From Acidobacteriota bacterium (lineage in GTDB: Bacteria > Acidobacteriota > Terriglobia > Versatilivoradales > Versatilivoraceae), in NCBI GenBank assembly GCA_028875575.1, contig JAPPDF010000003.1:1-64000 (forward strand): DNA of 64,000 nucleotides, in the 5' to 3' direction. Of the stretch, positions 1 through 64,000 are shown piece by piece (position 1 is the first letter of the stretch; each line of letters begins with the position of its first letter). Both the position numbers and the translations under genes were made by a program. The notes under the pieces were generated by a model. The model was not told the origin of the DNA, did no database searches, and worked only from the letters and a program-made list of their open reading frames with translations.

Positions 1-191
1 GCGTGCTCGGGAGCGAAGAGCGTAGCGGTCACTACGGTCGAGCGAGCATGGATGGGCTGAGGGGAAAAGGACAAGACAGGGCATGCCCAGCGCCGTGTGT
101 CACCGCAAGGCATCCCAATCGGGGGAACGAGTTCCAGAAAATAAATGGCCTTTCATCATGACTCCGGCGACCTGGTGAGAAATGCGGGTTA
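1..191. repeat. Right part of a TA-flanked MITE-like repeat (family A, copy 1)
   Basis: This stretch matches 23897-24090 with gaps: both contain GAAGAGCGTAGCGGTCAC, then GGCATGCCCAGCGCCGT, and end in CTGGTGAGAAATGCGGG followed within one base by TA. The right terminal repeat is at 172-189 (17 of 18 bases equal to the other copy) and the flanking TA is at 190-191. The left end lies outside the window. The element ends five bases before the start codon of the agmatine deiminase gene. The homology is seen directly; the transposon origin is inferred. Confidence 0.75.
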
Positions 192-195
192 CCGA

Positions 196-1266
196 ATGCC
201 GGCGGAATGGGAGCCTCACGAGGCAACCTGGATCGCCTGGCCGCACTATCGGGCCGATTGGCCCGGGAAATTCGCGGCCGTCCCCTGGGTCTTCGGCGAG
301 GTGGTGCGCCACCTGCACCGCCACGAGCGGGTCAGGATCCTGGTGGAGAACGGGTGGCTGGAAAGACGGGCCCGCCGGCTGCTTTTGCAGGCCCAGGTGG
401 ATTTGGCTGCCGTTGAGTTCCACCAAGTGGCCACCAACCGCAGCTGGCTGCGCGACACCGGTCCGATTTTTGTCCGGGGGGGCGATTCCGGGCCGGCCGA
501 GATGGGGATTCTGGACTGGCAATTCAACGGCTGGGCCAGGTACTCCAATTGGCGGCGGGACGATGTTGTTCCCGCCGCCATCGCTCGTCTGCTCGGCTTG
601 AAATGCCGTCAGCCAAGGATCTCACCAGGCGGACGCAGGATCGTACTGGAAGGAGGCGGCATCGACGTGAACGGCCGGGGAACCCTGGTCACCACCGAGG
701 AGTGCCTGCTCAGCCCCATCCAAGCCCGCAACCCGGGAGTTTCCAGGCCGGAGATGGAGGATATCTTCCGGCACTACCTTGGGGTCGCCAAAGTCATCTG
801 GCTGGGTCGAGGGATTGCCGGCGACGATACCCACGGCCACGTGGACGACATCGCCCGCTTCGTGAACCCGACCACCCTGGTGGTTTCCGTGGAATCCGAT
901 CGGCGGGACGCCAACTACGAGGCGCTACGGGAAAACCGGAGGCGGCTGGCCGAGGCCACCGACCAGGACGGCCGGCCCCTTCGGATGGTTGAGCTTCCCA
1001 TGCCGCGGCCCCTGATTTTCAGAGGGCAGCGCCTGCCCGCCAGCTATGCCAACTTCTACATCGCCAACCGGACGGTGCTGGTCCCCACCTTCAACGACCC
1101 CAACGACCGCCTGGCGCTGAGCCGGCTCAGCCGGCTATTCCCGGAGCGGTCCGTGGTCGGCATCCACAGCGTCGATCTGGCATGGGGTTTCGGGACCCTT
1201 CACTGCCTCACCCTGCAGCAGCCCCTCCATGGATCATCTGGCGGGCGGCCTGCGAGATGGCCTTGA
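196..1266 (+). CDS. aguA: Agmatine deiminase (peptidyl-arginine deiminase family)
   Basis: This enzyme hydrolyses agmatine to N-carbamoylputrescine and ammonia in the cytoplasm, on the arginine-decarboxylase route to putrescine. The 356-aa product opens with MPAEWEPHEATW, the usual N-terminal signature. It carries TNRSWLRDTGP, EGGGIDVNG, the His/Asp motif DDTHGHVDD (about residues 211-219) and the catalytic cysteine in GTLHC (about residue 337). The frame is open back to 145, but 145-191 is the end of a repeat element that recurs at 24 kb, so I place the start at 196. No strong ribosome-binding site precedes it. The 3' end overlaps the convergent aceE-type gene by 59 bp. No decarboxylase or carbamoylputrescine amidase gene is nearby. 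The family call is firm; the start is less so. Confidence 0.88.
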   Translation: MPAEWEPHEATWIAWPHYRADWPGKFAAVPWVFGEVVRHLHRHERVRILVENGWLERRARRLLLQAQVDLAAVEFHQVATNRSWLRDTGPIFVRGGDSGPAEMGILDWQFNGWARYSNWRRDDVVPAAIARLLGLKCRQPRISPGGRRIVLEGGGIDVNGRGTLVTTEECLLSPIQARNPGVSRPEMEDIFRHYLGVAKVIWLGRGIAGDDTHGHVDDIARFVNPTTLVVSVESDRRDANYEALRENRRRLAEATDQDGRPLRMVELPMPRPLIFRGQRLPASYANFYIANRTVLVPTFNDPNDRLALSRLSRLFPERSVVGIHSVDLAWGFGTLHCLTLQQPLHGSSGGRPARWP

Positions 1267-3676
1267 CCCCGATCTGGTAGTGGTCGTAGAGCTCCTCGGC
1301 CTGACCCGACTGACCGAATTCATCCACGCCCAGACACAGCGCCTGGCTGCCGAACACGCTCCCGATGAAGGAAAGAGCATGCGAGTGGCCGTCCAGTACG
1401 GTGACAACGGGGACCCGGCGCTCGGCGGGTGGAATCAGGCCCTCCAGGTGGAAGGTGAACCGGTTTCCGGGGTTCTTCATCTTGAGCTTGCCGGCCTGCT
1501 GCCAACCGCGGAAGAGCAGGTCCGGACTGGTGACCGCGATCACGTTGGCGAAGATGCCTTCTCGAGCGAGGCTTCGGCTGGCCTCCAGGGCGTCGACCGC
1601 CATCACCCCGCAGGTGAAGAGGTTGAGGACGTTCCTGCCGGGAGAGTACCCGGGGGCGGACCGGTGATCCAGGAGTCGATATCCGCCCCGCAGGACGTCC
1701 CGGCGCAACTGCTCCATCCGCTGGGGAGCCGTTCTCCGGTCGGCCGGAAAGAGACTCTGCGGCACCGGACGGGTGGAGAGCCGCAGGTATAGAATCTGAC
1801 CCCGCTTGCGGTCCAGCAGGTTCCGCAGGCCGGCCAGGAAGATCCATTCCAGTTCCTGGGCGAAGGTGGGTTCGTAGTAGACCAGGTTGGGCATTTCCAT
1901 GCCGATGGAGGGCGTGATCAGGGATTGATGAGCGCCCCCCTCGGGACTCAGGGTGATTCCCGACGGGGTGCCGGCAAAAATGAACTTGGATTCGGTGTAA
2001 GCCGCGTAGGTCAGCGCATCCAGCCCCCGTCCGATAAAGGGGTCATAGACCGTTCCGAAGGGAAGCAGCACCTCCCCGGAGAATTCCTGCGACAGTCCGA
2101 GCATGTTCAGCAGGAGAAACAGGTTGTTTTCCGAGATTCCCAGCTCGATGTGGTGTCCCTTGGGGGACTGCTCCCAGTTGAGCATGGAGGCCACGGCATT
2201 CTCGCGAAAGAAATTGATCTTCTCCTCGGGGCTGTAGACCCGCATCTTGTGAATCCATCCCCCCAGGTTGGTCGAAATGGAAACGTCGGGGGAAGTGGTT
2301 ACCATGCGGGCCGCCACCTCCGGGATGCGGCTCAAGGCGGTGAGCAGGCTGCCCAGGGCTTGTTGGGTGGAGAGGTCGCCCCGGTAGCCGGACCCCAGGC
2401 TGGCGGGAATCGAGAGGGGAGCGGGCGCAGGTGCGGTGTCGGCCTTGGCGTTGCCGTTGAGAAGCTTGAGGCGTGACTGGATGAACCGGTCTTCGGGGCT
2501 GCCGGGCGGGAATGGGGCGAATTCTTCTCCGGAAACAATCCCCAGCCGGGACTGAAGCTCCGCCATCTGATCCGATGTCAGGAGCTTGGCGTGGTTCAGG
2601 GGGTCTCCGGCGATCGGCAGTTCCCAACCCTTGATGGTGTAGGCGATGATGACGACCGGCTGGTCGGTAATCCGGTCGGCCTCGTCCAGTCCCTCCAGAA
2701 TCTTGCGCAGGTCATGGCCTCCCAGATCGGCCAGCAGAGGCTTGACTTCGTCGGTGGAGTAATCGCTCAACAATTCCAGCAGCTCTTTGTCCTGACCCTC
2801 GGGAGTGTTGACCAGGCGACGCCGGATCCTCTCGCCGTCCTCGATACGCAACAGGCTCTGATACTCGTCGTTGCTCATCAGGTCGATGCATTGTCTCAGT
2901 TTCTCGCCGTGGGGACGCCTGAAGACCTCTTCCAGCTTCCTGCCATACTTCAACTCGAGCACTCGCCAGCCGTTGATGCGGAACATCTCCTCGATCTTCT
3001 GGGCCTTGCCGCTGGGGACGACGCGGTCCAGGCTTTGACGATTGAGATCGACGATCCAGAGAACCTGCCCCAACTCCTGCAGCGTTTCTTCGCCCAGGGC
3101 TTCCCAAACGTTTCCCTCATCCAGCTCCGCGTCCCCCATGAGGGCGATGAAGCGGTTGCGCCGTGGATGCCCGAAATGGTCGCGCACGAACTGTCGGGTC
3201 AGCCGGGCAAAGTTGGGAACCACGGCTCCCAGACCCACCGACCCAGTGGAAAAGTCGACCTGGTCCACGTCCTTGGTGCGGCTGGGATAGGATTGCAGTC
3301 CCTTGAAACTGCGGAACTGGCGGAGCTTCTCCTCGGGCAGATTGCCCAGGAGATACTGGATGGCGTGGTACACCGGAGAGCCGTGGGGCTTGACGGAGAC
3401 CCGGTCTCCGAATCGCAGCGAGTGGAAATAGAGGGCCGTCATCAAGCTGACCATGGAGGAGCAACTGGCCTGGTGACCCCCCACTTTGGCGCTGGCGCCG
3501 CTGCCGTTTTCCCGCAGGGAATTGGCGTAGTGCACAATCTGCATGCTCAGCCAAAGAACCCGATTTTGAATCTGCTCCAGGATGGCGACCTCGGAATCCG
3601 CGAGGTTCTCGGCAAGCTCGACGCCGAGCTTGGCCCCCTGGTCGTTGCTGGTGAGTTCCGGGGAATTTCCGGTCAT
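1208..3676 (-). CDS. aceE: Pyruvate dehydrogenase E1 component, homodimeric AceE type
   Basis: This is the thiamine-diphosphate-dependent decarboxylase of the pyruvate dehydrogenase complex, or a close 2-oxoacid dehydrogenase relative. The 822-aa length is near the homodimeric AceE class (887 aa in E. coli). Visible motifs are GGHQASCSS (about residue 67), the ThDP-binding start GDAELDEGN at 181-189 with the closing DLN at 210-212, and a C-terminal transketolase-like half with the loop EGGAHQS. It is the last gene of a minus-strand run after an MFS carrier and a DapA-family lyase, 79 bp from the latter. No E2 or E3 gene lies in the window, so the partner subunits must be elsewhere. Its end overlaps aguA by 59 bp tail to tail. 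Substrate is assigned by family only. Confidence 0.88.
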   Translation of the reverse strand: MTGNSPELTSNDQGAKLGVELAENLADSEVAILEQIQNRVLWLSMQIVHYANSLRENGSGASAKVGGHQASCSSMVSLMTALYFHSLRFGDRVSVKPHGSPVYHAIQYLLGNLPEEKLRQFRSFKGLQSYPSRTKDVDQVDFSTGSVGLGAVVPNFARLTRQFVRDHFGHPRRNRFIALMGDAELDEGNVWEALGEETLQELGQVLWIVDLNRQSLDRVVPSGKAQKIEEMFRINGWRVLELKYGRKLEEVFRRPHGEKLRQCIDLMSNDEYQSLLRIEDGERIRRRLVNTPEGQDKELLELLSDYSTDEVKPLLADLGGHDLRKILEGLDEADRITDQPVVIIAYTIKGWELPIAGDPLNHAKLLTSDQMAELQSRLGIVSGEEFAPFPPGSPEDRFIQSRLKLLNGNAKADTAPAPAPLSIPASLGSGYRGDLSTQQALGSLLTALSRIPEVAARMVTTSPDVSISTNLGGWIHKMRVYSPEEKINFFRENAVASMLNWEQSPKGHHIELGISENNLFLLLNMLGLSQEFSGEVLLPFGTVYDPFIGRGLDALTYAAYTESKFIFAGTPSGITLSPEGGAHQSLITPSIGMEMPNLVYYEPTFAQELEWIFLAGLRNLLDRKRGQILYLRLSTRPVPQSLFPADRRTAPQRMEQLRRDVLRGGYRLLDHRSAPGYSPGRNVLNLFTCGVMAVDALEASRSLAREGIFANVIAVTSPDLLFRGWQQAGKLKMKNPGNRFTFHLEGLIPPAERRVPVVTVLDGHSHALSFIGSVFGSQALCLGVDEFGQSGQAEELYDHYQIGVKAISQAARQMIHGGAAAG

Positions 3677-3755
3677 GCCTGCACCCGTTCGCCCTGAAAC
3701 AGGCTTCTATTCGCCGACTCGCTGGATTGCTCCGACGCAATCCCCCTGTGGCCGG

Positions 3756-4721
3756 TCAGTGGTAGGGTTTCAATCGCTCTACGCAGTGAGCAATTTGCTG
3801 CAGGATCGGTGGCGGAGGCGGGGCGTTGAACGGCCCTCCTTCTCCCAGGTCGATGTCCTGGAATCCACCCAGTTGGCTGGCGGCAACCACCGCGGAGTAG
3901 TTGTAGATTCGATCCTCCATGAAGCGAATCTCTTCGAGACCTGAGACCACTTGCTCCAACTCGGCGCAGGCCTCGAAGTCCTGGCGCCGGCAGGCGTTGT
4001 TGATGGCATCGCAGAGGCTCGGGCAGATCAGGGTCAATCCGGAGGTGTGGCCCCGTGCGCCCAGCCGGGCGGCCGCCGTCACCCGGTCACCCACTCCCCA
4101 GAGGACCCGTTTGGAGGGGGGCACCGATGCCTGCAGCACCTCCACATCTCCGGGATGGGTGCCCACTTTAATGCCGGCAATGTTGGCAAGTCTGGAGGCG
4201 AGTCTAGCATAGGCGGCGTTCAGGCGACCAGTACGCAGGTATAGGACAAAGCGCCCCGCCCCTTGCTTTTCGAAGAATTCCGACAACGCGGAAAGCTCGG
4301 CTTCAACACCCTCGGGATTGAACAGACCGGGAATGGGCATGAGCAGAAAGTAGTCGGGAGGCCTCTTCAGTTCCAGGCATTCCTGGATGAATTGCCTGGC
4401 TTCGGACGGGGGCGTAGGAATGACCCCCGCCATGAAAAGCGCCTCGGAGCCCAACTGCCGGCCGGTCGACTGGACCAGTTTCAACTGGGTCTCCCGGTCG
4501 AGGTGGTGAATCAGGCTGGTCCCGCCGATTCCCATGACCCGCCGGCGCCCTTCGTCGAGAAAACAGTTGCCCAGCAGGTAATCCACGTTTCTGGCATGTG
4601 CCCGCCCGTCCAGCCGCCCTCCACGGAAGGGCATCGGCATCAGAACGGTGACGGTGTCGAGTTCGCCGAAGGGGCCCGGATCGGTCCCCGTCTCAAGACT
4701 CTGCTTGGATTGTGTCTCCAT
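3756..4721 (-). CDS. Dihydrodipicolinate synthase / N-acetylneuraminate lyase family protein
   Basis: A 321-aa class I aldolase-type (beta/alpha)8 protein. The family splits or joins pyruvate-like units via a Schiff base. Family features seen are GIGGTS (about 64-69), a tyrosine in VLYLRTGR (Y161) and the Schiff-base lysine in IAGIKVGT (K185). The usual GTTGE motif is replaced by GIGGTS, and the GRTG loop is reduced to RTGR, so it is not a canonical DapA. It sits between an MFS transporter and an AceE-type E1 on one strand, which would fit uptake of an acid sugar, its cleavage to pyruvate and pyruvate oxidation. That pathway is inference; no substrate can be read from the sequence. Confidence 0.8.
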   Translation of the reverse strand: METQSKQSLETGTDPGPFGELDTVTVLMPMPFRGGRLDGRAHARNVDYLLGNCFLDEGRRRVMGIGGTSLIHHLDRETQLKLVQSTGRQLGSEALFMAGVIPTPPSEARQFIQECLELKRPPDYFLLMPIPGLFNPEGVEAELSALSEFFEKQGAGRFVLYLRTGRLNAAYARLASRLANIAGIKVGTHPGDVEVLQASVPPSKRVLWGVGDRVTAAARLGARGHTSGLTLICPSLCDAINNACRRQDFEACAELEQVVSGLEEIRFMEDRIYNYSAVVAASQLGGFQDIDLGEGGPFNAPPPPPILQQIAHCVERLKPYH

Positions 4722-4782
4722 AGCCAGTTCCTCCCAGGTTGACCAGTTGTTTTGCCTCGCGCCCGAGGCTTTCTCCCCTGAA

Positions 4783-5973
4783 TCAGTCGGCTTCTCGGCT
4801 ACTGTAGGGCCAAATCAGCCACCTTGCCTTGGACCAGGAACGCGAAATCAGGAAAATCAGCGTCGAGCAAAACACAAACAGGCCCGCCACCGTAAAAATC
4901 CAGAGGTACCCCCATTGGTTCCCTACGTATCCCCAAACCGGAGACCCCAGAAACATCCCCAGACTGAACGCGGACATGTACAGACTCATGGCGTTTCCGG
5001 TGTGAAGAGGATGGAAACGCGCGGCGGCAAAGGAGCTCAGGGCGGGGTAATAGAGGCCATGGCTCACCCCGCAGCCGATCCCAATCATACCCAAATGCCA
5101 GGCATGATCCGCATGTGGAATCAAGGCAAGCCCCACCCCGTAGAGGGTCAGGCTGGAGATGGCGATCAGGCGCCGCTTGCCTCTGTCCAGCTTTTGACTC
5201 AGGCCGAGGCGACTCACCAGGGCTCCTGAACCGTAGCCGAGGCCGAAGGCCGAGATGGCGCCGCTTCCGATCTCGCTCACCGCGGGGGCCAGGAAGCTGT
5301 TCCAGGCGGACAGGCCGAAACCGAAGCAAAAGGCGAAGAAGATGACAGGCCTCAAGTTGGGGAAGCTCTTTCTGAAGGCCCGGCTGAACGGTTCCCGTCG
5401 AGTGCCCTTGGGGGCCAGGGGGCGCGGCAGGCAGCGGAGGAGGACGCCAACCGCCACGAAGTTGACCAGAATGAGCGTGAACACCCCGGCCATCCCCCAG
5501 GAATGACGCAAACTCTCGGCAATCCAGGGCCCCACGCCCATCATCACGAACCCGGGCAGGCCGAAATAACCCATCACCCGCCCTTTGAGGTTCTGGGGCA
5601 CCGATCTCACCAAGTGGAAGAGAGCGCCGGCGCCGACCATGGCAGCCCCGGCACCGTGAAGGGCGCGAGCCCCAAAGATGGCATCCGGCCACCTGAGGGC
5701 GACCCAATAGCAGATACATCCGCTCAAGGCGATGCCGGTGCCGATCAGGGCCGTGGGAACGTTCCCGATGCGGTCGGCCAGATGGCCTGAAGAAATCTGA
5801 GAGATGAGAGCAACAACGAAAAACAGGCCCATGGCCCAGCCGATCTTCTGCGCCGACCAGCCCTGGTGAGCCAGGTAATCCGGGACCAGGATCATGGTCC
5901 AGACGGTGAAGCTCAGCAAAGCGCTGATGCTCAGATAGGCGAATAGCTTGAATCCGTCTCGACTCAATAACAT
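4783..5973 (-). CDS. MFS transporter
   Basis: A 396-aa integral membrane protein with about twelve hydrophobic segments, starting with a segment in the first 30 residues. The motif between helices 2 and 3, GHLADRIGN (about residues 63-71), is the major facilitator motif A, and a second cytoplasmic repeat is seen near LSQKLDRGKRR. The C-terminal tail is basic and short. It is first in a same-strand run with the DapA-family lyase and the AceE-type E1 (62 bp to the next gene), so it may import the substrate of that lyase. Direction and substrate are unknown. Confidence 0.88.
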   Translation of the reverse strand: MLLSRDGFKLFAYLSISALLSFTVWTMILVPDYLAHQGWSAQKIGWAMGLFFVVALISQISSGHLADRIGNVPTALIGTGIALSGCICYWVALRWPDAIFGARALHGAGAAMVGAGALFHLVRSVPQNLKGRVMGYFGLPGFVMMGVGPWIAESLRHSWGMAGVFTLILVNFVAVGVLLRCLPRPLAPKGTRREPFSRAFRKSFPNLRPVIFFAFCFGFGLSAWNSFLAPAVSEIGSGAISAFGLGYGSGALVSRLGLSQKLDRGKRRLIAISSLTLYGVGLALIPHADHAWHLGMIGIGCGVSHGLYYPALSSFAAARFHPLHTGNAMSLYMSAFSLGMFLGSPVWGYVGNQWGYLWIFTVAGLFVFCSTLIFLISRSWSKARWLIWPYSSREAD

Positions 5974-5991
5974 GCCGTCTGCATTATAGTG

Positions 5992-6179
5992 CGAGCCCTT
6001 TGCAAAATTCCGCAGATAGGGGCCGCGAATAGGGGACGTTGTTGAATTACTGGAATAACTTGCAAAGAGCGCGTAGGAGACGAGATTGAATCAAAGCGAT
6101 TCAGGAGCGGCTGATCGAAGTTATTCCAGTAATTCAACAACATCCCCAGCGCCGCACGACGAATTTTGCAAGAGGCTCG
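5992..6179. repeat. MITE-like element with long inverted arms (family B)
   Basis: A 188-bp palindromic element between two divergent genes. The outer ends match: CGAGCCCTTTGCAAAATTC at 5992-6010 and, on the other strand, CGAGCCTCTTGCAAAATTC at 6161-6179. The inner arms are a perfect 24-bp inverted repeat, 6038-6061 against 6118-6141, containing TTGAATTACTGGAATAAC. The 56-bp middle is unique here. It has no coding capacity and would fold into a long hairpin if transcribed. No clear target duplication is visible. Confidence 0.8.
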
Positions 6180-6403
6180 TTCAGCGTTCAGTTTCCGAGC
6201 CTCTGTTCCGGCAGCCGGCCGGCTTCTTCGCCTTGCCGTCCAAAACCATTGAAGAGCCGGTTGGGCAGGGATAAACTATCGCAGCATAAGACCTCGATGG
6301 GCGAATCGGCCGCGGGCTCCGTGGCGGCTCGAGCAGGATGGTTTCAGTCGGAGCCGGAAACGAAGAGGTCTCGGCGATGAGGCGCTGTTCCAAGGGGAGG
6401 ATC
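6180..6403. other. Non-coding leader before the cyclase gene
   Basis: No gene is supported between the palindromic element and the start at 6404. The upstream extension of the cyclase reading frame to 6338 has no ribosome-binding site and no conserved-looking content. I see no confident promoter here. Confidence 0.4.
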
Positions 6404-7396
6404 ATGAACATGAAACTGTCCCGATTCGTTGTCATCACCCATCTGCTGCTATTGACGGCGACGGCCCCGGTCATTGTCTGTAGAAATTCCAAGAACCTGA
6501 CCAGCAAGGACGTCGACCGGATGATGACCTCGCTTTCCAACTGGGGTCGTTGGGGGGCGGACGACCAGTTGGGGACGATCAACCTGATTACGGCCGAAAA
6601 GCGCAAGCAGGCGGCTGCCCTGGTGAAGGAGGGCTTCTCCGTTTCGATGGCGCACGACGCTGTCAAGGTTGAGCAGGACGGCTCGCCTCCCTTCGAGCAC
6701 GAGATGTTGCCGGAGAGCTTCAAGCCCGACTCCGTGGGGGCAAACGACAGGTTCGCGGTGAGCTACCACGGATTTACCACCACCCATGTGGATGCCCTGT
6801 GCCACTTCTTCTATGAAGGGAAGATGTACAACGGTTTCTCCAGGGACGAAGTCACCCGGAGTGGGGCCGACAAGCTTTCGGTCCTCACCCTGAAGGACGG
6901 TATCTTTACCCGGGCTGTCCTTATGGATATGCCCCGCCTGTGGGGCTTGGACTATCTACCGGGAGACAAGGCGATCTATCCTGAAGACCTGGAAGCCTGG
7001 GAAAAGAAGGCCGGCGTCCGGGTGGGCTCGGGAGATGCCCTTCTGCTCCGGACCGGCCGTTGGGCCAGGCGGCGCGCCGAGGGGGGGTGGGACATCATGC
7101 AGAATTCGGCGGGTCTGCACGCGTCCTGCCTGCCCTGGCTGAAAGAGCGCGACGTGGCCATCGTGGGCAGCGACCTGGCCACCGACGTCATGCCCTCACA
7201 AGTGAAGGACTCCTTCCTGCCGGTTCACATGGTCCTGATCGTGGGCATGGGGACGCCCATCCTGGATGTCCTTGATCTGGAAGCTGTTGGCGAGGCCGCC
7301 CAGGCCCGCCAGCGTTGGGAGTTCCTCATGACCATGGCCCCGCTGCCGGTACCGGGGGCCACCGGCTCCCCTCTGAATCCCATTGCTACTTTTTAG
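6404..7396 (+). CDS. Exported cyclase family protein (kynurenine formamidase-like)
   Basis: A 330-aa member of the cyclase family, metal-dependent amidohydrolases that include kynurenine formamidase and isatin hydrolase. The metal-site motif THVDALCHFF matches the family HxDxxxH pattern, and a later SDLATDVMP segment fits the second half. The start at 6404 is set by AGGGGAGG four bases upstream; it gives a basic N-terminus and a hydrophobic stretch (LLLLTATAPVIV), so the protein is probably exported. The family is seen clearly, the substrate is not. The next gene, an alcohol dehydrogenase, begins 17 bp downstream, so the two may be co-transcribed. Confidence 0.82.
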   Translation: MNMKLSRFVVITHLLLLTATAPVIVCRNSKNLTSKDVDRMMTSLSNWGRWGADDQLGTINLITAEKRKQAAALVKEGFSVSMAHDAVKVEQDGSPPFEHEMLPESFKPDSVGANDRFAVSYHGFTTTHVDALCHFFYEGKMYNGFSRDEVTRSGADKLSVLTLKDGIFTRAVLMDMPRLWGLDYLPGDKAIYPEDLEAWEKKAGVRVGSGDALLLRTGRWARRRAEGGWDIMQNSAGLHASCLPWLKERDVAIVGSDLATDVMPSQVKDSFLPVHMVLIVGMGTPILDVLDLEAVGEAAQARQRWEFLMTMAPLPVPGATGSPLNPIATF

Positions 7397-7413
7397 ACAC
7401 CCGGAGCTTCGTC

Positions 7414-8400
7414 GTGAAGGCCATGGTTCTGGAAACTCCGGGGCGGCCCCTGGTTGAACGGGATCTGCCCAGACCCCGGATCGGGCCGGGCCAGGTGCTC
7501 CTGCGGGTGAGTGCCTGCGCGGTCTGCCGCACCGATCTCCACATCCTGGACGGCGAGCTGCCGGATGCCAGGCTACCGCTGGTTCCCGGACACCAGATCG
7601 TGGGAACGGTGGACGGCTGCGGTCCAGGGGTCAGCCGTCTGAGACCGGGCGACCGGGTGGGGGTCCCCTGGTTGGGCTGGACCTGCAACCGATGCGGCTA
7701 CTGCCGGTCCTCCAGAGAGAACCTGTGCGATCGGGCCCGGTTCACGGGGTATCATCGGGACGGAGGCTATGCCGAATACGCGGCGGCTGACGAGCGCTAC
7801 TGTTTTCCCATTCCCCCCAACTATTCCGATGTTCAGGCGGCCCCGCTCTTGTGCGCAGGCCTGATCGGCTTCCGATCTTTGAGGATGACGGGCGAGGCCC
7901 GGCGGGTCGGCTTTTACGGCTTCGGGTCTTCGGCGCACCTGCTGGTTCAGGCGGCTCTCCACCAGGGCCGGCAGGTCTATGCCTTCACACGGGCCGGAGA
8001 CAGGGCGGGCCAAGAGTTTGCTCTCCGCTCAGGGGCGGTCTGGTCGGGTGAATCAGGGCAGGCGCCGCCGGTACCTCTGGATGCCGCCATTATCTTCGCC
8101 CCTGTGGGCGAGTTGGTTCCAGCCGCCCTGAAGGCGGTGGCCAAGGGGGGCTCGGTGATCTGTGCCGGAATCCACATGAGCGATATTCCAGCCTTTCCCT
8201 ACTCGATTCTATGGGGAGAGCGTGTGGTGCGCTCGGTCGCCAATCTCACCCGGGGCGATGGAGAGGAGTTTCTGCAGCTGGCGAGCCGGGTCACCATTGG
8301 AACTCACGTCAATCCCTTTGCTCTGAGCGACGCCAACCAGGCCCTGTCGGCGCTGCGGTCGGGAACGATTCAGGGCACGGCCGTTCTGGTGGTCGATTGA
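7414..8400 (+). CDS. Zinc-dependent alcohol dehydrogenase
   Basis: A 328-aa medium-chain dehydrogenase that oxidises or reduces alcohols/aldehydes with NAD(P). Catalytic zinc ligands are in CAVCRTDLH and PGHQIVG; the structural zinc has four cysteines in TCNRCGYCRSSRENLC. The nucleotide-binding loop reads GFYGFGSSAHL, a variant of GxGxxG. The start is taken as GTG 7414 (VKAMVLETPG); ATG 7423 is an alternative. The frame continues upstream to 7315, but that part overlaps the end of the cyclase gene. It most resembles the AdhA-like single-chain enzymes of actinobacteria and acidobacteria; the natural substrate is unknown. Confidence 0.87.
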   Translation: MKAMVLETPGRPLVERDLPRPRIGPGQVLLRVSACAVCRTDLHILDGELPDARLPLVPGHQIVGTVDGCGPGVSRLRPGDRVGVPWLGWTCNRCGYCRSSRENLCDRARFTGYHRDGGYAEYAAADERYCFPIPPNYSDVQAAPLLCAGLIGFRSLRMTGEARRVGFYGFGSSAHLLVQAALHQGRQVYAFTRAGDRAGQEFALRSGAVWSGESGQAPPVPLDAAIIFAPVGELVPAALKAVAKGGSVICAGIHMSDIPAFPYSILWGERVVRSVANLTRGDGEEFLQLASRVTIGTHVNPFALSDANQALSALRSGTIQGTAVLVVD

Positions 8401-8429
8401 CCTGAAGCACCGACGTTTCGCCCTGTATC

Positions 8430-8710
8430 AGCCGCGCCGTCCCACGGTCCGGAGCCGAGACTTGGCCCCCACCGCATCAGCCTTCGCCTGCGGCTCGGCT
8501 TCTGCGACTCCCCCCTTGAGGGGGAGTCGGTGAGACAAGGGCTCCGCCCGCAGTCGAACCGGTGGGGGACCCCAGTCTCGGAGGTTGGTAACAGGCCCCT
8601 GTTTCACTCTCGGATGATCTGCCCGGCAGGCAAGGGGCGGCACTTTTCTGAAGCACTCCTGTTTCAGCCCATACGATCCGCACGGCAGGGCGATGTCGGG
8701 GCCAATCACC
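8430..8710. repeat. Dispersed intergenic repeat (family C, copy 1)
   Basis: This fills most of the 348-bp gap between two genes. It shares ACCGCATCAGCCTTCGCC, CGGCTCGGCTTCTGCGACTC, GCAGTCGAACCGGTGGGGG and AGGCCCCTGTTTC with 56195-56500, in the same order. A hairpin lies at 8506-8528 (GACTCCCCC and GGGGGAGTC arms). It has no coding signal. The rest of the gap holds only the likely promoter region of the CBS gene, in which I cannot place a convincing promoter. Confidence 0.75.
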
Positions 8711-8748
8711 TACTGGGCGCAGGCCATTGGAAGCGGTAAATATGTGTT

Positions 8749-9285
8749 ATGATGGAGCTAATCGAGTTCGATGGTGTTAGGCTGGAATGGATGGAAGATG
8801 CAGGGTTTGAAGCCATGAGCGTAGAGTTGACCCTACGCGAGACCAAAATTCGGCACCTGCAGCTGAAGGAGATGGTTTGTGTGGCCCCGGATACAAGTCT
8901 GGGGGACACGATCTCAACCATGCAGCGACGGCGCAACGGTTGCGCCTTGGTGGCGGTGGGCTCCAACCTCCTGGGAATATTTACCGAAAGAGACCTGATT
9001 CGCAAGGTGGTCGGACGCAGCCAGCCGGGTCTGGAACGGCCGATTCGCGACCTCATGACGCCGGAGCCGGCGGTCCTGAGTCCTGACGATTCTCTTCTGG
9101 ATGCGGTTCGTTTGATGAACGAGGGCGGTTACCGCCATATTCCGCTGGTCGATTCGGCCAATCGGGTCTGTGATTGTCTCTCCGTGATCAATATCGTCGA
9201 CTATCTCTTGGAGTGCTATCCTCAGGAGGTACTGGCCCTTCCTCCCACGCCCGATCAGAATTTCAGCGAGCCGGACGGAGCCTGA
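8749..9285 (+). CDS. CBS-domain-pair protein upstream of korAB
   Basis: A 178-aa protein that is essentially one Bateman module. The first CBS motif spans about residues 40-92 (VCVAPDTSLGD, GIFTERDLIRKVV) and the second about 103-160 (MTPEPAVLSPDDSLLDAV, GYRHIPLVD). Such modules bind adenine nucleotides and sense energy or redox state. It is 70 bp upstream of the ferredoxin oxidoreductase gene; a second CBS protein follows korB, so both may regulate that enzyme post-translationally. That link is inferred from position. The start is uncertain: Met codons at 8791 and 8815 are also possible. Confidence 0.85.
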   Translation: MMELIEFDGVRLEWMEDAGFEAMSVELTLRETKIRHLQLKEMVCVAPDTSLGDTISTMQRRRNGCALVAVGSNLLGIFTERDLIRKVVGRSQPGLERPIRDLMTPEPAVLSPDDSLLDAVRLMNEGGYRHIPLVDSANRVCDCLSVINIVDYLLECYPQEVLALPPTPDQNFSEPDGA

Positions 9286-9355
9286 AGAGGAATTCCGCCA
9301 GTATCGGGGTCCTATTGGGAAGTTGAGCTTCTAAGGAGCGAAAATCTCAACCACC

Positions 9356-11215
9356 GTGCCTGCCACAACCACCGAAAAAGACCACAAGCCGGACCGGGCC
9401 ATCGTCGAGATCGAGAACGCAACCATCCGGTTTGCCGGAGACTCCGGCGACGGCATGCAGTTGACCGGAACCCAGTTCACCAACACCTCGGCGATCTTCG
9501 GGAACGACATCAGCACCCTCCCCGATTTCCCGGCCGAGATTCGCGCGCCTGCCGGGTCCCTGCCGGGTGTGAGCGGTTTCCAGATAAACTTCAGCAGTCG
9601 AGACATTCGGACTCCCGGTGATCAGCCCAACGTTCTGGTGGCCATGAACCCGGCGGCTCTCAGGGTGCACTTGTCGGATCTTGAGCCCGGGGGCATTGTC
9701 ATTGCCAATTCCAATACCTTCTTGCCCTTGAATCTGAAAAAGGCGGGCTATGGGTCAAACCCCCTGGAGGACGGGAGCCTGTCGGGTTATCGCCTGATTG
9801 CGGTTCCCTTGAGCGAATTGAACGGCAAGGCGCTCCAGGAGTTGAATCTTCCCAGGAGGGATGCGGACCGGTGCAAGAACTTTTTTGCTCTCGGAATTAC
9901 CTACTGGCTATACGATCGTCCCCTGGAGCCGACGCTCTCCTGGATCGAATCCAAGTTCAAAATGAGGCCGGAGATCCTGGCCGCAAACAGTCTGGCTTTG
10001 CGAAGCGGCTACAACTACGCCGACACCACCGAACTCTTCACCAACCACTACAGGGTTCGCACCGCCAAGTTGGCTCCAGGCAAGTACCGCAATATTACGG
10101 GCAACGAGGCCACGGCTTTCGGCTTCATCGCGGCTTCTCAGAAGTTGGGATGCCCCCTCTTTTATGCCAGCTATCCCATCACTCCGGCCAGCGATATTCT
10201 GCACGAGTTGGCCCGCCACAAGAATTTCGGAATCAAGACGTTTCAGGCGGAAGACGAGATTGCGGCTGTGGGCGCCGCCATTGGCGCTTCCTTTGCGGGT
10301 CACTTGGGACTGACCGGAACCAGTGGGCCGGGAGTCGCCCTGAAATCGGAGGCGATCGGGCTGGCCGTCATGACGGAACTGCCACTGGTGATCGCCAACA
10401 TTCAGCGCGGCGGTCCCAGCACGGGTCTGCCCACCAAGACCGAACAGGCGGATCTGCTGCAGGCACTGTTCGGGCGGAACGGGGAGTGTCCCGTGGCCGT
10501 GGTCGCGCCAAGCACGCCATCCGGCTGCTTCCGCATGGCTTTCGAGGCTTTTCGATTGGCCACCCGGTTCATGACCCCGGTCTTCTTCCTCTCCGACGGC
10601 TACCTGGCCAACGGGTCGGAACCGTGGAAGATTCCTTCGGTGGAGGACCTTCCCGACATTGAAGTCCGTTTCCGGACCGACGCCGAGGGGTTTGAACCCT
10701 ATCTGCGGGATGAGGAGACACTCTCCCGGCCTTGGGCCATCCCGGGCACTCCGGGGCTGGAGCATCGCATCGGAGGGTTGGAGAAGCAGAACATCACCGG
10801 GAACGTCAGCTACAACCCCGAAAACCACGACCGCATGGTGCGTCTGCGGGCCGAGAAAATTGCCCGGATAGCCGACGATATCCCCCCGGTCGAGGTGTTT
10901 GGGAGTCCGGAAGGAAAGGTTCTGGTGGTTGGCTGGGGTTCGACCTACGGGGCAATCACCTCGGCCGTGGAGGGTATGCAGGAGCAGAACCATCCCGTCT
11001 CCAGCCTACACTTGCAGTACCTGAATCCTCTCCCCAGGAACCTGGGAGAGGTTCTCTCTCGATTTGACAAGGTTCTGGTGCCCGAGCTTAATCTGGGCCA
11101 GTTGCTGATGATCTTGCGGTCGCGCTACCTGGTGGATGCCATCGGTTTCAACCGGGTGCGGGGCCTGCCCTTTAAGATTTCCGAACTGCGGGAAACTATT
11201 GGAGAGATGCTCTGA
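9356..11215 (+). CDS. korA: 2-oxoacid:ferredoxin oxidoreductase, fused gamma-alpha subunit
   Basis: A 619-aa subunit of a 2-oxoacid:ferredoxin oxidoreductase, most like the 2-oxoglutarate enzyme of the reductive TCA cycle or its oxidative counterpart. The N-terminal 190 residues are the gamma domain ([14 protein letters not shown], then [20 protein letters not shown]). From about residue 240 comes the alpha domain ([27 protein letters not shown], then [13 protein letters not shown]). The start is GTG 9356; an AAGGAG lies somewhat far upstream at 9333-9338. The beta subunit follows after 59 bp. It transfers electrons from CoA-dependent oxidative decarboxylation to ferredoxin in the cytoplasm. 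Confidence 0.92.
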
Positions 11216-11274
11216 TTCCAGAGGGTTGACAGTGGGCAAGTCCCTCTGGAGAAACCAGCCAGGAGCAGTCAGCC

Positions 11275-12318
11275 ATGAGCCATGACGGCGACAGAGGACA
11301 GAAGGGGTCGGCAGTGCTTCCCTTGAGACGGCGGGATTTCGTTAGCGACCAGGAGGTGAGATGGTGTCCGGGTTGCGGGGACTACTCCATTCTGGCCCAG
11401 ACTCAGAAGATGCTGCCCGATCTGAATATCCCCAGGGAGAACTTTGTCTTTGTTTCAGGCATCGGTTGCTCCAGCCGCTTCCCCTACTATGTGAACACCT
11501 ATGGTTTTCATGGAATTCACGGCCGGGCTCCGACCCTGGCGACCGGCATCAAGGCCTCCCGCCCCGAGCTGTCGGTCTGGGTGATTACCGGAGATGGCGA
11601 TGCCCTGAGCATCGGGGGCAACCATTTCATGCATGTGGTTCGCAGAAATCTGGACGTGAACATCATTCTCTTCAATAACAGGATTTACGGCTTGACCAAG
11701 GGCCAGTATTCTCCGACTTCCGAGTTCGGCAAGAAGACCAAGTCCACTCCGCTCGGGTCCATCGACTACCCGATCAACCCCTTGTGCATTGCGATCTCCA
11801 ACGAGGCCACCTTCGTGGCCCGGTCCATCGACGTGGATGTCAAGCACCTCTCTTCGGTCCTTACCCAGGCTGCCCACCACAAGGGAGTTTCCTTCGTGGA
11901 AGTATTTCAGAATTGCAACATCTTCAACGACGGGGCCTTCAATCATTTCTCGGAGCGGGGGTTTCGAGACGATCGCACCATCCGGCTGGAGCACGGGAAG
12001 CCGCTGGTATTCGGCAGGGACCGGGACAAGGGAATTCGACTGAACGGCCTCAAACTGGAAGTCGTCGATCTTCGCCGGGGCGATTCCGAAAAGGATCTGC
12101 TGATCCACGATATTCATGCCCCGGAACCCAATCTGGCGAACCTGCTGGCCCGCATGGATTATCCTGACTTTCCCGTGCCTCTGGGAGTTTTCCGCTCGGT
12201 GGCCAAACCGACCTACGACGAGCTGATGGAGGCCCAGGTGCAGGACGCAATCAGCCGTTCGGGAGATGGAGACCTGGAGCGACTGCTCAACAGCGGGGAT
12301 GTCTGGGTGGTGAACTGA
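11275..12318 (+). CDS. korB: 2-oxoacid:ferredoxin oxidoreductase beta subunit
   Basis: A 347-aa thiamine-diphosphate-binding beta subunit. It shows RWCPGCGDYSI (Cys pair, about 29-39), a third cysteine in GIGCSSRFPYY, and the ThDP/Mg motif GDGDALSIGGNH (about 108-119) with the closing NNRIYGLTKGQYSPTS. Length and motifs agree with KorB/PorB; the TKGQ-SPTS segment is typical of the family. It pairs with the fused gamma-alpha gene just upstream, giving a two-gene enzyme without a separate ferredoxin-like delta subunit. A CBS/zinc-ribbon protein begins 99 bp downstream on the same strand. Confidence 0.93.
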   Translation: MSHDGDRGQKGSAVLPLRRRDFVSDQEVRWCPGCGDYSILAQTQKMLPDLNIPRENFVFVSGIGCSSRFPYYVNTYGFHGIHGRAPTLATGIKASRPELSVWVITGDGDALSIGGNHFMHVVRRNLDVNIILFNNRIYGLTKGQYSPTSEFGKKTKSTPLGSIDYPINPLCIAISNEATFVARSIDVDVKHLSSVLTQAAHHKGVSFVEVFQNCNIFNDGAFNHFSERGFRDDRTIRLEHGKPLVFGRDRDKGIRLNGLKLEVVDLRRGDSEKDLLIHDIHAPEPNLANLLARMDYPDFPVPLGVFRSVAKPTYDELMEAQVQDAISRSGDGDLERLLNSGDVWVVN

Positions 12319-12417
12319 ATCCCCTCTTCCGATCGAACCGCCGTTAGGGCTTTGCCGGCCTTCGGCAAGAGTGTCAGCGGGGGTAAGCCACAGACCTGCC
12401 TTCTTGCGAGGAATCTC

Positions 12418-12951
12418 ATGATCTGTCCTGCTTGCGGCTCGGTCAATCTTCCCGGGGCGGACCGATGCGAAGACTGCCTGTTTCCTTTCAGCAAGCTGGA
12501 CATCCCCTTGCCGATCGAGGGGCTGCAGAAGCGGCTCATGGAGGACACCATTGCCGACCTGAAGCCCACACCCGCGGTCACCGTTTCGCCCGGGGCTCCG
12601 GTCGAGAACGCGGTCCAACTCCTGAAGGACAAGAGCGTGGGGTGCGTCCTGGTCATGGAAGAGGAGATCGTGGTCGGAATCTTGTCAGAACGAGACGTGC
12701 TCTACAAGCTCGGGGGAATGGAAGGCTCCGTCAGCTCGGTCAAAGTCTCCGATATCATGACTCCCAATCCGGTGACCATGGAGGCAGAAGAATCCATTCG
12801 CTTTGTTCTCCACCAGATGTCGGTGGAGGGATTTCGCCACATCCCCATTGTCAGCCTCGACCAGCCCCCCAGGATCGTCTCCGTGCGGGCCGTGCTTGAC
12901 TATCTCCACCAGTCCGCGGAAGATGCCTCTCCGGACCCGGCGTCCCGGTAG
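12418..12951 (+). CDS. Zinc-ribbon plus CBS-pair protein downstream of korAB
   Basis: A 177-aa protein with an N-terminal zinc ribbon (CPACGSVNLPGADRCEDC, residues 3-20) and then two CBS motifs (about 45-95 and 105-165; VGCVLVMEEEIVVGILSERD, and DIMTPNPVTMEAEES). It starts at ATG 12418, preceded by a weak GCGAGGA; the frame is open further upstream without a better start. The protein is a sibling of the CBS protein ahead of korA, and the two bracket the oxidoreductase. A nucleotide-sensing regulator of korAB is the simplest reading, but that is inferred from context. Confidence 0.85.
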   Translation: MICPACGSVNLPGADRCEDCLFPFSKLDIPLPIEGLQKRLMEDTIADLKPTPAVTVSPGAPVENAVQLLKDKSVGCVLVMEEEIVVGILSERDVLYKLGGMEGSVSSVKVSDIMTPNPVTMEAEESIRFVLHQMSVEGFRHIPIVSLDQPPRIVSVRAVLDYLHQSAEDASPDPASR

Positions 12952-12982
12952 AACCAACCGCAGTTATCACCGCTTGGCTACT

Positions 12983-13453
12983 CTAGGTTTCAGCCGGGGC
13001 TTCGCGGTACTCGGTGGGGGCCCGGCAGCACATGCAAGGTCCTGGAGTGTAGGTGGTGATGTTGCAGATCTCGCAGAAGTAGTGAAAATCGTAGACTTTG
13101 CCGGCCCGGATCAATTGGGTCTTGACGATTTGAAAGGTCTTGCCGCCATCCAGGCTTCTCAAGGTCAGCCGGAATTGTCTTGTCTGCAGTCGTTTTTCCT
13201 GGAGGAGGGTGTTGGCGGCGTCGCCCGCGGCCAGAGTAAAGAGCTGTCCGGTATCCGCTTTGAGGGCTAACCGGGCGGGGGCGTCTTGGCAGGAGGTTTC
13301 CTTCAGGTCCGACCCCAGGCACACCAGGCGCCCGCTGGTCACCAGGTTCTTGTCTCCCGAAGTTGCCGGCGCGGAATGAGCCAGCAGCGCCAAGGCCACA
13401 AAGGCCACCCGGCTTGCCGCTGCCCCCAGACGCTTGCCGACCGCTTCGCTCAT
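12983..13453 (-). CDS. Secreted protein with cysteine-rich C-terminus, unknown function
   Basis: A 156-aa protein I do not recognise. The first 33 residues are a signal peptide (basic start, then AFVALALLAHSAPATSG with a plausible cleavage after SAPATSG). A middle beta-rich part (QFRLTLRSLDGGKTFQIVKTQ) is followed by a tail with five cysteines in FCEICNITTYTPGPCMCC, arranged as CxxC then CxCC, which suggests metal binding or disulfides. Two more cysteines lie earlier in the protein. It is convergent with the zinc-ribbon CBS gene and divergent from the 91-aa gene at 13715. Confidence 0.68.
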   Translation of the reverse strand: MSEAVGKRLGAAASRVAFVALALLAHSAPATSGDKNLVTSGRLVCLGSDLKETSCQDAPARLALKADTGQLFTLAAGDAANTLLQEKRLQTRQFRLTLRSLDGGKTFQIVKTQLIRAGKVYDFHYFCEICNITTYTPGPCMCCRAPTEYREAPAET

Positions 13454-13714
13454 GGCGCCGAATTATACCATTGCGTGCGGTGCCTGCAGTGGGTGGACCG
13501 GCAGGCTCAGCGGCGGAGCCTTTCCGGCTGACGATGGATCGGTCCCCGCTGTAATGGTGAATTTAATTGAGGATTTTGGATTTGAGGCAGGATCAGGCAT
13601 CAAGGACACTCGCCCATACAATCATGTAGTGCGGCTCGACGGGTAGCATTGTTCGCGGCAAATCCACAATCGAAAATCAGCAATCTGCAATTATCCGATC
13701 CCTTGAGGTGAAAC
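13454..13714. other. Intergenic, divergent promoter region
   Basis: This holds the 5' regions of two divergent genes. The right half (13555-13700) is clearly more AT-rich than its surroundings, as expected for promoters, but I cannot assign a good -35/-10 pair. A plus-strand frame at 13434-13646 exists but has no ribosome-binding site or recognisable content. Confidence 0.4.
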
Positions 13715-13990
13715 GTGTCCGATCGGCAGGATAGCAACGAGCTTCCTCCCCATTCAAGGACCCTGGCGGTTGAGGTGGAAGACTTCTCCTATCAGACCGT
13801 AAAGCAGCAGAATGGGCGGGCCTCGGTAATCCGGTTCGAGCTCAGGAACCCTGAAGTCGAGCCGGGAGACGTGCTGGTGGTGCTTTCCGGAAGCGACATC
13901 CTCTTCCATGGTCTCATTATGAAAGTCGATCAGGGCTGGGCCACCTGCGGCGACCGCACCAGCCTGCTGCTGCCGGGCACGGTCCATTAA
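13715..13990 (+). CDS. Small hypothetical protein
   Basis: A 91-aa cytoplasmic protein, not recognised. GTG is the start; GAGGTG sits four bases upstream (13705-13710). The middle looks like a small beta-barrel (SVIRFELRNPEVEPGDVLVVL, then SDILFHGLIMKVDQGW), so it could be an SH3-like or OB-like fold. It stands alone, 260 bp from the divergent secreted protein and 237 bp before the ABC operon. Codon use is like its neighbours, which supports it being real. Confidence 0.55.
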   Translation: MSDRQDSNELPPHSRTLAVEVEDFSYQTVKQQNGRASVIRFELRNPEVEPGDVLVVLSGSDILFHGLIMKVDQGWATCGDRTSLLLPGTVH

Positions 13991-14094
13991 GTCCATTGGC
14001 CCACCGCCGGAAACTGAATATTTCGTTTGTATCCCGGGTTTTCAGGGGTGTCGGATCTCCGCTGCAGGGAGTGTTTCTCCTCCGGTTGCCCCCC

Positions 14095-14122
14095 TTTACA
14101 GGCGAAGCGATTTCCTTATAAT
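14095..14122 (+). promoter_or_regulatory. Sigma-70-type promoter of the ABC operon
   Basis: TTTACA at 14095-14100, a 16-bp spacer and a perfect TATAAT at 14117-14122. This would start transcription near 14130, about 100 bases before the ABC ATPase start at 14228. No other promoter-like pair is seen in the gap. Confidence 0.55.
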
Positions 14123-14227
14123 TATCTGTTCGAGCGCCCCTCGGACTCACGCCAATGCCGGTTTCGGCGGCGATTGCGCGGGGCTCGCTCAGGATCGCGT
14201 CTTTGAACTCGGAAAGGGAGAGCTCTT

Positions 14228-15178
14228 GTGATTGAAGTCGATCGACTGACCAAGAGATACGGGAACCTGAAGGCTGTCGATGACGTGTCCTTTCAGGTGG
14301 AAAAGGGAGAAATTCTGGGGTTCCTGGGACCAAACGGAGCCGGCAAGACCACGACCATGCGCATTCTGACCTGTTTCCTGCCCGCCACTGAAGGCACGGC
14401 TCGGGTAGCCGGGTTTGATGTTTTCGAAAATGCCATGGAAGTGAAACGTCGCATCGGCTACCTTCCCGAACACCCTCCCCTCTATGACGAGATGACGGTG
14501 GATGGCTACCTTAAATTCGTAGCCAGGATCAAGAGCGTAGCTCCTGAAGACCTCAAGAGGCGCCTTCAGGAGGTCAAGGAGACCGTGCGTATCGAGGGCT
14601 ACGGGAGCAAGCTGATCAAGCACCTGTCCAAGGGCTTCAAGCAGCGGCTCGGCTTGGCCCAGGCATTGATCCACGACCCGGAGGTGTTGATCCTGGACGA
14701 ACCCACGGTCGGCTTGGACCCCAATCAGATCAAGGAGGTGCGAGAGCTTATCAAGAGCCTCTCCGGGAGCCACACCATTATTCTTTCAACCCATATCCTG
14801 CCGGAGGTCAGCATGACCTGCCAGCGCGTGGTCATTATCTCCGACGGGAAGATCGTAGCCGTGGACACCCCCGAGAACCTGACCCGGCAGCAGCAGGGGG
14901 CCGCCCATATTTACATGGAAGCCAGGGGCTCAGATGTCGAGATGCAGCAGCGGTTGCACCAGATCGAGGGAGTGCTGAGCGTCGAATCCAAACCGCTGGG
15001 GGAAGGGGAGGTATCCTCCTACCGCATAGAAACGGAGCTGAAGCAGGATGTCAGAGGCCGGATAGCCCAGAGTGTCATCGAGGGAGGCTTTGAGCTACGG
15101 GAGTTTCGGTCGCTGCAGTTGAGCCTGGAGGAAGTCTTCACCCAACTCACGACTCAGGAGGAGGTGCGTAGTCAATGA
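14228..15178 (+). CDS. ABC transporter ATP-binding protein, GldA/NatA-like
   Basis: A 316-aa ATPase subunit. The Walker A motif GPNGAGKT is at residues 34-41, the signature is LSKGFKQR in place of LSGGQ, and Walker B is VLILDEPTVGLD, followed by the H-loop STHILPEV. The tail beyond 220 is the DUF4162-like extension seen in GldA/CcmA/NatA-type exporters. The stop overlaps the permease start by four bases (ATGA), so the two are translationally coupled. It is the first gene of a four-gene operon (ATPase, permease, GldG-like, DUF4340) seen in several phyla that do not glide. The cargo is unknown. Confidence 0.92.
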   Translation: MIEVDRLTKRYGNLKAVDDVSFQVEKGEILGFLGPNGAGKTTTMRILTCFLPATEGTARVAGFDVFENAMEVKRRIGYLPEHPPLYDEMTVDGYLKFVARIKSVAPEDLKRRLQEVKETVRIEGYGSKLIKHLSKGFKQRLGLAQALIHDPEVLILDEPTVGLDPNQIKEVRELIKSLSGSHTIILSTHILPEVSMTCQRVVIISDGKIVAVDTPENLTRQQQGAAHIYMEARGSDVEMQQRLHQIEGVLSVESKPLGEGEVSSYRIETELKQDVRGRIAQSVIEGGFELREFRSLQLSLEEVFTQLTTQEEVRSQ

Positions 15179-15963
15179 GAAACCTTTTGGCTGTGATTGA
15201 CAAGGAGATGAAGGTCTATTTCGCCTCTCCGGTCGCTTACGGCGTGCTGACGGTATTCCTCCTGGTGAGCGGTTACTTTTTCTACAATATCCTGTCGGTC
15301 TTTATCCAGCGGTCCATGATGATGGCCGTCCAGGCCCAGCAGTTCGGCGGCGGCGCCCCGGCCATGGATGTTCCTGCGCTGGTGGAAAGAAATTTCTTCG
15401 GCATCGTCAGCACCATCATCCTGTTCATGGTGCCGATGATCACCATGGCGACCTTTGCCGACGAAAGACGCCGGGCCACCATCGAGCTTCTCCTGACCTC
15501 TCCTTTAACCCATTTCCAGCTCATCCTGGGAAAGTTTCTGGCAGCCATGGGTTTTTTCGTGGTCATGCTGTTGCCGACCCTGGTCTACCATGCCTTCCTC
15601 TATCTCTACAGTTCTCCCAAGATGGCTCTGGAACCGGTCCTTTCCGGATATCTGGGACTGCTGCTGCTGGGAGCCGCCCTGATTTCCCTGGGCATTTTCA
15701 TTTCCACCCTTACCGAAAGTCAGATGGTCGCCGCCAGCGTCACCTTTGGCGTCCTCCTGATTCTCTGGGTGATCGACCTCTCGGCCCAGGCTGCCGGCCC
15801 CCTGGTGCAGGAGATCCTCGGTTACGTTTCCATTCTCAACCACTTTGACGACTTTTCGAAAGGAGTGGTCGACAGCTCGAGCCTGGTCGTTTACCTGAGC
15901 TTCGTCTTTCTCGGACTCTTCCTGACCTATCGATCCATTGAATCCTGGCGGTGGAGGACATAA
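15175..15963 (+). CDS. ABC transporter permease, GldF-like (ABC-2 family)
   Basis: A 262-aa membrane protein with about six transmembrane segments: one near residues 18-38, then a large extracytoplasmic loop, then segments around 75-95, 110-140, 150-175, 180-200 and 235-255. The motif TFADERRRATIELLLTSPLT after the second segment is characteristic of GldF/NosY-type permeases. It is coupled by a four-base overlap to the ATPase and is followed after four bases by the GldG-like gene. Confidence 0.9.
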   Translation: MRNLLAVIDKEMKVYFASPVAYGVLTVFLLVSGYFFYNILSVFIQRSMMMAVQAQQFGGGAPAMDVPALVERNFFGIVSTIILFMVPMITMATFADERRRATIELLLTSPLTHFQLILGKFLAAMGFFVVMLLPTLVYHAFLYLYSSPKMALEPVLSGYLGLLLLGAALISLGIFISTLTESQMVAASVTFGVLLILWVIDLSAQAAGPLVQEILGYVSILNHFDDFSKGVVDSSSLVVYLSFVFLGLFLTYRSIESWRWRT

Positions 15964-15967
15964 CGGG

Positions 15968-17569
15968 ATGAACATTCTGAAGAACATCGCCTCCTTTGGT
16001 CCGGTACTGATCATACTGGCCTATGTCTGGTACTCCATTCAGGGGGTCTGGGACTACCGGGTGCAGATCGCCCTCTACGGAGGACTGGTTCTTACACTGG
16101 CCATGATTGCCTGGAGCTTCGAGCAACTCAAGGCCGGCTTTCGGCGGCGGTCTGCCCAGTATGGGGCCAACACGGTCTTGATGGTGGTGATGGTGGTGGG
16201 CCTCCTGGGGATGATCAACTTTCTGGCCAGGAAATACCAGGAGCGTTGGGACCTCACCAGCAACAAGCTCTACAGTCTGTCCGACCAGACGGAGAAACTT
16301 GTCAGCGGGTTGGAAGTGGACGTGGAAGTCATCCACTTCGACAAGGACCCCAATCCAAGTCTGGACGACCTGATGAAGGAGTATGTGGCGCTCAACCCCT
16401 CGGCCCTCAGCTACCGCAAGGTGGACCCCCAGGCCGAGCCGGGTCTGGCCCGGAAGTACGAGGTGAACCGCTTTGGAGAAATCGTGGTGGTTTCGGGGGA
16501 AAAGCGGGAGAGCGTGGAGGCTGCCCAGGAAGAAGACATTACCAACACGATCCTGAAGGTCACGCGGGAGCAGGACAAGGTCATCTACTTCACCAAGGGG
16601 CACAACGAGGCTGACATCGAAAACAGCCAGGAGGAGAGAGGATACGCGGCCGCCAAGCAGGCCATCGAGAGTCAGAACTACCGGGTGCAAAGCATCAACC
16701 TGGCCGAGGCCGGAAACATCCCCCAAGACTGCTCCGCCCTGGTGATCGCCGGTCCGGCCGTGGCCTTGCTCCCAACGGAGACGGCGCTCATCGATGGATA
16801 TGTCGACGCCGGGGGGAAAGTTCTCCTGTTGCTGGACCCCGACCTCGACTCCGGCTTGAAGGAACTTCTTGAGAAGTGGAAGATCGGAGTGGAGGACGAC
16901 ATCGTGGTCGACTCCAGCGGGTTGGGGCAACTGTTCGGGATGGGCCCCGCGGCTCCTCTGGTGACCTCCTACGAGTCGCACCCCATCACCGAAGATCTCG
17001 ACAATACCATGACCGTGTTCCCTGAGGCTCGCTCGCTGAAGGCGGTCGACCACGAGGATTCTTCCTTCACCTCCAGGGAGCTGTTTCGCACCTCGGAGCG
17101 AAGCTGGGGAGAAAAGAATCTGGTGGACGGATCGGCGGAATTCAATCCGGACGTGGATATCGAGGGCCCGGTGGTTCTTGGGGTGGTCAGCACCCTTTCG
17201 GTGAGTTCGGCGGCTGCCGATTCCAACGGACTTCAAGACGAGAACGAGGGCGATGATTCGGGTGAGAAGGAAGCGCAGAAGGATGGATCCTTCGGCAAGG
17301 AAGCCCGGGTGGTGGTGATCGGCGATTCCGATTTTGCCAACAACGCCTTTCTGCGGCTCCAGCGAAACGGGGACCTGTTTCTGAACGCGGTGAGCTGGCT
17401 GGCCGAGGATGAGGACCTGATTTCGGTTCGACCCAAGGATTCGGAAAACCGCGGTGTCCACATGACTGCTGCCGACTCCAGGATGCTGTTCTGGGTGACC
17501 ATGGTCGTGTTGCCGGGGGCGGCGCTGGGCCTGGGTGTCCTGGTTTGGTCAAGGAGGCGCAAGTCATGA
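15968..17569 (+). CDS. GldG-like auxiliary ABC component (ABC_transp_aux)
   Basis: A 533-aa membrane protein. There are three hydrophobic segments in the first 95 residues, a large soluble domain (about 95-490) and a last segment at the C-terminus (VTMVVLPGAALGLGVLVW) followed by RRRKS. The start of the soluble part (RWDLTSNKLYSLSDQTEKL) is the hallmark of the GldG/ABC_transp_aux family, and DPDLDSGLKELLEKW resembles its IFT52-like fold. A charged, low-complexity insert lies near residues 425-445. The start at 15968 is preferred over 15938, which would overlap the permease. The role, presumably with the GldA/GldF pair, is unknown outside Bacteroidetes. Confidence 0.87.
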   Translation: MNILKNIASFGPVLIILAYVWYSIQGVWDYRVQIALYGGLVLTLAMIAWSFEQLKAGFRRRSAQYGANTVLMVVMVVGLLGMINFLARKYQERWDLTSNKLYSLSDQTEKLVSGLEVDVEVIHFDKDPNPSLDDLMKEYVALNPSALSYRKVDPQAEPGLARKYEVNRFGEIVVVSGEKRESVEAAQEEDITNTILKVTREQDKVIYFTKGHNEADIENSQEERGYAAAKQAIESQNYRVQSINLAEAGNIPQDCSALVIAGPAVALLPTETALIDGYVDAGGKVLLLLDPDLDSGLKELLEKWKIGVEDDIVVDSSGLGQLFGMGPAAPLVTSYESHPITEDLDNTMTVFPEARSLKAVDHEDSSFTSRELFRTSERSWGEKNLVDGSAEFNPDVDIEGPVVLGVVSTLSVSSAAADSNGLQDENEGDDSGEKEAQKDGSFGKEARVVVIGDSDFANNAFLRLQRNGDLFLNAVSWLAEDEDLISVRPKDSENRGVHMTAADSRMLFWVTMVVLPGAALGLGVLVWSRRRKS

Positions 17570-18909
17570 TCTGGAGAAACCTGGGCGTCGTGGCTGTTCT
17601 CTTCGTCGGCTTGGGGACCTTCGTCTACTTCTATGAGATCGAGGGCGGGAAAAAACGCGAAGAGGCCGCCGAAGAGGCCAAGAAGCTCTTCCAGTTCGAA
17701 AAGGAGGAGGTGACTTCCATCTCCCTGGTCCGCGGCGACGGTTCCATCGTCCTGAAAAAGGAGAACGGCGGCTGGAAGTTGGTCGCTCCGATCAAAGCCG
17801 AGGCCGACGAGGCGGCGGTGGATGGGCTGGCTTCCGAGTTGAGTTCCACCCAGGTGGAGAGATCTCTGGAGCCGGATTCGGTGGACTGGAAAGACTATGG
17901 CCTGGAAGATCCCAACCTGAAAATCACCGTGGGTTTGGAGGATGGCCGCAGGCTGGATCTGGAGCTTGGAGACAAGGACTTCAACCAGGCCTCGGTTTTC
18001 GGCAGGATTCCGGACCTGGGCAAGGTGCTGGTGTTGCCCACGTTGCTCCATACCACTGTCGACAAGGAGCTGTTCGATTTCAGGGACAAGTCGGTGCTGG
18101 ATTTTGACAGGGAACAGGTCCGTGAAGTCCATATCCGGGCCAGGCGCAAGACCTATCGCTTGCAGAAGGAGGGGAACGAATGGTCTATCCAGGAGCCGAT
18201 TCAGGCCAGGGCCGACCGCTCCGAGGTGCGATCCCTCCTCAGTGACCTGGAGTTCGCCCGAGTGGAGGAATTCCTGGAAGGGGGACCCGGCGGACTCAGG
18301 ACCTACGGACTGAACGCTCCATCCTCCCGCGTTGATCTCTATTTGGGCGACAATCGGGCCAGAAAAACACTGCTGGTCGGCAAGCAGGTCGGCGCCCAAT
18401 TCTACGCCAAGGATGACTCCGGGGGGGATGTCTTCAAGATCAAGGAAGACCTGGTAGAGAAATTGAAACTGGACCTGTCCAAGCTCCGCGATCGGAAGAT
18501 GGCCCGCTTTGAGCGAGATGAGGTGAAACGGGTCGAAGTCAAGCTGCCCGACAGGGAGTTCGAGTTCTCCAGGGACAGCGAAGACCAATGGCGGTTGCAG
18601 TCCCCGGCCGGTCACGAGGAGGAATCGGTCCTGGAGTACAAGCTCTTCTGGCCGTTGGAGGATCTGGAGGGGAAGGAGATCGTCGACCGGGCCAATCTGG
18701 ATGACCCCAAGTATGGCTTCAGTGAACCTTCGGCCGAGGTCAAGGTGGTGAGAAAGGACGATCGGGTGATCGAAGTGGTACTTGGGAAGACGGAGGATGA
18801 GGTCGTTTTCGGCAAAGCCACCGCCGACCCGACCCTGTACAAGGTGGACAAGAAGGTTCTCGAGGACCTCGATTTCAAGGTCGAAGACCTCCTGGAGAAA
18901 AGCGACTAG
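17566..18909 (+). CDS. DUF4340 membrane-anchored protein
   Basis: A 447-aa protein with one N-terminal transmembrane anchor (LGVVAVLFVGLGTFVYFY) and a long, charged extracytoplasmic part. It contains repeats of a beta-rich unit, each with a motif like KLVAPIKAEAD, then a DYGLEDP or TYGLNAP segment and a YxxD-type turn; these are the DUF4340 repeats, and at least three are visible. The start at 17566 is fixed by AAGGAGG eight bases upstream, and ATGA overlaps the preceding stop. It is the constant partner of GldG-like genes in such operons. Its function is unknown. Confidence 0.87.
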   Translation: MIWRNLGVVAVLFVGLGTFVYFYEIEGGKKREEAAEEAKKLFQFEKEEVTSISLVRGDGSIVLKKENGGWKLVAPIKAEADEAAVDGLASELSSTQVERSLEPDSVDWKDYGLEDPNLKITVGLEDGRRLDLELGDKDFNQASVFGRIPDLGKVLVLPTLLHTTVDKELFDFRDKSVLDFDREQVREVHIRARRKTYRLQKEGNEWSIQEPIQARADRSEVRSLLSDLEFARVEEFLEGGPGGLRTYGLNAPSSRVDLYLGDNRARKTLLVGKQVGAQFYAKDDSGGDVFKIKEDLVEKLKLDLSKLRDRKMARFERDEVKRVEVKLPDREFEFSRDSEDQWRLQSPAGHEEESVLEYKLFWPLEDLEGKEIVDRANLDDPKYGFSEPSAEVKVVRKDDRVIEVVLGKTEDEVVFGKATADPTLYKVDKKVLEDLDFKVEDLLEKSD

Positions 18910-19043
18910 CGGTGACGCCGGCATCGCCCCCTGCCAGGATGCCGGTCGCCAAGCCAACTGCCCCTGGCTTGGGTTGGCCCGGACGAGGGGGCTCCACAAA
19001 CTGTCGGGCTTGCCCGACCGGGTGGCTGCAGGAGAAACAATCC

Positions 19044-19214
19044 ATGCCTCTTAGCCCCGAGCTCCTGGAAATTCTGGTCTGTCCCCTCTGCAAGGATTCG
19101 GTCCGTCCGACCCCCAACGGCGACGGCCTGAGATGTCACCGGTGCAAGCGGGTCTTTCCCGTCAGGGATGACATCCCGATCATGCTGATGGATGAGTCCA
19201 AAGTCGAGGAGTAG
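19044..19214 (+). CDS. Trm112-like zinc-ribbon protein (UPF0434)
   Basis: A 56-aa protein of the UPF0434/Trm112 family. It begins MPLSPELLEILVCP and has the metal pair CPLC and a second pair CHRC before KRVFPVRDDIPIML. Related proteins activate methyltransferases in other organisms; bacterial members are mostly uncharacterised. The start at 19044 is supported by AGGAG ten bases upstream; the longer frame from 18912 has no such support. It lies 134 bp after the DUF4340 gene and may belong to the same transcript. Confidence 0.85.
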   Translation: MPLSPELLEILVCPLCKDSVRPTPNGDGLRCHRCKRVFPVRDDIPIMLMDESKVEE

Positions 19215-19413
19215 GAAGAGAATTACACTCGAAGTTTCCCGGTTGCCGGAGGCCTTCGCAATCGGTCGCTCCAAACGATTCCCTGTTGATTTTCACGCCT
19301 GATTCTCCGGCGTTGACCCTTGCTTCCTGGCGATTTCAAAGTGACCTCCTGAAGGGATTCAACGGCAGATGGAAGGTCCGGGTAGTGGCAGGTCCGTGCC
19401 CGGTGGATCCTTT

Positions 19414-19442
19414 TTGACAAGCACCTGCGCAAATCTTATTTA
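19414..19442 (+). promoter_or_regulatory. Possible clpB promoter
   Basis: A perfect TTGACA at 19414-19419 is followed by 17 bp and TATTTA at 19437-19442. The -10 match is poor, and no heat-shock sigma or CIRCE-type site is evident. It precedes the clpB start by 36 bases. Confidence 0.35.
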
Positions 19443-19477
19443 TTTCCCGTACGGAAACTCGCAAGGGGAAGAGAACA

Positions 19478-22084
19478 ATGCGCCATGACAAGCTCACACT
19501 GAAGGCCCAGGAAGCCCTGCTGGAATCGGAACGGCTGGCCAGTGAGCATTCCCATCCTCAAATCGAACCCGAGCACCTGTTGCGAGTGCTCCTGGAACAG
19601 GCTGAAGGCGTCATACCTCCAGTCCTGAGCAAGCTGGGGGTTGGCCGGGAGGTGCTGTCCGGGGAAATCGAGAAATCCCTGGCCAGGCTGCCCAAGGTAC
19701 AGGGCATTGGCAACCGGCCGATTTCCGGGGTGCTGAACACCGTCCTGGAAGCCGCCTTTCGCCAGGCCGACCGTCTCAAGGACGAGTATGTCAGCACCGA
19801 GCACCTGCTGCTGGCCCTGGCCGAGACCAAGGGGGCGGAGGCTCAACGGATCTTGGCTGCTCAGGGTGTCACTCCCGACAATGTCCTGCAGGCACTGGTG
19901 GATGTTCGCGGTTCACAGCGGGTCACCGATGCCAATCCCGAGGACAAGTACCAGACGCTGCAGCGCTATGCTCGCGACCTCACCGACCTGGCGAGAAAGG
20001 GCAAGCTGGATCCGGTCATCGGCCGGGACGAAGAAGTCCGCCGGGTGATTCAGGTCCTGTCCCGGCGGACCAAGAACAATCCTGTACTGATGGGTGAGCC
20101 GGGGGTGGGCAAGACGGCCATTGTAGAAGGCTTGGCTCAGCGCATCGTCTCCGGGGACGTTCCGGAGAGCCTGAAGCACAAGCGACTGGTGGCCCTGGAT
20201 CTGGGCGCCATGGTTGCCGGCGCCAAGTATCGGGGCGAGTTTGAGGATCGGTTGAAGGCGCTGCTGCGGGAGGTGACTGAAGCCGAGGGGCAGGTGGTCC
20301 TGTTTATCGATGAACTGCACACGCTGGTCGGAGCCGGCGCCGCCGAGGGGGCCGTGGACGCCTCCAACATGCTGAAGCCTTCCCTGGCCCGGGGGGAGCT
20401 GCGCTGCATCGGCGCCACCACGCTGAACGAATACAAGAAAACTATCGAAAAGGACGCCGCCCTGGAGCGCCGGTTTCAGCAAGTGTTCGTGGGGGAACCC
20501 ACCGTCGCCGACACCATTGGGATTTTGCGTGGCCTCAAGGAACGCTATGAAGTCCACCATGGAGTCCGGATCAAGGATTCGGCCATCGTGGCCGCGGCGA
20601 CCCTCTCCGACCGCTATATCAGCGACCGCTTCCTGCCCGACAAGGCCATCGACCTTGTGGACGAATCGGCGGCCTCTCTAAGGATGGAGATCGACTCCTT
20701 GCCGGTCGAGATCGATGAAGTGGAGCGCCGAATTCGCCAACTGGAAATCGAACGACAAGCCCTCAGGAAGGAAGAGGACCAGGTTTCGAAGGAGCGGCTG
20801 GCTTCACTGGAACGTGAGCTGGCCGACCTCAAGGAGACGTCGGCCGAGAAGAAGGCCCGCTGGCAGAACGAGCGCGTCCTGATCTCCGGTATCCGGGACC
20901 TGAAAGAGAGAATCGAGCAGGCGAGAATCGAGGAGCAGAAGCGGGAGCGGGCCGGCGACCTGGGCAGGGTCGCGGAAATCCGCTACGGATCTCTGGTCGA
21001 TCTGCAAAAGGAACTGGATGCGGCCAACCGGAAGCTGGAACAGGTGCAGCAGTCCAGTCGGATGCTCAAGGAAGAGGTCGATGAGGAAGACATTGCCCAG
21101 GTGGTGTCCAAATGGACCGGAATTCCGGTTGCCAAGATGCTGGAAGGAGAGGTCGGCAAGCTGGTTCACATGGAAGAGAGGCTGGGCTGTCGCGTCATCG
21201 GCCAGGAAAAGGCTCTGGCCTCGGTTTCCAACGCGATTCGCAGGAGCCGTGCCGGGCTTCAGGACCAGGACCGCCCCATTGGTTCCTTCATTTTTATGGG
21301 CCCTACGGGGGTGGGCAAGACGGAGCTGGCACGAGCCCTGGCCGAGTTTCTGTTCGACAATCAGAAGGCCATGGTGCGTCTGGACATGTCGGAGTTCATG
21401 GAGAAGCACTCGGTGGCGCGGCTCATTGGCGCCCCCCCGGGCTACGTGGGTTACGAGGAGGGCGGATTCCTGACCGAGGCCGTCAAGCGGAGACCCTATT
21501 CGGTAATCCTGTTCGACGAGATCGAGAAAGCCCACCCGGAGGTGTTCAATCTGCTGCTTCAGATCCTGGAAGACGGGCGCTTGACAGACGGGAAGGGACG
21601 AACGATAGACTTCAAGAATACACTGATCGTCATGACCTCCAACCTGGGCGGATCGACGATTCGGGAGATGACCGGGCGGGATCCCAAGGAGATTCACACT
21701 CAAGTCTTCGAGGTGCTGCGCGCCTCCTTCAAGCCGGAGTTTCTCAACCGCATTGATGACATCATCGTTTTCAATGCCCTGGGACGCAAGGAAATCTGCC
21801 GGATCGTGGATCTTCAACTGGAGCGGCTCAGGTCCCGGCTGGCGGAGCGCAAGATCGACCTGGACCTCACCGGGCAGGCCAGGGAGGTTCTCTTCAACGA
21901 GGGGTACGATCCGGACTATGGAGCCCGCCCGCTCAAGCGCGCCATCCAGCGGCTCATCCAGGATCCGCTGGCACTCAAGCTCCTCAACGGAGAGGTTCAT
22001 TCAGGCGATCGACTTCGGGTGGACGCGGACGCTGAACGAAAGGCAATGGTCTTCCAGCCAGCGGCGGTCGCCGAGAAAGCCTGA
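19478..22084 (+). CDS. clpB: ATP-dependent disaggregase ClpB
   Basis: An 868-aa AAA+ chaperone that pulls proteins out of aggregates with DnaK. It has an N-terminal Clp repeat domain (1-150), a first AAA domain with GEPGVGKT (about 207) and Walker [16 protein letters not shown], a coiled-coil middle domain (about 410-530, rich in E, K and R), and a second AAA domain with GPTGVGKT (about 609) and [14 protein letters not shown]. The end [21 protein letters not shown] is typical. The length fits. grpE is 315 bp downstream on the same strand, forming a small stress-response group. Confidence 0.97.
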
Positions 22085-22399
22085 GGAGAAAAGAGGTATC
22101 CACGATGGCGCACGAAGGACGACAAAGGGCCACCGAGAGATTGGAGAAGGCCCGAGAGGGGTTCGCCAAGGGTCTTGTCGTGATTATCCTGTCCATCCTT
22201 TATATTCATGTTCCCTGATGCAGCAAATCAGCTTAGCGGACAACGTTCCCTGATCGCGAACGGCCAAGGAGTTCCAACGGTCTTCGTGTCCATTGGTGGT
22301 TCATATTCATTGACGATCCGCTGTTTTCCCTCGGATGATGTTCCGGCCCGGGCGGGCGCTTGCCTACACTGACGATCCCAAAGGAGGAGGCAGTCCCTC
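22085..22399. other. clpB-grpE gap with one possible small ORF
   Basis: A 315-bp gap. At 22105-22218 there is a 37-aa plus-strand frame (starts MAHEGRQRATERLEKAREGF, ends in a hydrophobic VVIILSILYI) with AAGAGG eight bases before its ATG. It could be a small membrane-tethered protein or a relic, and I would not call it a gene without comparative data. The stretch ATCCTGTCCATCC near 22187 resembles the repeat ends at 46.6 kb. No clear terminator is seen. Confidence 0.3.
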
Positions 22400-23101
22400 A
22401 TGCAGAAGTCCAAGAAATCCAAGTCGTTGCCAACCAATGAACAGGACGCGCCCAGGGTTTCCGAAACCGAAGACCAGGACCAGGCAGTCAAGATCCGCGT
22501 CACCGACAAACGCTTTTGGGTTCAGGACGGTGAGGATACGCCGGCAAGAGAGTCCTCCGCATCGCTCAAGCCCACCTACGTGGAGGAACTGGAGAAGATG
22601 CGGGCTGAGGCAGAGAAGAAAGTCGAACAGGTTCTCGCTTCTTATCGCGATTTTCGAGACAAGGCCGAGGCGGAAAACCGGCAGGCCCGAGAACGCATTC
22701 GAAACGAGTACGAGAAACGGCTTCAGCAGGCACGGGGAGAGACCGTCGAGAAGTTCATCGACATTTTCGAGAACTTCGAGAGGGCCTTGATGCACGCCCG
22801 GAAAAGCCCCGACCGCGAGGGGTTTCTGAAGGGGGTTGAACTGATCCACACTCAGTTCGGCGGTATTCTGGCCCAGTTGGGATTGGAAGAAGTGGCCGGG
22901 GTGGGAGAGTCTTACGATCCCGAACTGGCCGAGGCGGTTGTTGTGACCGAGGTTTCGGAGCAGGAAAACGATAACCTGATTCTGGAAGTGGTCCGAAAGG
23001 GGTATCGATTGAACGGTAAGCTGGTGCGCCCGGCCAGAGTCAGAGTCGGACAGGTTAGGGATGGTGGTGAGACGGATTCGCCTCAGACCTGCCAGCAATG
23101 A
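22400..23101 (+). CDS. grpE: Nucleotide exchange factor GrpE
   Basis: A 233-aa co-chaperone that releases ADP from DnaK. It has an acidic, variable N-terminus, a long coiled coil (about 60-130; EKKVEQVLASYRDFRDKAE), then the GrpE core (FIDIFENFERALMHARK, GVELIHTQFGGILAQLGLEE, EVVRKGYRLNGKLVRPARV). AAAGGAGGAGG lies ahead of the ATG at a distance of about 11 bases. It is longer than E. coli GrpE (197 aa) through its N-terminal extension. dnaK and dnaJ are not in the window. Confidence 0.93.
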   Translation: MQKSKKSKSLPTNEQDAPRVSETEDQDQAVKIRVTDKRFWVQDGEDTPARESSASLKPTYVEELEKMRAEAEKKVEQVLASYRDFRDKAEAENRQARERIRNEYEKRLQQARGETVEKFIDIFENFERALMHARKSPDREGFLKGVELIHTQFGGILAQLGLEEVAGVGESYDPELAEAVVVTEVSEQENDNLILEVVRKGYRLNGKLVRPARVRVGQVRDGGETDSPQTCQQ

Positions 23102-23105
23102 CGAG

Positions 23106-23122
23106 AAAATACAGTATTTTTT
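23106..23122 (+). terminator. Weak hairpin after grpE
   Basis: AAAATAC and GTATTTT arms (23106-23112 and 23114-23120) with a one-base loop are followed by two further T. It is AT-rich with a tiny loop, so termination would be weak. Confidence 0.25.
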
Positions 23123-23137
23123 ATCATTAAGTAATAA

Positions 23138-23166
23138 TTGAAAAAATGAATCGATAAATATTATAC
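23138..23166 (+). promoter_or_regulatory. Promoter of the winged-helix/receiver gene
   Basis: TTGAAA at 23138-23143, a 17-bp spacer and TTATAC at 23161-23166, within a 100-bp stretch that is strikingly AT-rich for this genome. The start of the next gene is at 23205, with GAGGAGG upstream. Confidence 0.5.
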
Positions 23167-23204
23167 TTCTAAATACAAAGTTTGATGGCTGTTGAGGAGG
23201 CCTA

Positions 23205-23789
23205 ATGGAAGATTCATTGATAACCGTCAAGGAGGTAGCCGAGTACCTGAAGTTGAAGGAACAGACGGTCTATCTCCTGGCACGGCAGAACAAGATTCCC
23301 TCCTTGAAGGTGGGGGGCAGTCTTCGTTTCAAGAAGTCCCGGATCGATGGTTGGCTACTGGCCGAGCCGAACAGGAGCAGTTCGAAGAACGGACCCGGGA
23401 AAGTGCTCATCGTGGAGGACGAGAAAGCGGTTAGAGAAAGTCTTCAGGGGATCGTGCAACTCCACGGCATTTCAGCAGTGGCCGTGCCGGACGGGCCCGG
23501 GGCCCTGGATGCTGCCAGGCGGGAATCTTTCCGCATGGTATTCCTGGACCTTAACCTGCCTGGAATGGATAGCGTGGAGACACTGCGGGAGCTCCGAAGG
23601 CTGGACCGCAAGCTGGTGTTTGTGGTGGTCACGGATTTGGCCGGAGAGAACCCCTTGTTCCAAAGCGCCGTTGAATCGGCTCCGGTTTCGGTCGTTCCCA
23701 AAGAGTTCACCCCCAAACAGATCGGCGATATTCTGGAACTGCATTTCGACGACCTGATTGGTTCGGATTCCACCTCGCCTCAGGCATAA
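23205..23789 (+). CDS. Excisionase-type helix-turn-helix fused to a receiver domain
   Basis: A 194-aa protein with two parts. Residues 1-53 are a MerR/excisionase-type DNA-binding domain (LITVKEVAEYLKLKEQTVYL, SLRFKKSRIDGWL). From about 65 to 182 there is a response-regulator receiver: acidic pair E71-D72, phospho-acceptor D115 in FLDLNLPGMD, T143 and the conserved K166. Usual response regulators carry DNA binding at the C-terminus, so this order is inverted. No histidine kinase gene is nearby. A strong GAGGAGG precedes the ATG. It probably acts as a transcription factor driven by an unlinked kinase. Confidence 0.85.
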   Translation: MEDSLITVKEVAEYLKLKEQTVYLLARQNKIPSLKVGGSLRFKKSRIDGWLLAEPNRSSSKNGPGKVLIVEDEKAVRESLQGIVQLHGISAVAVPDGPGALDAARRESFRMVFLDLNLPGMDSVETLRELRRLDRKLVFVVVTDLAGENPLFQSAVESAPVSVVPKEFTPKQIGDILELHFDDLIGSDSTSPQA

Positions 23790-23840
23790 CCCCCCGGACT
23801 TCTCTTTTCGGCCGGCAGGGCCAAACCGGCATTCACCGGT

Positions 23841-24090
23841 TAGCCCGCATTTCTCACCAGTGGGCAAGATCATGGCGCAGGACTTTTCCCTTCAGCGCGT
23901 GCTCGCGACCGAAGAGCGTAGCGGTCACTACGGTCGAGGGAGCCTGTGCGCGCTGAAGGGAAAAAGACCAGCCAAGGCATGCCCAGCGCCGTCTGTTATC
24001 CGCAAGCCCTTTACATGGAGCCAATCACTGTACTGAAAGATACACTACCCTTCGTCATGCCATCAGCGGCCTGGTGAGAAATGCGGGCTA
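23841..24090. repeat. Complete TA-flanked MITE-like element (family A, copy 2)
   Basis: A 250-bp unit including both flanking TA pairs (23841-23842 and 24089-24090). The 18-bp terminal repeats GCCCGCATTTCTCACCAG (23843-23860) and its exact complement (24071-24088) are perfect. The inside has no credible gene but has short inner inverted repeats around 23907-23940. Another copy forms the start of this window. TA duplication and short perfect ends are what IS630/Tc1-mariner-type transposases produce; no such transposase is in the window, so the mobiliser is inferred. It fills the gap between the receiver gene and the lipoprotein gene. Confidence 0.85.
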
Positions 24091-24092
24091 GA

Positions 24093-24773
24093 CTATTGGC
24101 TTTTGGCGCTTGCGATGAACTCGCGGAAGCTGTCGGCCCAGTGGTCGATGGTTTTTTCGGGCCCGACCAACTTGAAGAACCAGGGTCCCTGCGGGCCCTC
24201 CAGAACGGCTCCCAGCAACCGATAGCCCTGGCGGGCGGGCCGCTGAGGAGCGCCCGGCATGTTGGATGCCTTCAGTGTTCCGCTCACGTCCACTTCAGTC
24301 ATCCGGAATCCCGAGACCTGGCTCTGCCTGATTTTGGCCTTGTCTCTGGAAGAGGAACCGTCGGGTTGGCCCACTTGTCCGATCCAGCGGCTGATGTTTG
24401 CATCGGTGGACCCGCCTTGTCCCCTGCCGAAATAGAATACGGTCAACTCACCATCTTCGGAGTCGCCTCCTTCTCTGGGAAGGGCAAATTGGGCTCGCCT
24501 CATGCGGGAGCGCGGCGTCTGCTCGACCCAGCCCGGGGGGACTTCCAGAGTGAAGGGTCCCAGGACCTTCTGGCGATCAGAGGCAGGGGCGGCCGCGCCC
24601 ACGGTTGGGGGCGAAGCCGGAGCGTTTCCGGCATTGGAAACGCTTTCGCCGGCACAACCGGACAGGAGCAGGCACAACCCTACCAAGGCCCAACAGGCCC
24701 GATTGATTTCATTGCCGGGCTCGCGGCGGGTCTTTCCCATGGCCGCCGGTCTTCGACGATTTGACTTGTCCAT
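24093..24773 (-). CDS. Lipoprotein, unknown function
   Basis: A 226-aa predicted lipoprotein with a long basic N-terminus, a hydrophobic stretch and the lipobox LLSGC. The mature part is Ala/Pro/Ser-rich at first, then has GPFTLEVPPGWVEQTP and LTVFYFGRGQGG, a pattern seen in small secreted proteins that bind or sense at the envelope. I place the start at 24773, because AAGGAG lies seven bases before it; 24794 and 24740 are alternatives. Its stop codon lies two bases from the right TA of the MITE-like element. fabI lies upstream on the same strand, about 120 bp away. Confidence 0.7.
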   Translation of the reverse strand: MDKSNRRRPAAMGKTRREPGNEINRACWALVGLCLLLSGCAGESVSNAGNAPASPPTVGAAAPASDRQKVLGPFTLEVPPGWVEQTPRSRMRRAQFALPREGGDSEDGELTVFYFGRGQGGSTDANISRWIGQVGQPDGSSSRDKAKIRQSQVSGFRMTEVDVSGTLKASNMPGAPQRPARQGYRLLGAVLEGPQGPWFFKLVGPEKTIDHWADSFREFIASAKSQ

Positions 24774-24892
24774 TCTCATTCTCCTTTGCTGCACAGCGGG
24801 AGGGCTGGGCCGTCCTGGAATGGATCAGGCTGGATCCCGAAAAGGGAAGCAGTTTCTTCTCTTCCGCAGCCTGACTCCGGAAGGTCAGTTCC

Positions 24893-25657
24893 TCACATTC
24901 CCATGATGTTGTATCCGCAATCCACGTAAAGCACCTCGCCGGTAACCCCGGCGGAGAGATCGCTTCCCAGGTAGAGCCCTGTGTTTCCCAGTTCTCCGGG
25001 GTGAACGTTCCGCTTGAGGGGAGCCTGCTCCGCATGGTGCTTGAGCATGCTGCCCAGACCGCGGATCCCGCGTGCGGCCAGGGTGTTCATGGGGCCGGCA
25101 CTGATCGCGTTCACGCGAATATTGTGGGGTCCGAGATCGTGGGCGAGGTAGCGGACGCTTGCTTCCAGGGAAGCCTTGGCGACTCCCATGACGTTATAGT
25201 GAGGCACCACTTTTTCCGACCCGTAATAGGTCATGGTCACGATGCTTCCGCCTTCCGTCATCAAGGGAAGGGCAGCCCGGGCTATGCCCACCAGGGAGTA
25301 GGCGCTGACATCCTGAGCCATTGCGAAAGCCTGGCGGGTGGTATCGACGAAGCGCCCCTCCAGGGCTTCCCTGGGAGCAAAAGCAACGCTGTGCAGGACC
25401 AGGTGGATTTTGCCGAAATCCCGGGTGAGACAACGGAAAACGTCTTGGATTTCATCATCCCTGGTGACGTCGCAAGGGTAGAGGGGAGCCTCGTCACCGA
25501 AGCGCGCGGCCAACTGGGTGACGTTCCGCTGCAACCGCTCTCCCTGATAGGTCAAGGCCAGCCGGGCTCCGGCCTTGTGCCAGGCTTCGGCAATGCTCCA
25601 GGCGATGCTGCGCTTGTTGGCTACTCCGAAGACAACTCCAAATTTGCCCTCCAACAT
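24893..25657 (-). CDS. fabI: Enoyl-[acyl-carrier-protein] reductase (NADH) FabI
   Basis: A 254-aa short-chain-dehydrogenase-type enzyme for the last step of each fatty-acid elongation cycle: trans-2-enoyl-ACP plus NADH to acyl-ACP. It has the atypical nucleotide loop GVANKRSIAW (11-20), HSVAFAP (about 89-95) and the catalytic Tyr/Lys spacing Y-x6-K in HYNVMGVAKAS. The end GEVLYVDCGYNIMGM is canonical, and the length is typical. It is the target of triclosan-type inhibitors in other bacteria. The gene is divergent from the Rho_N-like gene at 25830. Confidence 0.95.
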   Translation of the reverse strand: MLEGKFGVVFGVANKRSIAWSIAEAWHKAGARLALTYQGERLQRNVTQLAARFGDEAPLYPCDVTRDDEIQDVFRCLTRDFGKIHLVLHSVAFAPREALEGRFVDTTRQAFAMAQDVSAYSLVGIARAALPLMTEGGSIVTMTYYGSEKVVPHYNVMGVAKASLEASVRYLAHDLGPHNIRVNAISAGPMNTLAARGIRGLGSMLKHHAEQAPLKRNVHPGELGNTGLYLGSDLSAGVTGEVLYVDCGYNIMGM

Positions 25658-25689
25658 GGAAAACCTCCCGCGCGATGCGGAGATGAGAC

Positions 25690-25777
25690 TAGCAGATTTT
25701 CAGGCGAAAAAACAGAGAGGCGCACTGGCTGCCAAAGACATCATGTACAATTCGAGCCCGGTGAGAAATACGGGCTA
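25690..25777. repeat. Possible degenerate family A remnant
   Basis: CCGGTGAGAAATACGGGCTA at 25758-25777 matches the family A right end plus TA with two differences. A weaker TAGCAGATTTTCA at 25690 could be the left end. The unit would be only 88 bp and sits between fabI and the divergent gene, where the promoters should lie. Confidence 0.4.
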
Positions 25778-25829
25778 AAATCGGTAGCGGCACGCCGTGA
25801 CCGAATCCAAGAGGGGAGAAGGAGTTACT

Positions 25830-26153
25830 ATGGCTTACACGTTCGGCGATCTGAGACACAAGACCGTGGCCCAGCTTCGCCAGATTGCCGGTGAAATCGA
25901 GCACGACGCCGTCAAGGGCTATACCCAGATGACCAAGGAGCCCTTGTTGAAGGCGATCTGTGACGCCCTGGGCGTCGATATGCACGAGCACCACGATGTG
26001 GTGGGCATCGACAAGCGAGCCATCAAGCTGGAAATCAAGGAACTCAAGAAGCGGCGGGACCAGGCCTTGGAGGCCAAGGATCGTGCGGGGCTGAAGTCGA
26101 TTCGCCGCCAGATCCACGCATTGAAGAGAAAGATCCATCGGGCAACTGTTTGA
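25830..26153 (+). CDS. Small Rho_N/SAP-like domain protein
   Basis: A 107-aa basic protein. The start at 25830 is set by AAGGAG seven bases upstream; the frame is open back to 25797. The N-terminal half (KTVAQLRQIAGEI, then GYTQMTKEPLLKAICDALGV) fits the Rho_N/SAP-type helix-extended-loop-helix that binds nucleic acid. The C-terminal half is a charged helix (IKLEIKELKKRRDQALEAKD). Together this suggests a small RNA- or DNA-binding protein. It is found singly, divergent from fabI and convergent with a radical SAM gene. Confidence 0.72.
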   Translation: MAYTFGDLRHKTVAQLRQIAGEIEHDAVKGYTQMTKEPLLKAICDALGVDMHEHHDVVGIDKRAIKLEIKELKKRRDQALEAKDRAGLKSIRRQIHALKRKIHRATV

Positions 26154-26186
26154 CCCGCATGGCGCAACGGGGCGACGCATTGCCCG

Positions 26187-27257
26187 CTATGCTGTTCGGT
26201 CGCGAGTGCCCGAGGGAGAGTAGGGCCCTGCGCCACCATCATGCCCCGCGGTGAGGAGTGCAGGGTCAATCCGCGTGTCGTCGGTCTGGGGTGACCGCCA
26301 ATTGTCCAGCACGCCGACTTGCTGGACGCAGGAGACCGTGCAGTAAGGGGCGCAGGTCTTGCGAAGGCTGAATTCCCGGCGGATGTGTTCTCGGGTGTAG
26401 TCCTGCAGCGGAATGGCAGGGTAGCCCCGTTGCTGCGAGCAGTAGTGAACCAGGCCGTCCTCGCAGACGTAGAGGTACCGGCCGCCGGCTCGGCAGCGCC
26501 AATGGTTGGGTTTCCCCAGAGAGATGTTCTCCTGAAATCTGTTGAAGCGCGCAAAGGACTTCTTGCCAAGCTTCTGGATCTCACGATAGACGGACCGTTC
26601 TCTCTCGTTCAGGGCTCGCAGCTGGCCGTCCCCATCGTGAATGATGCCCAGGGTGCTGGAGAAGCCCAGGGAGACAGCCCGGCGGGCCACCTGCAAGGCG
26701 TCCTCGGGGAAGCGGATGCCGGAACCGATGACCGAGTTGATGTTGACGGCGAAGTCGGCGTACTCGGCCAGCATCACCAGCTTCCGGTCCAGAACCTTGA
26801 GGCTCTTCTTGGAGACATCGTCCGGGTTGACGTTGTCGATGCTTATCTGCAGATGCTCCAGGCCCGCCTGGTTGAGCTGTTGGATGCGCTTGACACTGAG
26901 CAGATAACCGTTGGTTATCAGCCCCGCCATCATTTTTCGCAGCCGTATCCGCTTCAATACGGCGTCCAGTTCGGGGTGCAACATCGGTTCCCCTCCGCTG
27001 ATCGTGATCACGGTGGTGCCGAGGCGGGCCAAATGGTCGACCCGCCGCAGCATTTCCTCGATGGGCACCGGCGCCGAGACCTTGTCGAACTCATTGCAGT
27101 AGGTACAGGAAAGGTTGCAGCGGCGGATGGGGATGAGGTGGGCCAGCACCGGATGCCTGGTTGAAAGCAGGGCTTTGGCAACCATGCGCCATTCCCTGAC
27201 GCGTCGATGCGCCGCCAGCAGTGTCCTGCGAAATCCTGTTCCGTTAACAGTATTCAT
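26187..27257 (-). CDS. Radical SAM protein with C-terminal cysteine-rich domain
   Basis: A 356-aa radical SAM enzyme. The [4Fe-4S] motif CNLSCTYC has C47, C51 and C54, the SAM-binding GGEP loop is in [10 protein letters not shown], and the region VISIDN-like [11 protein letters not shown] is typical. The C-terminal quarter has seven more cysteines ([28 protein letters not shown]), like SPASM/twitch auxiliary-cluster domains that act on peptides or anaerobic sulfatases. No precursor peptide or sulfatase is adjacent, so the substrate is unknown. Confidence 0.85.
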
Positions 27258-27378
27258 CCTGTTTGGTCACGGCTCAATGCGAGTCGTTTCGAGGTCGAGC
27301 GGTTTCCGAAAGTGAGCCGATTGCGCGGCAGCCGGGGCATCACTATATGCAAACGAATCCCCGCCGGCCAAACGAAAT

Positions 27379-28002
27379 CTACCGGGTGGGTGCCTCCCCG
27401 GTCAAATCCACCGGTGCCTCTTCGGGCGCTTCTCCCGGCGTTTCCTCTGTTTGCTCGTAGCGGCTGTCCCGGTGCTGAATGACGGCTCCGCTGGCCAGCT
27501 TGAACTTGAGCTTGATCCCGCCGGCCTCCCCGGACAGCGGTCTCACCCACTCGAACGTTCCTTCCAAGCCGGCTTCCAGGCTCTGGGGAGTCAATGGCAC
27601 ATCCTCCTCCACGGGCAACTCGAGAGAGGTGATCAGGGTCAAGGTGGCAATGAGATCGTCGAGATTCCCTTCAGTGCGGTTCAGGACTTTCCCCGTCACC
27701 GTAATGCTGTCCTCGCCTCGTTCCTGGTTGAACTCAAGCAGCGCAATGGGTTCGCCCCCGTCGGGCACCGGCGGGACCTTTCTCTGAGCGTATTCCTGCG
27801 TCCAGGGAAGCCAGGCGTCCATCACCCCGGAAGAGGAGATCACCGAACCGACCAGGAAGAGAACGGCTGCGATCACCACTCCCGCCAGGATCCAGGCTCG
27901 CTTTCTGGAAGGTCCGACCATCTCGACTCGAAAACCTTCCGGCTCCCCCTCGGAAGGAGGCTGGGGAGCCTCATCATTGGCGTTTCGATTCTCGTTCTCC
28001 AT
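27379..28002 (-). CDS. Single-pass membrane protein with FxLYD-like domain
   Basis: A 207-aa protein with an acidic N-terminal tail, one transmembrane segment (WILAGVVIAAVLFLVGSVI, about 36-54) and an extracytoplasmic beta-sandwich-like part (ALLEFNQERGEDSITVTG, KVLNRTEGNLDDLIATLTL), which resembles FxLYD-type domains involving carboxy-terminal modification of relations between strands. The tail is rich in Glu and Pro. It is preceded by a 171-bp gap and lies 121 bp upstream of the radical SAM gene on the same strand. Function unknown; the resemblance is by eye. Confidence 0.6.
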   Translation of the reverse strand: MENENRNANDEAPQPPSEGEPEGFRVEMVGPSRKRAWILAGVVIAAVLFLVGSVISSSGVMDAWLPWTQEYAQRKVPPVPDGGEPIALLEFNQERGEDSITVTGKVLNRTEGNLDDLIATLTLITSLELPVEEDVPLTPQSLEAGLEGTFEWVRPLSGEAGGIKLKFKLASGAVIQHRDSRYEQTEETPGEAPEEAPVDLTGEAPTR

Positions 28003-28020
28003 CCCGGTTCACCCTCTTGT

Positions 28021-28060
28021 TAGTGGATAGTGGCTAGTGATTAGTGGATAGTCTCGGAAG
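28021..28060. repeat. Short direct repeat TAGTGGATAG
   Basis: TTAGTGGATAG occurs at 28020-28030 and again at 28041-28051, separated by TGGCTAGTGA. It lies between the one-TM protein and the LysR gene and has no evident function. Confidence 0.4.
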
Positions 28061-28174
28061 TAAGGTAGCGACTCGTGACCTCGTTAAGCTCGTATGGGGA
28101 GTTAATCGCAAGGCAGCCACCAATGGTTAATGCCCGGCCCGCTGATTAAATCGCTCTCCCCTCTCCACTCTTCA

Positions 28175-29080
28175 CTAACCACTCCGTTCCATTGCCAGGG
28201 CTCGCATGGATTCCTCCACGACTTCGAGAAAGACGATACAAGCCCGTGATTGATAGCGATTTTTCCGATAAATGAGCCCCAGCTTGCGAATCAGATTCAG
28301 ATTTCTCAGAGGCAACAGGCACAAGGTTCCCTGCCTGCTTTCCTCTTCAGCGTAGCTCTTTGGAACAATCGAAATGCCCATGCCGATGGACACGAATTTC
28401 TTGATGGTCTCGATGCTGGCGAGCTCCATCGAGATGTGCAAGCGGTCCCACTGGCTTCCGAAGTGTTTCCTCAGGCGTTCGCGAGTGGTTCCGGCAGTAT
28501 GGAAAATGAAGGGATAGGAGACGACCTCCTCCAGGTCCGGCGAGGTTTGTAGAGTCAGCGGGTGATCCGGACTTGTAATCAGCCACAATGCGTCCTCGGC
28601 GATAGGCAGGATGTTCAGTTCCTGTTCTGGAACGGGGAGGGTGACGATTCCAAAGTCCAGTTGGTTTCCGCGTACCTTGTCCAGAACCTTCCTTGAAAAG
28701 TTGCGGTAGATGCTGATTTGAACTTCCGGGTATTTCTCCTTGAAGAGCGCGAAGATCTGGGGCAGCACGTAGAGGCAGGTGGACTCGTTGGCGCCAATCA
28801 GTATTTTCCCCTTGGGAACGTTGTTCACCTCGGTGACCGCCAGCTTGGCTTCATCGTGCAGATTCAGCAACCTCTCGGCGTAGTCGAACAGCACGTCGCC
28901 CGCCCGGGTCAGGAAAACCTTCTTGCCGATGCGATCGAAGAGCCTGGCTCCCAACTCTTCTTCCAGCATACGGACTTGGGTACTGATTGCCGGCTGGGTG
29001 CGGAAGAGCTTTTCGGCAGCCATGGTAAAGCTCCGGTGGACCGCCACGGCGTGGAAGTTGCGAATCTGGTCGAGGTTCAT
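28175..29080 (-). CDS. LysR-family transcriptional regulator
   Basis: A 301-aa regulator. Residues 1-60 are the LysR winged helix (LDQIRNFHAVAVHRSFTMAA, then TQPAISTQVRMLEEELGARL), and from 90 on there is a periplasmic-binding-like effector domain (ILIGANESTCLYVLPQIFAL, IETIKKFVSIGMGISIVPK). It resembles the CysB/CbbR branch. A 15-bp dyad ATAAG-N5-CTTAT about 75 bp upstream is a likely site for it. The usual divergent target gene is not seen; an accessory region begins there instead. The effector is unknown. Confidence 0.9.
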   Translation of the reverse strand: MNLDQIRNFHAVAVHRSFTMAAEKLFRTQPAISTQVRMLEEELGARLFDRIGKKVFLTRAGDVLFDYAERLLNLHDEAKLAVTEVNNVPKGKILIGANESTCLYVLPQIFALFKEKYPEVQISIYRNFSRKVLDKVRGNQLDFGIVTLPVPEQELNILPIAEDALWLITSPDHPLTLQTSPDLEEVVSYPFIFHTAGTTRERLRKHFGSQWDRLHISMELASIETIKKFVSIGMGISIVPKSYAEEESRQGTLCLLPLRNLNLIRKLGLIYRKNRYQSRACIVFLEVVEESMRALAMERSG

Positions 29081-29151
29081 ATCGCAGTGGAAGGGGCACC
29101 ATACCCGATTTCCAGGTATTCAAACCGGGTTGGCGAGCACTATTCACGAAC

Positions 29152-29168
29152 CATAAGTTTTTCTTATG
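29152..29168. promoter_or_regulatory. Candidate LysR-type operator
   Basis: CATAAG-TTTTT-CTTATG is a perfect 17-bp dyad with six-base arms, and it fits the T-N11-A pattern bound by LysR-type regulators. It lies 72 bp upstream of the LysR start and next to the island boundary. Confidence 0.45.
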
Positions 29169-29193
29169 CGGATCATATATCGGATAAGAGGGA

Positions 29194-29346
29194 TTAGCCA
29201 ACCGGCGGCGCGGTGATTTCCCGCTGAAGGTCGGCCAAGCCGACTTTCGGCCACGGGTGTTGCTTCAGCCGACGCTCCTTCTTCGTGGCAAGCTCGACGT
29301 CCGAACCTTGCAGCGTTTCGCGGCTGTACTCACGGATTTTCTCCAA
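29194..29346 (-). CDS. Small basic hypothetical protein (50 aa)
   Basis: A 50-aa frame starting MEKIREYSRETLQG and ending ADLQREITAPPVG, rich in Lys, Arg and Glu. The start codon is TTG, with a strong GAGGAGG nine bases upstream on the minus strand. It overlaps the end of the preceding short frame, suggesting coupling. It is below usual ORF-length limits, and I recognise no family. It is the last reading frame of the island transcript behind the HEPN gene. Confidence 0.35.
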   Translation of the reverse strand: MEKIREYSRETLQGSDVELATKKERRLKQHPWPKVGLADLQREITAPPVG

Positions 29347-29533
29347 TGGTATCGGCCTCCTCGGTGATTCCAAAGAGGGCGCCTACTTCTTTGCCTTGAT
29401 GAAAGTACAAAGCAGGAAAAGCAACGCCCCTCGTTGGCCGTTTGGCAATTTTCCATTGCGTCCGCTGTAAGCTGACGTTCGACAGTTTGCCGCAGTAGAT
29501 GTCGTTCCCCTGCTCGATGTCACGGAGACCAAT
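29330..29533 (-). CDS. Open frame overlapping the HEPN gene end (no standard start)
   Basis: A 67-codon frame that begins inside the last codons of the HEPN gene and ends inside the 50-aa ORF. The translation (GLRDIEQGNDIYCGKLSNV, then FPALYFHQGKEVGALFGITE) looks protein-like. The only candidate starts are ATT 29533 or a ribosomal frameshift from the HEPN frame. It may be a coupled small gene, a C-terminal extension reached by frameshift, or a relic. Confidence 0.25.
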   Translation of the reverse strand: MGLRDIEQGNDIYCGKLSNVSLQRTQWKIAKRPTRGVAFPALYFHQGKEVGALFGITEEADTIGENP

Positions 29534-31028
29534 CGGGAGCGACCGGAAATCCCTTCGGGAGATTGTTGAGTAGCACGCTCAAACGGACCCGATCAGCTTC
29601 GCTTCGGTCCAAAACGGTGAGTAAATCTTCACGCTTGGGCACGTCGCTTCTCCACCTTCCCTCATTGATCCTGGCTGCAATCTCGCCGAGGTAGTGCACA
29701 AACCAGATCGTGACCCGCACAGCCACCATTCGAGCCTCGAATAATCGCTGCCTGTGAGTGTTCTGCTTGAACTTGCGTCCGTGCAACCATTTGCTGCGAA
29801 GATCGTAGAGGTGCTTGAAGTCCTTTTTGCAATTCTCCCTTTCCCTCTTGGTTGTACCGAGAATGGCGGCACGTCTTCTGGCACGCGACTCTGTAAGGCC
29901 CGGTCCCCGTTCACCCAACATTGCCTCTAAATCGGTGATGTGCCACAAGAGTTGGTCAAGCCCATCAGTGAAAAATGCCTTGTTCAAGTTGTCTGCCGCC
30001 ACCTTGAGGAAGGGCCAATGAGTATCTTTGGTTTCCAGTCTCAGATGACCAAGGCACTCGTCTGCGCGCTGGATGCACTGCTCGAACGCGGCAATACGAG
30101 ACTCGTTCAGATTGAAGATGATGTGGTGGCCGTTATATTCTTTCCCGGTATATGGATCCTCGCCCTTTGGAACAAAGGACTTCAGCGTTGCACAGTCCGG
30201 CGCCCTATTCGGTCGTTCCAGGTCGCAATCGTCCACGAGAATAACGAACGGAGTTTCGAAGCCGAACGGTAACCCATAGGGCCAGCAAGCCTTACGTGGC
30301 TTCTGCTCCTTCTGGTGTTTCTCCTCTTGTGGCTTTTCGAGCCAATCGAAGAGCACCAACCGCTTCGGTGCGGGCTCAATTGCCGGTGGAAAACGGGTGT
30401 ACGTTGGCGAAACCATACCCACGGCTTCTTTTGAAATGGTAAGTGTCCCCCAACGCCGTACCTCTTCTTCAGCCCTTACCACGATGAACCAGTATTCTTG
30501 CAAGATGCACGTATCGACCTCAGCGTTTGGATAGAAGACGCGGTTGACTTCATTGCCAACGATCTTGTCGAATTCCTCCTTTTTGAACCTGCGGATTTCG
30601 AATCCTGAGAATTTCAGCTCCTGCTTCGGAAATTTCACAAATTCCATCGGTGACAGGTAAGTTGTCTCAACATGACGACGTTGGAATGCCTTCTCATACC
30701 TCTTGACCAAGGTGCGCGGCGTATCCAAGCCGTTGAAGAAGGTGTCGGTGTAATAGCCTGTGCGCCGAAAAAACTGGCAGATCGCATCCCTCCAGGACGA
30801 TTCACTCCTACTGCTGTGCCAGTCGTCACTGCGGAACGCCGAGCGTGTTGCTTCCAGCAACGCACTGAATTCGCGGCCCTCTTCGAGTTGCTTGACCAGG
30901 GTGCGTAGGTGATCGTCCTTATTGAGCCACTCCACCCAGCCTGCTTTCCTTGCGTGCCTTGTAGGCGGACGTTGGCTGGCCTCGACAGTCTTGGTGTAGG
31001 CGTGGAAGGCTTGTTCAATCATGACCAT
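29520..31028 (-). CDS. HEPN-domain protein (ApeA-like C-terminus), putative defence effector
   Basis: A 502-aa protein. Residues from about 355 to 450 form a HEPN fold: DGLDQLLWHITDLEAMLGER, then FKHLYDLRSKWLHG, whose R411-x4-H416 is the RNase motif of HEPN toxins, in the form typical of the ApeA-type family. Residues 1-340 have no family I recognise; they contain FVILVDDCDLERP and many aromatic residues and could be the sensor part. HEPN proteins cleave RNA in toxin-antitoxin and phage-defence systems. A HicB-like frame ends 20 bp upstream on the same strand, and the base composition appears lower in GC than in the neighbours. No nuclease activity is shown here. Confidence 0.8.
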   Translation of the reverse strand: MVMIEQAFHAYTKTVEASQRPPTRHARKAGWVEWLNKDDHLRTLVKQLEEGREFSALLEATRSAFRSDDWHSSRSESSWRDAICQFFRRTGYYTDTFFNGLDTPRTLVKRYEKAFQRRHVETTYLSPMEFVKFPKQELKFSGFEIRRFKKEEFDKIVGNEVNRVFYPNAEVDTCILQEYWFIVVRAEEEVRRWGTLTISKEAVGMVSPTYTRFPPAIEPAPKRLVLFDWLEKPQEEKHQKEQKPRKACWPYGLPFGFETPFVILVDDCDLERPNRAPDCATLKSFVPKGEDPYTGKEYNGHHIIFNLNESRIAAFEQCIQRADECLGHLRLETKDTHWPFLKVAADNLNKAFFTDGLDQLLWHITDLEAMLGERGPGLTESRARRRAAILGTTKRERENCKKDFKHLYDLRSKWLHGRKFKQNTHRQRLFEARMVAVRVTIWFVHYLGEIAARINEGRWRSDVPKREDLLTVLDRSEADRVRLSVLLNNLPKGFPVAPDWSP

Positions 31029-31048
31029 GGGTTCCCCTTTGCCATGAT

Positions 31049-31294
31049 TCAGTAAAGCGGAATTCCTTGCGTGCCGACAAACTCTTCCTCAGGCATCGGT
31101 TCACCATCTTCCAGGAGCATTTCCACTACTTCGCGAAGGTTCGTGTTGAGCGCATCCAGCGGTTCGGCTTGGGAATGGGCTCCGGGGAATCCGGGGATGT
31201 AGGCCACGAAGAGAGCAGTCTCGGGATCGTGTTCGACACCGGCCGTGTATTCCTTACATGGTATGGATACCCTTACTCTTTGGATTTGAACCAG
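31049..31294 (-). CDS. HicB-like antitoxin, start codon unclear
   Basis: An 81-codon frame read on the minus strand. The translation runs through VEHDPETALFVAYIPGFPG, AHSQAEPLDALNTNLREVVE, MLLEDGEPMPEEEFVGTQGI and ends PLY. This is the HicB/UPF0150 fold: a double-stranded-RBD-like strand, the GxPGAHSQ turn and the long helix. No ATG, GTG or TTG lies in frame ahead of the conserved part (stop at 31304-31306); CTG 31294 or ATC 31285 are possible starts, or the 5' end is broken. No HicA gene is adjacent; the HEPN gene starts 20 bp after its stop, so they may form a pair. Confidence 0.55.
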   Translation of the reverse strand: MVQIQRVRVSIPCKEYTAGVEHDPETALFVAYIPGFPGAHSQAEPLDALNTNLREVVEMLLEDGEPMPEEEFVGTQGIPLY

Positions 31295-31364
31295 ACCGAG
31301 AGGTTAACTTGGGGTGAGCCGCTGGAGGAGGCACGCAACCAGGAATGAGATCGAGAAATGCCCC

Positions 31365-31392
31365 TTGCCGGAATAGGGCTAATTTCTATATG
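31365..31392 (+). promoter_or_regulatory. Possible promoter of the 101-aa/dCTP deaminase pair
   Basis: TTGCCG at 31365-31370, a 16-bp spacer and TATATG at 31387-31392, about 45 bp before the start at 31437. The fit is moderate. Confidence 0.3.
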
Positions 31393-31436
31393 TTGAGGTG
31401 TAGCCTCCGAAGTGTGCAACGTGGGGAGAAGCAACA

Positions 31437-31742
31437 ATGACGACATTTAAGGTAGGGCAATATGTCAACGTCCCCTGCAACATTTACCCAGGGGCGTTTC
31501 CCAGCGAATACTTGGTGATTCTTGAGGCACAGGACGGTGAATACTCAGGATTTGTCCAAGTGGAACATGTCACTCCCTCACCAACCGATAAGAACCAAGG
31601 CTCGATTAAAGGCATTGTCAGGGCGATAGAAGGCGGCAGAATTACTGTCCAGCTACCTGGCTCATTTTTTACTACTGCCATGGGCTTGACGACGTTCCCC
31701 GCAAGTTGGGCGAACGAAAATATTAGGGCAGAGGCGGTATAG
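31437..31742 (+). CDS. Hypothetical protein before the dCTP deaminase (101 aa)
   Basis: A 101-aa protein of unknown function. The beginning MTTFKVGQYVNVPCNIYPG and the pattern of short strands (EYLVILEAQDGEYSGFVQVE, GRITVQLPGSFFTTA) suggest a small SH3-like or KOW-like barrel. GGGGAG lies eight bases before the ATG. The dCTP deaminase gene follows after 12 bp, so both are surely one transcript. Codon use and composition are less GC-biased than in the flanking core genes. Confidence 0.6.
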   Translation: MTTFKVGQYVNVPCNIYPGAFPSEYLVILEAQDGEYSGFVQVEHVTPSPTDKNQGSIKGIVRAIEGGRITVQLPGSFFTTAMGLTTFPASWANENIRAEAV

Positions 31743-31754
31743 CTGCAGCATTGC

Positions 31755-32351
31755 ATGGTACTCTCCCAACCCGACATCCGAAAAGCTGTTAGGGAAGGAC
31801 GCATTGTTTTCTCTCCCGCCTTGGAAGAAGAGCAGTGGAGCGAAGCCTCGGTTGATCTCCGGCTCGGGTTCAGTTTTACCGTTTTACGGAAGGATCTGGC
31901 CAGCGTAAGAATTTCCGTCGCGGACGGCTTAAAAGCGCTTGCCTCTGCTGATTTCTGGCGAACCCGAAAACTGAAACCGCACGATGACTTGGGTAAGGTG
32001 GAGACGTTTACCCTTGAGCCCAACGAGTTCGTCCTTGCAATGACCTACGAGCGCGTCAAGATTCCGCTCGATTTGATTGCTCGAATCGAAGGACGGAGTA
32101 CGTATGCGCGCGTTGGCCTGACCATGCATCAGACAGCACCGTGGATTCAGCCAGGATGGGATGGACCGATCGTTCTGGAGATCATTAATCACGGCCCATT
32201 CAAAATGGATCTGACGCCGCTCAAAGATCGGCCCTGCCAACTTGCTTTTTTTAATCTGAGTACTCCTCTACCTGAGAACAGGGCATATGGAACACGCGAA
32301 ACTAATGTCTACCAAAGACAGACCCACCCCATAAGGCAAGATCAATACTGA
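31755..32351 (+). CDS. dCTP deaminase / dUTPase-family protein
   Basis: A 198-aa member of the Dcd/dUTPase trimer family. It has RIEGRSTYARVGL (about 110-122), HQTAPWIQPGWDG (125-137) and the general-base glutamate E142 in VLEIINHG. Dcd deaminates dCTP to dUTP; dUTPases use a different residue at this site, so deaminase is the better call. A segment around 42-85 with WRTRKLK is unusual and may be an insertion. Chromosomal Dcd serves dTTP synthesis, but variants are also anti-phage effectors that drain dCTP, and here the island context with a HEPN gene makes that possible. The housekeeping role cannot be excluded. Confidence 0.82.
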   Translation: MVLSQPDIRKAVREGRIVFSPALEEEQWSEASVDLRLGFSFTVLRKDLASVRISVADGLKALASADFWRTRKLKPHDDLGKVETFTLEPNEFVLAMTYERVKIPLDLIARIEGRSTYARVGLTMHQTAPWIQPGWDGPIVLEIINHGPFKMDLTPLKDRPCQLAFFNLSTPLPENRAYGTRETNVYQRQTHPIRQDQY

Positions 32352-32499
32352 CCGCTACTTTTCAACTCACATGATGAAGTCGGCTATCACAACCGTTTTC
32401 CCACCGCATTCTTGAACACGAGCTCCACGGTCCCAAGCAAATCACTTGGGCTACGGCAGGCATTCAAGCTCAGGTCGAATGGGAAGTGTCGACGAACGA

Positions 32500-33543
32500 T
32501 CAGGCCTGGACGCCCACCGTGGATGCCGCCTGGACGATGGTCTCCCAGATGTCGTCGGCGATGGGAATACCGTCGCGTTGGCGGGTCTGCTGGGTTCGGT
32601 CCTCGGGCACCCCGGGCAGCAGGACTTCCTTGAAGCCGGGGGCGGGTGGAATGGCCAGGGCCCGGCGGGCCAGCTCGTCGGCGCGCCGGCTGTATTGGGA
32701 CAGCGGCTGGAACAGGTCGGCCCGGAAGACGATCAGGGTGGTGCCGTGGCGTCGAAAGAGGGGATCGGAATAGTCGAGTTCGGCTCCGTCGTCGGCCCCG
32801 CTGAAGGTTCTGCCCAGCATCTCGGTGAACAGCATCAGGGCATAGCCCTTGTGGCCGCCGAAAGGCAGGTGGGCGCCGCCATCCATGAACTTGCGAGGGT
32901 CGGTGGTGGGATTCCCGTCCTTGTCCACAACCGAATCGGGGGGAAGCTGCTGATTGCGGTTGAAGGCGTTGACCACTTTGACGCCGGCGGTGGTGGAAGT
33001 GGCGAAATCGATGATGACGGGGGCCTGGCTTCCCGCGGGCAAGCCCATGGCGATGGGGTTGGTGTGGAAAAGCGCCTTGCGGCCGCCATAGGGAACCGCA
33101 GCCGGTTTCTCGGCCCCCTGGCCTCCGGCCCAGACCATGGAAACCATGTCCTCGGCCGCGGCCATTTCCGCGTAGTGACCCAGTCGGCCGATATGGTGGG
33201 TTTGCACCAGGGAGACGACTGACAGGCCCTGGTTGGTGGCCTTTTCAATGGCCGTCTGCATGGCGAAACGCCCCACCACGTGTCCGAAGGCCCAATCCCC
33301 CTGGACCAGTGCGGTGGCCGGGGTTTCCCGGGCGATCTTCGGCTGCGCCGCGACGCGGATGTGTCCGTCCCGGATGGCCTGCACATAGCCCTCGATGTGC
33401 CAGACCCCATGGGAGTCCACCCCACGCAGGTTGGCCAGGACCAAGTGCTCGGCCACGATTTCGGCCTGGTCCGGGACGGCGCCGGCTGCTTCCAGAATCT
33501 GCCGGGTCAACCGGCGAAGCTCATCGGCTGTCTTGGTAATCAT
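32500..33543 (-). CDS. Malate/L-lactate dehydrogenase family protein (Ldh_2)
   Basis: A 347-aa NAD(P)-dependent dehydrogenase of the Ldh_2 family, which includes malate, ureidoglycolate and 2,3-diketogulonate dehydrogenases. It has VDSHGVWHIEGY, THHIGRLGHYAEMA and NPIAMGLPAG, the family's substrate and cofactor loops. Substrate is a 2-hydroxy- or 2-oxo-acid, not determinable here. The start codon ATG at 33543 has no strong ribosome-binding site. A second, diverged member is at 39786. The gene marks the return to core-like composition after the accessory island. A 148-bp non-coding gap separates it from the deaminase, with convergent orientation. Confidence 0.87.
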   Translation of the reverse strand: MITKTADELRRLTRQILEAAGAVPDQAEIVAEHLVLANLRGVDSHGVWHIEGYVQAIRDGHIRVAAQPKIARETPATALVQGDWAFGHVVGRFAMQTAIEKATNQGLSVVSLVQTHHIGRLGHYAEMAAAEDMVSMVWAGGQGAEKPAAVPYGGRKALFHTNPIAMGLPAGSQAPVIIDFATSTTAGVKVVNAFNRNQQLPPDSVVDKDGNPTTDPRKFMDGGAHLPFGGHKGYALMLFTEMLGRTFSGADDGAELDYSDPLFRRHGTTLIVFRADLFQPLSQYSRRADELARRALAIPPAPGFKEVLLPGVPEDRTQQTRQRDGIPIADDIWETIVQAASTVGVQA

Positions 33544-33641
33544 GAATGGGCGTCCCCGGATCGATGGCTGACAGAGTTGGTGAAGATCGTCACTGAAAGG
33601 GAGCGCAAAAGCCGGCCTATAGTACGCATCTGCCGGAGCCT

Positions 33642-34727
33642 CTAGGCGAAGTCCTCGACGACCAAATCACGGGTCTCGGGATGCTTCCGCAGGATCTCGG
33701 CGATACCTGCCCGGTCAGCAGGATCTACCTGAGTGCCGGGCGGACGCACAGGTCCCCCGGCCCTTCCCAAGGCTTCCATGGCCACCTTGATGCCGCTGAT
33801 GCCGTACCCCGGCTTGTAGCCGCGGATCTTGAGAATGGGATCCAACTCGGTTTGCAGCACCTTCTCCATTTTGGCGGTCTCTCCGGCCACTCCGTGTTTC
33901 CAGAAGCGCCTGGAGGCCTCGGGAACCAGCGCGGCCGCCGCCGTGGAGTAGGCGCGGCTTCCCCGGGAAAATGAGTGGGAGGCGGCCGGTTCATTCTCCG
34001 CCATGAACAGCAGGGGCTTGGCAACGGCCTCCAGAATCTGTCCTCCGGTTCGGGGATAATAGTCCTCATCCGGGCCCAAAGAAGGGAAGAATCCCATCAT
34101 GTTGGGGATCTCGGCCAATCGAATGAGCACCTCCGGCCAGAAATCGTGTTGGCCACTGGGGAGAACGACAGCGCCGATGGAGACCGAAGTAATGATGTCC
34201 TTGTAGAATTCGTAGTAGTTTTCAGCGCGCCAGTGCTGTCCTCGGGGAGGGAATATCACCAGCGCATCCGCGCCGGCCTTTTCGGCATTTCCGGCCATCT
34301 CGATGGATATCTTGTAGCCGCCGATCACTCCCGCCATCACCGGCATCTGCTGCCGGGCTCCGGCCACGGCGGCGGCGACCACCTCACGGTGCTCATCCAG
34401 GCCCAGCTTCCAGCCTTCGCCATAGCCGCCTCCGACCACCACCGTCAGACGATCCCTTTCGGCGTGGAAGGCCACGTTGCGGCGAAGGCCTTCGAGATCC
34501 ACCGAGTAGTCGGCGTTAAATGGAGTGGGCAGGTAGTTGTGGGGACCGTCCAGGGCCTTGATCAGTTCCTCCATGGAACTCCAGCGCCGGACGGGTGAGG
34601 GGGGTGGCGTTCGGCAGCCCCAGGGAAGAGCAAGGCTCCCGAGGGCCAGTGCCCCCATTTTGCAAAGACTTCTTCGGGAAGCCTGCCGATTTGAAGCCGG
34701 CTTGGACTCTGTTGGCTCGCTCTTCAA
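33642..34727 (-). CDS. Exported DapA-family protein lacking the Schiff-base lysine
   Basis: A 361-aa protein. It begins with a twin-arginine-like signal (SRRSLCKMGALALGSLALP, about 17-35), possibly with a cysteine at 38. The rest follows the DHDPS (beta/alpha)8 fold: NYLPTPFNADYSVDLEGLRR, VVVGGGYGEGWKLGLDEH, AGVIGG. The place of the catalytic lysine reads NMMGFFPSLG (about 209-218), with no lysine, and the usual tyrosine motif is also missing. So it cannot be a normal Schiff-base aldolase; it may be a binding protein or use other chemistry. It lies between an Ldh_2 gene and a DUF1501 gene on the same strand. Confidence 0.72.
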   Translation of the reverse strand: MKSEPTESKPASNRQASRRSLCKMGALALGSLALPWGCRTPPPSPVRRWSSMEELIKALDGPHNYLPTPFNADYSVDLEGLRRNVAFHAERDRLTVVVGGGYGEGWKLGLDEHREVVAAAVAGARQQMPVMAGVIGGYKISIEMAGNAEKAGADALVIFPPRGQHWRAENYYEFYKDIITSVSIGAVVLPSGQHDFWPEVLIRLAEIPNMMGFFPSLGPDEDYYPRTGGQILEAVAKPLLFMAENEPAASHSFSRGSRAYSTAAAALVPEASRRFWKHGVAGETAKMEKVLQTELDPILKIRGYKPGYGISGIKVAMEALGRAGGPVRPPGTQVDPADRAGIAEILRKHPETRDLVVEDFA

Positions 34728-34795
34728 TACTTGTTCCGTTGGATTGGGTGAATAGAGGACGCCCGGGCTTGTGGGATTGAAAGAGATTTCACCGG

Positions 34796-36274
34796 TCAGG
34801 CCAGAATCGGTTTCACCACCTTGCCGTGCACGTCCGTCAGTCGGAAATGACGCCCCTGGAACTTGAAGGTCAAACGGGTGTGGTCGATTCCCAGGCAGTG
34901 CAGAATGGTGGCATGGAGGTCGTGGATGTGGACGGGATCGCGGACGATGTTGTAGCTGTAGTCGTCGGTTTCGCCGTAAGTGGTCCCCGGCTTGATGCCT
35001 CCACCCGCCATCCAGATGGTGAAGCAGCGTGGGTGGTGATCGCGCCCGTAGTCGTCGGCCGTGAGCTTTCCCTGGCAGTAGACGGTGCGACCGAACTCGC
35101 CGCCCCAGATCACCAGCGTGTCCTCGAGCAATCCGCGTTCCTTCAGATCCTGGATCAGGGCCGCCGAGGGCTGGTCGGTATCCATGGCCTGCCCCTTGAT
35201 CTGCTCGGGGAGCTTGGAGTGCTGGTCCCAGCCGCGATGGAAAAGCTGAACGAAACGCACGCCGCGCTCCACCAGCCTTCTGGCCAGCAGGCAGTTGGCG
35301 GCGTAAGTGCCCGGCTTTCGGGACGCCGGGCCGTAGAGCTCGAAGGTTCTCTCCGGTTCACTCGATAGATCCATCAAGCCCGGCACCGAGGTCTGCATCC
35401 GATAGGCCATCTCGTACTGGGAGATGCGGGTGGAGATTTCCGGATCGCCGAAATCCTTCAGCTTCAACTGGTTGAGTCGGGAAAGGTCATCCAGGAAGCG
35501 GCGGCGTCCGGCGGACGAGAGTCCCGGAGGATTGGAGAGGTAGAGCACCGGGTCACCCACCGAGCGAAACTTGACCCCCTGGTACTTGGTGGGAAGGAAA
35601 CCGCTGCCCCACAAGCGATCGTAGAGGGGCTGGCTGTCGGACTTGCCGGTTCCTTGCGAGATCATGGCCACAAAGGTGGGCAGGTCCCGGTTCTGACTTC
35701 CCAGTCCATAGGAGAGCCAGGCTCCGATACTGGGGCGGCCGGCCAACTGGGCGCCGGTCTGGAAAAAGGTAATGGCCGGATCGTGGTTGATGGCCTCGGT
35801 ATGCATGGTCCGAATGAAGCACAGCTCGTCGGCCACCTTGGCGGTATGGGACATGATTTCGCTGACCCAGGCTCCCGATTGGCCGTTCTGCTTGAATTTG
35901 AAGATCGAGGGGGCGATGGGCAGGCTATCCTGGGTGGCGGTCATTCCGGTGAGCCGCTGGCCCTTGCGCACCGAATCGGGCAGTTGCTGGGCGTGTCGCT
36001 CCCTCAGCCCGGGCTTGTGGTCGAACAGGTCCATTTGAGCGGGAGCTCCCGACTGGAACAGGTAGATCACTCTCTTGGCCTTGGGGGCAAAGTGAGGAAG
36101 CTCCGGAAGCCCTGCCTCACCGGGGAGCGGCTGGAGAGCGGACCGGTCCGGTCCGGCTGCGGCCGCGTCTCCCTCCAGCAGCGATGCCAGGGCGGCTGTC
36201 CCCAGTCCCCAACTGGAGAGACCGAAAAAGTGGCGACGGGTGAGCAGAAGCTGGCTTTCCAGGAAGGGATTCAT
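34796..36274 (-). CDS. DUF1501 protein with twin-arginine signal
   Basis: A 492-aa protein of the DUF1501 family, an alkaline-phosphatase-like fold. The start [19 protein letters not shown] is a Tat signal. Family marks are [27 protein letters not shown] (about 393) and [17 protein letters not shown]. It always pairs in Planctomycetes and Acidobacteria with a DUF1549/DUF1553 protein; here that gene lies three bases upstream on the same strand. Location is periplasmic. Its activity is unproven; sulfatase-like hydrolysis is often suggested. Confidence 0.9.
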
Positions 36275-36277
36275 GGC

Positions 36278-39200
36278 TCACTCCTTGGTAATGGTTTCAT
36301 CGAGATTCAAAATCAGGCTGGCGACGGCCGTATAGGCAGCCACCTCGCGAGGGTCCAAACCTTTGGGGGCCGGGGTTTCTCCGGTGTTCAACAGTTCCCT
36401 GGCCGCCTTGCGGTTGGAACGATAGGAATCGAGGTGGGCTTCCAGGCTTTCCAGCAGGATCCTTCCTTCCTCGGCAGTCGGCGGGCGAGCGGTGGCCAGG
36501 CGAAAGGCCCGGACAATCCGGTCCGAGTGGGAGTGACTCTCCGGCTCGGCCAGCACCCGCTGAGCCAGCCCGCGCGCGGCCTCTACAAAGGTAACGTCGT
36601 TCATCAGGTTGAGCGCCTGCAAGGGGGTGTTGGTCCGGCTGACTCGCACGGTGCACATCTCGCGGGCGGCGGCGTCGAAATTCAGCATGGAGGGCGGTGC
36701 GATGGTGCGCTTCCAGAAGGTGTAGAGACTCCTACGGTAGAGATCTTCCCCGGTGCTCTGGTTGTAGGCAATGTCCCCGGCCAGTTCCTCCCAGAGCCCC
36801 GCCGGCTGATAGGGCTTGACCGAGGGGCCACCCAGCTTTTCCACCAGCAGTCCCCCCACGAACAGGGCCTGGTCCCGAATGGCCTGGGCCGAGAGCCGCT
36901 GGCGGGAACCTCGCGCCAGCAGGAGATTTTCCGGATCCCTGGCCAGCAGTTCCGCGGCGGCCCGGGAGGACTGGCGATAAGTGGCGCTCATGACCATGGT
37001 CTTCTGCAGAGCCTTGAGGTCCCAACCGGAACTCACGAACTCGGTGGCCAGCCAGTCCAGCAGGGCGGGGTGAGTGGGCCGCTCGCCCTGGGACCCGAAG
37101 TCCTCGACGGTTCGAACCAGTCCCTGGCCGAAGAGCCTCTGCCAGTAGCGATTGACCACCACGCGGGGGGTCAGGGGGTTGCCGGGATGCACCAACCAGC
37201 GCGCAAGGTCCAGGCGATTGCGGATCTTTCCGTTGGCTCCGCCGCTGAGGACTTCCGGAACGCCGGGACTCACCCTCTCGCCGGGCTGGTCGTAGGCGCC
37301 TCGCAGCAGCATGAAGGTTTCCCGCGGCTCTTCCCGCTCCTGCATCACCATGGTGGTGGGAACCGTCTCCAATAGAGCGGTTATCCGCCCCTCGAGGTCC
37401 AGAATCCGCCGGTGAGCCCGGCGCACCTGCTTGGGCGCGTGTTTTTGCAGGAAGTAGGCGCGGAGCTTGTCGGTCTCGGCCCGGCTTCTCCGCTCCGACG
37501 GCTTTTTTGCGATGTCGTTGATTGCCGTGGGTGTGGCAACCACCATCACCTCGTGCGGCGGGAGGGCCCGATCGTAGACTCTCACCTCGTCGATCATCCC
37601 CTGGAAACGACTTTCGGCTCCTCCCCCGGACCCGATGCGAAAAGGTTCCTGGTTCTCGAAGGAGAGATTCAGGTCATCCACCAGCACCTTGAATTTCTCC
37701 GGCTTGCCGTCGACGTAGATCCTGATCGCCTTCGAGGTGCGAGACCCGTCGTAGGTCACCATGACGTGGTGCCACCGGTTGGGGGCCAGAGTCCTCTCCG
37801 TCTCGACTCGAATGGAGTCGTCCAGCCAGCGCACCACCAGGTTGACGTGGATCTTGCCTTCCAGCAGAGCCACCCGGTAGCCCTTTTCCTTCTCCAGCTC
37901 CAGCGTCCGCGAGACGATGGCGCCGCCCTGCTCGCCCTCGGGATAGATCCAGGCCCCCAGTGAGAAACGATCGTAGAAGCCGAAGTTGCCGAGGTCTCCG
38001 GCATCGATGAAGCGGCGGCCGTCGAAACTTCCGGCCTGACCGATCTTCCCCTGGGTGAATTCCGGCCGGCCGTCCTTGAATCCGGACTTGGCCTTTTTCC
38101 CTTTGGCGGATGCCGGGAGGGGGCGCCGCCAACCGCGAGCCTTTCCGTCCAGCGGGAAGTGCCCCAACAGTCCTTCCGCAATGGACCAGTGGAGCGGCCG
38201 GCGCTTCCTGAAGGAGGCCTCCCACTGCTGTTGGGCCCGGTCCAGCTCCGGTTCCAGAGCCTTGAAGTCCCGCTCGGCCTGCTCCAGTTTCCCTTGCAGG
38301 TCGGCAAGCTGCTTCTGTTGCGGGCGGGTGGGCGCCTTGATCATCGGAGGGGAATTGCCGTACTTGTAGACCTTGCCGCGCTCGGGGATGTTGTTGAAGA
38401 AGGCGAAGGTTCGATAAAACTCCTTCTGGCTGAAGGGGTCGTACTTGTGGTCGTGGCAGCGGGCGCAGCCCAACGTCAGGCCCAGCCAGACGGTGGCGGT
38501 GGTCTCCACCCGGTCCACCACGTACTCGACGGCAAACTCGTCGGCGATGATGCCGCCCTCTCCGTTGCCGCGATGGTTGCGGTTGAAACCGGTGGCGATC
38601 TGCTGTTCCAGGGTGGGTTGGGGGAGCATGTCCCCGGCCAGTTGCTCCACCGTGAATCGATCGAAGGGCATGTTGGCGTTAAAGGCCTCGATCACCCAAT
38701 CCCGCCAGCGCCACATGGTCCGTTCCCCGTCGGTCTGGTAGCCGTTGCTGTCGGCATAGCGCGCCGCGTCCAGCCAGCCCAGGGCCATGTGCTCGCCGTA
38801 GCGCGGGGACCGCAGCAGGCGCTCCACCACCTTCTCGTAGGCTTGGGGAGAATCGTCGGCCAGAAAGGCATCCACCTCTTCCGGTGTGGGGGGCAGCCCG
38901 GTAAGGTCGAGCGTGACCCGGCGAATGAGAACCGTCTTGTCGGCCGGGGCAGAGGGGTCCAACTGCTCCTTGCGCAGTCGGTCCAGCACGAAGAAATCGA
39001 TCGGGTTGCGGGTCCAGCCTTCATCGGCAACCTCCGGCAGCGGAGGACGCTCGGGGGGAATAAAGGACCAGTGACGTTGCCATTGGGCCCCCTGCTCGAT
39101 CCACAGGCGGATGAGCTCGATCTCCTTCTCGTTCAGCTCGAGCCCCGAGTAGACCGGGGGCATGCGGAGGGCCTCCTCCCCGGCGGTGATTCGCTTGAAC

Positions 39201-39481
39201 ATCTCGCTCCGCTCCGGATCGCCGGGGGCGATGGCCCGGTATCCACCCAGGTCGGCGAAGGCTCCCTCCTTGGTGTCGAAGCGCAGCTCGGTGAGTCGGG
39301 CCGCCTCGTCGGGCCCGTGGCAGGCGTAGCAGCGGTCGGTCAGGAGAGGGCGAATGTCGCGGTCGAACTCCACCGCCGGCTGCGCGGGACCTTGCGCCCA
39401 GGCGGACGCTCCCGCCCCCAGGACCAGGCCCGACACCATCCCGCAAAACCATCCCAGCCTCAAGCTAGCCTTCCTTCTCAT
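36278..39481 (-). CDS. PSCyt1-DUF1549-LamG-DUF1553 secreted protein
   Basis: A 1067-aa exported protein with a signal peptide (about 1-30). A heme-type CYACH (51-55) marks the Planctomycete cytochrome C domain. DUF1549 follows (about 150-360; CARCHDHKYDPFSQKEF is its signature), then a coiled region, a LamG/concanavalin-like domain (about 490-660; HHVMVTYDGS) and DUF1553 (about 770-1040; NRYWQRLFGQGLVRTVEDFG). These proteins occur as pairs with DUF1501 proteins and are thought to help degrade complex polysaccharides or handle their sugars; direct evidence is scarce. The pair forms an operon, with three bases between the genes. Confidence 0.92.
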   Translation of the reverse strand: MRRKASLRLGWFCGMVSGLVLGAGASAWAQGPAQPAVEFDRDIRPLLTDRCYACHGPDEAARLTELRFDTKEGAFADLGGYRAIAPGDPERSEMFKRITAGEEALRMPPVYSGLELNEKEIELIRLWIEQGAQWQRHWSFIPPERPPLPEVADEGWTRNPIDFFVLDRLRKEQLDPSAPADKTVLIRRVTLDLTGLPPTPEEVDAFLADDSPQAYEKVVERLLRSPRYGEHMALGWLDAARYADSNGYQTDGERTMWRWRDWVIEAFNANMPFDRFTVEQLAGDMLPQPTLEQQIATGFNRNHRGNGEGGIIADEFAVEYVVDRVETTATVWLGLTLGCARCHDHKYDPFSQKEFYRTFAFFNNIPERGKVYKYGNSPPMIKAPTRPQQKQLADLQGKLEQAERDFKALEPELDRAQQQWEASFRKRRPLHWSIAEGLLGHFPLDGKARGWRRPLPASAKGKKAKSGFKDGRPEFTQGKIGQAGSFDGRRFIDAGDLGNFGFYDRFSLGAWIYPEGEQGGAIVSRTLELEKEKGYRVALLEGKIHVNLVVRWLDDSIRVETERTLAPNRWHHVMVTYDGSRTSKAIRIYVDGKPEKFKVLVDDLNLSFENQEPFRIGSGGGAESRFQGMIDEVRVYDRALPPHEVMVVATPTAINDIAKKPSERRSRAETDKLRAYFLQKHAPKQVRRAHRRILDLEGRITALLETVPTTMVMQEREEPRETFMLLRGAYDQPGERVSPGVPEVLSGGANGKIRNRLDLARWLVHPGNPLTPRVVVNRYWQRLFGQGLVRTVEDFGSQGERPTHPALLDWLATEFVSSGWDLKALQKTMVMSATYRQSSRAAAELLARDPENLLLARGSRQRLSAQAIRDQALFVGGLLVEKLGGPSVKPYQPAGLWEELAGDIAYNQSTGEDLYRRSLYTFWKRTIAPPSMLNFDAAAREMCTVRVSRTNTPLQALNLMNDVTFVEAARGLAQRVLAEPESHSHSDRIVRAFRLATARPPTAEEGRILLESLEAHLDSYRSNRKAARELLNTGETPAPKGLDPREVAAYTAVASLILNLDETITKE

Positions 39482-39785
39482 GGACTGACCTCTCTGGAAG
39501 CATTCCGTCCGTCCGGGCTATGCGTTTTCTTCCGTCTGCCCTACCGGCACGCGCGCGCCCATAGTCGCATCCTGGCGCCGGTAAGGTGAACAAGCCCCTG
39601 ACGTTGATCCTTAAGTCTAGCGCTCTCGCTGGGCTCCCTCAACCCCAAATTGGGGTTGGATGACACCCCGTGGCCGCCGCGGTTGACTCGCCCCGGCAAG
39701 CGTGCTAGGTTCACAGCGCCTTTCCGGAAGCTGGCGCGCATCGCTGCAAAGGTCAGTCTCGCCGTCCACCCGCAACGGGGGATCC
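39482..39785. other. Gap with divergent promoters; short hairpin
   Basis: A 304-bp gap between the DUF1553 and Ldh_2 genes, which are divergent. A perfect hairpin CAACCCCAA-A-TTGGGGTTG spans 39640-39658. I see no gene. Longer frames that run through it lack ribosome-binding sites. Confidence 0.5.
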
Positions 39786-40844
39786 ATGCCGACTCTGGGC
39801 GCCACCGCCCTCCGAGCCTACTCCACCCGAATCTTCCAGGCGTGCAACGCCCCGGCTGAAGAAGCCGCCACCGTCTCCGACCACCTGGTGACCGCCAATC
39901 TGATGGGTTTCGACTCCCACGGGGTCATCCGCATTCCGGAGTATCTGGGTTACGTGCGGGACGGGATGATTCAACCCGGGGCTCCCACCTCCATCGTCAA
40001 GGAGACGGCCACCACGGCCACGGTGGACTGCGGCTGGAATTTCGGCCAGGTGGGGGGCTTGCGGGCCATGGAGATCGCGATCGAAAAGGCCCGAGGCCAG
40101 CATGTTTCGACCGTGGCCACCATCCGCTGCTGCCACGCCGGCCGAATCGGGACCTACACCCAGATGGCCGCCGAGCAGGGATTCGTGGCCATAGCCCTGG
40201 CCAATTCGCTGCACGCCGGTCGCTGGGTGCTTCCCTGGGGCGGCCGGGAAGGGAGACTGGCCACCAATCCCATCTCATTTGCCGTGCCCTGCCCGGGCAG
40301 CGAGCCCATTCTTTCGGACTTCTCGACCGCCGAGACGGCCGAGGGCAAGATCCGTCTCTACCGCAATCGCGGTGATCAGGTCCCGGCAGGTTGGATCGTG
40401 GATGCCGAGGGAAACCCCAGCCGGGACCCCAAGGACTTCTACGGCCCTCCTCGAGGCGCCATCCTGCCCTTTGGAGGGGACCGGGGCTACCGGGGCTATG
40501 CCTTGTCCCTGCTGGTGGACGTGCTGGGAGGCGTTCTGGCGGAATCCACCTCGCTGGCGGACCGGGACGGCAACGGCATCTGCTTCATCGTGGTGGATGT
40601 CGAGGCCTTCCAGAGCCGGGAGCGCTTCGGCGAACTGATGGAAGATATGAAGAGCTTCATCAAGTCATCCCCTCCCGCGGAGGGCTTCAGGGAAGTGGCC
40701 CTGCCCGGGGAGCTGGACTTTCGCTTGATGAGACATCGTCTGGCGGACGGGATTCCGCTGGACGACAGGACCTGGAAAGCTATCGGGGAGGCCGCCCGAG
40801 GGGTAGGAGTGGCGGAACCTCCGGACGCGGATCTGCAACCATAG
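39786..40844 (+). CDS. Malate/L-lactate dehydrogenase family protein (Ldh_2), second copy
   Basis: A 352-aa protein of the same family as the one at 32.5 kb but clearly diverged. It shows FDSHGVIRIPEYLGYV, CCHAGRIGTYTQMA and NPISFAVPCPG. The start at 39786 (MPTLGATALRAYS) is chosen over 39702, whose extra residues are of low quality; no clear ribosome-binding site is present. It is followed after 25 bp by an HpcH/HpaI aldolase and then an SDR, which together look like a sugar-acid degradation set: oxidation of a hydroxy acid and then retro-aldol cleavage. Confidence 0.86.
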   Translation: MPTLGATALRAYSTRIFQACNAPAEEAATVSDHLVTANLMGFDSHGVIRIPEYLGYVRDGMIQPGAPTSIVKETATTATVDCGWNFGQVGGLRAMEIAIEKARGQHVSTVATIRCCHAGRIGTYTQMAAEQGFVAIALANSLHAGRWVLPWGGREGRLATNPISFAVPCPGSEPILSDFSTAETAEGKIRLYRNRGDQVPAGWIVDAEGNPSRDPKDFYGPPRGAILPFGGDRGYRGYALSLLVDVLGGVLAESTSLADRDGNGICFIVVDVEAFQSRERFGELMEDMKSFIKSSPPAEGFREVALPGELDFRLMRHRLADGIPLDDRTWKAIGEAARGVGVAEPPDADLQP

Positions 40845-40869
40845 TGAATCAAGAGGAGAGTGCCAAACC

Positions 40870-41658
40870 ATGGAAAATGCCAACAAGCTGAAGCGGAAGC
40901 TGCAGGAGGGTCAGTTCTGCCTGGGAGCGGGGATCAGCTTCAACGACGGGGCCATCACCGAAGCCCTCTGTCAGGTTTACGATTTTGCCTGGATCGACAC
41001 CGAGCACAACGGCATGACGTTGGAGAGAGTCGAAGGCCATATCGTGGCTACCCGGGTCACCGGAGCCACCGCGCTGGTGCGGGTCCCCTGGAACGATCCG
41101 GTGCTGGTCAAGCCGGTTCTGGACCTGGGGGCCGACGGGATCATCTTTCCCATGATTCGAACCGCCGAGGACGTACGCAATGCGGTGGCGGCCTGCCGTT
41201 ACCCGCCCGAAGGGATTCGAGGCTACGGTCCCCGCCGCCCCACCAACTACACCCGGACCGGCGGACCCGACTATTGCCGGAGAGCCAATCAATCGGTGTT
41301 GACGGTGGTTCAGATCGAGACGGCCGAGGCGGTCGAGAATCTGGATGAAATCGTGGCCGTCCCCGGTCTGACCAGCGTGGTGATCGGCCCCAATGACCTT
41401 TCGGGGTCCCTGGGGCATATGGCCGATCCCGGCCATCCGGAGGTGGTGGCAGTGATCGAGTCCATCATCGAAAGGGTTCGTCGCAGCTCGGTCTACGTTG
41501 GGATTGCCATCGGCTCGGATCCGGAGCAGGCCATCCGGTGGATGGAGAAAGGGGTTCACTGGCTGCAGTTTGGAGTGGACTTCGGCCTGTTGGTAGAGAG
41601 AGCCGACCTGGTTTGCGGCGTGGTTCGGGATCACGCCAAGGCGAGACGAAAGGCATAG
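40870..41658 (+). CDS. HpcH/HpaI aldolase family protein
   Basis: A 262-aa class II aldolase of the HpcH/HpaI group, which cleaves 2-keto-3-deoxy acids to pyruvate plus an aldehyde with a divalent metal. Motifs are WIDTEHNGMTLE, GADGIIFPMIRTAED, GIRGYGPRRPTNY and QIETAEAVENL (metal ligand Glu). The length is typical. It sits in a plus-strand run Ldh_2 - aldolase - SDR - hypothetical. Substrates are not readable; related enzymes act on 2-keto-3-deoxyrhamnonate or 4-hydroxy-2-oxo-heptanedioate. Confidence 0.9.
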   Translation: MENANKLKRKLQEGQFCLGAGISFNDGAITEALCQVYDFAWIDTEHNGMTLERVEGHIVATRVTGATALVRVPWNDPVLVKPVLDLGADGIIFPMIRTAEDVRNAVAACRYPPEGIRGYGPRRPTNYTRTGGPDYCRRANQSVLTVVQIETAEAVENLDEIVAVPGLTSVVIGPNDLSGSLGHMADPGHPEVVAVIESIIERVRRSSVYVGIAIGSDPEQAIRWMEKGVHWLQFGVDFGLLVERADLVCGVVRDHAKARRKA

Positions 41659-41691
41659 CGCCGGTAAAGCCCGGACGCGAGGCGGCAGTCA

Positions 41692-42486
41692 ATGAAAGTC
41701 GATCTGAACGGCCACGTCGCCCTGGTCACCGGCGGAGCCCAGGGCATCGGCCGGGCCATTGCGGAATCCTTGGTGAACAACGGCGCCAGGGTGGCCAGCG
41801 TGGACGTTGACCGGGAAACCAATGAGCGCACCGCCCGTGAACTGACCCGATCGGGCGGGACCTGCCTGGCCCTGGAAGGGGACGTTTCCGATCGTAAGCA
41901 GATGGACCGGGCAGTCGCAGAAATCGAAGACCGGCTGGGCGGTTTGCAGATCCTGGTCAACAACGCCGGCATCAACACCCTGAGCGACCGGGTTCCCATC
42001 CACCGTTTTTCCAGCCGGGACTGGGAACGGATCCTGAATATCGATCTGAACGGTGTCTTCGTGGCCAGTCAGGCCGCCATCCCGGCGATTCTCAGGCACT
42101 CCGGGGGAAGGATAGTCAATATCAGCTCGATAGCGGGCCTGGTTCCGCTGCGGCTGCAAAGCGCCTTCGTGGCCGCCAAGGCCGGAGTGATCAACCTGAC
42201 CCGCTCCATGGCCCTGGAACTGGGACCGCAGGGCATCCTGGTGAATGCGGTGGCGCCCGGATCCACACTGACTCAAGGAACCAGGGCCCTCTTCTACGGT
42301 CCCGACGGCGCCTACTCGGAAAACGCCGCCAGTCTCGTCTCTCACATTCCCCTGGGGCGGCCGGCCCGAGTCGAGGAGATCGCCCATGCCGTCCTCTTCC
42401 TGGTGGCCCCGGAAGCCAGCTACGTTAACGGAACCGTGCTGGTGGTCGACGGCGGATGGACGGCCGGCTACCACCGGGAGTGGTGA
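41692..42486 (+). CDS. Short-chain dehydrogenase with a Phe in place of the catalytic Tyr
   Basis: A 264-aa SDR with NAD-binding TGGAQGIG (13-20), NNAG (90-93) and NISS (143-146). The catalytic YxxxK reads FVAAK: phenylalanine 159 (codon TTC at 42166-42168) and lysine 163. Such a change usually kills normal SDR chemistry. The C-terminal VNGTVLVVDGGW is typical. It follows the HpaI-type aldolase by 33 bp. Either the sequence here differs by one base from the real one, or the protein has lost or changed activity; related sugar dehydrogenases have Tyr. Confidence 0.85.
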   Translation: MKVDLNGHVALVTGGAQGIGRAIAESLVNNGARVASVDVDRETNERTARELTRSGGTCLALEGDVSDRKQMDRAVAEIEDRLGGLQILVNNAGINTLSDRVPIHRFSSRDWERILNIDLNGVFVASQAAIPAILRHSGGRIVNISSIAGLVPLRLQSAFVAAKAGVINLTRSMALELGPQGILVNAVAPGSTLTQGTRALFYGPDGAYSENAASLVSHIPLGRPARVEEIAHAVLFLVAPEASYVNGTVLVVDGGWTAGYHREW

Positions 42487-42550
42487 ATGGCGGGACCGGG
42501 CGGCGGCCTGGCGGAAGAACCGGCGATTCTAACCCTCGGAGGCATCGGCC

Positions 42551-43318
42551 ATGGCTGGTGATTGGGTGCTGGGTCTGGAGCAGAATGCCGATCGCAAGGT
42601 CGTTTCAGGCTCCCCGGGAGAACTGGCAGCCGCGGTCCGGCGGGGCGCCGATCTTCGGCTTTACCTCACCACCGAGCACTACGAAGAAACCCTCTACTTT
42701 CAACAAACCTATGCCGGCAGCGGCGACGCCTTCGCCGGCCTCATGACCCATCACCACTCCCTGACGCATCGCGGCGAGGTCGCCGGGCAACCCTACTTCT
42801 GCCTGTTCAAGTACGATCTCTCGGGGCGTTTCTCCCTCCTCAAGTGGATGCTGGACAACCGCACTCTCGACGAGAGCGCCGACTATCCGTATGGAGTCTA
42901 CCGGTGGTTTTATTGCGACCGCTGGAGGCTGGTCTACGAGCACAACGCCGGGGGACAGTCGCTGTTCGGCGATCTGGAAGAACTGAAGGAGCTGGTCAGG
43001 CGGGGACGGACGCTGCAGGTTGGCATCCGGCAACTCTTCGGATTGGGGAGCGATGATCTCCGCGGCCCCGAGCACATCTCGTTCGTGAGCACCATGCAAC
43101 CGGTGATCCAGGATGGACAGGTGCTCTCCAACTGCGATCTGGTACTGGCTGGACCACCCCGGTGGCCCTTCACCTGGAAGGACGGCCTCCATCTCTGCGT
43201 CATGCGCCCGTCGACTTCAGGCGAGATCGAGTGCTATCTCACCGAGCCCGGCAGGGTTCCCTTTCGCTGGAAGGCTCCCCGCCGGGGGATGCAGTGGATG
43301 GTGGCCGAGCGGGTGTGA
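42551..43318 (+). CDS. Conserved hypothetical protein
   Basis: A 255-aa protein I do not recognise. It is rich in aromatic residues and His (HYEETLYFQQTYAG, MTHHHSLTHRG, YPYGVYRWFYCDRW) and looks like an all-beta globular enzyme or binding protein, with no signal peptide and no membrane segment. It starts 64 bp after the SDR and ends the plus-strand catabolic run. The ATG 42551 fits the spacing. Confidence 0.6.
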   Translation: MAGDWVLGLEQNADRKVVSGSPGELAAAVRRGADLRLYLTTEHYEETLYFQQTYAGSGDAFAGLMTHHHSLTHRGEVAGQPYFCLFKYDLSGRFSLLKWMLDNRTLDESADYPYGVYRWFYCDRWRLVYEHNAGGQSLFGDLEELKELVRRGRTLQVGIRQLFGLGSDDLRGPEHISFVSTMQPVIQDGQVLSNCDLVLAGPPRWPFTWKDGLHLCVMRPSTSGEIECYLTEPGRVPFRWKAPRRGMQWMVAERV

Positions 43319-43371
43319 CGATGCGAGATCCCACGCCTGGGTCACACGCCGATGGATGACACCGAGTGGAT

Positions 43372-44388
43372 TCAGGGCAGCCCCGTTTCGACGGGTGGGG
43401 GATTCTCCATCGGGGGTTCCTCCCACTCCTCGATTGGAAGAGCCGGGGGCTGCGAGGCAACAAAGAGGCGGGTCTGGCTAGCCAGGAACCAGAGCTTGAG
43501 AATCCACCGGCCCACCAGGAAGGCCTGACCGAGCGAGAAAGCCAGCAGGACCGATGTCCAGGTGGACTGGTTGGGCCCCGGGGCCAGCCAGGCATAGGCA
43601 AGGAACCAGAGGAGGGCGGCGGTGGCCAACAGCAGGTAGAGGCCCAGCACGGTGCGGTGGTGGTCCTTGACGAAACCCAGGGCTCGAATCAGCGCCAGCA
43701 GGACGCTACGGCGCTCTTCCACCACCAGAGAGATCCTGGCGTAGTCCAGCACCAGTTGGGTCGCCAGGAACAGCAATCCCACCAAGGCGTAAGCCAGGAC
43801 GGTGTAGATCAGAACCGTCCGCTCCACGGTGGTGTCCCGGGTGGCGGTTTCGATCCAGCCGTGCAGGGGCTGGCCGATGCCCCGGAAGATCCCCCAGTAG
43901 AGCAGTCCCGAGATCACCGACAGGCGCAGGAACCTCCAGAAGAACAGGCCTCCCTGCGCCAGGAAACCGCTGCGCGAGTGCGGGGCCTCCTCATGGGCGA
44001 AACGGCTGAGGATACCCCCCAGCAGCAGGGACCAGGCCAGCACCATCACAATGCCGGCACCGACCACCGCGGGGCCGACCTGGTGCAGCTCTCCGTCCAA
44101 CAGTCGCTCCAGGTTGCTCAGCACCGGAAGGATTCCCACCACCCAGGGCCCAAAGGTCTTTCCCAGTCCGGAACCGCCGGCGGCGAATTCCTCGTACCAG
44201 GACAGGTCGAAGCCCTGGCGCAGGTTGTCTTCCACCAGGCTGCCTTCAAAGGACCCCTGCAGCAGGTGCTTCATGGCCAGCGTCAGGGGAAGCGCCACCA
44301 CCAGAGTGGTGAAATAGACCCAGGCCAGCAGCGAAGGCGTATGCAACACCAGTCTCAAGCCGGCAAGGAATTGAGTGCGCGGGTGCAT
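43372..44388 (-). CDS. Polytopic membrane protein, unknown
   Basis: A 338-aa protein with about five to six hydrophobic segments (LLAWVYFTTLVVALPLTLAM, VVGAGIVMVLAWSLLLGGIL, then segments near 150-175, 195-215, 245-270 and 280-300). It ends in a Pro/Glu-rich cytoplasmic tail (PPALPIEEWEEPP). I do not recognise a family; it is transporter-like in topology but short. The M1 peptidase gene lies 12 bp upstream on the same strand, so the two form an operon. Confidence 0.75.
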   Translation of the reverse strand: MHPRTQFLAGLRLVLHTPSLLAWVYFTTLVVALPLTLAMKHLLQGSFEGSLVEDNLRQGFDLSWYEEFAAGGSGLGKTFGPWVVGILPVLSNLERLLDGELHQVGPAVVGAGIVMVLAWSLLLGGILSRFAHEEAPHSRSGFLAQGGLFFWRFLRLSVISGLLYWGIFRGIGQPLHGWIETATRDTTVERTVLIYTVLAYALVGLLFLATQLVLDYARISLVVEERRSVLLALIRALGFVKDHHRTVLGLYLLLATAALLWFLAYAWLAPGPNQSTWTSVLLAFSLGQAFLVGRWILKLWFLASQTRLFVASQPPALPIEEWEEPPMENPPPVETGLP

Positions 44389-44400
44389 GAGCGCGGTCTC

Positions 44401-46536
44401 CTACAGCAGGGCCAACACGGTCTGGAGGTAGTCCTGGAGCCAGATCAGCCACTTGAGGGCCCATTTGGTGGCCGGCAGGTTGGCCTGAGGCTCCAGGCGG
44501 CGGCTGTTGTTGGTGAAGTCGATGTCCAGCGGGTTGGTCAACCCGGGGTCCACGGCGGCGTAATCGAGCCTGGACGGCTTGACCAGCCGGTAGAGCTTCC
44601 AGGGGTGCTTGCCGTCCCACTGCGTTCTGAACTCCTCGCCGTCCTCGAATCGCAGCAGCACGTCTTGAGGAAGGATGCCGTCCCCGAGTCGCCGGAACAG
44701 AACGGTAGTTTCGTAGAGTACGGAAGTTTCTTCCGAGTTGGGGGAGTCGGGTGCTTCCGCCAGCAGAAGGAACTGCCCGTCCTTGTCGACGTAGCCCCTG
44801 GTTTCCACTTTCACGCTGGAAACCGACTCGACGCTGTAGTCGAAAACCCTGTCCTTGTGAAAGACCTGCTCGAAGAAGGGGCCGAGGTCCTGGCCTGAAA
44901 CCTGATTGGCCACCCGGAAGAAGTCACCCGGACCAGGGTGGCGGAAACGGGAGTTCTCGAAGAAGGTGGCGAGGATCTGTTTCAGGACATCCCATCCCAG
45001 GCGACGCTCCAGAGCCAGCAGCCACAGCGCGGTCTTGGTGTAACTGGTGGCTCCGGCGGTGGAGGGATGGTAGAGGTAGGTCGGCCGGGCCTGGATTTCG
45101 CCTCGGGGTACTGTCAGGAAGCGGTGGCGACGACTGTTCTGAATACGCCCCGCCTGGATCTCGGGGATCATGACCGGGAAAAAGCCCCGAAAGAAGCGGT
45201 ACACAGGGGACCTTTTGCCGTAGGTCACCTCGAAGACCCTGGCCGTGGCAAAGGTGTTGATGCCTTCGTCCAGCCAGGCGTGCTCGAATTCATTGTTTCC
45301 CACCAGGCCGTACCAGAACTGGTGACCGGCCTCGTGGATGGTAACGCCTTCCGGAGCCCCGCCGCCCAAAGGGTTGAAATAGCGGGTTCCGCAGGTGTAG
45401 AGGGTGGGGTACTCCATGCCCCGAGCCCCGCTCCTCCATGCCGGATCCACCACCGTGAGGTGACCGTAGGGATACTCCCCGAACCAGAGGCCGTAGAGCT
45501 TCAAGGACTCCTCGGTGGCCCGAAAGTGGCGGTCCACTTGGCCCTGGTGCTCGGGTTGATAGAGCAGGCGAATATCGACCGATTTGAGGCCGGGATGGTC
45601 GAAGCGGCGGCGAACCTCTCGATAGTCCGGGCTGGTCGTCCAGACGAAGTCGTGGACATCATCCTGCTGGTAGCGGTGTGTGGAGGTGCCGTCGGCGTTG
45701 TCGATCACCCCGAGCTCCACGCCGGTGGCGCCGACTTTCCATTCGGTCGGGACGGTCATGCGGACGTCATAATTCCCGTAGTCGGAAAAGAACTCGGTGG
45801 CGGCGTGGAACTGGTGACAGTTCCAGGAACCGTCGGCTTGAAAAACTCCCAGCTTGGGAAACCAGTGGGCAATGAAGAAGAAATCGCCGCGGAATCCGGT
45901 TCGAGCGAAGGTGCGGGGGATCTTGGCCTTCCAGCCGATGGAGACCCTGATGCTCTCGCCGGGCTGCACCGGCCGCTCCAGGGGAACCACCAGCACGGTT
46001 CGATCGTCCTTGTTGCCGTCGTCCGGGGAGGCGAAGTACATGGCGGCGGTGCGGTCCGATTCCCGGAAGGGCCCGGCGGTCTCCACCTTCACAGATTCCA
46101 CCCGGCTGTAGCTCCAGTCTCCCGGACGCGGGTTTCGCAGGGAGGAACGAGGCCTGGAGCGCAGGGAATCCTCCCGCAGCCAGGTGCTGCGGTTGTTCAG
46201 CCAGGCGTTCCAGTAGAGATGGAACCACAGCTCGCCGGCCGGCTTCCCGGTGGCGTTGCGCCATTCCACCACCTGGTTTCCTTCAAGGAGGCGCTCCTCG
46301 GGCAGGAGCCTGACCTGGATGGTGTAGCTGGAGGTCTTGGTTTCCGGAGGAGCTTCCTGTCCCTGGGCGTTTGAAAAGGGCAGGACGGCCAGCGCGAGCC
46401 AGGCCGCAAGTCGGTAGATCCTGATGGTCCTCCGGAACCCGGGGCCGGAGGAGCCGTCTCTCAACCCTGAGGGATGCAGGCGGACGGGAACCGATCTCAC
46501 TGAACCAGTCAGTTGCGGATCATTCATGTTCTGCAT
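44401..46536 (-). CDS. M1-family zinc metallopeptidase, exported
   Basis: A 711-aa peptidase of the gluzincin M1 type. The zinc motif HEAGH is near residue 398, with the third ligand Glu in NNEFEHAWLDEG some 19 residues later. A signal-like segment (RLAAWLALAVLPFSNAQG) sits near 47-65, so the enzyme is periplasmic or secreted. The N-terminal beta domain (about 75-290) shows the usual aminopeptidase N-like sheet. The length and single HExxH fit bacterial M1 proteins. It is followed by the membrane protein at 43372. Whether it is a general aminopeptidase is not certain. Confidence 0.9.
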   Translation of the reverse strand: MQNMNDPQLTGSVRSVPVRLHPSGLRDGSSGPGFRRTIRIYRLAAWLALAVLPFSNAQGQEAPPETKTSSYTIQVRLLPEERLLEGNQVVEWRNATGKPAGELWFHLYWNAWLNNRSTWLREDSLRSRPRSSLRNPRPGDWSYSRVESVKVETAGPFRESDRTAAMYFASPDDGNKDDRTVLVVPLERPVQPGESIRVSIGWKAKIPRTFARTGFRGDFFFIAHWFPKLGVFQADGSWNCHQFHAATEFFSDYGNYDVRMTVPTEWKVGATGVELGVIDNADGTSTHRYQQDDVHDFVWTTSPDYREVRRRFDHPGLKSVDIRLLYQPEHQGQVDRHFRATEESLKLYGLWFGEYPYGHLTVVDPAWRSGARGMEYPTLYTCGTRYFNPLGGGAPEGVTIHEAGHQFWYGLVGNNEFEHAWLDEGINTFATARVFEVTYGKRSPVYRFFRGFFPVMIPEIQAGRIQNSRRHRFLTVPRGEIQARPTYLYHPSTAGATSYTKTALWLLALERRLGWDVLKQILATFFENSRFRHPGPGDFFRVANQVSGQDLGPFFEQVFHKDRVFDYSVESVSSVKVETRGYVDKDGQFLLLAEAPDSPNSEETSVLYETTVLFRRLGDGILPQDVLLRFEDGEEFRTQWDGKHPWKLYRLVKPSRLDYAAVDPGLTNPLDIDFTNNSRRLEPQANLPATKWALKWLIWLQDYLQTVLALL

Positions 46537-46599
46537 ATTTACCGGTTAGTCCCCAGCCGCACGCGACGCGGAGATCCATCGAGAAGGACTACAAATTGA

Positions 46600-46751
46600 A
46601 CATGGATGCACAGGATGCACAGGATAAACAGGATGGGAGGCGGTTGCACGAGAGGCTGACTCCGGCGATGATCGAGTGCGGATTTGCGGATGTCCAGGAC
46701 GACAAGCCAACCGTCTCCAGAAAAAATCCTGTGCATCCTGTGCATCCATGT
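46600..46751. repeat. 152-bp element with 26-bp inverted ends (family D)
   Basis: The ends are perfect inverted repeats: 46600-46625 and 46726-46751. Each contains a GCACAGGAT-type direct repeat (ATGCACAGGATGCACAGGAT), so the outer part is a tandem array as well. It lies in the 360-bp gap between the M1 peptidase and the DapA-family gene. Words of the form CAGGATGCACAGGAT are widespread in environmental genomes, so this may be an ordinary palindromic intergenic repeat. Outside the element the gap shows no gene. Confidence 0.7.
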
Positions 46752-46896
46752 AAATAAACCATATACCCATACGTGGCTTGGGACCGGTTTCCCGCTACCC
46801 GGCACAAGGCGCTTGTTTCAGGTCAGTCCCGCCCCCGCCCTGCTGGGCGAATCATACGGGGTGAAAGCGGGGTGTTTCGGGCCGCCGGGGAGCCCC

Positions 46897-47847
46897 TCAG
46901 CCGGTCGGAGCGGCGACCCGGCTTTCCTCCAGAAACCGGGGGAAGACTCTCAGGCAGATCTGCAGGAACCGGTCCACGTCATTCCGGGTGGCCGCACGGT
47001 AGGGAGGACGGCTGGAAAGCAGCTCCCCGGTCAGGAATCCGGTCGCCGCCGCGAAGGTGCGGTCGAAAGCGGTATCGGTGAAGCCCTCCTGCAGGAGAGG
47101 GGCCACGAACTCCCTGAAGAGGCGCTGCAGCCCCTTGCCGATCTCTACCGCCTCGGGATGGCCCTCTTCGCAGAGCCGAAAGTAGCGCAGCATCAGCTTG
47201 GGGCAGGCATAGATCAGGGAGCTGTAGGAGCCTCGCACGCCGGCATGCCACCAATCGGCCAGTATGTCTTCACCCACGAAGATCCTGAGCCCGGGAGCCA
47301 GATCCAGGAAGGCGGCGGCCTCTTCCTGACTGCTGACTCCCTTGCACCCGATCAAGGGGAGGTCCTCATCCAGCAGGCGCTTGAGCAGGTCGGGGGTCAA
47401 GGGCTTCTTGGAACGCCCGGTATTGTAGAGAATTATCGGCATCCCGGGCGCCTGGCGGGTGATCTCCTTGAGAAATCGGGCAGCCTCGGCGTCGGATACA
47501 GCCAGCCAGAAGGGGAAGGCTATCTGTACCCCGCCGGTTCCGATCTCCTGAGCGAACCGGACGCGGCGAACGACCTCGGCCGTCCAGAGGGCGGTGCATC
47601 CGACCTGGGTGGGGGTTCCGAACGGCCGGCACTCCTCGACCGTGACCCGCGCCACCTGCCGCCACTCCTCCGGCGTCTGAGCATAGAACTCTCCGGTGGT
47701 TCCATGGGTGTATACCCCGTGGGCGCCGGCCCGGCACATCCGCCGGACGTTCTCCCGCAAGGCCTCCTCGTCCACCTGATCCTGCGCGGTCCAGGGAACC
47801 GGCATCCCGGCCCACAGGCCTTTCAAAGTGTCACTGGTCAAGGGCAC
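46897..47847 (-). CDS. Dihydrodipicolinate synthase family protein
   Basis: A 316-aa member with intact catalytic marks: THGTTGEFY (GTTGE, about 50), the tyrosine in IILYNTGRSKK and the Schiff-base lysine in LIGCKGVSSQ. So it is probably a working 2-keto acid lyase; DapA itself is usually shorter and the substrate may be a sugar acid. The start is GTG 47847, backed by AGGAGG with six bases between; the frame upstream to 48099 is not coding. Its promoter region is shared with the cupin gene at 48005, which is divergent. Confidence 0.88.
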   Translation of the reverse strand: MPLTSDTLKGLWAGMPVPWTAQDQVDEEALRENVRRMCRAGAHGVYTHGTTGEFYAQTPEEWRQVARVTVEECRPFGTPTQVGCTALWTAEVVRRVRFAQEIGTGGVQIAFPFWLAVSDAEAARFLKEITRQAPGMPIILYNTGRSKKPLTPDLLKRLLDEDLPLIGCKGVSSQEEAAAFLDLAPGLRIFVGEDILADWWHAGVRGSYSSLIYACPKLMLRYFRLCEEGHPEAVEIGKGLQRLFREFVAPLLQEGFTDTAFDRTFAAATGFLTGELLSSRPPYRAATRNDVDRFLQICLRVFPRFLEESRVAAPTG

Positions 47848-48004
47848 TGAAAACCTCCTGTTCCTGGCGGCAACGAAAGGCTCCATTTTAAGGAGATTGG
47901 AATCGGGAGGCCAGCGTGAAGTCGATTGCTCCCTCCAAATTGAGTTTCCTGACGGCACTCTGTTACAATTTCTCGCCTTTGGCCCAAGGAGGTTCACTTC
48001 GACC

Positions 48005-48367
48005 ATGTACTTCAAGGAAAACGATTCGACCGGGATTCGGCTGGTGGAGGGGGTCCACGAAGGCCGGGGCGCCATTCGGATTCGGTCCTTTTTTGACAAC
48101 GAGAGCCGCGTGGGGACCCGCTTCCACGTCTGGGAACTCGATCCGGGGACCAGCGAAGGCGCCCATACCCACGAGGGAGAAGGAGCTCTGGAGGAGATTT
48201 ACTACTTCACGCGGGGCCAGGGAAGGATGTGGATCGGAGACGACCACGTGGACGTCGCCGCCGGGGATGCCATCCTGGTGCCTGCGGGGGTGCCCCACGG
48301 CTTCGAGAACAACGGGACTTCACCCCTGAGAGTCGTCCTCTTCTTCGGCAAGCCGCAGGCAGATTAG
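48005..48367 (+). CDS. Cupin-domain protein
   Basis: A 120-aa single cupin. The two motifs are HTHEGEGALEEIYYFTRGQG and VPAGVPHGFENNG, which give three His and one Glu for a metal. Start 48005 is set by AAGGAGG 12 bases upstream; the longer frame from 47828 is not supported. The TAG stop at 48365-48367 takes its last base from the MITE-like element that follows. Function cannot be stated beyond metal-binding cupin; the context is sugar-acid catabolism. Confidence 0.8.
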   Translation: MYFKENDSTGIRLVEGVHEGRGAIRIRSFFDNESRVGTRFHVWELDPGTSEGAHTHEGEGALEEIYYFTRGQGRMWIGDDHVDVAAGDAILVPAGVPHGFENNGTSPLRVVLFFGKPQAD

Positions 48368-48637
48368 TGTTCTGTCTCAGAAATAGGGTTGCCATGTTTC
48401 GGAGCGCAACGGCGCCGGATTCTAGGAGCGACGACGATGCAATGCTCTTTCATTGTGAGGAGGAGCGACGACGAAGACGGTGCCGTTCCGCCCGAACCCG
48501 GAGGGCCGATGGAGGTTCCCAATGGGGAGAGCACAACGGTGCCTGTTGGCTGAAACCCAGCGAGCTTCTCCTAACGACCGTTTCCCGGTGGAACCTCCAT
48601 CGGAGATGGTAATCCTATTTCTGAGACAGGACACTTA
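48364..48637. repeat. MITE-like element with TTA duplication (family E)
   Basis: Near-perfect ends: GTGTTCTGTCTCAGAAATAG from 48367 and, on the other strand, GTGTCCTGTCTCAGAAATAG from 48634 (29-bp arms, four differences, ending at 48395 and 48606). Both sides are flanked by TTA (48364-48366 and 48635-48637), a candidate three-base target duplication. The inside has a second inverted pair (CGATGGAGGTTCC and its complement near 48509 and 48590). It fills the gap between the cupin and aldo/keto reductase genes. No transposase is present. Confidence 0.8.
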
Positions 48638-48693
48638 CCCCCTTCCTAGAAGCAGTCCCGGAACGCTGCCGGGACTTGAGATCGCGGCCGGCC

Positions 48694-49638
48694 ATGAGAC
48701 TTCGCAAGCTGGGAAAAACCGGGTTGACGGCCTCCGAGGTGTCTCTGGGGACGGCTGAGATCGGCCTGGACTACGGGTTCAAGGGCTCGCCGCAGTATTC
48801 CCGGCCTGCTGTTCGGGACTCGATCCGTTTGATTCGCCGGTGTGTGGATCGGGGGATCAATTGGCTGGATACGGCTCGGGCCTATGGCGACAGCGAGGAG
48901 GTGATCGGACGAGCTCTGAAGGACCTGTCTCCCAGACCTCGGATTTCCAGCAAGGTGATCTTCGATGGTCCGGTCGTCGACATGGACGCTGCTGCGCAGC
49001 GGGGCCATGTGTTCGGTTCGATTGAATCCAGTCTGCGGGCTCTTCAGGCGGATTCCATCGACCTGCTCTATATCCACAACGCGACCGAGAAGATGTTGAG
49101 AGAGTCCGCCATCCGGGATTCGCTGGAGGAAGCCCGGTCCCAGGGGAAAATCAGGCTGGCGGGAGCCACCTGCTATGGGGAGGAGGACGCCCTGGCGGTC
49201 CTGAAAGACCCGCTGTTCCAGGTGTTGCAGGTTCCCTTCAGTCTGCTCAATCAGGAAATGAGGCGGCGAGTCTTTCCGGAAGCTGCCCGCAAGGGAGTGG
49301 GCATTTTTGTGCGGTCCGTATTCTTGAGGGGGGTACTCACGCCTCAGATCGATTTCCTGCCCGAACGGCTGGCTCCGCTTCGGGAGCAGGCCTCGAAGAT
49401 CCTGCATGTCCTGGGTCCCGAGGTGGACGGTCTGGCCGAGGCCGCCTTGCGATTTTGCCTTTCCCTTCCGGAGATCTCGTCGGTCCTGATGGGACTGAAG
49501 AATGAGGCCGAGCTGGAGTCCAATGTTTCCTGCCTTTCCCGAGGCTCGCTGCCGGAGGCGGTGATGCCGGCCATGGCGGGGATGGCTTTGTCCGACCGGA
49601 CGCTGGTGGACCCCACCTGCTGGCAGGACCTGATCTGA
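48694..49638 (+). CDS. Aldo/keto reductase
   Basis: A 314-aa NADPH-type reductase with the TIM-barrel marks RLRKLGKTGLTASEVSLGTA, NWLDTARAYGDSEEVIG, the catalytic-site lysine in SSKVIF, and SIDLLYIHN. The usual catalytic Tyr is in RAYGDSE. The C-terminus VLMGLKNEAELESNV is family-typical. The start at 48694 is taken; Met codons at 48676 lie upstream. It follows the family E element and precedes a toroid-type hypothetical gene. It fits a carbohydrate-related role, though the substrate is unknown. Confidence 0.9.
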   Translation: MRLRKLGKTGLTASEVSLGTAEIGLDYGFKGSPQYSRPAVRDSIRLIRRCVDRGINWLDTARAYGDSEEVIGRALKDLSPRPRISSKVIFDGPVVDMDAAAQRGHVFGSIESSLRALQADSIDLLYIHNATEKMLRESAIRDSLEEARSQGKIRLAGATCYGEEDALAVLKDPLFQVLQVPFSLLNQEMRRRVFPEAARKGVGIFVRSVFLRGVLTPQIDFLPERLAPLREQASKILHVLGPEVDGLAEAALRFCLSLPEISSVLMGLKNEAELESNVSCLSRGSLPEAVMPAMAGMALSDRTLVDPTCWQDLI

Positions 49639-49668
49639 TGGAGGTCGCTCCACCTAGGGTGATGCTGC

Positions 49669-50655
49669 ATGGAGTCACAAGAGAATTCCAAGGACCGTTT
49701 CCGAAAGGGCCGTGACAGAGGCTGCCGCTTTCTGATGCGACAGTTGAGGCCGGACGGGGGCTTCGGTTCGCCTGAACGCGGGCTGGCGGACTACTACAAG
49801 GTCCCCTTGGCCTTGATGGTCAGCGGGGCCAGCGCCGAGGCCAACCGCCTGCTGGACTGGATTCGCCGGCACGGGCAGGGCCGGGACGGAGACTTCGGGC
49901 CCCGCTTGCCGGAAACCAACGGGTACTACTACATTTACTACAACATCTGGGTCATCATCGCGGCCCACCGCCAGGGGCACTTCGACCTGTCTCAAAGGGG
50001 CATGGACTTCGTGCTGCGCTTCTACGATGAGGAGAGCGGCGGATTCTATTCCAGCCCCATCCAGAGGACCGCTCGGGTCCTGCAGGACCTCTGGGTGGTG
50101 AGTGGAGGCGGCCAGGCCGCCCTCTACACCGGCCGGATGCGGGAGAGCCTCGGGGTCGGCCGCTGGATGAAGCGATTGATGGGGCTGCAGCCCAACTACC
50201 CGGAGCAGCTCTATTCGGTCTACAGCCGCGCGGGCGGTCTCCAATCCAACTTCGATCCGGAGGAAGAGATCCGTTTCGTTCTGAACGCCTCTGCCGAGCG
50301 GGACGAGTACTTCTTTCATCCCGGTATCGCCGCCGGCTTTCTGGCGAACCTCTACAAGGCGACCGGGCAGGGGGAGTGGCTCCGCCTGGCGAAGGACTTC
50401 CTGAGGCTGGCCGAGATTGCCAGCGATTTCAACTACAAGAGTCTGCGTGCCGGAAAGGTGGCCTGGGCCGCCTCCAACCTCTACACCCTGACCGGCGAGA
50501 GGAAATACGCGGAGATGGCAACCCGGGTGGGCGACAATCTGCTGGCCTCTCAGGCCGAGGACGGCTGCTGGAAATTCGGCGAGATGAGCAGCAACGACGC
50601 CACCGCCGAGATGGTGGTGTGGCTGGACGAGGTGCATCAGGCCCTGGGCGGCTGA
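49669..50655 (+). CDS. Alpha/alpha-toroid hypothetical protein
   Basis: A 328-aa protein with repeated helical hairpins and motifs as in six-hairpin glycosidases and terpene-cyclase-like folds: QLRPDGGFGSPERGLADYYK, LDWIRRHGQGRDGDFGPRLP, GGFYSSPIQRT, QAEDGCWKFGEMSS. No signal peptide is seen, so it is cytoplasmic. I infer a glycoside hydrolase or related toroid enzyme acting near the sugar-acid pathway; no catalytic residues can be picked safely. It is 30 bp after the reductase and 105 bp before a cupin. Confidence 0.7.
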   Translation: MESQENSKDRFRKGRDRGCRFLMRQLRPDGGFGSPERGLADYYKVPLALMVSGASAEANRLLDWIRRHGQGRDGDFGPRLPETNGYYYIYYNIWVIIAAHRQGHFDLSQRGMDFVLRFYDEESGGFYSSPIQRTARVLQDLWVVSGGGQAALYTGRMRESLGVGRWMKRLMGLQPNYPEQLYSVYSRAGGLQSNFDPEEEIRFVLNASAERDEYFFHPGIAAGFLANLYKATGQGEWLRLAKDFLRLAEIASDFNYKSLRAGKVAWAASNLYTLTGERKYAEMATRVGDNLLASQAEDGCWKFGEMSSNDATAEMVVWLDEVHQALGG

Positions 50656-50760
50656 GCAGTCATTGATTGGAGGTCAGCGCCGGTCGTGGAGCATCCCGTG
50701 TTGAGGACGACCGGTCGCCTTGGCCGCAATCTAACAACCTGACAAGAAGGAGAAGACGAC

Positions 50761-51129
50761 ATGCCCTTTATCGACATCAAGGAGCTTCCGGCCCTCGAGC
50801 TTCAGCCCGGAGTCCGCCTCCGAACCCCCTACGGCAAAAATCTCATGCTCTCCTACCTGGAGATCGAGGAAGGCGCCACGGTACCTCTGCACAACCATCC
50901 CCACGAGCAGGGGGGGATCGTGCTGGAGGGCAAGTTGAAGATGACGATCGGAAACCAGACCCGGGTCTGCGAGGCGGGGTCGATGTTCCTGGTTCCCCCC
51001 AACGTCTACCACAAGGCCGTGGCCGTGGGGGGACCTGTGCGGGCCTTGGACATTTTCAGTCCGGTCCGGGAGGACTACGCCAAGCTGTCCAATACCTATG
51101 TCGGCGACGTCGACGCCGAGACCGGCTAG
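50761..51129 (+). CDS. Cupin-domain protein (second)
   Basis: A 122-aa cupin. Motif 1 is PLHNHPHEQGGIVLEGKLKM and motif 2 is VPPNVYHKAV, with the metal set H, H, E/Q, H. AAGGAG precedes the ATG at a suitable distance. It opens a run with the two exported TIM-barrel-like proteins. The stop codon and the next bases (TAGGCCGCATTTCTC at 51127-51141) match the family A element end at 14 of 15 positions. Confidence 0.85.
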   Translation: MPFIDIKELPALELQPGVRLRTPYGKNLMLSYLEIEEGATVPLHNHPHEQGGIVLEGKLKMTIGNQTRVCEAGSMFLVPPNVYHKAVAVGGPVRALDIFSPVREDYAKLSNTYVGDVDAETG

Positions 51130-51141
51130 GCCGCATTTCTC
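51127..51141. repeat. Solo family A-like end
   Basis: TAGGCCGCATTTCTC matches the TA plus terminal sequence of family A (TAGCCCGCATTTCTC) except for one base. It covers the stop codon of the cupin gene. No partner end is nearby, so it could be a relic or chance. Confidence 0.3.
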
Positions 51142-51158
51142 GGGAAAGGTGAAACATC

Positions 51159-52847
51159 ATGTTGAATCGCAGGCGGTTTCTGCAGAGGGTGGGCGCCGCC
51201 GCACCCGCATCCATGGTTTCGGCCGCTGGAGGCCTGGCTGCCGCGCGCCAGGTTGACGGTGCGGCGCCGGACGAGCCTCGCGTGTTCCTGCGGGAGGACT
51301 TTCACCACATGTCGGGGATCGCGCCGCCCCTGACCAAGGCGGATGTGACCAAGACGGTGGACCTGGTTGCCGGAACCTCGGTGAACACCCTCATTTTCCA
51401 ACTGGCCCCCCGCGGTGGGATGTGCATTTACGAAACCAGGGTCGGACAGATGCACGGCAGCAACGTGCGCAAATGGAACCATGCGGTGAACTATCGGGAC
51501 GGACTGCATGTGCGCCAGTTGGTGCGTGAGGGTTGGGATCGACCCCAGCTGTTCTGCGACCGCTGCCATGAAAAGGGGATGTTGTTCTTCGCCAGCGCGC
51601 ACCTCAACCTCGGGGCCGGGGCTGCCGAGCAGGCCCGAGGCACGGGCCGCCTCTCCGACTTCGTGCTCGACAGCGACCACCTGCGGGTGGGTGAGGATGA
51701 CGACCCCCGAGCCCGGCATATCTCCCCGGTCCGGCTCAACTTTATCCATCCGGAAGTGCGGGAAGAGCGTCTCCGCATCTTCGAGGAACTGCTCTCCCGT
51801 TACACCACCGACGGCGTCGAGGTGCACTCCGAGGTGCTTCCCATCTGCCGCTTCGACCAGGTGAGCCGGTGCGCGCCCCTGCTCACCCGGTGGCTGCAGG
51901 ACCTGAAGGCCATTGCCGGGAAGGCCGAGCGGGAACAGGGCCGGCGCAAGCGGGTCTACATGCGAATCCCGGCCAACCCCCGGGCCTGGAAAGCCGCGGG
52001 CCTGGAGGTGCCGGAATGGATTTCGGAGGGGCTGCTGGACGGACTGATCTGCGCCTCGACCGACCCGGAAGTCTTCGACCAGGACATCGATATTTCCGAG
52101 GTGGTTTCGCTGGCCCGGGGAACTTCCTGCCGGCTGCTGGTCGAGTGCGGGACCACCTTGAAGAAGCGGCGGGACGACAAGCCGACCGCCCGGCTGCTGT
52201 GGGCGGCCGCCGCCAACGCCTACCACCAGGGAGCGGCCGGATTCGGAATCAACGACATGGTCCGAAGCCAGCAACTGGCCTTTCTGAAACACATGGAGGA
52301 CGCGCTGCGTCCGCTGGGGTCCCCGGAGTTGCTGGAAACCGCCGACAAGATCTACCACGTGCGCGACCAGCCCAGCAATCCCGGGAATTTCGGATCGGGC
52401 CTGCCGGGGTTCGATCCCGTGCTCCCCAAGCCGCTCGAAGTGGGGCAGCCCCAGGAAGTGCCGCTGCGGGTTGCCGACGATCTCCGCCGCTGGCACGCCC
52501 TGGACCGCCTGAGGTCTGCAAGGCTGAGGGTCCGCATCAACAACCTGGAGCCCTCCCTCAACCGGTTGAGGATCGAGCTCAACGGCAAGCCGCTGCCCGA
52601 CTCCATGCTGCAAATCACCGACTTGAACTACCGCTTCATCAAGGAAGGTGTGGCCTACCAGGGCAGTCAGATCTACGAGTACCGGCTGTCCCCCGAGTAT
52701 TTTCCGGAGCCCGGGGAAAACGTGGTGAAGGTGACCCTGCTTGAGAAAGACCCGGATGTGGATCTCCTGTTTGAAGTTCAGGACGTGGACTGCTCCATCG
52801 AATACCGGCTGCACCGGCATTTCGAGCCGCGGCCCATCGAATATTGA
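51159..52847 (+). CDS. Exported TIM-barrel-like protein, tandem copy 1
   Basis: A 562-aa protein with a twin-arginine start (LNRRRFLQRVGAAAPASMV). The body reads as a glycoside-hydrolase-like (beta/alpha)8 barrel: TVDLVAGTSVNTLIFQLAPR, HVRQLVREGWDRPQLFCDRC, FIHPEVREERLRIFEELLSR, GRRKRVYMRIPANPRAWK, followed by a C-terminal beta-sandwich (about 440-555). Its neighbour at 52907 is a paralogue, similar over the whole length. A catalytic acid pair cannot be assigned. It probably acts on carbohydrate outside the cytoplasm. Confidence 0.75.
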   Translation: MLNRRRFLQRVGAAAPASMVSAAGGLAAARQVDGAAPDEPRVFLREDFHHMSGIAPPLTKADVTKTVDLVAGTSVNTLIFQLAPRGGMCIYETRVGQMHGSNVRKWNHAVNYRDGLHVRQLVREGWDRPQLFCDRCHEKGMLFFASAHLNLGAGAAEQARGTGRLSDFVLDSDHLRVGEDDDPRARHISPVRLNFIHPEVREERLRIFEELLSRYTTDGVEVHSEVLPICRFDQVSRCAPLLTRWLQDLKAIAGKAEREQGRRKRVYMRIPANPRAWKAAGLEVPEWISEGLLDGLICASTDPEVFDQDIDISEVVSLARGTSCRLLVECGTTLKKRRDDKPTARLLWAAAANAYHQGAAGFGINDMVRSQQLAFLKHMEDALRPLGSPELLETADKIYHVRDQPSNPGNFGSGLPGFDPVLPKPLEVGQPQEVPLRVADDLRRWHALDRLRSARLRVRINNLEPSLNRLRIELNGKPLPDSMLQITDLNYRFIKEGVAYQGSQIYEYRLSPEYFPEPGENVVKVTLLEKDPDVDLLFEVQDVDCSIEYRLHRHFEPRPIEY

Positions 52848-52906
52848 CTTGAGAAAGGAGGAGTGGCCTTGACGGTTCCACGGAATCTGTCGGGCCGCGA
52901 CCAACC

Positions 52907-54667
52907 ATGAAGCGCAGACATTTCTTGCAAGCTCTGGGCATGGCGGCTCCCGGCGCCGCCCTGGCCCCGCCGGCCGCGTCCTCGGCCGCGAAGCACGACC
53001 AGGGAGCCTCAGCGGAGGGGAAGGACGGCGAACCCAGGGTCTTCTTCTATGACGACGGGCGCCACTACTCCGGGCTCTATCAGTTCGCCCCGCCGCTGGA
53101 GGCGGCCGATCTGACCTATGCCGTGGATCAACTGGTCGACAGTGGCGTCGATACCCTGCTCTATTCGGCGGGACTGGAAGGCGGCGCCGTCCAGTACGGC
53201 AGCCAGGTGGCCGGCATGTGGGGCGACAACGTGGACGTCTGGGTCCACCCGATCTTCTACCGCGCCTCCCGCAATCTCCAGCAACTGGTGGCCGACGGCA
53301 ACGACCCCATGCGGATCCTGGCCGAGCGCTGCCACCAGAAGGGGATCTGGTTTATTCCCACCTGTCCGGTCTGCATCATCGGGGGAGGCGAGGAGTCGGA
53401 GCGGGGATACGGCAGAAAATCCGAATTCGTGTTCGACAACCCCCAGTTCTACGTGGGCGAGGACGATCATCCCCGGGCGAAGTTCCTGGGACGCATGTTC
53501 GGCACCGGGCGGCTCAACTTTCTCCACGCCGAGGTGCGCCAAGAGCGGTTCCGGATTTTCGAGGAGTTGCTGACCCGTTACGAGTCCGACGGGATCGAGC
53601 TGGATCTCTCACTGGACAACGAATTCGGCCCCTTCTGCCGTTTCGGCGAAGTGGCTCAACTGGCTCCTGTCCTGACGCAGTGGATCCGGGACATCAGGCA
53701 GGCGGCCCAAAAGGCCGAGCAGTCTCAGGGCCGGCGCAAGCGGGTCTATATTCGGATCCCCGCGGGTCCCCCTTCCATGTGGAGGATTCCCGGGTTTGAA
53801 GTGGAGACCTGGGTGTCGGAAAAACTGGTGGACGGACTGGTCTGCATGAGTCCCTACAAGAAGGAGACTCCCAGGAACAACGTGCTCCTGTTCGATCAGG
53901 ATCTGGACCTGTCCGCGGCCGTGAAGCTGACCCGGGGAACCGGTTGCCGGGTGCTGGCGGGGATCGCCAGCTACCTGGGCCGTCAACTGGAGAGCACGGC
54001 GACGGCACCCATGCTCTGGGGCGCGGCATCCCTGGCTTACGACAAGGGAGCCGACGGGTTCGGGCTGAGCACCGGGGGATGGGTGCCGAACGGTTGGCCC
54101 TGGACGGCGGCGGAGTACGAAACGCTCCGCTTGCTGGGGCACCCGGAGCTACTGGCCACCGCCGACAAGAACTATCGGGTCCGTTCTCTGGCCCGTAGCA
54201 CGGGGGACCCCGAGCCGCTGTTCCCGATTCAGGATCCGATCCTTCCCCAGAGATTGCCCGAGGGGAAGCCCGTAAACCTGCCCCTGGCCGTGGCCGACGA
54301 CCTGTCCCGCTGGCAGGCGTTGGGAAGGGTCAAATCGGTGCGGCTGCGGGTCCGGGTCACCTCCATCGAGCCCTCCCTGGATCAGATGGCCGTCAGCCTC
54401 AATGGCCGGACCCTGCCGGATGCCATCAGAAACGACGTCGATCTGCACTTCAGGGTTCTGAAGAACATGGCCATCGGGCCTTACGGCTACATCCTGGAAT
54501 ACCATCTGCCTCCCGAACACTACCCCAGGAAGGGAACCAACCAGGTCGGTGTGACCCTGGTCAAGCGGGATCCCAAGATCAGTGGACCTGTCAACGTGGT
54601 GGATGTGGACTGCCACATCGACTACCGTCACCATCGGAATTTCGAAGACTCGCCCATCCAGTACTGA
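52907..54667 (+). CDS. Exported TIM-barrel-like protein, tandem copy 2
   Basis: A 586-aa paralogue of the preceding gene, with the same order of segments: Tat start MKRRHFLQALGMAAPG, TYAVDQLVDSGVDTLLYSAG, FLHAEVRQERFRIFEELLTR, GRRKRVYIRIPAGPPSMWRI, and a beta-sandwich end (LRVRVTSIEPSLDQMAVSLN). The most conserved piece is RLNFxHxEVRxERxRIFEEL, including a pair of acidic residues. AGGAGG lies about 40 bp upstream, rather far; the ATG 52907 is the only sensible start. The pair arose by duplication. Confidence 0.75.
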   Translation: MKRRHFLQALGMAAPGAALAPPAASSAAKHDQGASAEGKDGEPRVFFYDDGRHYSGLYQFAPPLEAADLTYAVDQLVDSGVDTLLYSAGLEGGAVQYGSQVAGMWGDNVDVWVHPIFYRASRNLQQLVADGNDPMRILAERCHQKGIWFIPTCPVCIIGGGEESERGYGRKSEFVFDNPQFYVGEDDHPRAKFLGRMFGTGRLNFLHAEVRQERFRIFEELLTRYESDGIELDLSLDNEFGPFCRFGEVAQLAPVLTQWIRDIRQAAQKAEQSQGRRKRVYIRIPAGPPSMWRIPGFEVETWVSEKLVDGLVCMSPYKKETPRNNVLLFDQDLDLSAAVKLTRGTGCRVLAGIASYLGRQLESTATAPMLWGAASLAYDKGADGFGLSTGGWVPNGWPWTAAEYETLRLLGHPELLATADKNYRVRSLARSTGDPEPLFPIQDPILPQRLPEGKPVNLPLAVADDLSRWQALGRVKSVRLRVRVTSIEPSLDQMAVSLNGRTLPDAIRNDVDLHFRVLKNMAIGPYGYILEYHLPPEHYPRKGTNQVGVTLVKRDPKISGPVNVVDVDCHIDYRHHRNFEDSPIQY

Positions 54668-54820
54668 GCGGACAGTTGGACTTTAGAGCTCAGTTTGCAA
54701 CCTTGGTATCAGGTCGTGCCCGTCGCGGTTAACCTAAACGCCTTAGTGGCCCTTCGTCGTTCTTCGTGTTCCTTCGTGGATTCCTCTGTTTGATCCTTGG
54801 CGGATCGTCGCCCGGTCGTA

Positions 54821-56140
54821 TCAGCCTTTCGGCTTGGCGGGTCTGATGATGGGCAGCCGGAAAACCAGCCAGAGCGCCGCCAGGATGGTGGCGATGGCAA
54901 AGCCGAAGCTGGCGGGGAATCCGAACCCGTCGGTGAGGGCTCCGTGGGTGGCGGGAGCCACGCTGGATGCCAGCGGAGCCAGGGCCATGACCGACATGTT
55001 GCGGGCTCCCTCCGCCGCCGGCGACATACTGACAACGTAATTGGGAAGATAGGCTCCCCCCAGCTCTCCCGCTCCCAGCAACCCGAAGGAAAGCAGGTAG
55101 CCGTAGCCCGGCACCAGCCAGGCCCAGGCGATCCCGGCTCCCACCAGCAAAACCGTGGTGGTCACCGGAGAGCGGATTCCCCTGCGAAGCGCCAGGAATC
55201 CCAGCAGGAACCCGGCCACCGACTTGAATCCGAAGCGAAGGGCCATCACCAGTCCCGAAAACTCCCTCGGTTCCCTCCCCATGGCTACCTTGGTGTAGAG
55301 CGATAGGTTGGGCATGGAGGAAAGCGAGAAGTACCAGAGCACGTAGGCGATCCAGGTCAGGGCCAGGGGGCGGGAGGAGAAGAAGGCCCCGACGCTGCGG
55401 CGGAGATAGGGCAGCAAGGGCGGGCGCTGTTCCTTTTCCTTGACCGGAACCAGTTGGTAGCGGCTGCTGAGAAAGGAGACCGTGGCCATGCAGGGCACGC
55501 CGATTCCGTAAAGAAAGGCGAAGTCCAGGGGATATTCCAGGAAGGGAAGTCCCCGGTTCAGAACGAACTGGGCGCCCAGGGAACCGACCACCGCGGCCAG
55601 GGGAGTGAACCCGAAGGCGATGCCGAAGATTCTGGCTCTTCCGGGAGTGGTGGTCCCGCGGCGCAGGCACTGGAAGCCGAAGGCGTGGGCCACCGAGTTG
55701 GAAACCCCCTGGATGAGGCCCTGGGCCAGTAGAGCCGCGATGCGGACCGCGTTGGAGAGGGGCAGCAGCAGCGTGGTCCCCACCGCGGCCAACACGGCGG
55801 TGCTGATGCCGTAGGACCAGACCACTGTGGCCCGTTCCAGGCGGTAGGGGATGAGCCAGGAACAGACCAGCGGCCCCAGTCCGCCCAGCAGATGGAGGGA
55901 TGCGGGCAGGCTGGCAACCGCGTAGCTGGCGCCCAGCTTGTCGCACAGGGCCGCCTGGACGATGCCGATATAGGTCACCGGGGCGGCCAGGTAGATCAGC
56001 ACGTAGGAACAGAAGAAGAGGATGCCGTTACGGCGCTCCATGGCCGGCGTCAGCTCTCCCAGTTCCTGCTGCTCGGGGAGATTGTCGGTGGTGCCAGGAG
56101 TCGTTTCCGAGTAATCGGAAGGGTCGGTTGTTTGAAACAC
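54821..56140 (-). CDS. MFS transporter, 12-TM
   Basis: A 439-aa carrier with about twelve membrane segments (GILFFCSYVLIYLAAPVTYI as the first, LAWSYGISTAVLAAVGTTLL-like third, and so on). The first cytoplasmic loop contains LIPYRLERATV and the second repeat has LRRGIRSPVTTTVLL, in place of classical motif A. The cytoplasmic ends are acidic at the N-terminus and basic at the C-terminus. It is convergent with the TIM-barrel pair and may move their product. Substrate unknown. Confidence 0.82.
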   Translation of the reverse strand: MFQTTDPSDYSETTPGTTDNLPEQQELGELTPAMERRNGILFFCSYVLIYLAAPVTYIGIVQAALCDKLGASYAVASLPASLHLLGGLGPLVCSWLIPYRLERATVVWSYGISTAVLAAVGTTLLLPLSNAVRIAALLAQGLIQGVSNSVAHAFGFQCLRRGTTTPGRARIFGIAFGFTPLAAVVGSLGAQFVLNRGLPFLEYPLDFAFLYGIGVPCMATVSFLSSRYQLVPVKEKEQRPPLLPYLRRSVGAFFSSRPLALTWIAYVLWYFSLSSMPNLSLYTKVAMGREPREFSGLVMALRFGFKSVAGFLLGFLALRRGIRSPVTTTVLLVGAGIAWAWLVPGYGYLLSFGLLGAGELGGAYLPNYVVSMSPAAEGARNMSVMALAPLASSVAPATHGALTDGFGFPASFGFAIATILAALWLVFRLPIIRPAKPKG

Positions 56141-56194
56141 CCCTGTTTCGTCCCTTATGAGCCGCCCCGTCGCATGGGACGGCGGCGCGGCTAG

Positions 56195-56515
56195 CCCCTC
56201 ACCGCATCAGCCTTCGCCATTCGGCTCGGCTTCTGCGACTCCCCCTCAAGGGGGGAGTGATTCTTTCCAGCACAAGGCTTCCAGTAGAACACTATCACTC
56301 CCCCCTTGAGGGGGAGTCGGCGAGGCAAACGCGGCGTCCCTTCGACCGGGCCGCAGCCTGCAGCCGAGCCGGAGGGGGGCCAACGCGGCGCCCCGAAAGC
56401 TCCGACCGCAGTCGAACCGGTGGGGGGGCAGTCTCCCGGGTTCGTAAGAGGCCCCTGTTTCTCCCTGTAAGATCCGCCAGGCAGGGCGGGGGAACTGCCA
56501 ATCACTGGCCACTGA
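56195..56515. repeat. Dispersed intergenic repeat (family C, copy 2)
   Basis: The second copy of the repeat at 8.45 kb: it shares ACCGCATCAGCCTTCGCC, CGGCTCGGCTTCTGCGACTC, GCAGTCGAACCGGTGGGGG and GAGGCCCCTGTTTCTC. It has an extra palindrome pair: 25-bp perfect inverted arms at 56237-56261 and 56294-56318 (core GACTCCCCCTCAAGGGGGG). It fills the 382-bp gap between the MFS and SDR genes; no gene is seen. Confidence 0.75.
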
Positions 56516-56522
56516 CCACTAA

Positions 56523-57284
56523 TCACGGCTTGGGCAGCACGAAGCCTCCGTCCACCCGGAGGCAGCTTCCGGTCATGTAGGAGGAATCCGCTTCCGAAAC
56601 CATGAACAGGACGGCCTTGGCCATCTCCTCGGAGGTGCCCAGGCGACCCATCAGCAACTTGCTGCCCCGTTCCCTGATTAGCTGGTCCGAGGCGTAGGCG
56701 CGTTCTCCGGGAGTATCGATCCAGCCCGGCTCCAGAACGTTCACCCGGATCCTGTATTGGGCCAGCTCGGCCGCCCAGGTCGCCGCCATGTGGTTGATGG
56801 CGGCTTTGGCGCCGTTGTAGGCGGTGGAAAGGGCGTAGGGTCGAAAGGCGTGCACCGAGCTTACGATGGCGATGCTGCCGCCGTCTCCCTGCTTCACCAT
56901 CTGGCGGGCGGCCAGTTGGCAGCAGTGGAAGACGCCCCACAGCGTCACGCCCCAGGTCTTCTCCACCTCCTCGACCTCCATTTCGAGGAAGGGCTTGCGG
57001 ATGCTGTAGGCCGCGTTGGCGACCATGATGTCCAGCCGTCCCAGCCTCTCCACCGTCTCCCGGACCATGGCTTCGTCCTGGGCCCGATCGGCCACGCTTC
57101 CCTGAAACAGGAAGGAGCGGCGTCCCAGCGCCTGGATTTCCCGAACCACTTCCTGCCCCTCCTCCGGATGGCTGTAGGCATTCACGGCGACGTCGGCGCC
57201 GTTCCTGGCCAGCTCGATGGCTGTGGCGCGGCCGATACCGCGGGATGAACCGGTGACAATGGCGACTTTGTTCTTGAGTTTCAT
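56523..57284 (-). CDS. Short-chain dehydrogenase/reductase
   Basis: A 253-aa SDR with TGSSRGIG (about 12-19), VANAAYS (the NNAG region), S in SSVHAF and the catalytic YNGAK. The tail CLRVDGGF fits. The start at 57284 is chosen because the region up to 57368 (MPLAGDGACVRIG...) lacks SDR features. It is followed by the EamA gene upstream on the same strand, with about 100 bp between. Substrate unknown; the neighbouring set suggests a sugar or polyol. Confidence 0.9.
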   Translation of the reverse strand: MKLKNKVAIVTGSSRGIGRATAIELARNGADVAVNAYSHPEEGQEVVREIQALGRRSFLFQGSVADRAQDEAMVRETVERLGRLDIMVANAAYSIRKPFLEMEVEEVEKTWGVTLWGVFHCCQLAARQMVKQGDGGSIAIVSSVHAFRPYALSTAYNGAKAAINHMAATWAAELAQYRIRVNVLEPGWIDTPGERAYASDQLIRERGSKLLMGRLGTSEEMAKAVLFMVSEADSSYMTGSCLRVDGGFVLPKP

Positions 57285-57386
57285 TGGCGCTCGACCTCGT
57301 TTCGCAATTTGTTCCACCCGCTGAGGGATCCCAATTCTGACACAAGCCCCGTCACCCGCCAACGGCATTCGAGCACGTCTCGGGTC

Positions 57387-58295
57387 TCAAGGGACGGAGA
57401 CCTCCGAGCTTCCCGATTCCTTGAGGGCCAGGTAGGTGGAGCTGATAAAGATCAGGGTCCCTCCAAGCCATACCCAGCGGTCGGGCACTTCTCCGAAGAC
57501 CAGGAAACCCAGCAATGCGGCCCAGATCAACTGCAGAAAGTCGAAGGGAAGCACCGACGAGGCCTCGGCCATCTTGAAGGCCTGGGCCAGGCAGATCTGT
57601 CCCGCGGATCCCAGCAGACCCACCAGCAGCATCCAGAAGAGTTGCTCGCCGCCGGGCCATTGCCACACCGGGACGGCCGCCAGCAGAGAAAAAGGAGTGG
57701 TGACAATCACCATGTAGGTGGCGATGGTCAGGCTGGAATCGGTGCGGGACAGCGCCTTGATGAAAATCAGCGAGACCGCCCACATCATGGCTGAAAACAG
57801 GATGAGCGGCGGTCCCCAACCGATGGCCTGAATCCCGGGTCGCAGAATGATGGCGGCGCCCGCCATTCCGATGGCGATCACCACCAGCCGGCGCAGCCGG
57901 AAGGGCTCCTTCAGCACTAGGATGGCCAGCAGGGAGGCGAAAAGGGGCGAAGTGAAGTTGAGGGCCGCGATGGAGGCCATCGGGGTGATGAATACGGCCG
58001 AGTAGAAGGCCAGCATGGCCAGCAGATTGAAGAGTCCTCGGCCGAGGTGAAGCCGGAGCCGGCGGGTCTTCAGGATCGCTGGGCCGCTGCCGGCCTGCCA
58101 GGCGACCAGCGCCGCCAGTCCGAAAAAGTTGCGGAAGAAAGCCAGTTGAAAGGGGTGCAGCCGGCCGGGGACCATTCGAACACAGATCACCATGCCGGTC
58201 ACCAGCAGGGTGGCCAGTGCCATCAGCAAGGCTCCTGAAATCCTGTGAGTGGAAGGGGCTTCCCGCATTTCGTGCCGCTTGGTTGAATCCATCAT
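57387..58295 (-). CDS. EamA/DMT-family transporter
   Basis: A 302-aa permease with ten hydrophobic segments in two EamA repeats (FRNFFGLAALVAWQAGSGP, ALNFTSPLFASLLAILVLKE, FIKALSRTDSS, QLIWAALLGFLVFGEVP). The pattern FTSPLFASLLAILVLKEPF is diagnostic for drug/metabolite transporters. Starts at 58292 to 58295 (MM) are likely; the upstream extension to 58364 is not coding-like. It is divergent from the site-2 protease gene by about 160 bp. Cargo unknown. Confidence 0.85.
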   Translation of the reverse strand: MMDSTKRHEMREAPSTHRISGALLMALATLLVTGMVICVRMVPGRLHPFQLAFFRNFFGLAALVAWQAGSGPAILKTRRLRLHLGRGLFNLLAMLAFYSAVFITPMASIAALNFTSPLFASLLAILVLKEPFRLRRLVVIAIGMAGAAIILRPGIQAIGWGPPLILFSAMMWAVSLIFIKALSRTDSSLTIATYMVIVTTPFSLLAAVPVWQWPGGEQLFWMLLVGLLGSAGQICLAQAFKMAEASSVLPFDFLQLIWAALLGFLVFGEVPDRWVWLGGTLIFISSTYLALKESGSSEVSVP

Positions 58296-58457
58296 CCGAA
58301 AAATGCCAATACAGGGCTGTCCCACGCTGCAGCCGCAGGCCGAGTGGCGAACCGGCCCCGACACGTCTAAAATGGTTTTCGCCGGAACGGGTCAGGATCG
58401 CCGGGCGGTTTGGCCTGGAATCGCCGGCGATGGTCTTTACCGGGGAACGGGATTCCC

Positions 58458-59579
58458 ATGAAGTGGTCCTGGAAAATCGGAGAATACGCGGGCATCGGGG
58501 TCTACATCCATGCGACCTTCCTGCTGATCATCGGCTATTTCGCCATTGTCCACTGGAAGGCGGGAGGGCCCGGAGCGGCCCTGTCGGGAGTCCTCTTCAT
58601 TCTTGCCCTGTTCGTCTGCATCGTGCTTCACGAGTTCGGTCACGCCCTGACCGCCCGCAGGTACGGGATCGCCACCCGGGATATCACGCTCCTGCCCATC
58701 GGGGGAGTGGCCCGCCTGGAGCGGATGCCGGAGGACCCCTGGCAGGAACTTTGGGTGGCGTTGGCCGGCCCGGCCGTCAACATCGTCATTTCGTTGGCGC
58801 TGGCCGCGGTGCTGACGGTAACCGATCAGTGGGGGGCTCTGGATCGTATCGCCTTCGATCAACTCACTTTCGGTTCGTTTCTGCCGATTCTGATGGCGGT
58901 CAACCTCATTCTGGCCGGTTTCAACATGCTGCCGGCCTTCCCTATGGACGGCGGCAGGGTGTTGCGGGCCCTGCTGGCCATGAGGATGGACTACCTGCGG
59001 GCCACCCAGATCGCCTCCGGCCTCGGTCAGGGCATGGCCTTTCTGTTTGGATTCATCGGACTCTATTCCTGGAATCCTTTCCTGTTGTTCGTGGCCCTGT
59101 TCGTCTGGATGGGAGCCCAGCAGGAAGCATCCCTGGTGGGGATGAGGTCGGCCATGGGCGGGATTCCGGTAAGCCATTCCATGGTCACCAAGTTTCGCAC
59201 GCTTTCTCCCTACGACTCCCTGGGCCAGGCAGTGGACGAGATTCTGGCCGGCTCTCAGCAGGACTTTCCGGTGGTTGAGAGCGACCGGGTGGTAGGAGTC
59301 CTGACACGATCCGACCTGCTGGTCGCCTTGGCCAAGCAGGGCTTGAGCACCCCGGTGTCCTCGGTAATGCGGCGGGATTTTCAAATGGTGGAGGCCACCG
59401 AAATGCTGGAGCTGGCTTTTGCCCGTCTGCAAAAGTGCAAGTGCCGCACCATGCCCGTGATCCGAAACGGTCGCCTGTCGGGTCTGTTGACCATGGAGAA
59501 CGTGGGTGAGTTTCTCAGCATTCATTCCGCCCTGAACCAGGCCAAGCGAGGACTCAAGCACAGCGTCTTCGAATCCTGA
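58458..59579 (+). CDS. Site-2 protease (M50) with two CBS motifs
   Basis: A 373-aa intramembrane metalloprotease. Zinc-site HEFGH is at about 58-62 inside the second segment, and the third ligand is in PAFPMDGGRVLRALL. Four to five more transmembrane segments follow. The C-terminal 130 residues form a CBS pair (FPVVESDRVVGVLTRSDLL, then MPVIRNGRLSGLLTMENVG), as in the Rip3/SpoIVFB-like subgroup. Such proteases cleave anti-sigma factors or other membrane proteins. No obvious substrate gene lies nearby. The start at 58458 places MKWSWKIGEYAGIGVYIHAT at the N-terminus. Confidence 0.9.
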   Translation: MKWSWKIGEYAGIGVYIHATFLLIIGYFAIVHWKAGGPGAALSGVLFILALFVCIVLHEFGHALTARRYGIATRDITLLPIGGVARLERMPEDPWQELWVALAGPAVNIVISLALAAVLTVTDQWGALDRIAFDQLTFGSFLPILMAVNLILAGFNMLPAFPMDGGRVLRALLAMRMDYLRATQIASGLGQGMAFLFGFIGLYSWNPFLLFVALFVWMGAQQEASLVGMRSAMGGIPVSHSMVTKFRTLSPYDSLGQAVDEILAGSQQDFPVVESDRVVGVLTRSDLLVALAKQGLSTPVSSVMRRDFQMVEATEMLELAFARLQKCKCRTMPVIRNGRLSGLLTMENVGEFLSIHSALNQAKRGLKHSVFES

Positions 59580-59580
59580 T

Positions 59581-60951
59581 TCAACGGCCTGCCCTGACCG
59601 GATTTGCTTCCATTCCTGTTTCCGCTCCCTGCAGGATAGCCTCGAAGAATTCGTTCAGGTGGAAGCCGCCGCCCCGCACGGGCACGCCCAGTCGTTCTTC
59701 CAGGTCCGCCCGCACCCAGTCGTCCAGAAACAGGCCGTCTTCCCCCGTCATGGATTCGGAGGGAATGACGACGAAGTCTCCGTGAACCCGGCCGTTCAGG
59801 CAGGCGAAAATGTCCGACCCCGTCAGCAACCCCGCCACGGTGATCCCGCCGCCGAAGTAGCGGTTTTCCACCAGCTCGCACCGCAGGTCGGTTCCCAGAG
59901 CGGCGTTCATTCTTTCAATACAGTTCTTCAGGATCGGATGAAAGATCCTGCCGGTCGCAACCGTCCCGCGAATCGAGGCCGTGGGCGGCTCCCACCGGTT
60001 TTCCATCTCCCGGTGGAACTCGTCCAGAAAGGTCCGCACCATGCCCACCCCGTTCTCGACCAGGGGGAAATCGCCGTAGTGGGAACGGGGCGGAATGGCC
60101 TGCGAGGCCATGATGAAGAACTCGTCTCCCAGAAAGCAGAACGGGGTGCCGTGGGACTCCCGAATGCGCTCCTGGATGGCGGAGACATGGGCAATGGTCT
60201 TGCGGGCATAGTCGGCGTCGACCGGCGTCAATCGGGGCAACCCCTGGCGGTGGTCCGTCAGTCCGACCGGGACGATCGACAGGGTCATCACCTGGGGATA
60301 AAACTCCAGCAGATCGGCGATGCTTCTTTCCAGGTGGGCTCCGTCGTTGATCCCCGGCATCAACACGATCTGGGTGTGCAGCCGGATGCCGCCCTGAATG
60401 AGGCGTCGCATGTTTCCCAAAAGGTCGTCGGGCTTGCGGTTCTGCAGCAGATATTGGCGCAGCCCGGGTTCGGTGGCGTGGACGGAAACATAGAGGGGTG
60501 AGAGCCGCTGCTCGAATATCCGCTGAAAGTCCTTTTCGGAGAGGTTGGTGAGGGTCAGGTAGTGGCCGAACAGGAATGAGAGCCGGAAGTCCTCGTCCTT
60601 GACCCTCAAGGTGCGGCGAACCTGCTTGCCGCGCGGCAGTTGGTGCACGAAGCAGAAGATGCAGTTGTTCTTGCAGATCCGGGTCTGGATGGGCTCGAGC
60701 TCGAGACCCAGGTCTTCGTCCTCTTCCTTTTCAATCTCGATATCCCAAAGCTCTCCGGATTTCTTGGCCACCGAGAGAGTCAGTTCCCGATCGACCAATG
60801 AGCTCAAGTAGCGGAAGTCCAGGGCATCTTTCACTTCACGGCGGTCGATGGACAGCAGGCGGTCGCCCGGTTCGATGCCCACTTCCTGAGCGATGGAGCC
60901 TTCTTCCACCCTATCGACGGCGACTCCCGTAGTGGACCGGTTTTCGGGCAT
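59581..60951 (-). CDS. DUF512 radical SAM-like protein with PDZ start
   Basis: A 456-aa protein of the DUF512 family. An N-terminal PDZ-like part (AVDRVEEGSIAQEVGIEPGD, about 10-60) precedes a cluster of cysteines CKNNCIFCF that resembles a radical SAM iron-sulfur motif. Downstream regions HTQIVLMPGINDGAHLERSI and the tail FVVIPSESMTGEDGLFLDDW are typical. Its reaction is unknown; some members have been tied to NADP-dependent or tRNA functions in genome surveys. I use ATG 60951, since the 250 residues before it in the same frame are anti-sense to pgsA and not coding. The stop lies one base from that of the convergent protease gene. Confidence 0.85.
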   Translation of the reverse strand: MPENRSTTGVAVDRVEEGSIAQEVGIEPGDRLLSIDRREVKDALDFRYLSSLVDRELTLSVAKKSGELWDIEIEKEEDEDLGLELEPIQTRICKNNCIFCFVHQLPRGKQVRRTLRVKDEDFRLSFLFGHYLTLTNLSEKDFQRIFEQRLSPLYVSVHATEPGLRQYLLQNRKPDDLLGNMRRLIQGGIRLHTQIVLMPGINDGAHLERSIADLLEFYPQVMTLSIVPVGLTDHRQGLPRLTPVDADYARKTIAHVSAIQERIRESHGTPFCFLGDEFFIMASQAIPPRSHYGDFPLVENGVGMVRTFLDEFHREMENRWEPPTASIRGTVATGRIFHPILKNCIERMNAALGTDLRCELVENRYFGGGITVAGLLTGSDIFACLNGRVHGDFVVIPSESMTGEDGLFLDDWVRADLEERLGVPVRGGGFHLNEFFEAILQGAETGMEANPVRAGR

Positions 60952-60983
60952 GGCGGATGGGCGGAGCGGATCCCGCGCGGGGC

Positions 60984-61556
60984 TCAGGCCGGAGCCGGCC
61001 CCTCGGAGACCATTCTCTTCCCCCTGTAGATATAGTGCAGTCCGGAGAAGACCGTAATGGCTCCCGTGACCGGGTAAAGCACCCAAAGCCACTGGGGAAC
61101 GGTCTCCAGGTAGTTGAAAAGCAGCACCAGGGTCAGGGTTACGATCTGAATGAGCGTGGCGGCCTTTCCGTAAATGGAGGGAGGAAAGTTTCGATGACCG
61201 GTCATCAACAGAATGATGAGTGTGCTCACGATCAGAAAAACATCCCGGCTGAGGACCAGGATGGTAAGCCAGAGCGGTATCAGGTTGGGCAACTCCAGGT
61301 CCTTGATGGACAGGACGACGAAAGCGGTGGTCAGCAGCAGCTTGTCGGCGATGGGATCCAGCAGGGCTCCCAGGGAAGTCTTCTGCTGCAGCCACCGGGC
61401 CATCAGGCCGTCCAGGCCATCCGTAACCCCCGCCAGCAGGAAGACGAAGAAGGCCCAGCCGAGCTGGTTGTAGAGCAGAAGGTTGACGAACACCGGTATG
61501 AAGGCCATTCTCAGAATGGTGATCTGATTGGCGGGCGTGAGCAGTTGGGAGGTCAT
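60984..61556 (-). CDS. pgsA: CDP-diacylglycerol-glycerol-3-phosphate 3-phosphatidyltransferase
   Basis: A 190-aa integral membrane enzyme that makes phosphatidylglycerol phosphate from CDP-diacylglycerol. The CDP-alcohol phosphotransferase signature DGLDGLMAR, then G, LDPIADK is complete (about 45-75). Four to five other hydrophobic segments are seen. The start at 61556 (MTSQLLTPANQITILRM) fits the family; the frame to 61598 adds non-conserved residues. It could also be the CDP-alcohol family member for another head group, but PgsA is most likely. Confidence 0.88.
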   Translation of the reverse strand: MTSQLLTPANQITILRMAFIPVFVNLLLYNQLGWAFFVFLLAGVTDGLDGLMARWLQQKTSLGALLDPIADKLLLTTAFVVLSIKDLELPNLIPLWLTILVLSRDVFLIVSTLIILLMTGHRNFPPSIYGKAATLIQIVTLTLVLLFNYLETVPQWLWVLYPVTGAITVFSGLHYIYRGKRMVSEGPAPA

Positions 61557-61800
61557 TGCCAGTGGACTGTCGAAAACCGGTTCTGCGGGCGAAAACAAGA
61601 AATGTTATCGGGCCGTGCGAAGGGCTGTCAACGCAATTCCCGGACCTCGAGCGGGTACCTCCGAATGAGGACTGTGCGCCGCCGGAAGCAACCGGCGGAA
61701 CGCACTCCATTCGCCCATGGCCGCCAACGGCAAGGAAGCTTGCCGTGTGGACGCCTGAAGGCGGGAGGGCTTTAGAATGAGGTGTTTCGGGAGAAAGGGA

Positions 61801-61875
<75 letters not shown>

Positions 61876-61966
61876 CGATCCGGGTTGAAATCCTCGCCGG
61901 GGATTGTGGCACGCCTCCTTCAACCTTGACAAGCTCAATTTCCGAGGCTGTGGCGCACCCTGGCTA

Positions 61967-62344
61967 CTAAGAGCCTCGAGCCGGCGGTGTCGAGGGACGG
62001 CTGAGAACGAACAGGGACACGCTGAGGGTGATCAGGATGAGCAGCGCCTGAAGGTAGGGCGAGCGGACCACGAACCACACGCTGTAACCGACCAGTCCGG
62101 ACATCAGCACCACCGAGGCGGCCTTGGCCCCCGGGCGGATCACCTGTCCGTTTTCCCAGTCGCGCAGAATGGGTCCGAAACGTCGGTGGGCTCGCAGCCA
62201 ACCGTGAATCCGAGGCGAGCTCCTGGAGAAAAAGAAGGCCGCCAGCAACACCAGCGGGGTGGTGGGAACCAGGGGCAGGAATATCCCTGCGAATCCAATC
62301 GAAAGAGACACAAGTCCCAGTACCAGGTAGAGTTTTCTGATCAT
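61967..62344 (-). CDS. DUF454 (YbaN-like) inner membrane protein
   Basis: A 125-aa membrane protein. It starts MIRKLYLVLGLVSLSIGFAG, then has FLPLVPTTPLVLLAAFFFSR, the family hallmark, a hydrophilic loop (HGWLRAHRRFGPILRDWENG) and two more hydrophobic segments. The end is basic. Function is unknown in all species. It lies 91 bp downstream of the tRNA and is divergent from the VapB-type gene. Confidence 0.9.
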   Translation of the reverse strand: MIRKLYLVLGLVSLSIGFAGIFLPLVPTTPLVLLAAFFFSRSSPRIHGWLRAHRRFGPILRDWENGQVIRPGAKAASVVLMSGLVGYSVWFVVRSPYLQALLILITLSVSLFVLSRPSTPPARGS

Positions 62345-62425
62345 GGATCCGAATACAAGAGCACGTCGTCAATGGGGAGTTGAACCGGGGGAGCCTTTGT
62401 CTGGGCCTCTTTCATTGGAAAGACG

Positions 62426-62464
62426 TTGACAGAAATCTGGCTATGGTGATACAGATATCTGTAT
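62426..62464 (+). promoter_or_regulatory. Operator-promoter of the vapBC-type pair
   Basis: TTGACA (62426-62431), then a TACAGA-like -10 near 62450-62455. The perfect 16-bp palindrome ATACAGATATCTGTAT (62449-62464) overlaps both the -10 and the ATG at 62463. No Shine-Dalgarno is present, so the mRNA would start at or near the ATG (leaderless). A palindrome here is the expected site for the RHH antitoxin or its complex. Confidence 0.6.
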
Positions 62465-62705
62465 GAAAACGACTCTCAACTTTGACGACCACCTGATCCG
62501 CACCGCCAAGATCCGTGCCGCTCAGCAAGGGGAGACCCTGACGCGACTGATCGAACGCGCCCTGCGAGACTACCTTGAAGCCGGCCCCCGCGACGCGGCG
62601 CGTCGTTTTCGGGCGAAGTTGCTAACCAAGCGCGGCCGTGCGGTTGCCGGGGTCAATCTGGACGACCGGGACGCCCTCTACGAGCGGATGGAGGGGGTCG
62701 ATTGA
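62463..62705 (+). CDS. Ribbon-helix-helix antitoxin (VapB-like)
   Basis: An 80-aa DNA-binding antitoxin. The N-terminal KTTLNFDDHLIRTAKIRAAQ is a ribbon-helix-helix (strand plus two helices), then comes the toxin-wrapping tail (AKLLTKRGRAVAGVNLDDRD, RMEGVD). It is followed with a four-base overlap by a PIN-domain toxin gene, a typical VapBC layout. The RHH would bind the palindrome over its own start codon and repress the operon. Confidence 0.88.
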   Translation: MKTTLNFDDHLIRTAKIRAAQQGETLTRLIERALRDYLEAGPRDAARRFRAKLLTKRGRAVAGVNLDDRDALYERMEGVD

Positions 62706-63133
62706 TTGCGGTCGACACCAACATTCTTATTCATGCACATCGCGCGGAGTCGCCCAAGCATCTCGTCGCTCACGCCCGTGTCGTCGCCCTCGCCGAGTCC
62801 CCCGCCCGCTGGGGTATCCCGGTGTTTTGCATCGGCGAATTCATTCGCGTCATCACCCACCCCAGGCTGTTCAATCCTCCCTACTCCGCCAACGAAGCCT
62901 GCGAGGCGCTGACCAGGCTGCTTGCCTCGCCGAGTCTGACCGTGCTTTGTCCCGGTTCCGCGTATCCGGAGCTCCTGATGGAAGCAGTCCGCGAGGCAAA
63001 CGCGATTGGCAACGTCGCGTTCGATGCTCAGATCGTGGCGCTTTGCCGAGAGAATGGCATTTCCCGGCTTCTGACGGAAGATCGCGACTTCGACCGCTTT
63101 CGGGGCCTCGTCATCGAACACCTCGAGGTGTAA
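62702..63133 (+). CDS. PIN-domain toxin (VapC-like)
   Basis: A 143-aa PIN ribonuclease. Metal-binding acidic residues are visible: D5 (VDTNI), the Glu in IGEFIRVI, the D in AFDAQIVAL and a late D in TEDRDF. The start is TTG 62702, overlapping the antitoxin stop (TTGA). VapC toxins cleave tRNA or rRNA and are neutralised by the RHH partner. The pair is complete and seems intact. Confidence 0.88.
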   Translation: MIAVDTNILIHAHRAESPKHLVAHARVVALAESPARWGIPVFCIGEFIRVITHPRLFNPPYSANEACEALTRLLASPSLTVLCPGSAYPELLMEAVREANAIGNVAFDAQIVALCRENGISRLLTEDRDFDRFRGLVIEHLEV

Positions 63134-63164
63134 ACAGGGCTCAAAGCCGATTCCCGGGATCCGG

Positions 63165-64000
63165 TCACCTTCCCAGCCTGGCCCGGGCGTGGCCCACCCC
63201 GACCGTGACCAGGCAGCCTATCAAGGTGTGCCAGGTGTAGTCGACCTGTGTCAGGGTCAGGACCAGGGCCATGGCCATAATGCCGGCCAGGAAACCGGCA
63301 AGGGCGTCGCCGGGCTTGGGCCGCCTGGACAGAAGCCCCAAAAAGAAAATTCCCAGCAGGCTGCCGTAAGTCACCGAGGCGATGCGCAGCCCCAGCTCCA
63401 CCACCGGGTTGCGGGTGTCGGTGAAGAGCATGGCTCCCCCGATGAGGGCCAGCCCCCAGAACAGGGTGAAGGTCCTGGACCAGAACATCTCCTGCCGGGG
63501 GCTGAAGCCGCGGGCTCGTTTGGAATGACGAAACAGGTCCAGGTAGGTGGAGGAGGCCAGGGAGCTGATGGCCGACGAGAGGGTCCCCATGGCGGACGCC
63601 AGCACGCCGGCGATGACCAGGCCGGCCAGCCCGCTGGGGAGCTGCTCGACGATGAACTTTGGGAATACCTGGTCGGAACTCTTCAATCCAAGTTGGGTGA
63701 CCTCGGCGCCGCCGTAAAAGGCGAACAGGCACAGCCCCAGCACCAGGAAGAAGGCGAACTGGAGCACGATGACGGCAGCGTCCAGAAGCAGGGCCCTTTG
63801 GCTCTCCCGGGCCGTTCGGCAGGCCAGCAGGCGTTGGACCAGGAGTTGGTCGGTGCCGTGGGAAGCCATGGTCAGAAAGATCCCCCCCAACAGGCTTCCG
63901 GCCAGGGTGTAGGGAGAGGTCAGCCACTCCATCAGACCCGATCCCCCGTAGGGGTTCAGCAGAGAGAGCTTGTCCGCGCCGGAGGCGGTGCTGAAGCGGA
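63165..64000 (-). CDS. Sodium:solute symporter, 5' end beyond window
   Basis: The C-terminal part of an SSS-family transporter, at least 278 codons, open to the window end (frame continues past the ATG at 63932, with ASGADKLSLLNPYGGSGLME before it). It shows MASHGTDQLLVQRLLACRTA, the motif of the family's central part, then AGVLASAMGTLSSAISSLAS and about seven membrane segments. It would use sodium to import a sugar, acid or similar solute. Its end lies 31 bp from the convergent VapC-type gene. Confidence 0.85.
   Translation of the reverse strand, partial: RFSTASGADKLSLLNPYGGSGLMEWLTSPYTLAGSLLGGIFLTMASHGTDQLLVQRLLACRTARESQRALLLDAAVIVLQFAFFLVLGLCLFAFYGGAEVTQLGLKSSDQVFPKFIVEQLPSGLAGLVIAGVLASAMGTLSSAISSLASSTYLDLFRHSKRARGFSPRQEMFWSRTFTLFWGLALIGGAMLFTDTRNPVVELGLRIASVTYGSLLGIFFLGLLSRRPKPGDALAGFLAGIMAMALVLTLTQVDYTWHTLIGCLVTVGVGHARARLGR

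Follow-up and report, generated by a model that had tools for sequence, protein, structure and literature searches.

The first codons of a gene are a place where an insertion is expected to kill it. At the start of the DNA analyzed here, however, a mobile repeat leads straight into a long open reading frame (ORF), raising the question of whether the gene behind it has survived and, if so, where its translation begins. The whole stretch, termed the window, covers the initial 64 kb of contig C3 in an Acidobacteriota genome (G000; 4.49 Mb in 101 contigs). It begins inside the repeat because the contig starts there. We consider it very likely that insertion of a MITE cut off the native start codon, that the element now forms the start of the reading frame, and that the gene has been maintained.

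The gene matches the PF04371 profile (385.8 versus a cut-off of 25). The two closest named matches listed are Acidobacteria/Acidobacteriota with 85-86% identity, and further matches in named genomes occur in many Acidobacteriota MAGs as well as in other phyla. It scored below both NCBIfam cut-offs for agmatine deiminase, i.e., the TIGR03380 equivalog (270.2 versus 381.8 bits) and NF010070 (280.8 versus 483 bits), and we therefore name it PAD/agmatine-deiminase-like (aguA-like hereafter), its substrate being uncertain.

The repeat belongs to a MITE family

Joining the end of contig C39 to the window identified the repeat as the right 188 bp of a 241-bp element, and alignment of 30 genome matches defined the element ends as CCCGCATTTCTCACCAG and its reverse complement. 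Window positions 1-260 have at least 41 matches in their own genome, self included (of 143 candidates from a first look, 40 were scored), and nearly all matches reaching the right end of the repeat stop at query positions 187-194, with one extending to 215. The terminal 16-mer GCCCGCATTTCTCACC, allowing up to one mismatch, was found at 77 + 82 sites in the 4.49 Mb, a count far above chance, versus 0 + 0 sites for the reversed pattern. In stretches of 48 contigs covering part of the genome (320,546 bp), we identified 55 end pairs, corresponding to 51 elements of 239-245 bp, three of 126-127 bp, and a single 712-bp element, along with 30 unpaired ends.

The 54 small copies with paired ends show the features by which MITEs are recognized. 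They are short, multicopy, and devoid of a transposase gene; they possess 17-bp terminal inverted repeats and, as a family, a 4-bp target duplication; and empty sites exist in relatives, in five of seven congeners at the aguA-like gene and five of seven at a JAB gene described below. The duplication is perfect in 28 of the 53 small copies for which both flanks were available (22 CTAG, 5 TTAA, and 1 CTGG), compared with 1 of 53 for shifted tetramers used as a control. The exact 17-mer end is present in all seven genomes of the genus, at 3 to 102 sites each. It is absent from the 5 genomes examined from elsewhere in the family, and among 29 genomes at greater distance 3 contain it, with no more than 4 sites; the reversed 17-mer gave one site in 1 of 41 genomes. 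A second copy, complete, lies further along the window (Table 1), and a search of window positions 1-400 against Rfam gave no match. Among the 30 unpaired ends of G000, 14 are located within 250 bp of a contig end, and the family is likely to cause some of the breaks in this assembly.

The YTAR-like target led us to guess an IS5-group origin, which was rejected: a search of G000 for IS4/IS5-type transposases (DDE_Tnp_1, PF01609) gave 0 matches. The IS1380-type transposase profile (PF13701) gave 10 matches, 8 of them above the cut-off, in five of the seven congeneric genomes searched, with no full-length transposase among them. MITE ends, with 0-2 mismatches, bracket three of these 10 loci (L172, 756 bp; L174 and L176, 712 bp), two more loci have a MITE end on one side, and five have none. 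The L174 reading frame matches PF13701 at 3e-29. Since L174 and L176 appear to represent a single element present in two genomes, the link with the transposase rests on approximately two independent elements, whose likeness to the MITE was seen at the ends only.

Based on these ends, common to the MITE and to transposase remnants of the same genus, the MITE is probably a non-autonomous transposon derived from the IS1380 family. It lacks the transposase of the insertion sequences of that family, and its duplication of 4 bp differs from the 5 bp listed for IS1247, an IS1380-family member, in the available excerpt of PMC3281130. The TTAA targets and CCC ends also recall piggyBac, for whose tree the IS1380 transposases serve as the outgroup (excerpt of PMC10813416).

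Table 1 Features of the window discussed in the text.
Feature	Position	Strand	Basis or remark
MITE, right 188 of 241 bp	1..188	+	left 53 bp at the end of contig C39
Agmatine-deiminase-like ORF (PF04371), 373 aa from ATG145	145..1266	+	ORF list, profile match
TGA ending the leader ORF (native ATG on C39)	159..161	+	starts 14 nt past ATG145
Right terminal inverted repeat CTGGTGAGAAATGCGGG	172..188	+	end comparison
GGTGA (174-178) and outward ATG (182-184) in the terminal repeat	174..184	+	out of the aguA frame
Right target copy TTAC	189..192	+	four bases left of the element on C39 are GGTA
Native Tyr-Arg codons TAC CGA	190..195	+	part of the conserved G-[YF]-R that precedes MPAEW
Met of MPAEW, alternative start	196..198	+	Leu in congener G006
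Second MITE copy, complete, 244 bp	23844..24087	+	end search

The MITE is inserted near the start of the aguA-like gene

The left flank, including the native ATG, lies on contig C39, which ends inside the element and whose last 47 bases are identical to the first 47 of the window. As this overlap is family consensus sequence, the join between C39 and C3 rests also on the arrangement in a congener, G005. There, one contig holds both flanks together with the entire element, which is internally shorter by 48 bp and lies between a gene of the TraB/GumN family (PF01963) and the aguA-like gene. A misjoin at the repeat edge that placed the gene next to a MITE end might be suspected, given that the window opens at the edge of a contig and within a repeat of high copy number and that almost half of the unpaired ends (14/30) are similarly close to contig ends; nevertheless, the separate assembly of G005 has left flank, element, and gene in the same place, and G000 has the matching left flank running into the element, making such an artefact exceedingly unlikely.

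The junctions in G000 read GACGGGTA/CCCGC on the left (C39) and GCGGG/TTAC/CGA ATG on the right (window). The target duplication is now imperfect, and the right target copies differ between the two carriers (TTACCGA and TACCCGC). Two of the seven congeneric genomes, G000 and G005, have the MITE at this site and in the same orientation; their left junction is the same, so the insertion was taken as shared. The insertion point is the boundary between codons 9 and 10 of the native gene, and the net insert amounts to 244 bp in G000 and 196 bp in G005.

The site is empty in the five other congeners (G001, G002, G003, G004, and G006), whose genes start with MGLISTPDGYR/MPAEW or a variant; in G003, the start reads ATG GGC CTG ATT TCG ACA CCC GAC GGT TAC CGC ATG CCG, and the others are variants of it. 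Where these five have MGLISTPDG (G002, G003), MGLIAIPHG (G001), MGLIAIPNG (G004), or MDPIAIPNG (G006), G000 has MAFHHDSGDLVRNAG, which supports an earlier proposal, made from the window alone, that the native leader may have been replaced. The same proposal would have been contradicted by relatives with identical residues upstream of MPAEW; G15-Y16-R17 are the sole residues shared, and Tyr-Arg are native codons downstream of the insertion.

The element contributes the start of the reading frame

A TAA at 142-144 closes the aguA frame directly before ATG145, and the first 44 bases of the ORF lie in the MITE, comprising codons 1-14 and two bases of codon 15. The repeat thus forms the apparent N-terminus, as originally predicted, with an overlap one base shorter than the 45 given; the distance from its end to ATG196 had also been misjudged, being 7 bases rather than five, given that 188 is the last base of the right terminal repeat. 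The element encodes residues 1-14 and most of residue 15, and Gly15 is rebuilt from the GG of the element and one target base. In most copies of the MITE, this frame would run into the TAG or TAA of the target at the element edge (median of 0 open codons outward); at the aguA-like gene it is open because the target, TTAC, differs from the usual CTAG and TTAA, both of which would create a stop codon there.

The native ATG, in turn, has been put out of frame. Its distance to the Met of MPAEW increased from 33 nt in the empty sites to 277 nt in G000 and 229 nt in G005, and both gains (244 and 196 nt) leave a remainder of 1 when divided by three. The native ATG now opens a leader ORF of 80 codons in G000 and 64 codons in G005, and the TGA of the latter is likewise found 14 nt past the equivalent of ATG145.

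Three in-frame start codons precede the conserved block: ATG145, GTG175, and ATG196. The original prediction had the conserved family sequence begin at 196, in disagreement with the 29 best-scoring loci from whole genomes other than that of the window, in which the position is Met in 22 and is preceded by Arg at -1 (24/29), Tyr or Phe at -2 (24/29), and Gly at -3 (22/29). Position 1 of PF04371 aligns to residue 17 (Arg), and the conserved sequence begins before 196. In the best 80 of 580 named loci, a set gathered partly with the peptide MPAEWEPH and with a Met count inflated accordingly, we found Met in 74, Arg in 68, Tyr or Phe in 63, and Gly in 51. The residues before Met196 are not strictly conserved, the native Tyr being Thr in G005.

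These alignments bear on the possibility that translation starts at ATG196, in which case the element adds no residues and position 145 is simply the start of the longest ORF. The frequency of Met in both sets, a weak GGGT before ATG196 together with the lack of a Shine-Dalgarno match for ATG145, and the three codons between ATG145 and 196 at which the carriers differ, two of them nonsynonymously, are in line with such a start. Conversely, an in-frame ATG, GTG, or TTG lies within 60 codons upstream in 28 of the 29 whole-genome loci and an in-frame upstream start is present in all 80 named loci, most loci keep Tyr/Phe-Arg directly before the Met, and G006 has Leu at this position, indicating that Met196 is not the ancestral start, though it may be the one in use today. 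We regard ATG196 as a serious contender that is nonetheless less probable than ATG145, the most likely candidate for the current start, which we rate as an even call; a start at GTG175 is distinctly unlikely.

Scoring of ribosome-binding potential did not separate these candidates. The anti-Shine-Dalgarno scores of ATG145 (-3.3) and ATG196 (-3.2) equal or nearly equal the median of random positions (-3.3), compared with approximately -4.8 for the first ATGs of 55 long ORFs. Codon-bias scoring separated sense from antisense too weakly to back any conclusion. With a longer anti-Shine-Dalgarno tail, a standard sequence that may differ from the host 16S, there was no match for ATG145 or GTG175, and the sole five-base match was GGTGA, aligned 6 nt before the out-of-frame ATG182. 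For the suggestion that the element may provide a ribosome-binding region, this gives a well-placed GGTGA at ATG182 and no Shine-Dalgarno-like pairing at ATG145. That it may provide a promoter is not supported, with 0 sigma-70-like sites across window positions 1-260, the C39 end that holds the left part of the element, and the G005 element; nor was a terminator found in these three stretches.

The native starts themselves (G000, G005, G001, G002, and G003) score between 0 and -2.7, with no good Shine-Dalgarno sequence, suggesting that the aguA-like gene may rely on translation of the gene next to it upstream, the stop codon of which is 28 nt before the native ATG (in G005). As the end of the leader ORF, with its TGA, overlaps ATG145, termination followed by reinitiation on a shared mRNA is plausible. 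In the explanation we favour, an IS1380-kind MITE landed between codons 9 and 10 in an ancestor shared by G000 and G005, and the added length, not a multiple of three, split off the native start (ATG GGC CTG..) from what follows. The old start now opens the short leader ending inside the element, and the gene survives owing to the last 44 bases of the element being open in the right frame. Translation would begin further downstream than before, with ATG145 the most probable site; we infer this start codon, its coupling to the leader by reinitiation at or after the TGA, and read-through transcription from the TraB/GumN-family gene.

The gene has been kept by selection

The carriers diverged after the insertion if it is shared, so that the changes between them report on the fate of the gene since then. 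From Met196 onward (356 codons), dN/dS between G000 and G005 is 0.295 (Nd 30.5, Sd 34.5), and the 20 other congener pairs range from 0.231 to 0.348. Finding 31 or fewer nonsynonymous changes among 65 (30.5 and 34.5 rounded) has a probability of 6.7e-6 under a neutral model. The aguA-like gene is therefore under purifying selection between the carriers and has been kept. A young pseudogene, broken by the insertion, would account for the native start being out of frame in both carriers, but it fits poorly with an ORF that is intact in both and with the departure from neutrality, and we consider it very unlikely.

Two differences among the congeners were also observed in this gene. Both carriers have 7-11 extra C-terminal residues compared with the other five congeners (window 1230-1266), and a stretch of about 30 residues in the G003 gene (L037; VSWASVEIHGGATTRGGRRDSGRICVGGGG) departs from the other six, as if it had been misread or locally frameshifted and then restored.

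Relation to known repeat insertions

Replacement of the first codons of a gene by a small repeat is an event of a kind already described for enterobacterial and Rickettsia repeats, as far as the available excerpts of the respective papers go. The enterobacterial RU-1, RU-2, and RU-3 repeats are fused in frame to genes (Delihas 2007, PMC2759123). Like the MITE, they contribute a frame of their own, in some cases N-terminally (YP_0349); they belong to a different element family and host. In the passages available, they are added to an ancestral gene with no dN/dS test shown, whereas replacement by the MITE is documented by five empty sites, a frame shift, and dN/dS. The Rickettsia palindromic elements are also small repeats within genes that modify the product by translational fusion (PMC10969869, in excerpt), but they are inserted in frame and bring a conserved peptide, whereas the MITE shifts the frame and the gene would survive by a new start. 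Among the open-access papers listed, none mentioned this MITE family, or a MITE of the IS1380 kind that supplies start codons, in its title or the opening of its abstract. Within the literature searched, the new aspects are the element family, the combined evidence from empty sites and selection, and the start codon in the terminal repeat.

Start codons in the terminal repeats at other genes

At both MITE ends, a GGTGA and a suitably spaced ATG point outward (GGTGAGAA-ATG-CGG-G). Of 137 element ends, 96 read exactly GGTGAGAAATGCGGG outward, 124 have ATG at this place, and 131 have an in-frame TGA one codon before it. Two genes appear to have acquired this ATG, their native start codons being deduced from the reading frame and not from annotation. 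A Prok-JAB gene (PF14464) has the MITE at a TTAA in G000 (L225, C68:18460-18870) and G005 (L226), and the other five congeners (L227-L231) have empty sites with a GTG two codons upstream (GTG GCG GTT AAA in G003). In G000, the element now separates this presumed native GTG from the rest of the gene, and the new start in both carriers reads ATG CGG GTT AAG. The G000 and G005 genes differ by 9 synonymous and 5 nonsynonymous codons out of 141.

The second gene, lnt (PF20154), has a MITE after CTAG at the same position in G000 (L235, C20) and G006 (L240, C67), in opposite orientations, indicating that the insertions were independent; both give a new start MRAS... In G002, G003, and G004, there is no MITE and an upstream GTG is the likely start, and G001 and G005 show, by eye, degenerate repeat-like sequence only. 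At the aguA-like gene, the role of the terminal-repeat ATG is taken by a different frame of the element. In all, three genes in one genus appear to survive MITE hits by an element end that brings, or leaves open, a new start.

The terminal repeat could accordingly be a portable translation start, with the MITE giving a new start codon in either orientation, although we think this somewhat unlikely as a general reading; if true, it would soften the cost of MITE hits near the 5' ends of genes. Ends with at least 60 open codons outward numbered 43 of 137 for the ATG frame, 49 for the read-through frame, and 19 for the frame that the TAG or TAA of the target usually closes, compared with 62, 44, and 51 of 134 for the same three phases 400 nt further out. 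No genome-wide preference of the terminal-repeat ATG for the frame of the neighbouring gene was found among the 137 ends, the ATG frame being, if anything, poorer than its control, and the supply of start codons is thus a capacity seen at single genes rather than a genome-wide rule. These cases illustrate how small transposons can find a place in dense bacterial genomes, alter the N-termini of proteins, and lead the annotation of gene starts astray.

Several other candidates were left out of the count of start replacements. Comparison with congeners indicates that ubiE (ATG) and a comEA-like gene (GTG) retain their likely native start downstream of the element. The same was judged by eye from the translations for other genes, among them what we take, from those translations, to be pyruvate phosphate dikinase, ruvB, ychF, and a symporter. 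A DUF3108 gene was set aside because repeat-like sequence (GGTGAGATATGCGGG) precedes it in all seven congeners, with no empty site. At the start of this gene, all seven (L242-L248) read GGTGAGATATGCGGGC(G/A)AG, one mismatch from the MITE end, which is either an old solo repeat or a chance resemblance.

Follow-up and report, generated by a model that had tools for sequence, protein, structure and literature searches.

Elements of the IS1380 family (NF033539/PF13701), such as IS1247, ISPme1 and ISEcp1, are about 1.7 kb long and carry a transposase gene; for IS1247, direct repeats of 5 bp have been reported (PMC3281130). Bacterial MITEs, of which the Correia elements and MITEAba12 are examples, are short, non-coding and bounded by terminal inverted repeats (TIRs), reach a high copy number, lie mostly between genes and form a stable hairpin. 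No MITE assigned to IS1380 was found in the literature searched, and the word IS1380 is absent from a 2024 review of prokaryotic MITEs. Recent studies of piggyBac transposons take IS1380 transposases as outgroup (PMC10813416).

The family described here was detected in the first 64,000 nucleotides of contig JAPPDF010000003.1, from an Acidobacteriota genome (hereafter the window). It shares all the above traits of bacterial MITEs, and differs from them in general by its parent family, IS1380. Its TIRs, of the CCCGC...CTCACC type, recur in IS1380 remnants of the genus and in an intact IS1380 of the class, whereas it lacks a transposase gene, measures 246 bp, has an interior unrelated to that of the insertion sequences, and is bordered by direct repeats of 4 bp rather than 5. 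As for piggyBac, TTAA targets occur among its sites, but CTAG is commoner and piggyBac is eukaryotic, so the resemblance concerns the target only. We consider it very probable that the element is an IS1380-type MITE, moved in trans by an IS1380 transposase. The IS1380 parentage is well supported; the family itself is of an ordinary kind, and apparently undescribed. This corrects the transposase family named in a preliminary description, which had proposed an IS630/mariner-type enzyme, and extends the known MITEs by a family linked to IS1380.

The element and related sequences in the window

The non-coding element (23843-24088) is 246 bp long and is bounded by perfect 18-bp TIRs. With the adjoining TA included, its arms (23841-23860 and 24071-24090) pair at all 20 positions, and the 18-mer end has 4 matches in the window, compared to 0.15 expected; the perfect inverted ends of the preliminary description are thus real. 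The predicted fold is very stable on both strands (z of -7.1 on one and -6.2 on the other). A role of the inner hairpin as a transcription terminator is not favoured, as each strand of its stem, on reading, starts with T and ends with A runs. Coordinates are given in Table 1.

Table 1. Position of the element, its parts and its relatives in the window
Feature	Position	Strand	Remarks
MITE core	23844..24087	.	CCCGC...GCGGG, 244 bp; 246 bp with adjoining G and C
Left TIR, GCCCGCATTTCTCACCAG	23843..23860	+	inverted-repeat and 18-mer match
Right TIR, perfect reverse complement of left	24071..24088	-	inverted-repeat and 18-mer match
Left 4-bp flank, TTAG	23840..23843	.	
Right 4-bp flank, CTAG	24088..24091	.	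one base unlike left flank
Inner palindrome	23884..23964	.	arms 23884-23899 and 23949-23964
Partial diverged second copy	1..188	.	81% identity; consensus 55-244; contig end cuts off remainder
Probable solo or decayed TIR	25757..25775	-	2 mismatches in 18; flank CTAA
Decayed third copy	26154..26265	.	flanks TTGA / TCAA

A second copy had been reported at the window start. It is indeed present, but only in part; its right TIR (172-189) has 1 mismatch, and the copy stops 7 bp short of the ATG at 196. Such repeats break MAG assemblies, and the contig of the window begins inside this copy. Two further sites had been said to resemble the ends: that at 25758-25777 is retained as a probable solo or decayed end, while that at 51127-51141 is not, its match covering only 11-12 bases at chance level (E of 6.4). 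The third copy had been missed. Its left flank, TTGA, contains the TGA stop (26151-26153) of ORF 25797-26153, and at the orthologous place the sister chromosome G001 harbours a well-preserved element on the same stop codon (TTAA).

Copies in the genome and the genus

Exact CCCGCATTTCTCACC ends were searched in the whole genome (4.49 Mb, 101 contigs), as the preliminary description had suggested. This yielded 57+52 = 109 matches, and none with the reversed control. Blastn detected at least 42 element matches, with identities of 72-100%, a minimum reached with 40 of the 123 candidates scored. The copies are dispersed and have unrelated flanks. Among 30 of them the median pairwise identity is 91%, while certain pairs from distinct loci do not differ at all (100% identity), which indicates recent spread.

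The family is present in 7 of the 7 genomes of the genus, that of the window and six sister species, each sister genome containing between 6 and 99 exact ends; such matches are few in 54 genomes from elsewhere in the class. The named relatives of the window, 95-98% identical in the enoyl-ACP reductase, are the MAGs SB0661_bin_38, RHO1_bin_34, jk18xAbins.46 and OX638355.1, all Acidobacteriota, and all presumably from sponges. In G001, shorter derivatives of 128-162 bp (L222, L224, L225, L227-L231) have lost the inner hairpin partly or entirely; six copies are of the 128/130-bp type. The derivatives arose through microhomology deletions, their junctions falling at short direct repeats, GGGCATG for instance.

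Target sites and empty loci

Copies occupy 4-bp sites, CTAG or TTAA (YTAR). The commonest flank pairs among 111 elements of six genomes are CTAG/CTAG (30) and TTAA/TTAA (11), and the 4-mer identity of the two flanks exceeds that of all 20,000 shuffles. At the locus of a TTAA/TTAA-flanked copy of the window's genome (L035), the sequence of two relatives runs on without interruption through one TTAA, and that of one relative through one TTGA. Another copy (L032) has CTGG/CTGG as flanks, and one relative empty at this locus is shorter by 4 bp. A third (L057), flanked by CCAG/CTAG, corresponds to a single CTAG or TTAG in empty relatives. One 5-bp case was found, GTCAG/GTCAG (L216 of G001). The comparison with flanks in relatives left out L037, L052, part of L039 and others. 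These insert-free loci, together with the many genomic copies, bear out the earlier proposal of a non-autonomous element mobilised by a transposase.

In a palindromic target, the empty site alone cannot separate a duplication of TA from one of 4 bp. We decide for 4 bp and against TA because of the CTGG/CTGG and GTCAG/GTCAG pairs, and because the base adjoining the TIR tracks the target, being A/T where the site is TTAA and G/C where it is CTAG. The A/T terminal type is scattered over the family and does not follow descent (permutation p 0.63), meaning that this base comes from the target and is not a fixed element end, and ruling out a TA model with a fixed terminal base. The flanking TA noted earlier is therefore literally there, but is better described as the centre of a 4-bp repeat, TTAG on the left and CTAG on the right.

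Of the 71 unique ends with enough flank, 17 have a flanking TAG or TAA that terminates an ORF of 130 codons or more. Among 89 YTAR sites taken as control, 8-9 do so, with the threshold set at 130 or 100 codons. This suggests an excess of insertions at stop codons, relative to a small control; selection against inserts inside genes is enough to explain such placement. Inserts persist in intergenic positions, in many cases right on a TAG or TAA stop codon, which the duplication restores. With several dozen copies, seven sister genomes and insert-free loci, the family is a natural data set on which targets IS1380 selects (YTAR), and on how insertions survive at stop codons.

The copy at 23843-24088 has no clean empty site in the relatives G003, G006 and G005. 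In G003 and G006 the element is absent, and ∼90 bp of other sequence lie between the same flanks. The closest relative, G005, has this ∼90-bp sequence plus the last ∼40 bases of the element, with the same right junction. The simplest reading would be an insertion before the G000/G005 split, followed by a deletion in G005. The neighbouring DNA would have been lost separately in G000. Recombination between two copies may have caused this loss and, if so, would also explain the TTAG versus CTAG flanks seen here.

The parent transposase

Three IS1380 elements share the TIRs of the MITE. In the window's own genome, L061 (712 bp) is a remnant whose ends, GCCGCAATTCTCACCAG and CCCGCATGTCTCACCAG, carry 1-2 mismatches and surround an NF033539-like fragment. 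L072, a remnant of 756 bp in the sister genome G004, ends in CCCGCATTTCTCACCAG and CCCGCATTTTTCACCAG, one exact and the other with 1 mismatch, and is flanked by CTAG/CTAA. L064, from a different family of this class, is an intact IS1380 of 1729 bp with a 482-aa frame (381 bits to NF033539, the model that both remnants also match); its TIRs, CCCGGATATCTCACCA and CCCGGATTTCTCACCA, are near-identical to those of the MITE, and its direct repeats are CTAG/CTAG. We infer that an IS1380 transposase made the insertions. The TIRs CCCGCATTTCTCACCAG are those of IS1380 elements once active in the genus, whose transposase would have moved the gene-less element in trans into YTAR sites, duplicating 4 bp. 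Only ∼17 bp of TIR and no interior are common to the MITE and the IS1380 remnants, so that simple deletion within the latter does not account for the former.

PF13701 (IS1380) matches were found in the own genome and in relatives. Against this parentage, none of the genomes of the genus yielded a full-length open IS1380 gene; the matches there are fragments or interrupted frames, though MAGs may lose repeats. The sister G001, whose chromosome is complete, has 46 exact ends and not one PF13701 match. The family may thus be inactive now, or its parent lost or unassembled. On many contigs of a genome of the same family (G007), a weak PF13701 match of 124 aa recurs in near-identical form ∼25 times, often 8 bases from contig ends; these matches correspond to a repeated IS1380-like gene fragment.

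Mobilisation by an IS630/Tc1-mariner transposase with TA duplication, as first proposed, would agree with the TA in both flanks, present at this locus and in many copies, and with the same inner 2-mer on both sides in 56 of 111 elements. However, the window's genome contains no gene with the DDE_3 domain (PF13358) of these enzymes, genes bounded by these TIRs being IS1380, and neither the CTGG and GTCAG repeats nor the dependence of the TIR-adjoining base on the target is in keeping with it; we regard it as very unlikely. Just as improbable in our view is a regulatory palindrome or a structured RNA gene with merely incidental repetition. The stability of the fold is what such a gene would show, but any long inverted repeat folds, whichever strand is taken; Rfam gave no match, and the occurrence of copies at different loci within unrelated flanks, TIRs matching those of IS1380, and insert-free loci in relatives all speak against it.

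A palindromic repeat of REP/BIME type, moved by a RAYT (tyrosine) transposase, would likewise be intergenic and present in many copies, but a length of 246 bp, 18-bp TIRs and target duplications make it hardly credible; RAYT elements are not known to produce target duplications.

Unequal flanks

One feature of the flanks speaks against the IS1380 reading: direct repeats of 4-5 bp are seen, though the 4-bp flanks are non-identical in 71 of 113 elements, including copies internally identical to others. In 66 of these 71 copies, the base abutting one end is the complement of that abutting the other, compared to 74% if the two were independent (P about 5e-5). Conformity to YTAR drops outward from the element over the first three positions, and inner flank bases change far less than outer ones. 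Uniform point mutation fits poorly (12 of 26 observed, compared to at most 6.2 expected, P about 0.006). Misassembly is ruled out for L045, L055, L057 and L059, both flanks of which are contiguous in relatives.

Gene conversion between copies, or overhang carry-over, could be behind the unequal flanks; on a carry-over of donor flanks, the target sites of relatives are too poorly conserved to decide. A variant in which IS1380-type transposition proceeds without faithful 4-bp duplication, each end keeping part of a donor- or target-strand overhang through a piggyBac-like hairpin/overhang chemistry, seems to us unlikely. If true, the flanks of one insertion would differ while the bases touching the element stay complementary. 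A recurrent combination was also noticed in six copies (L034, L037, L039, L044, L046 and L050), one end being flanked by CGAG, in the direction of the element, and the other by CTAG (CTAAG in L044).
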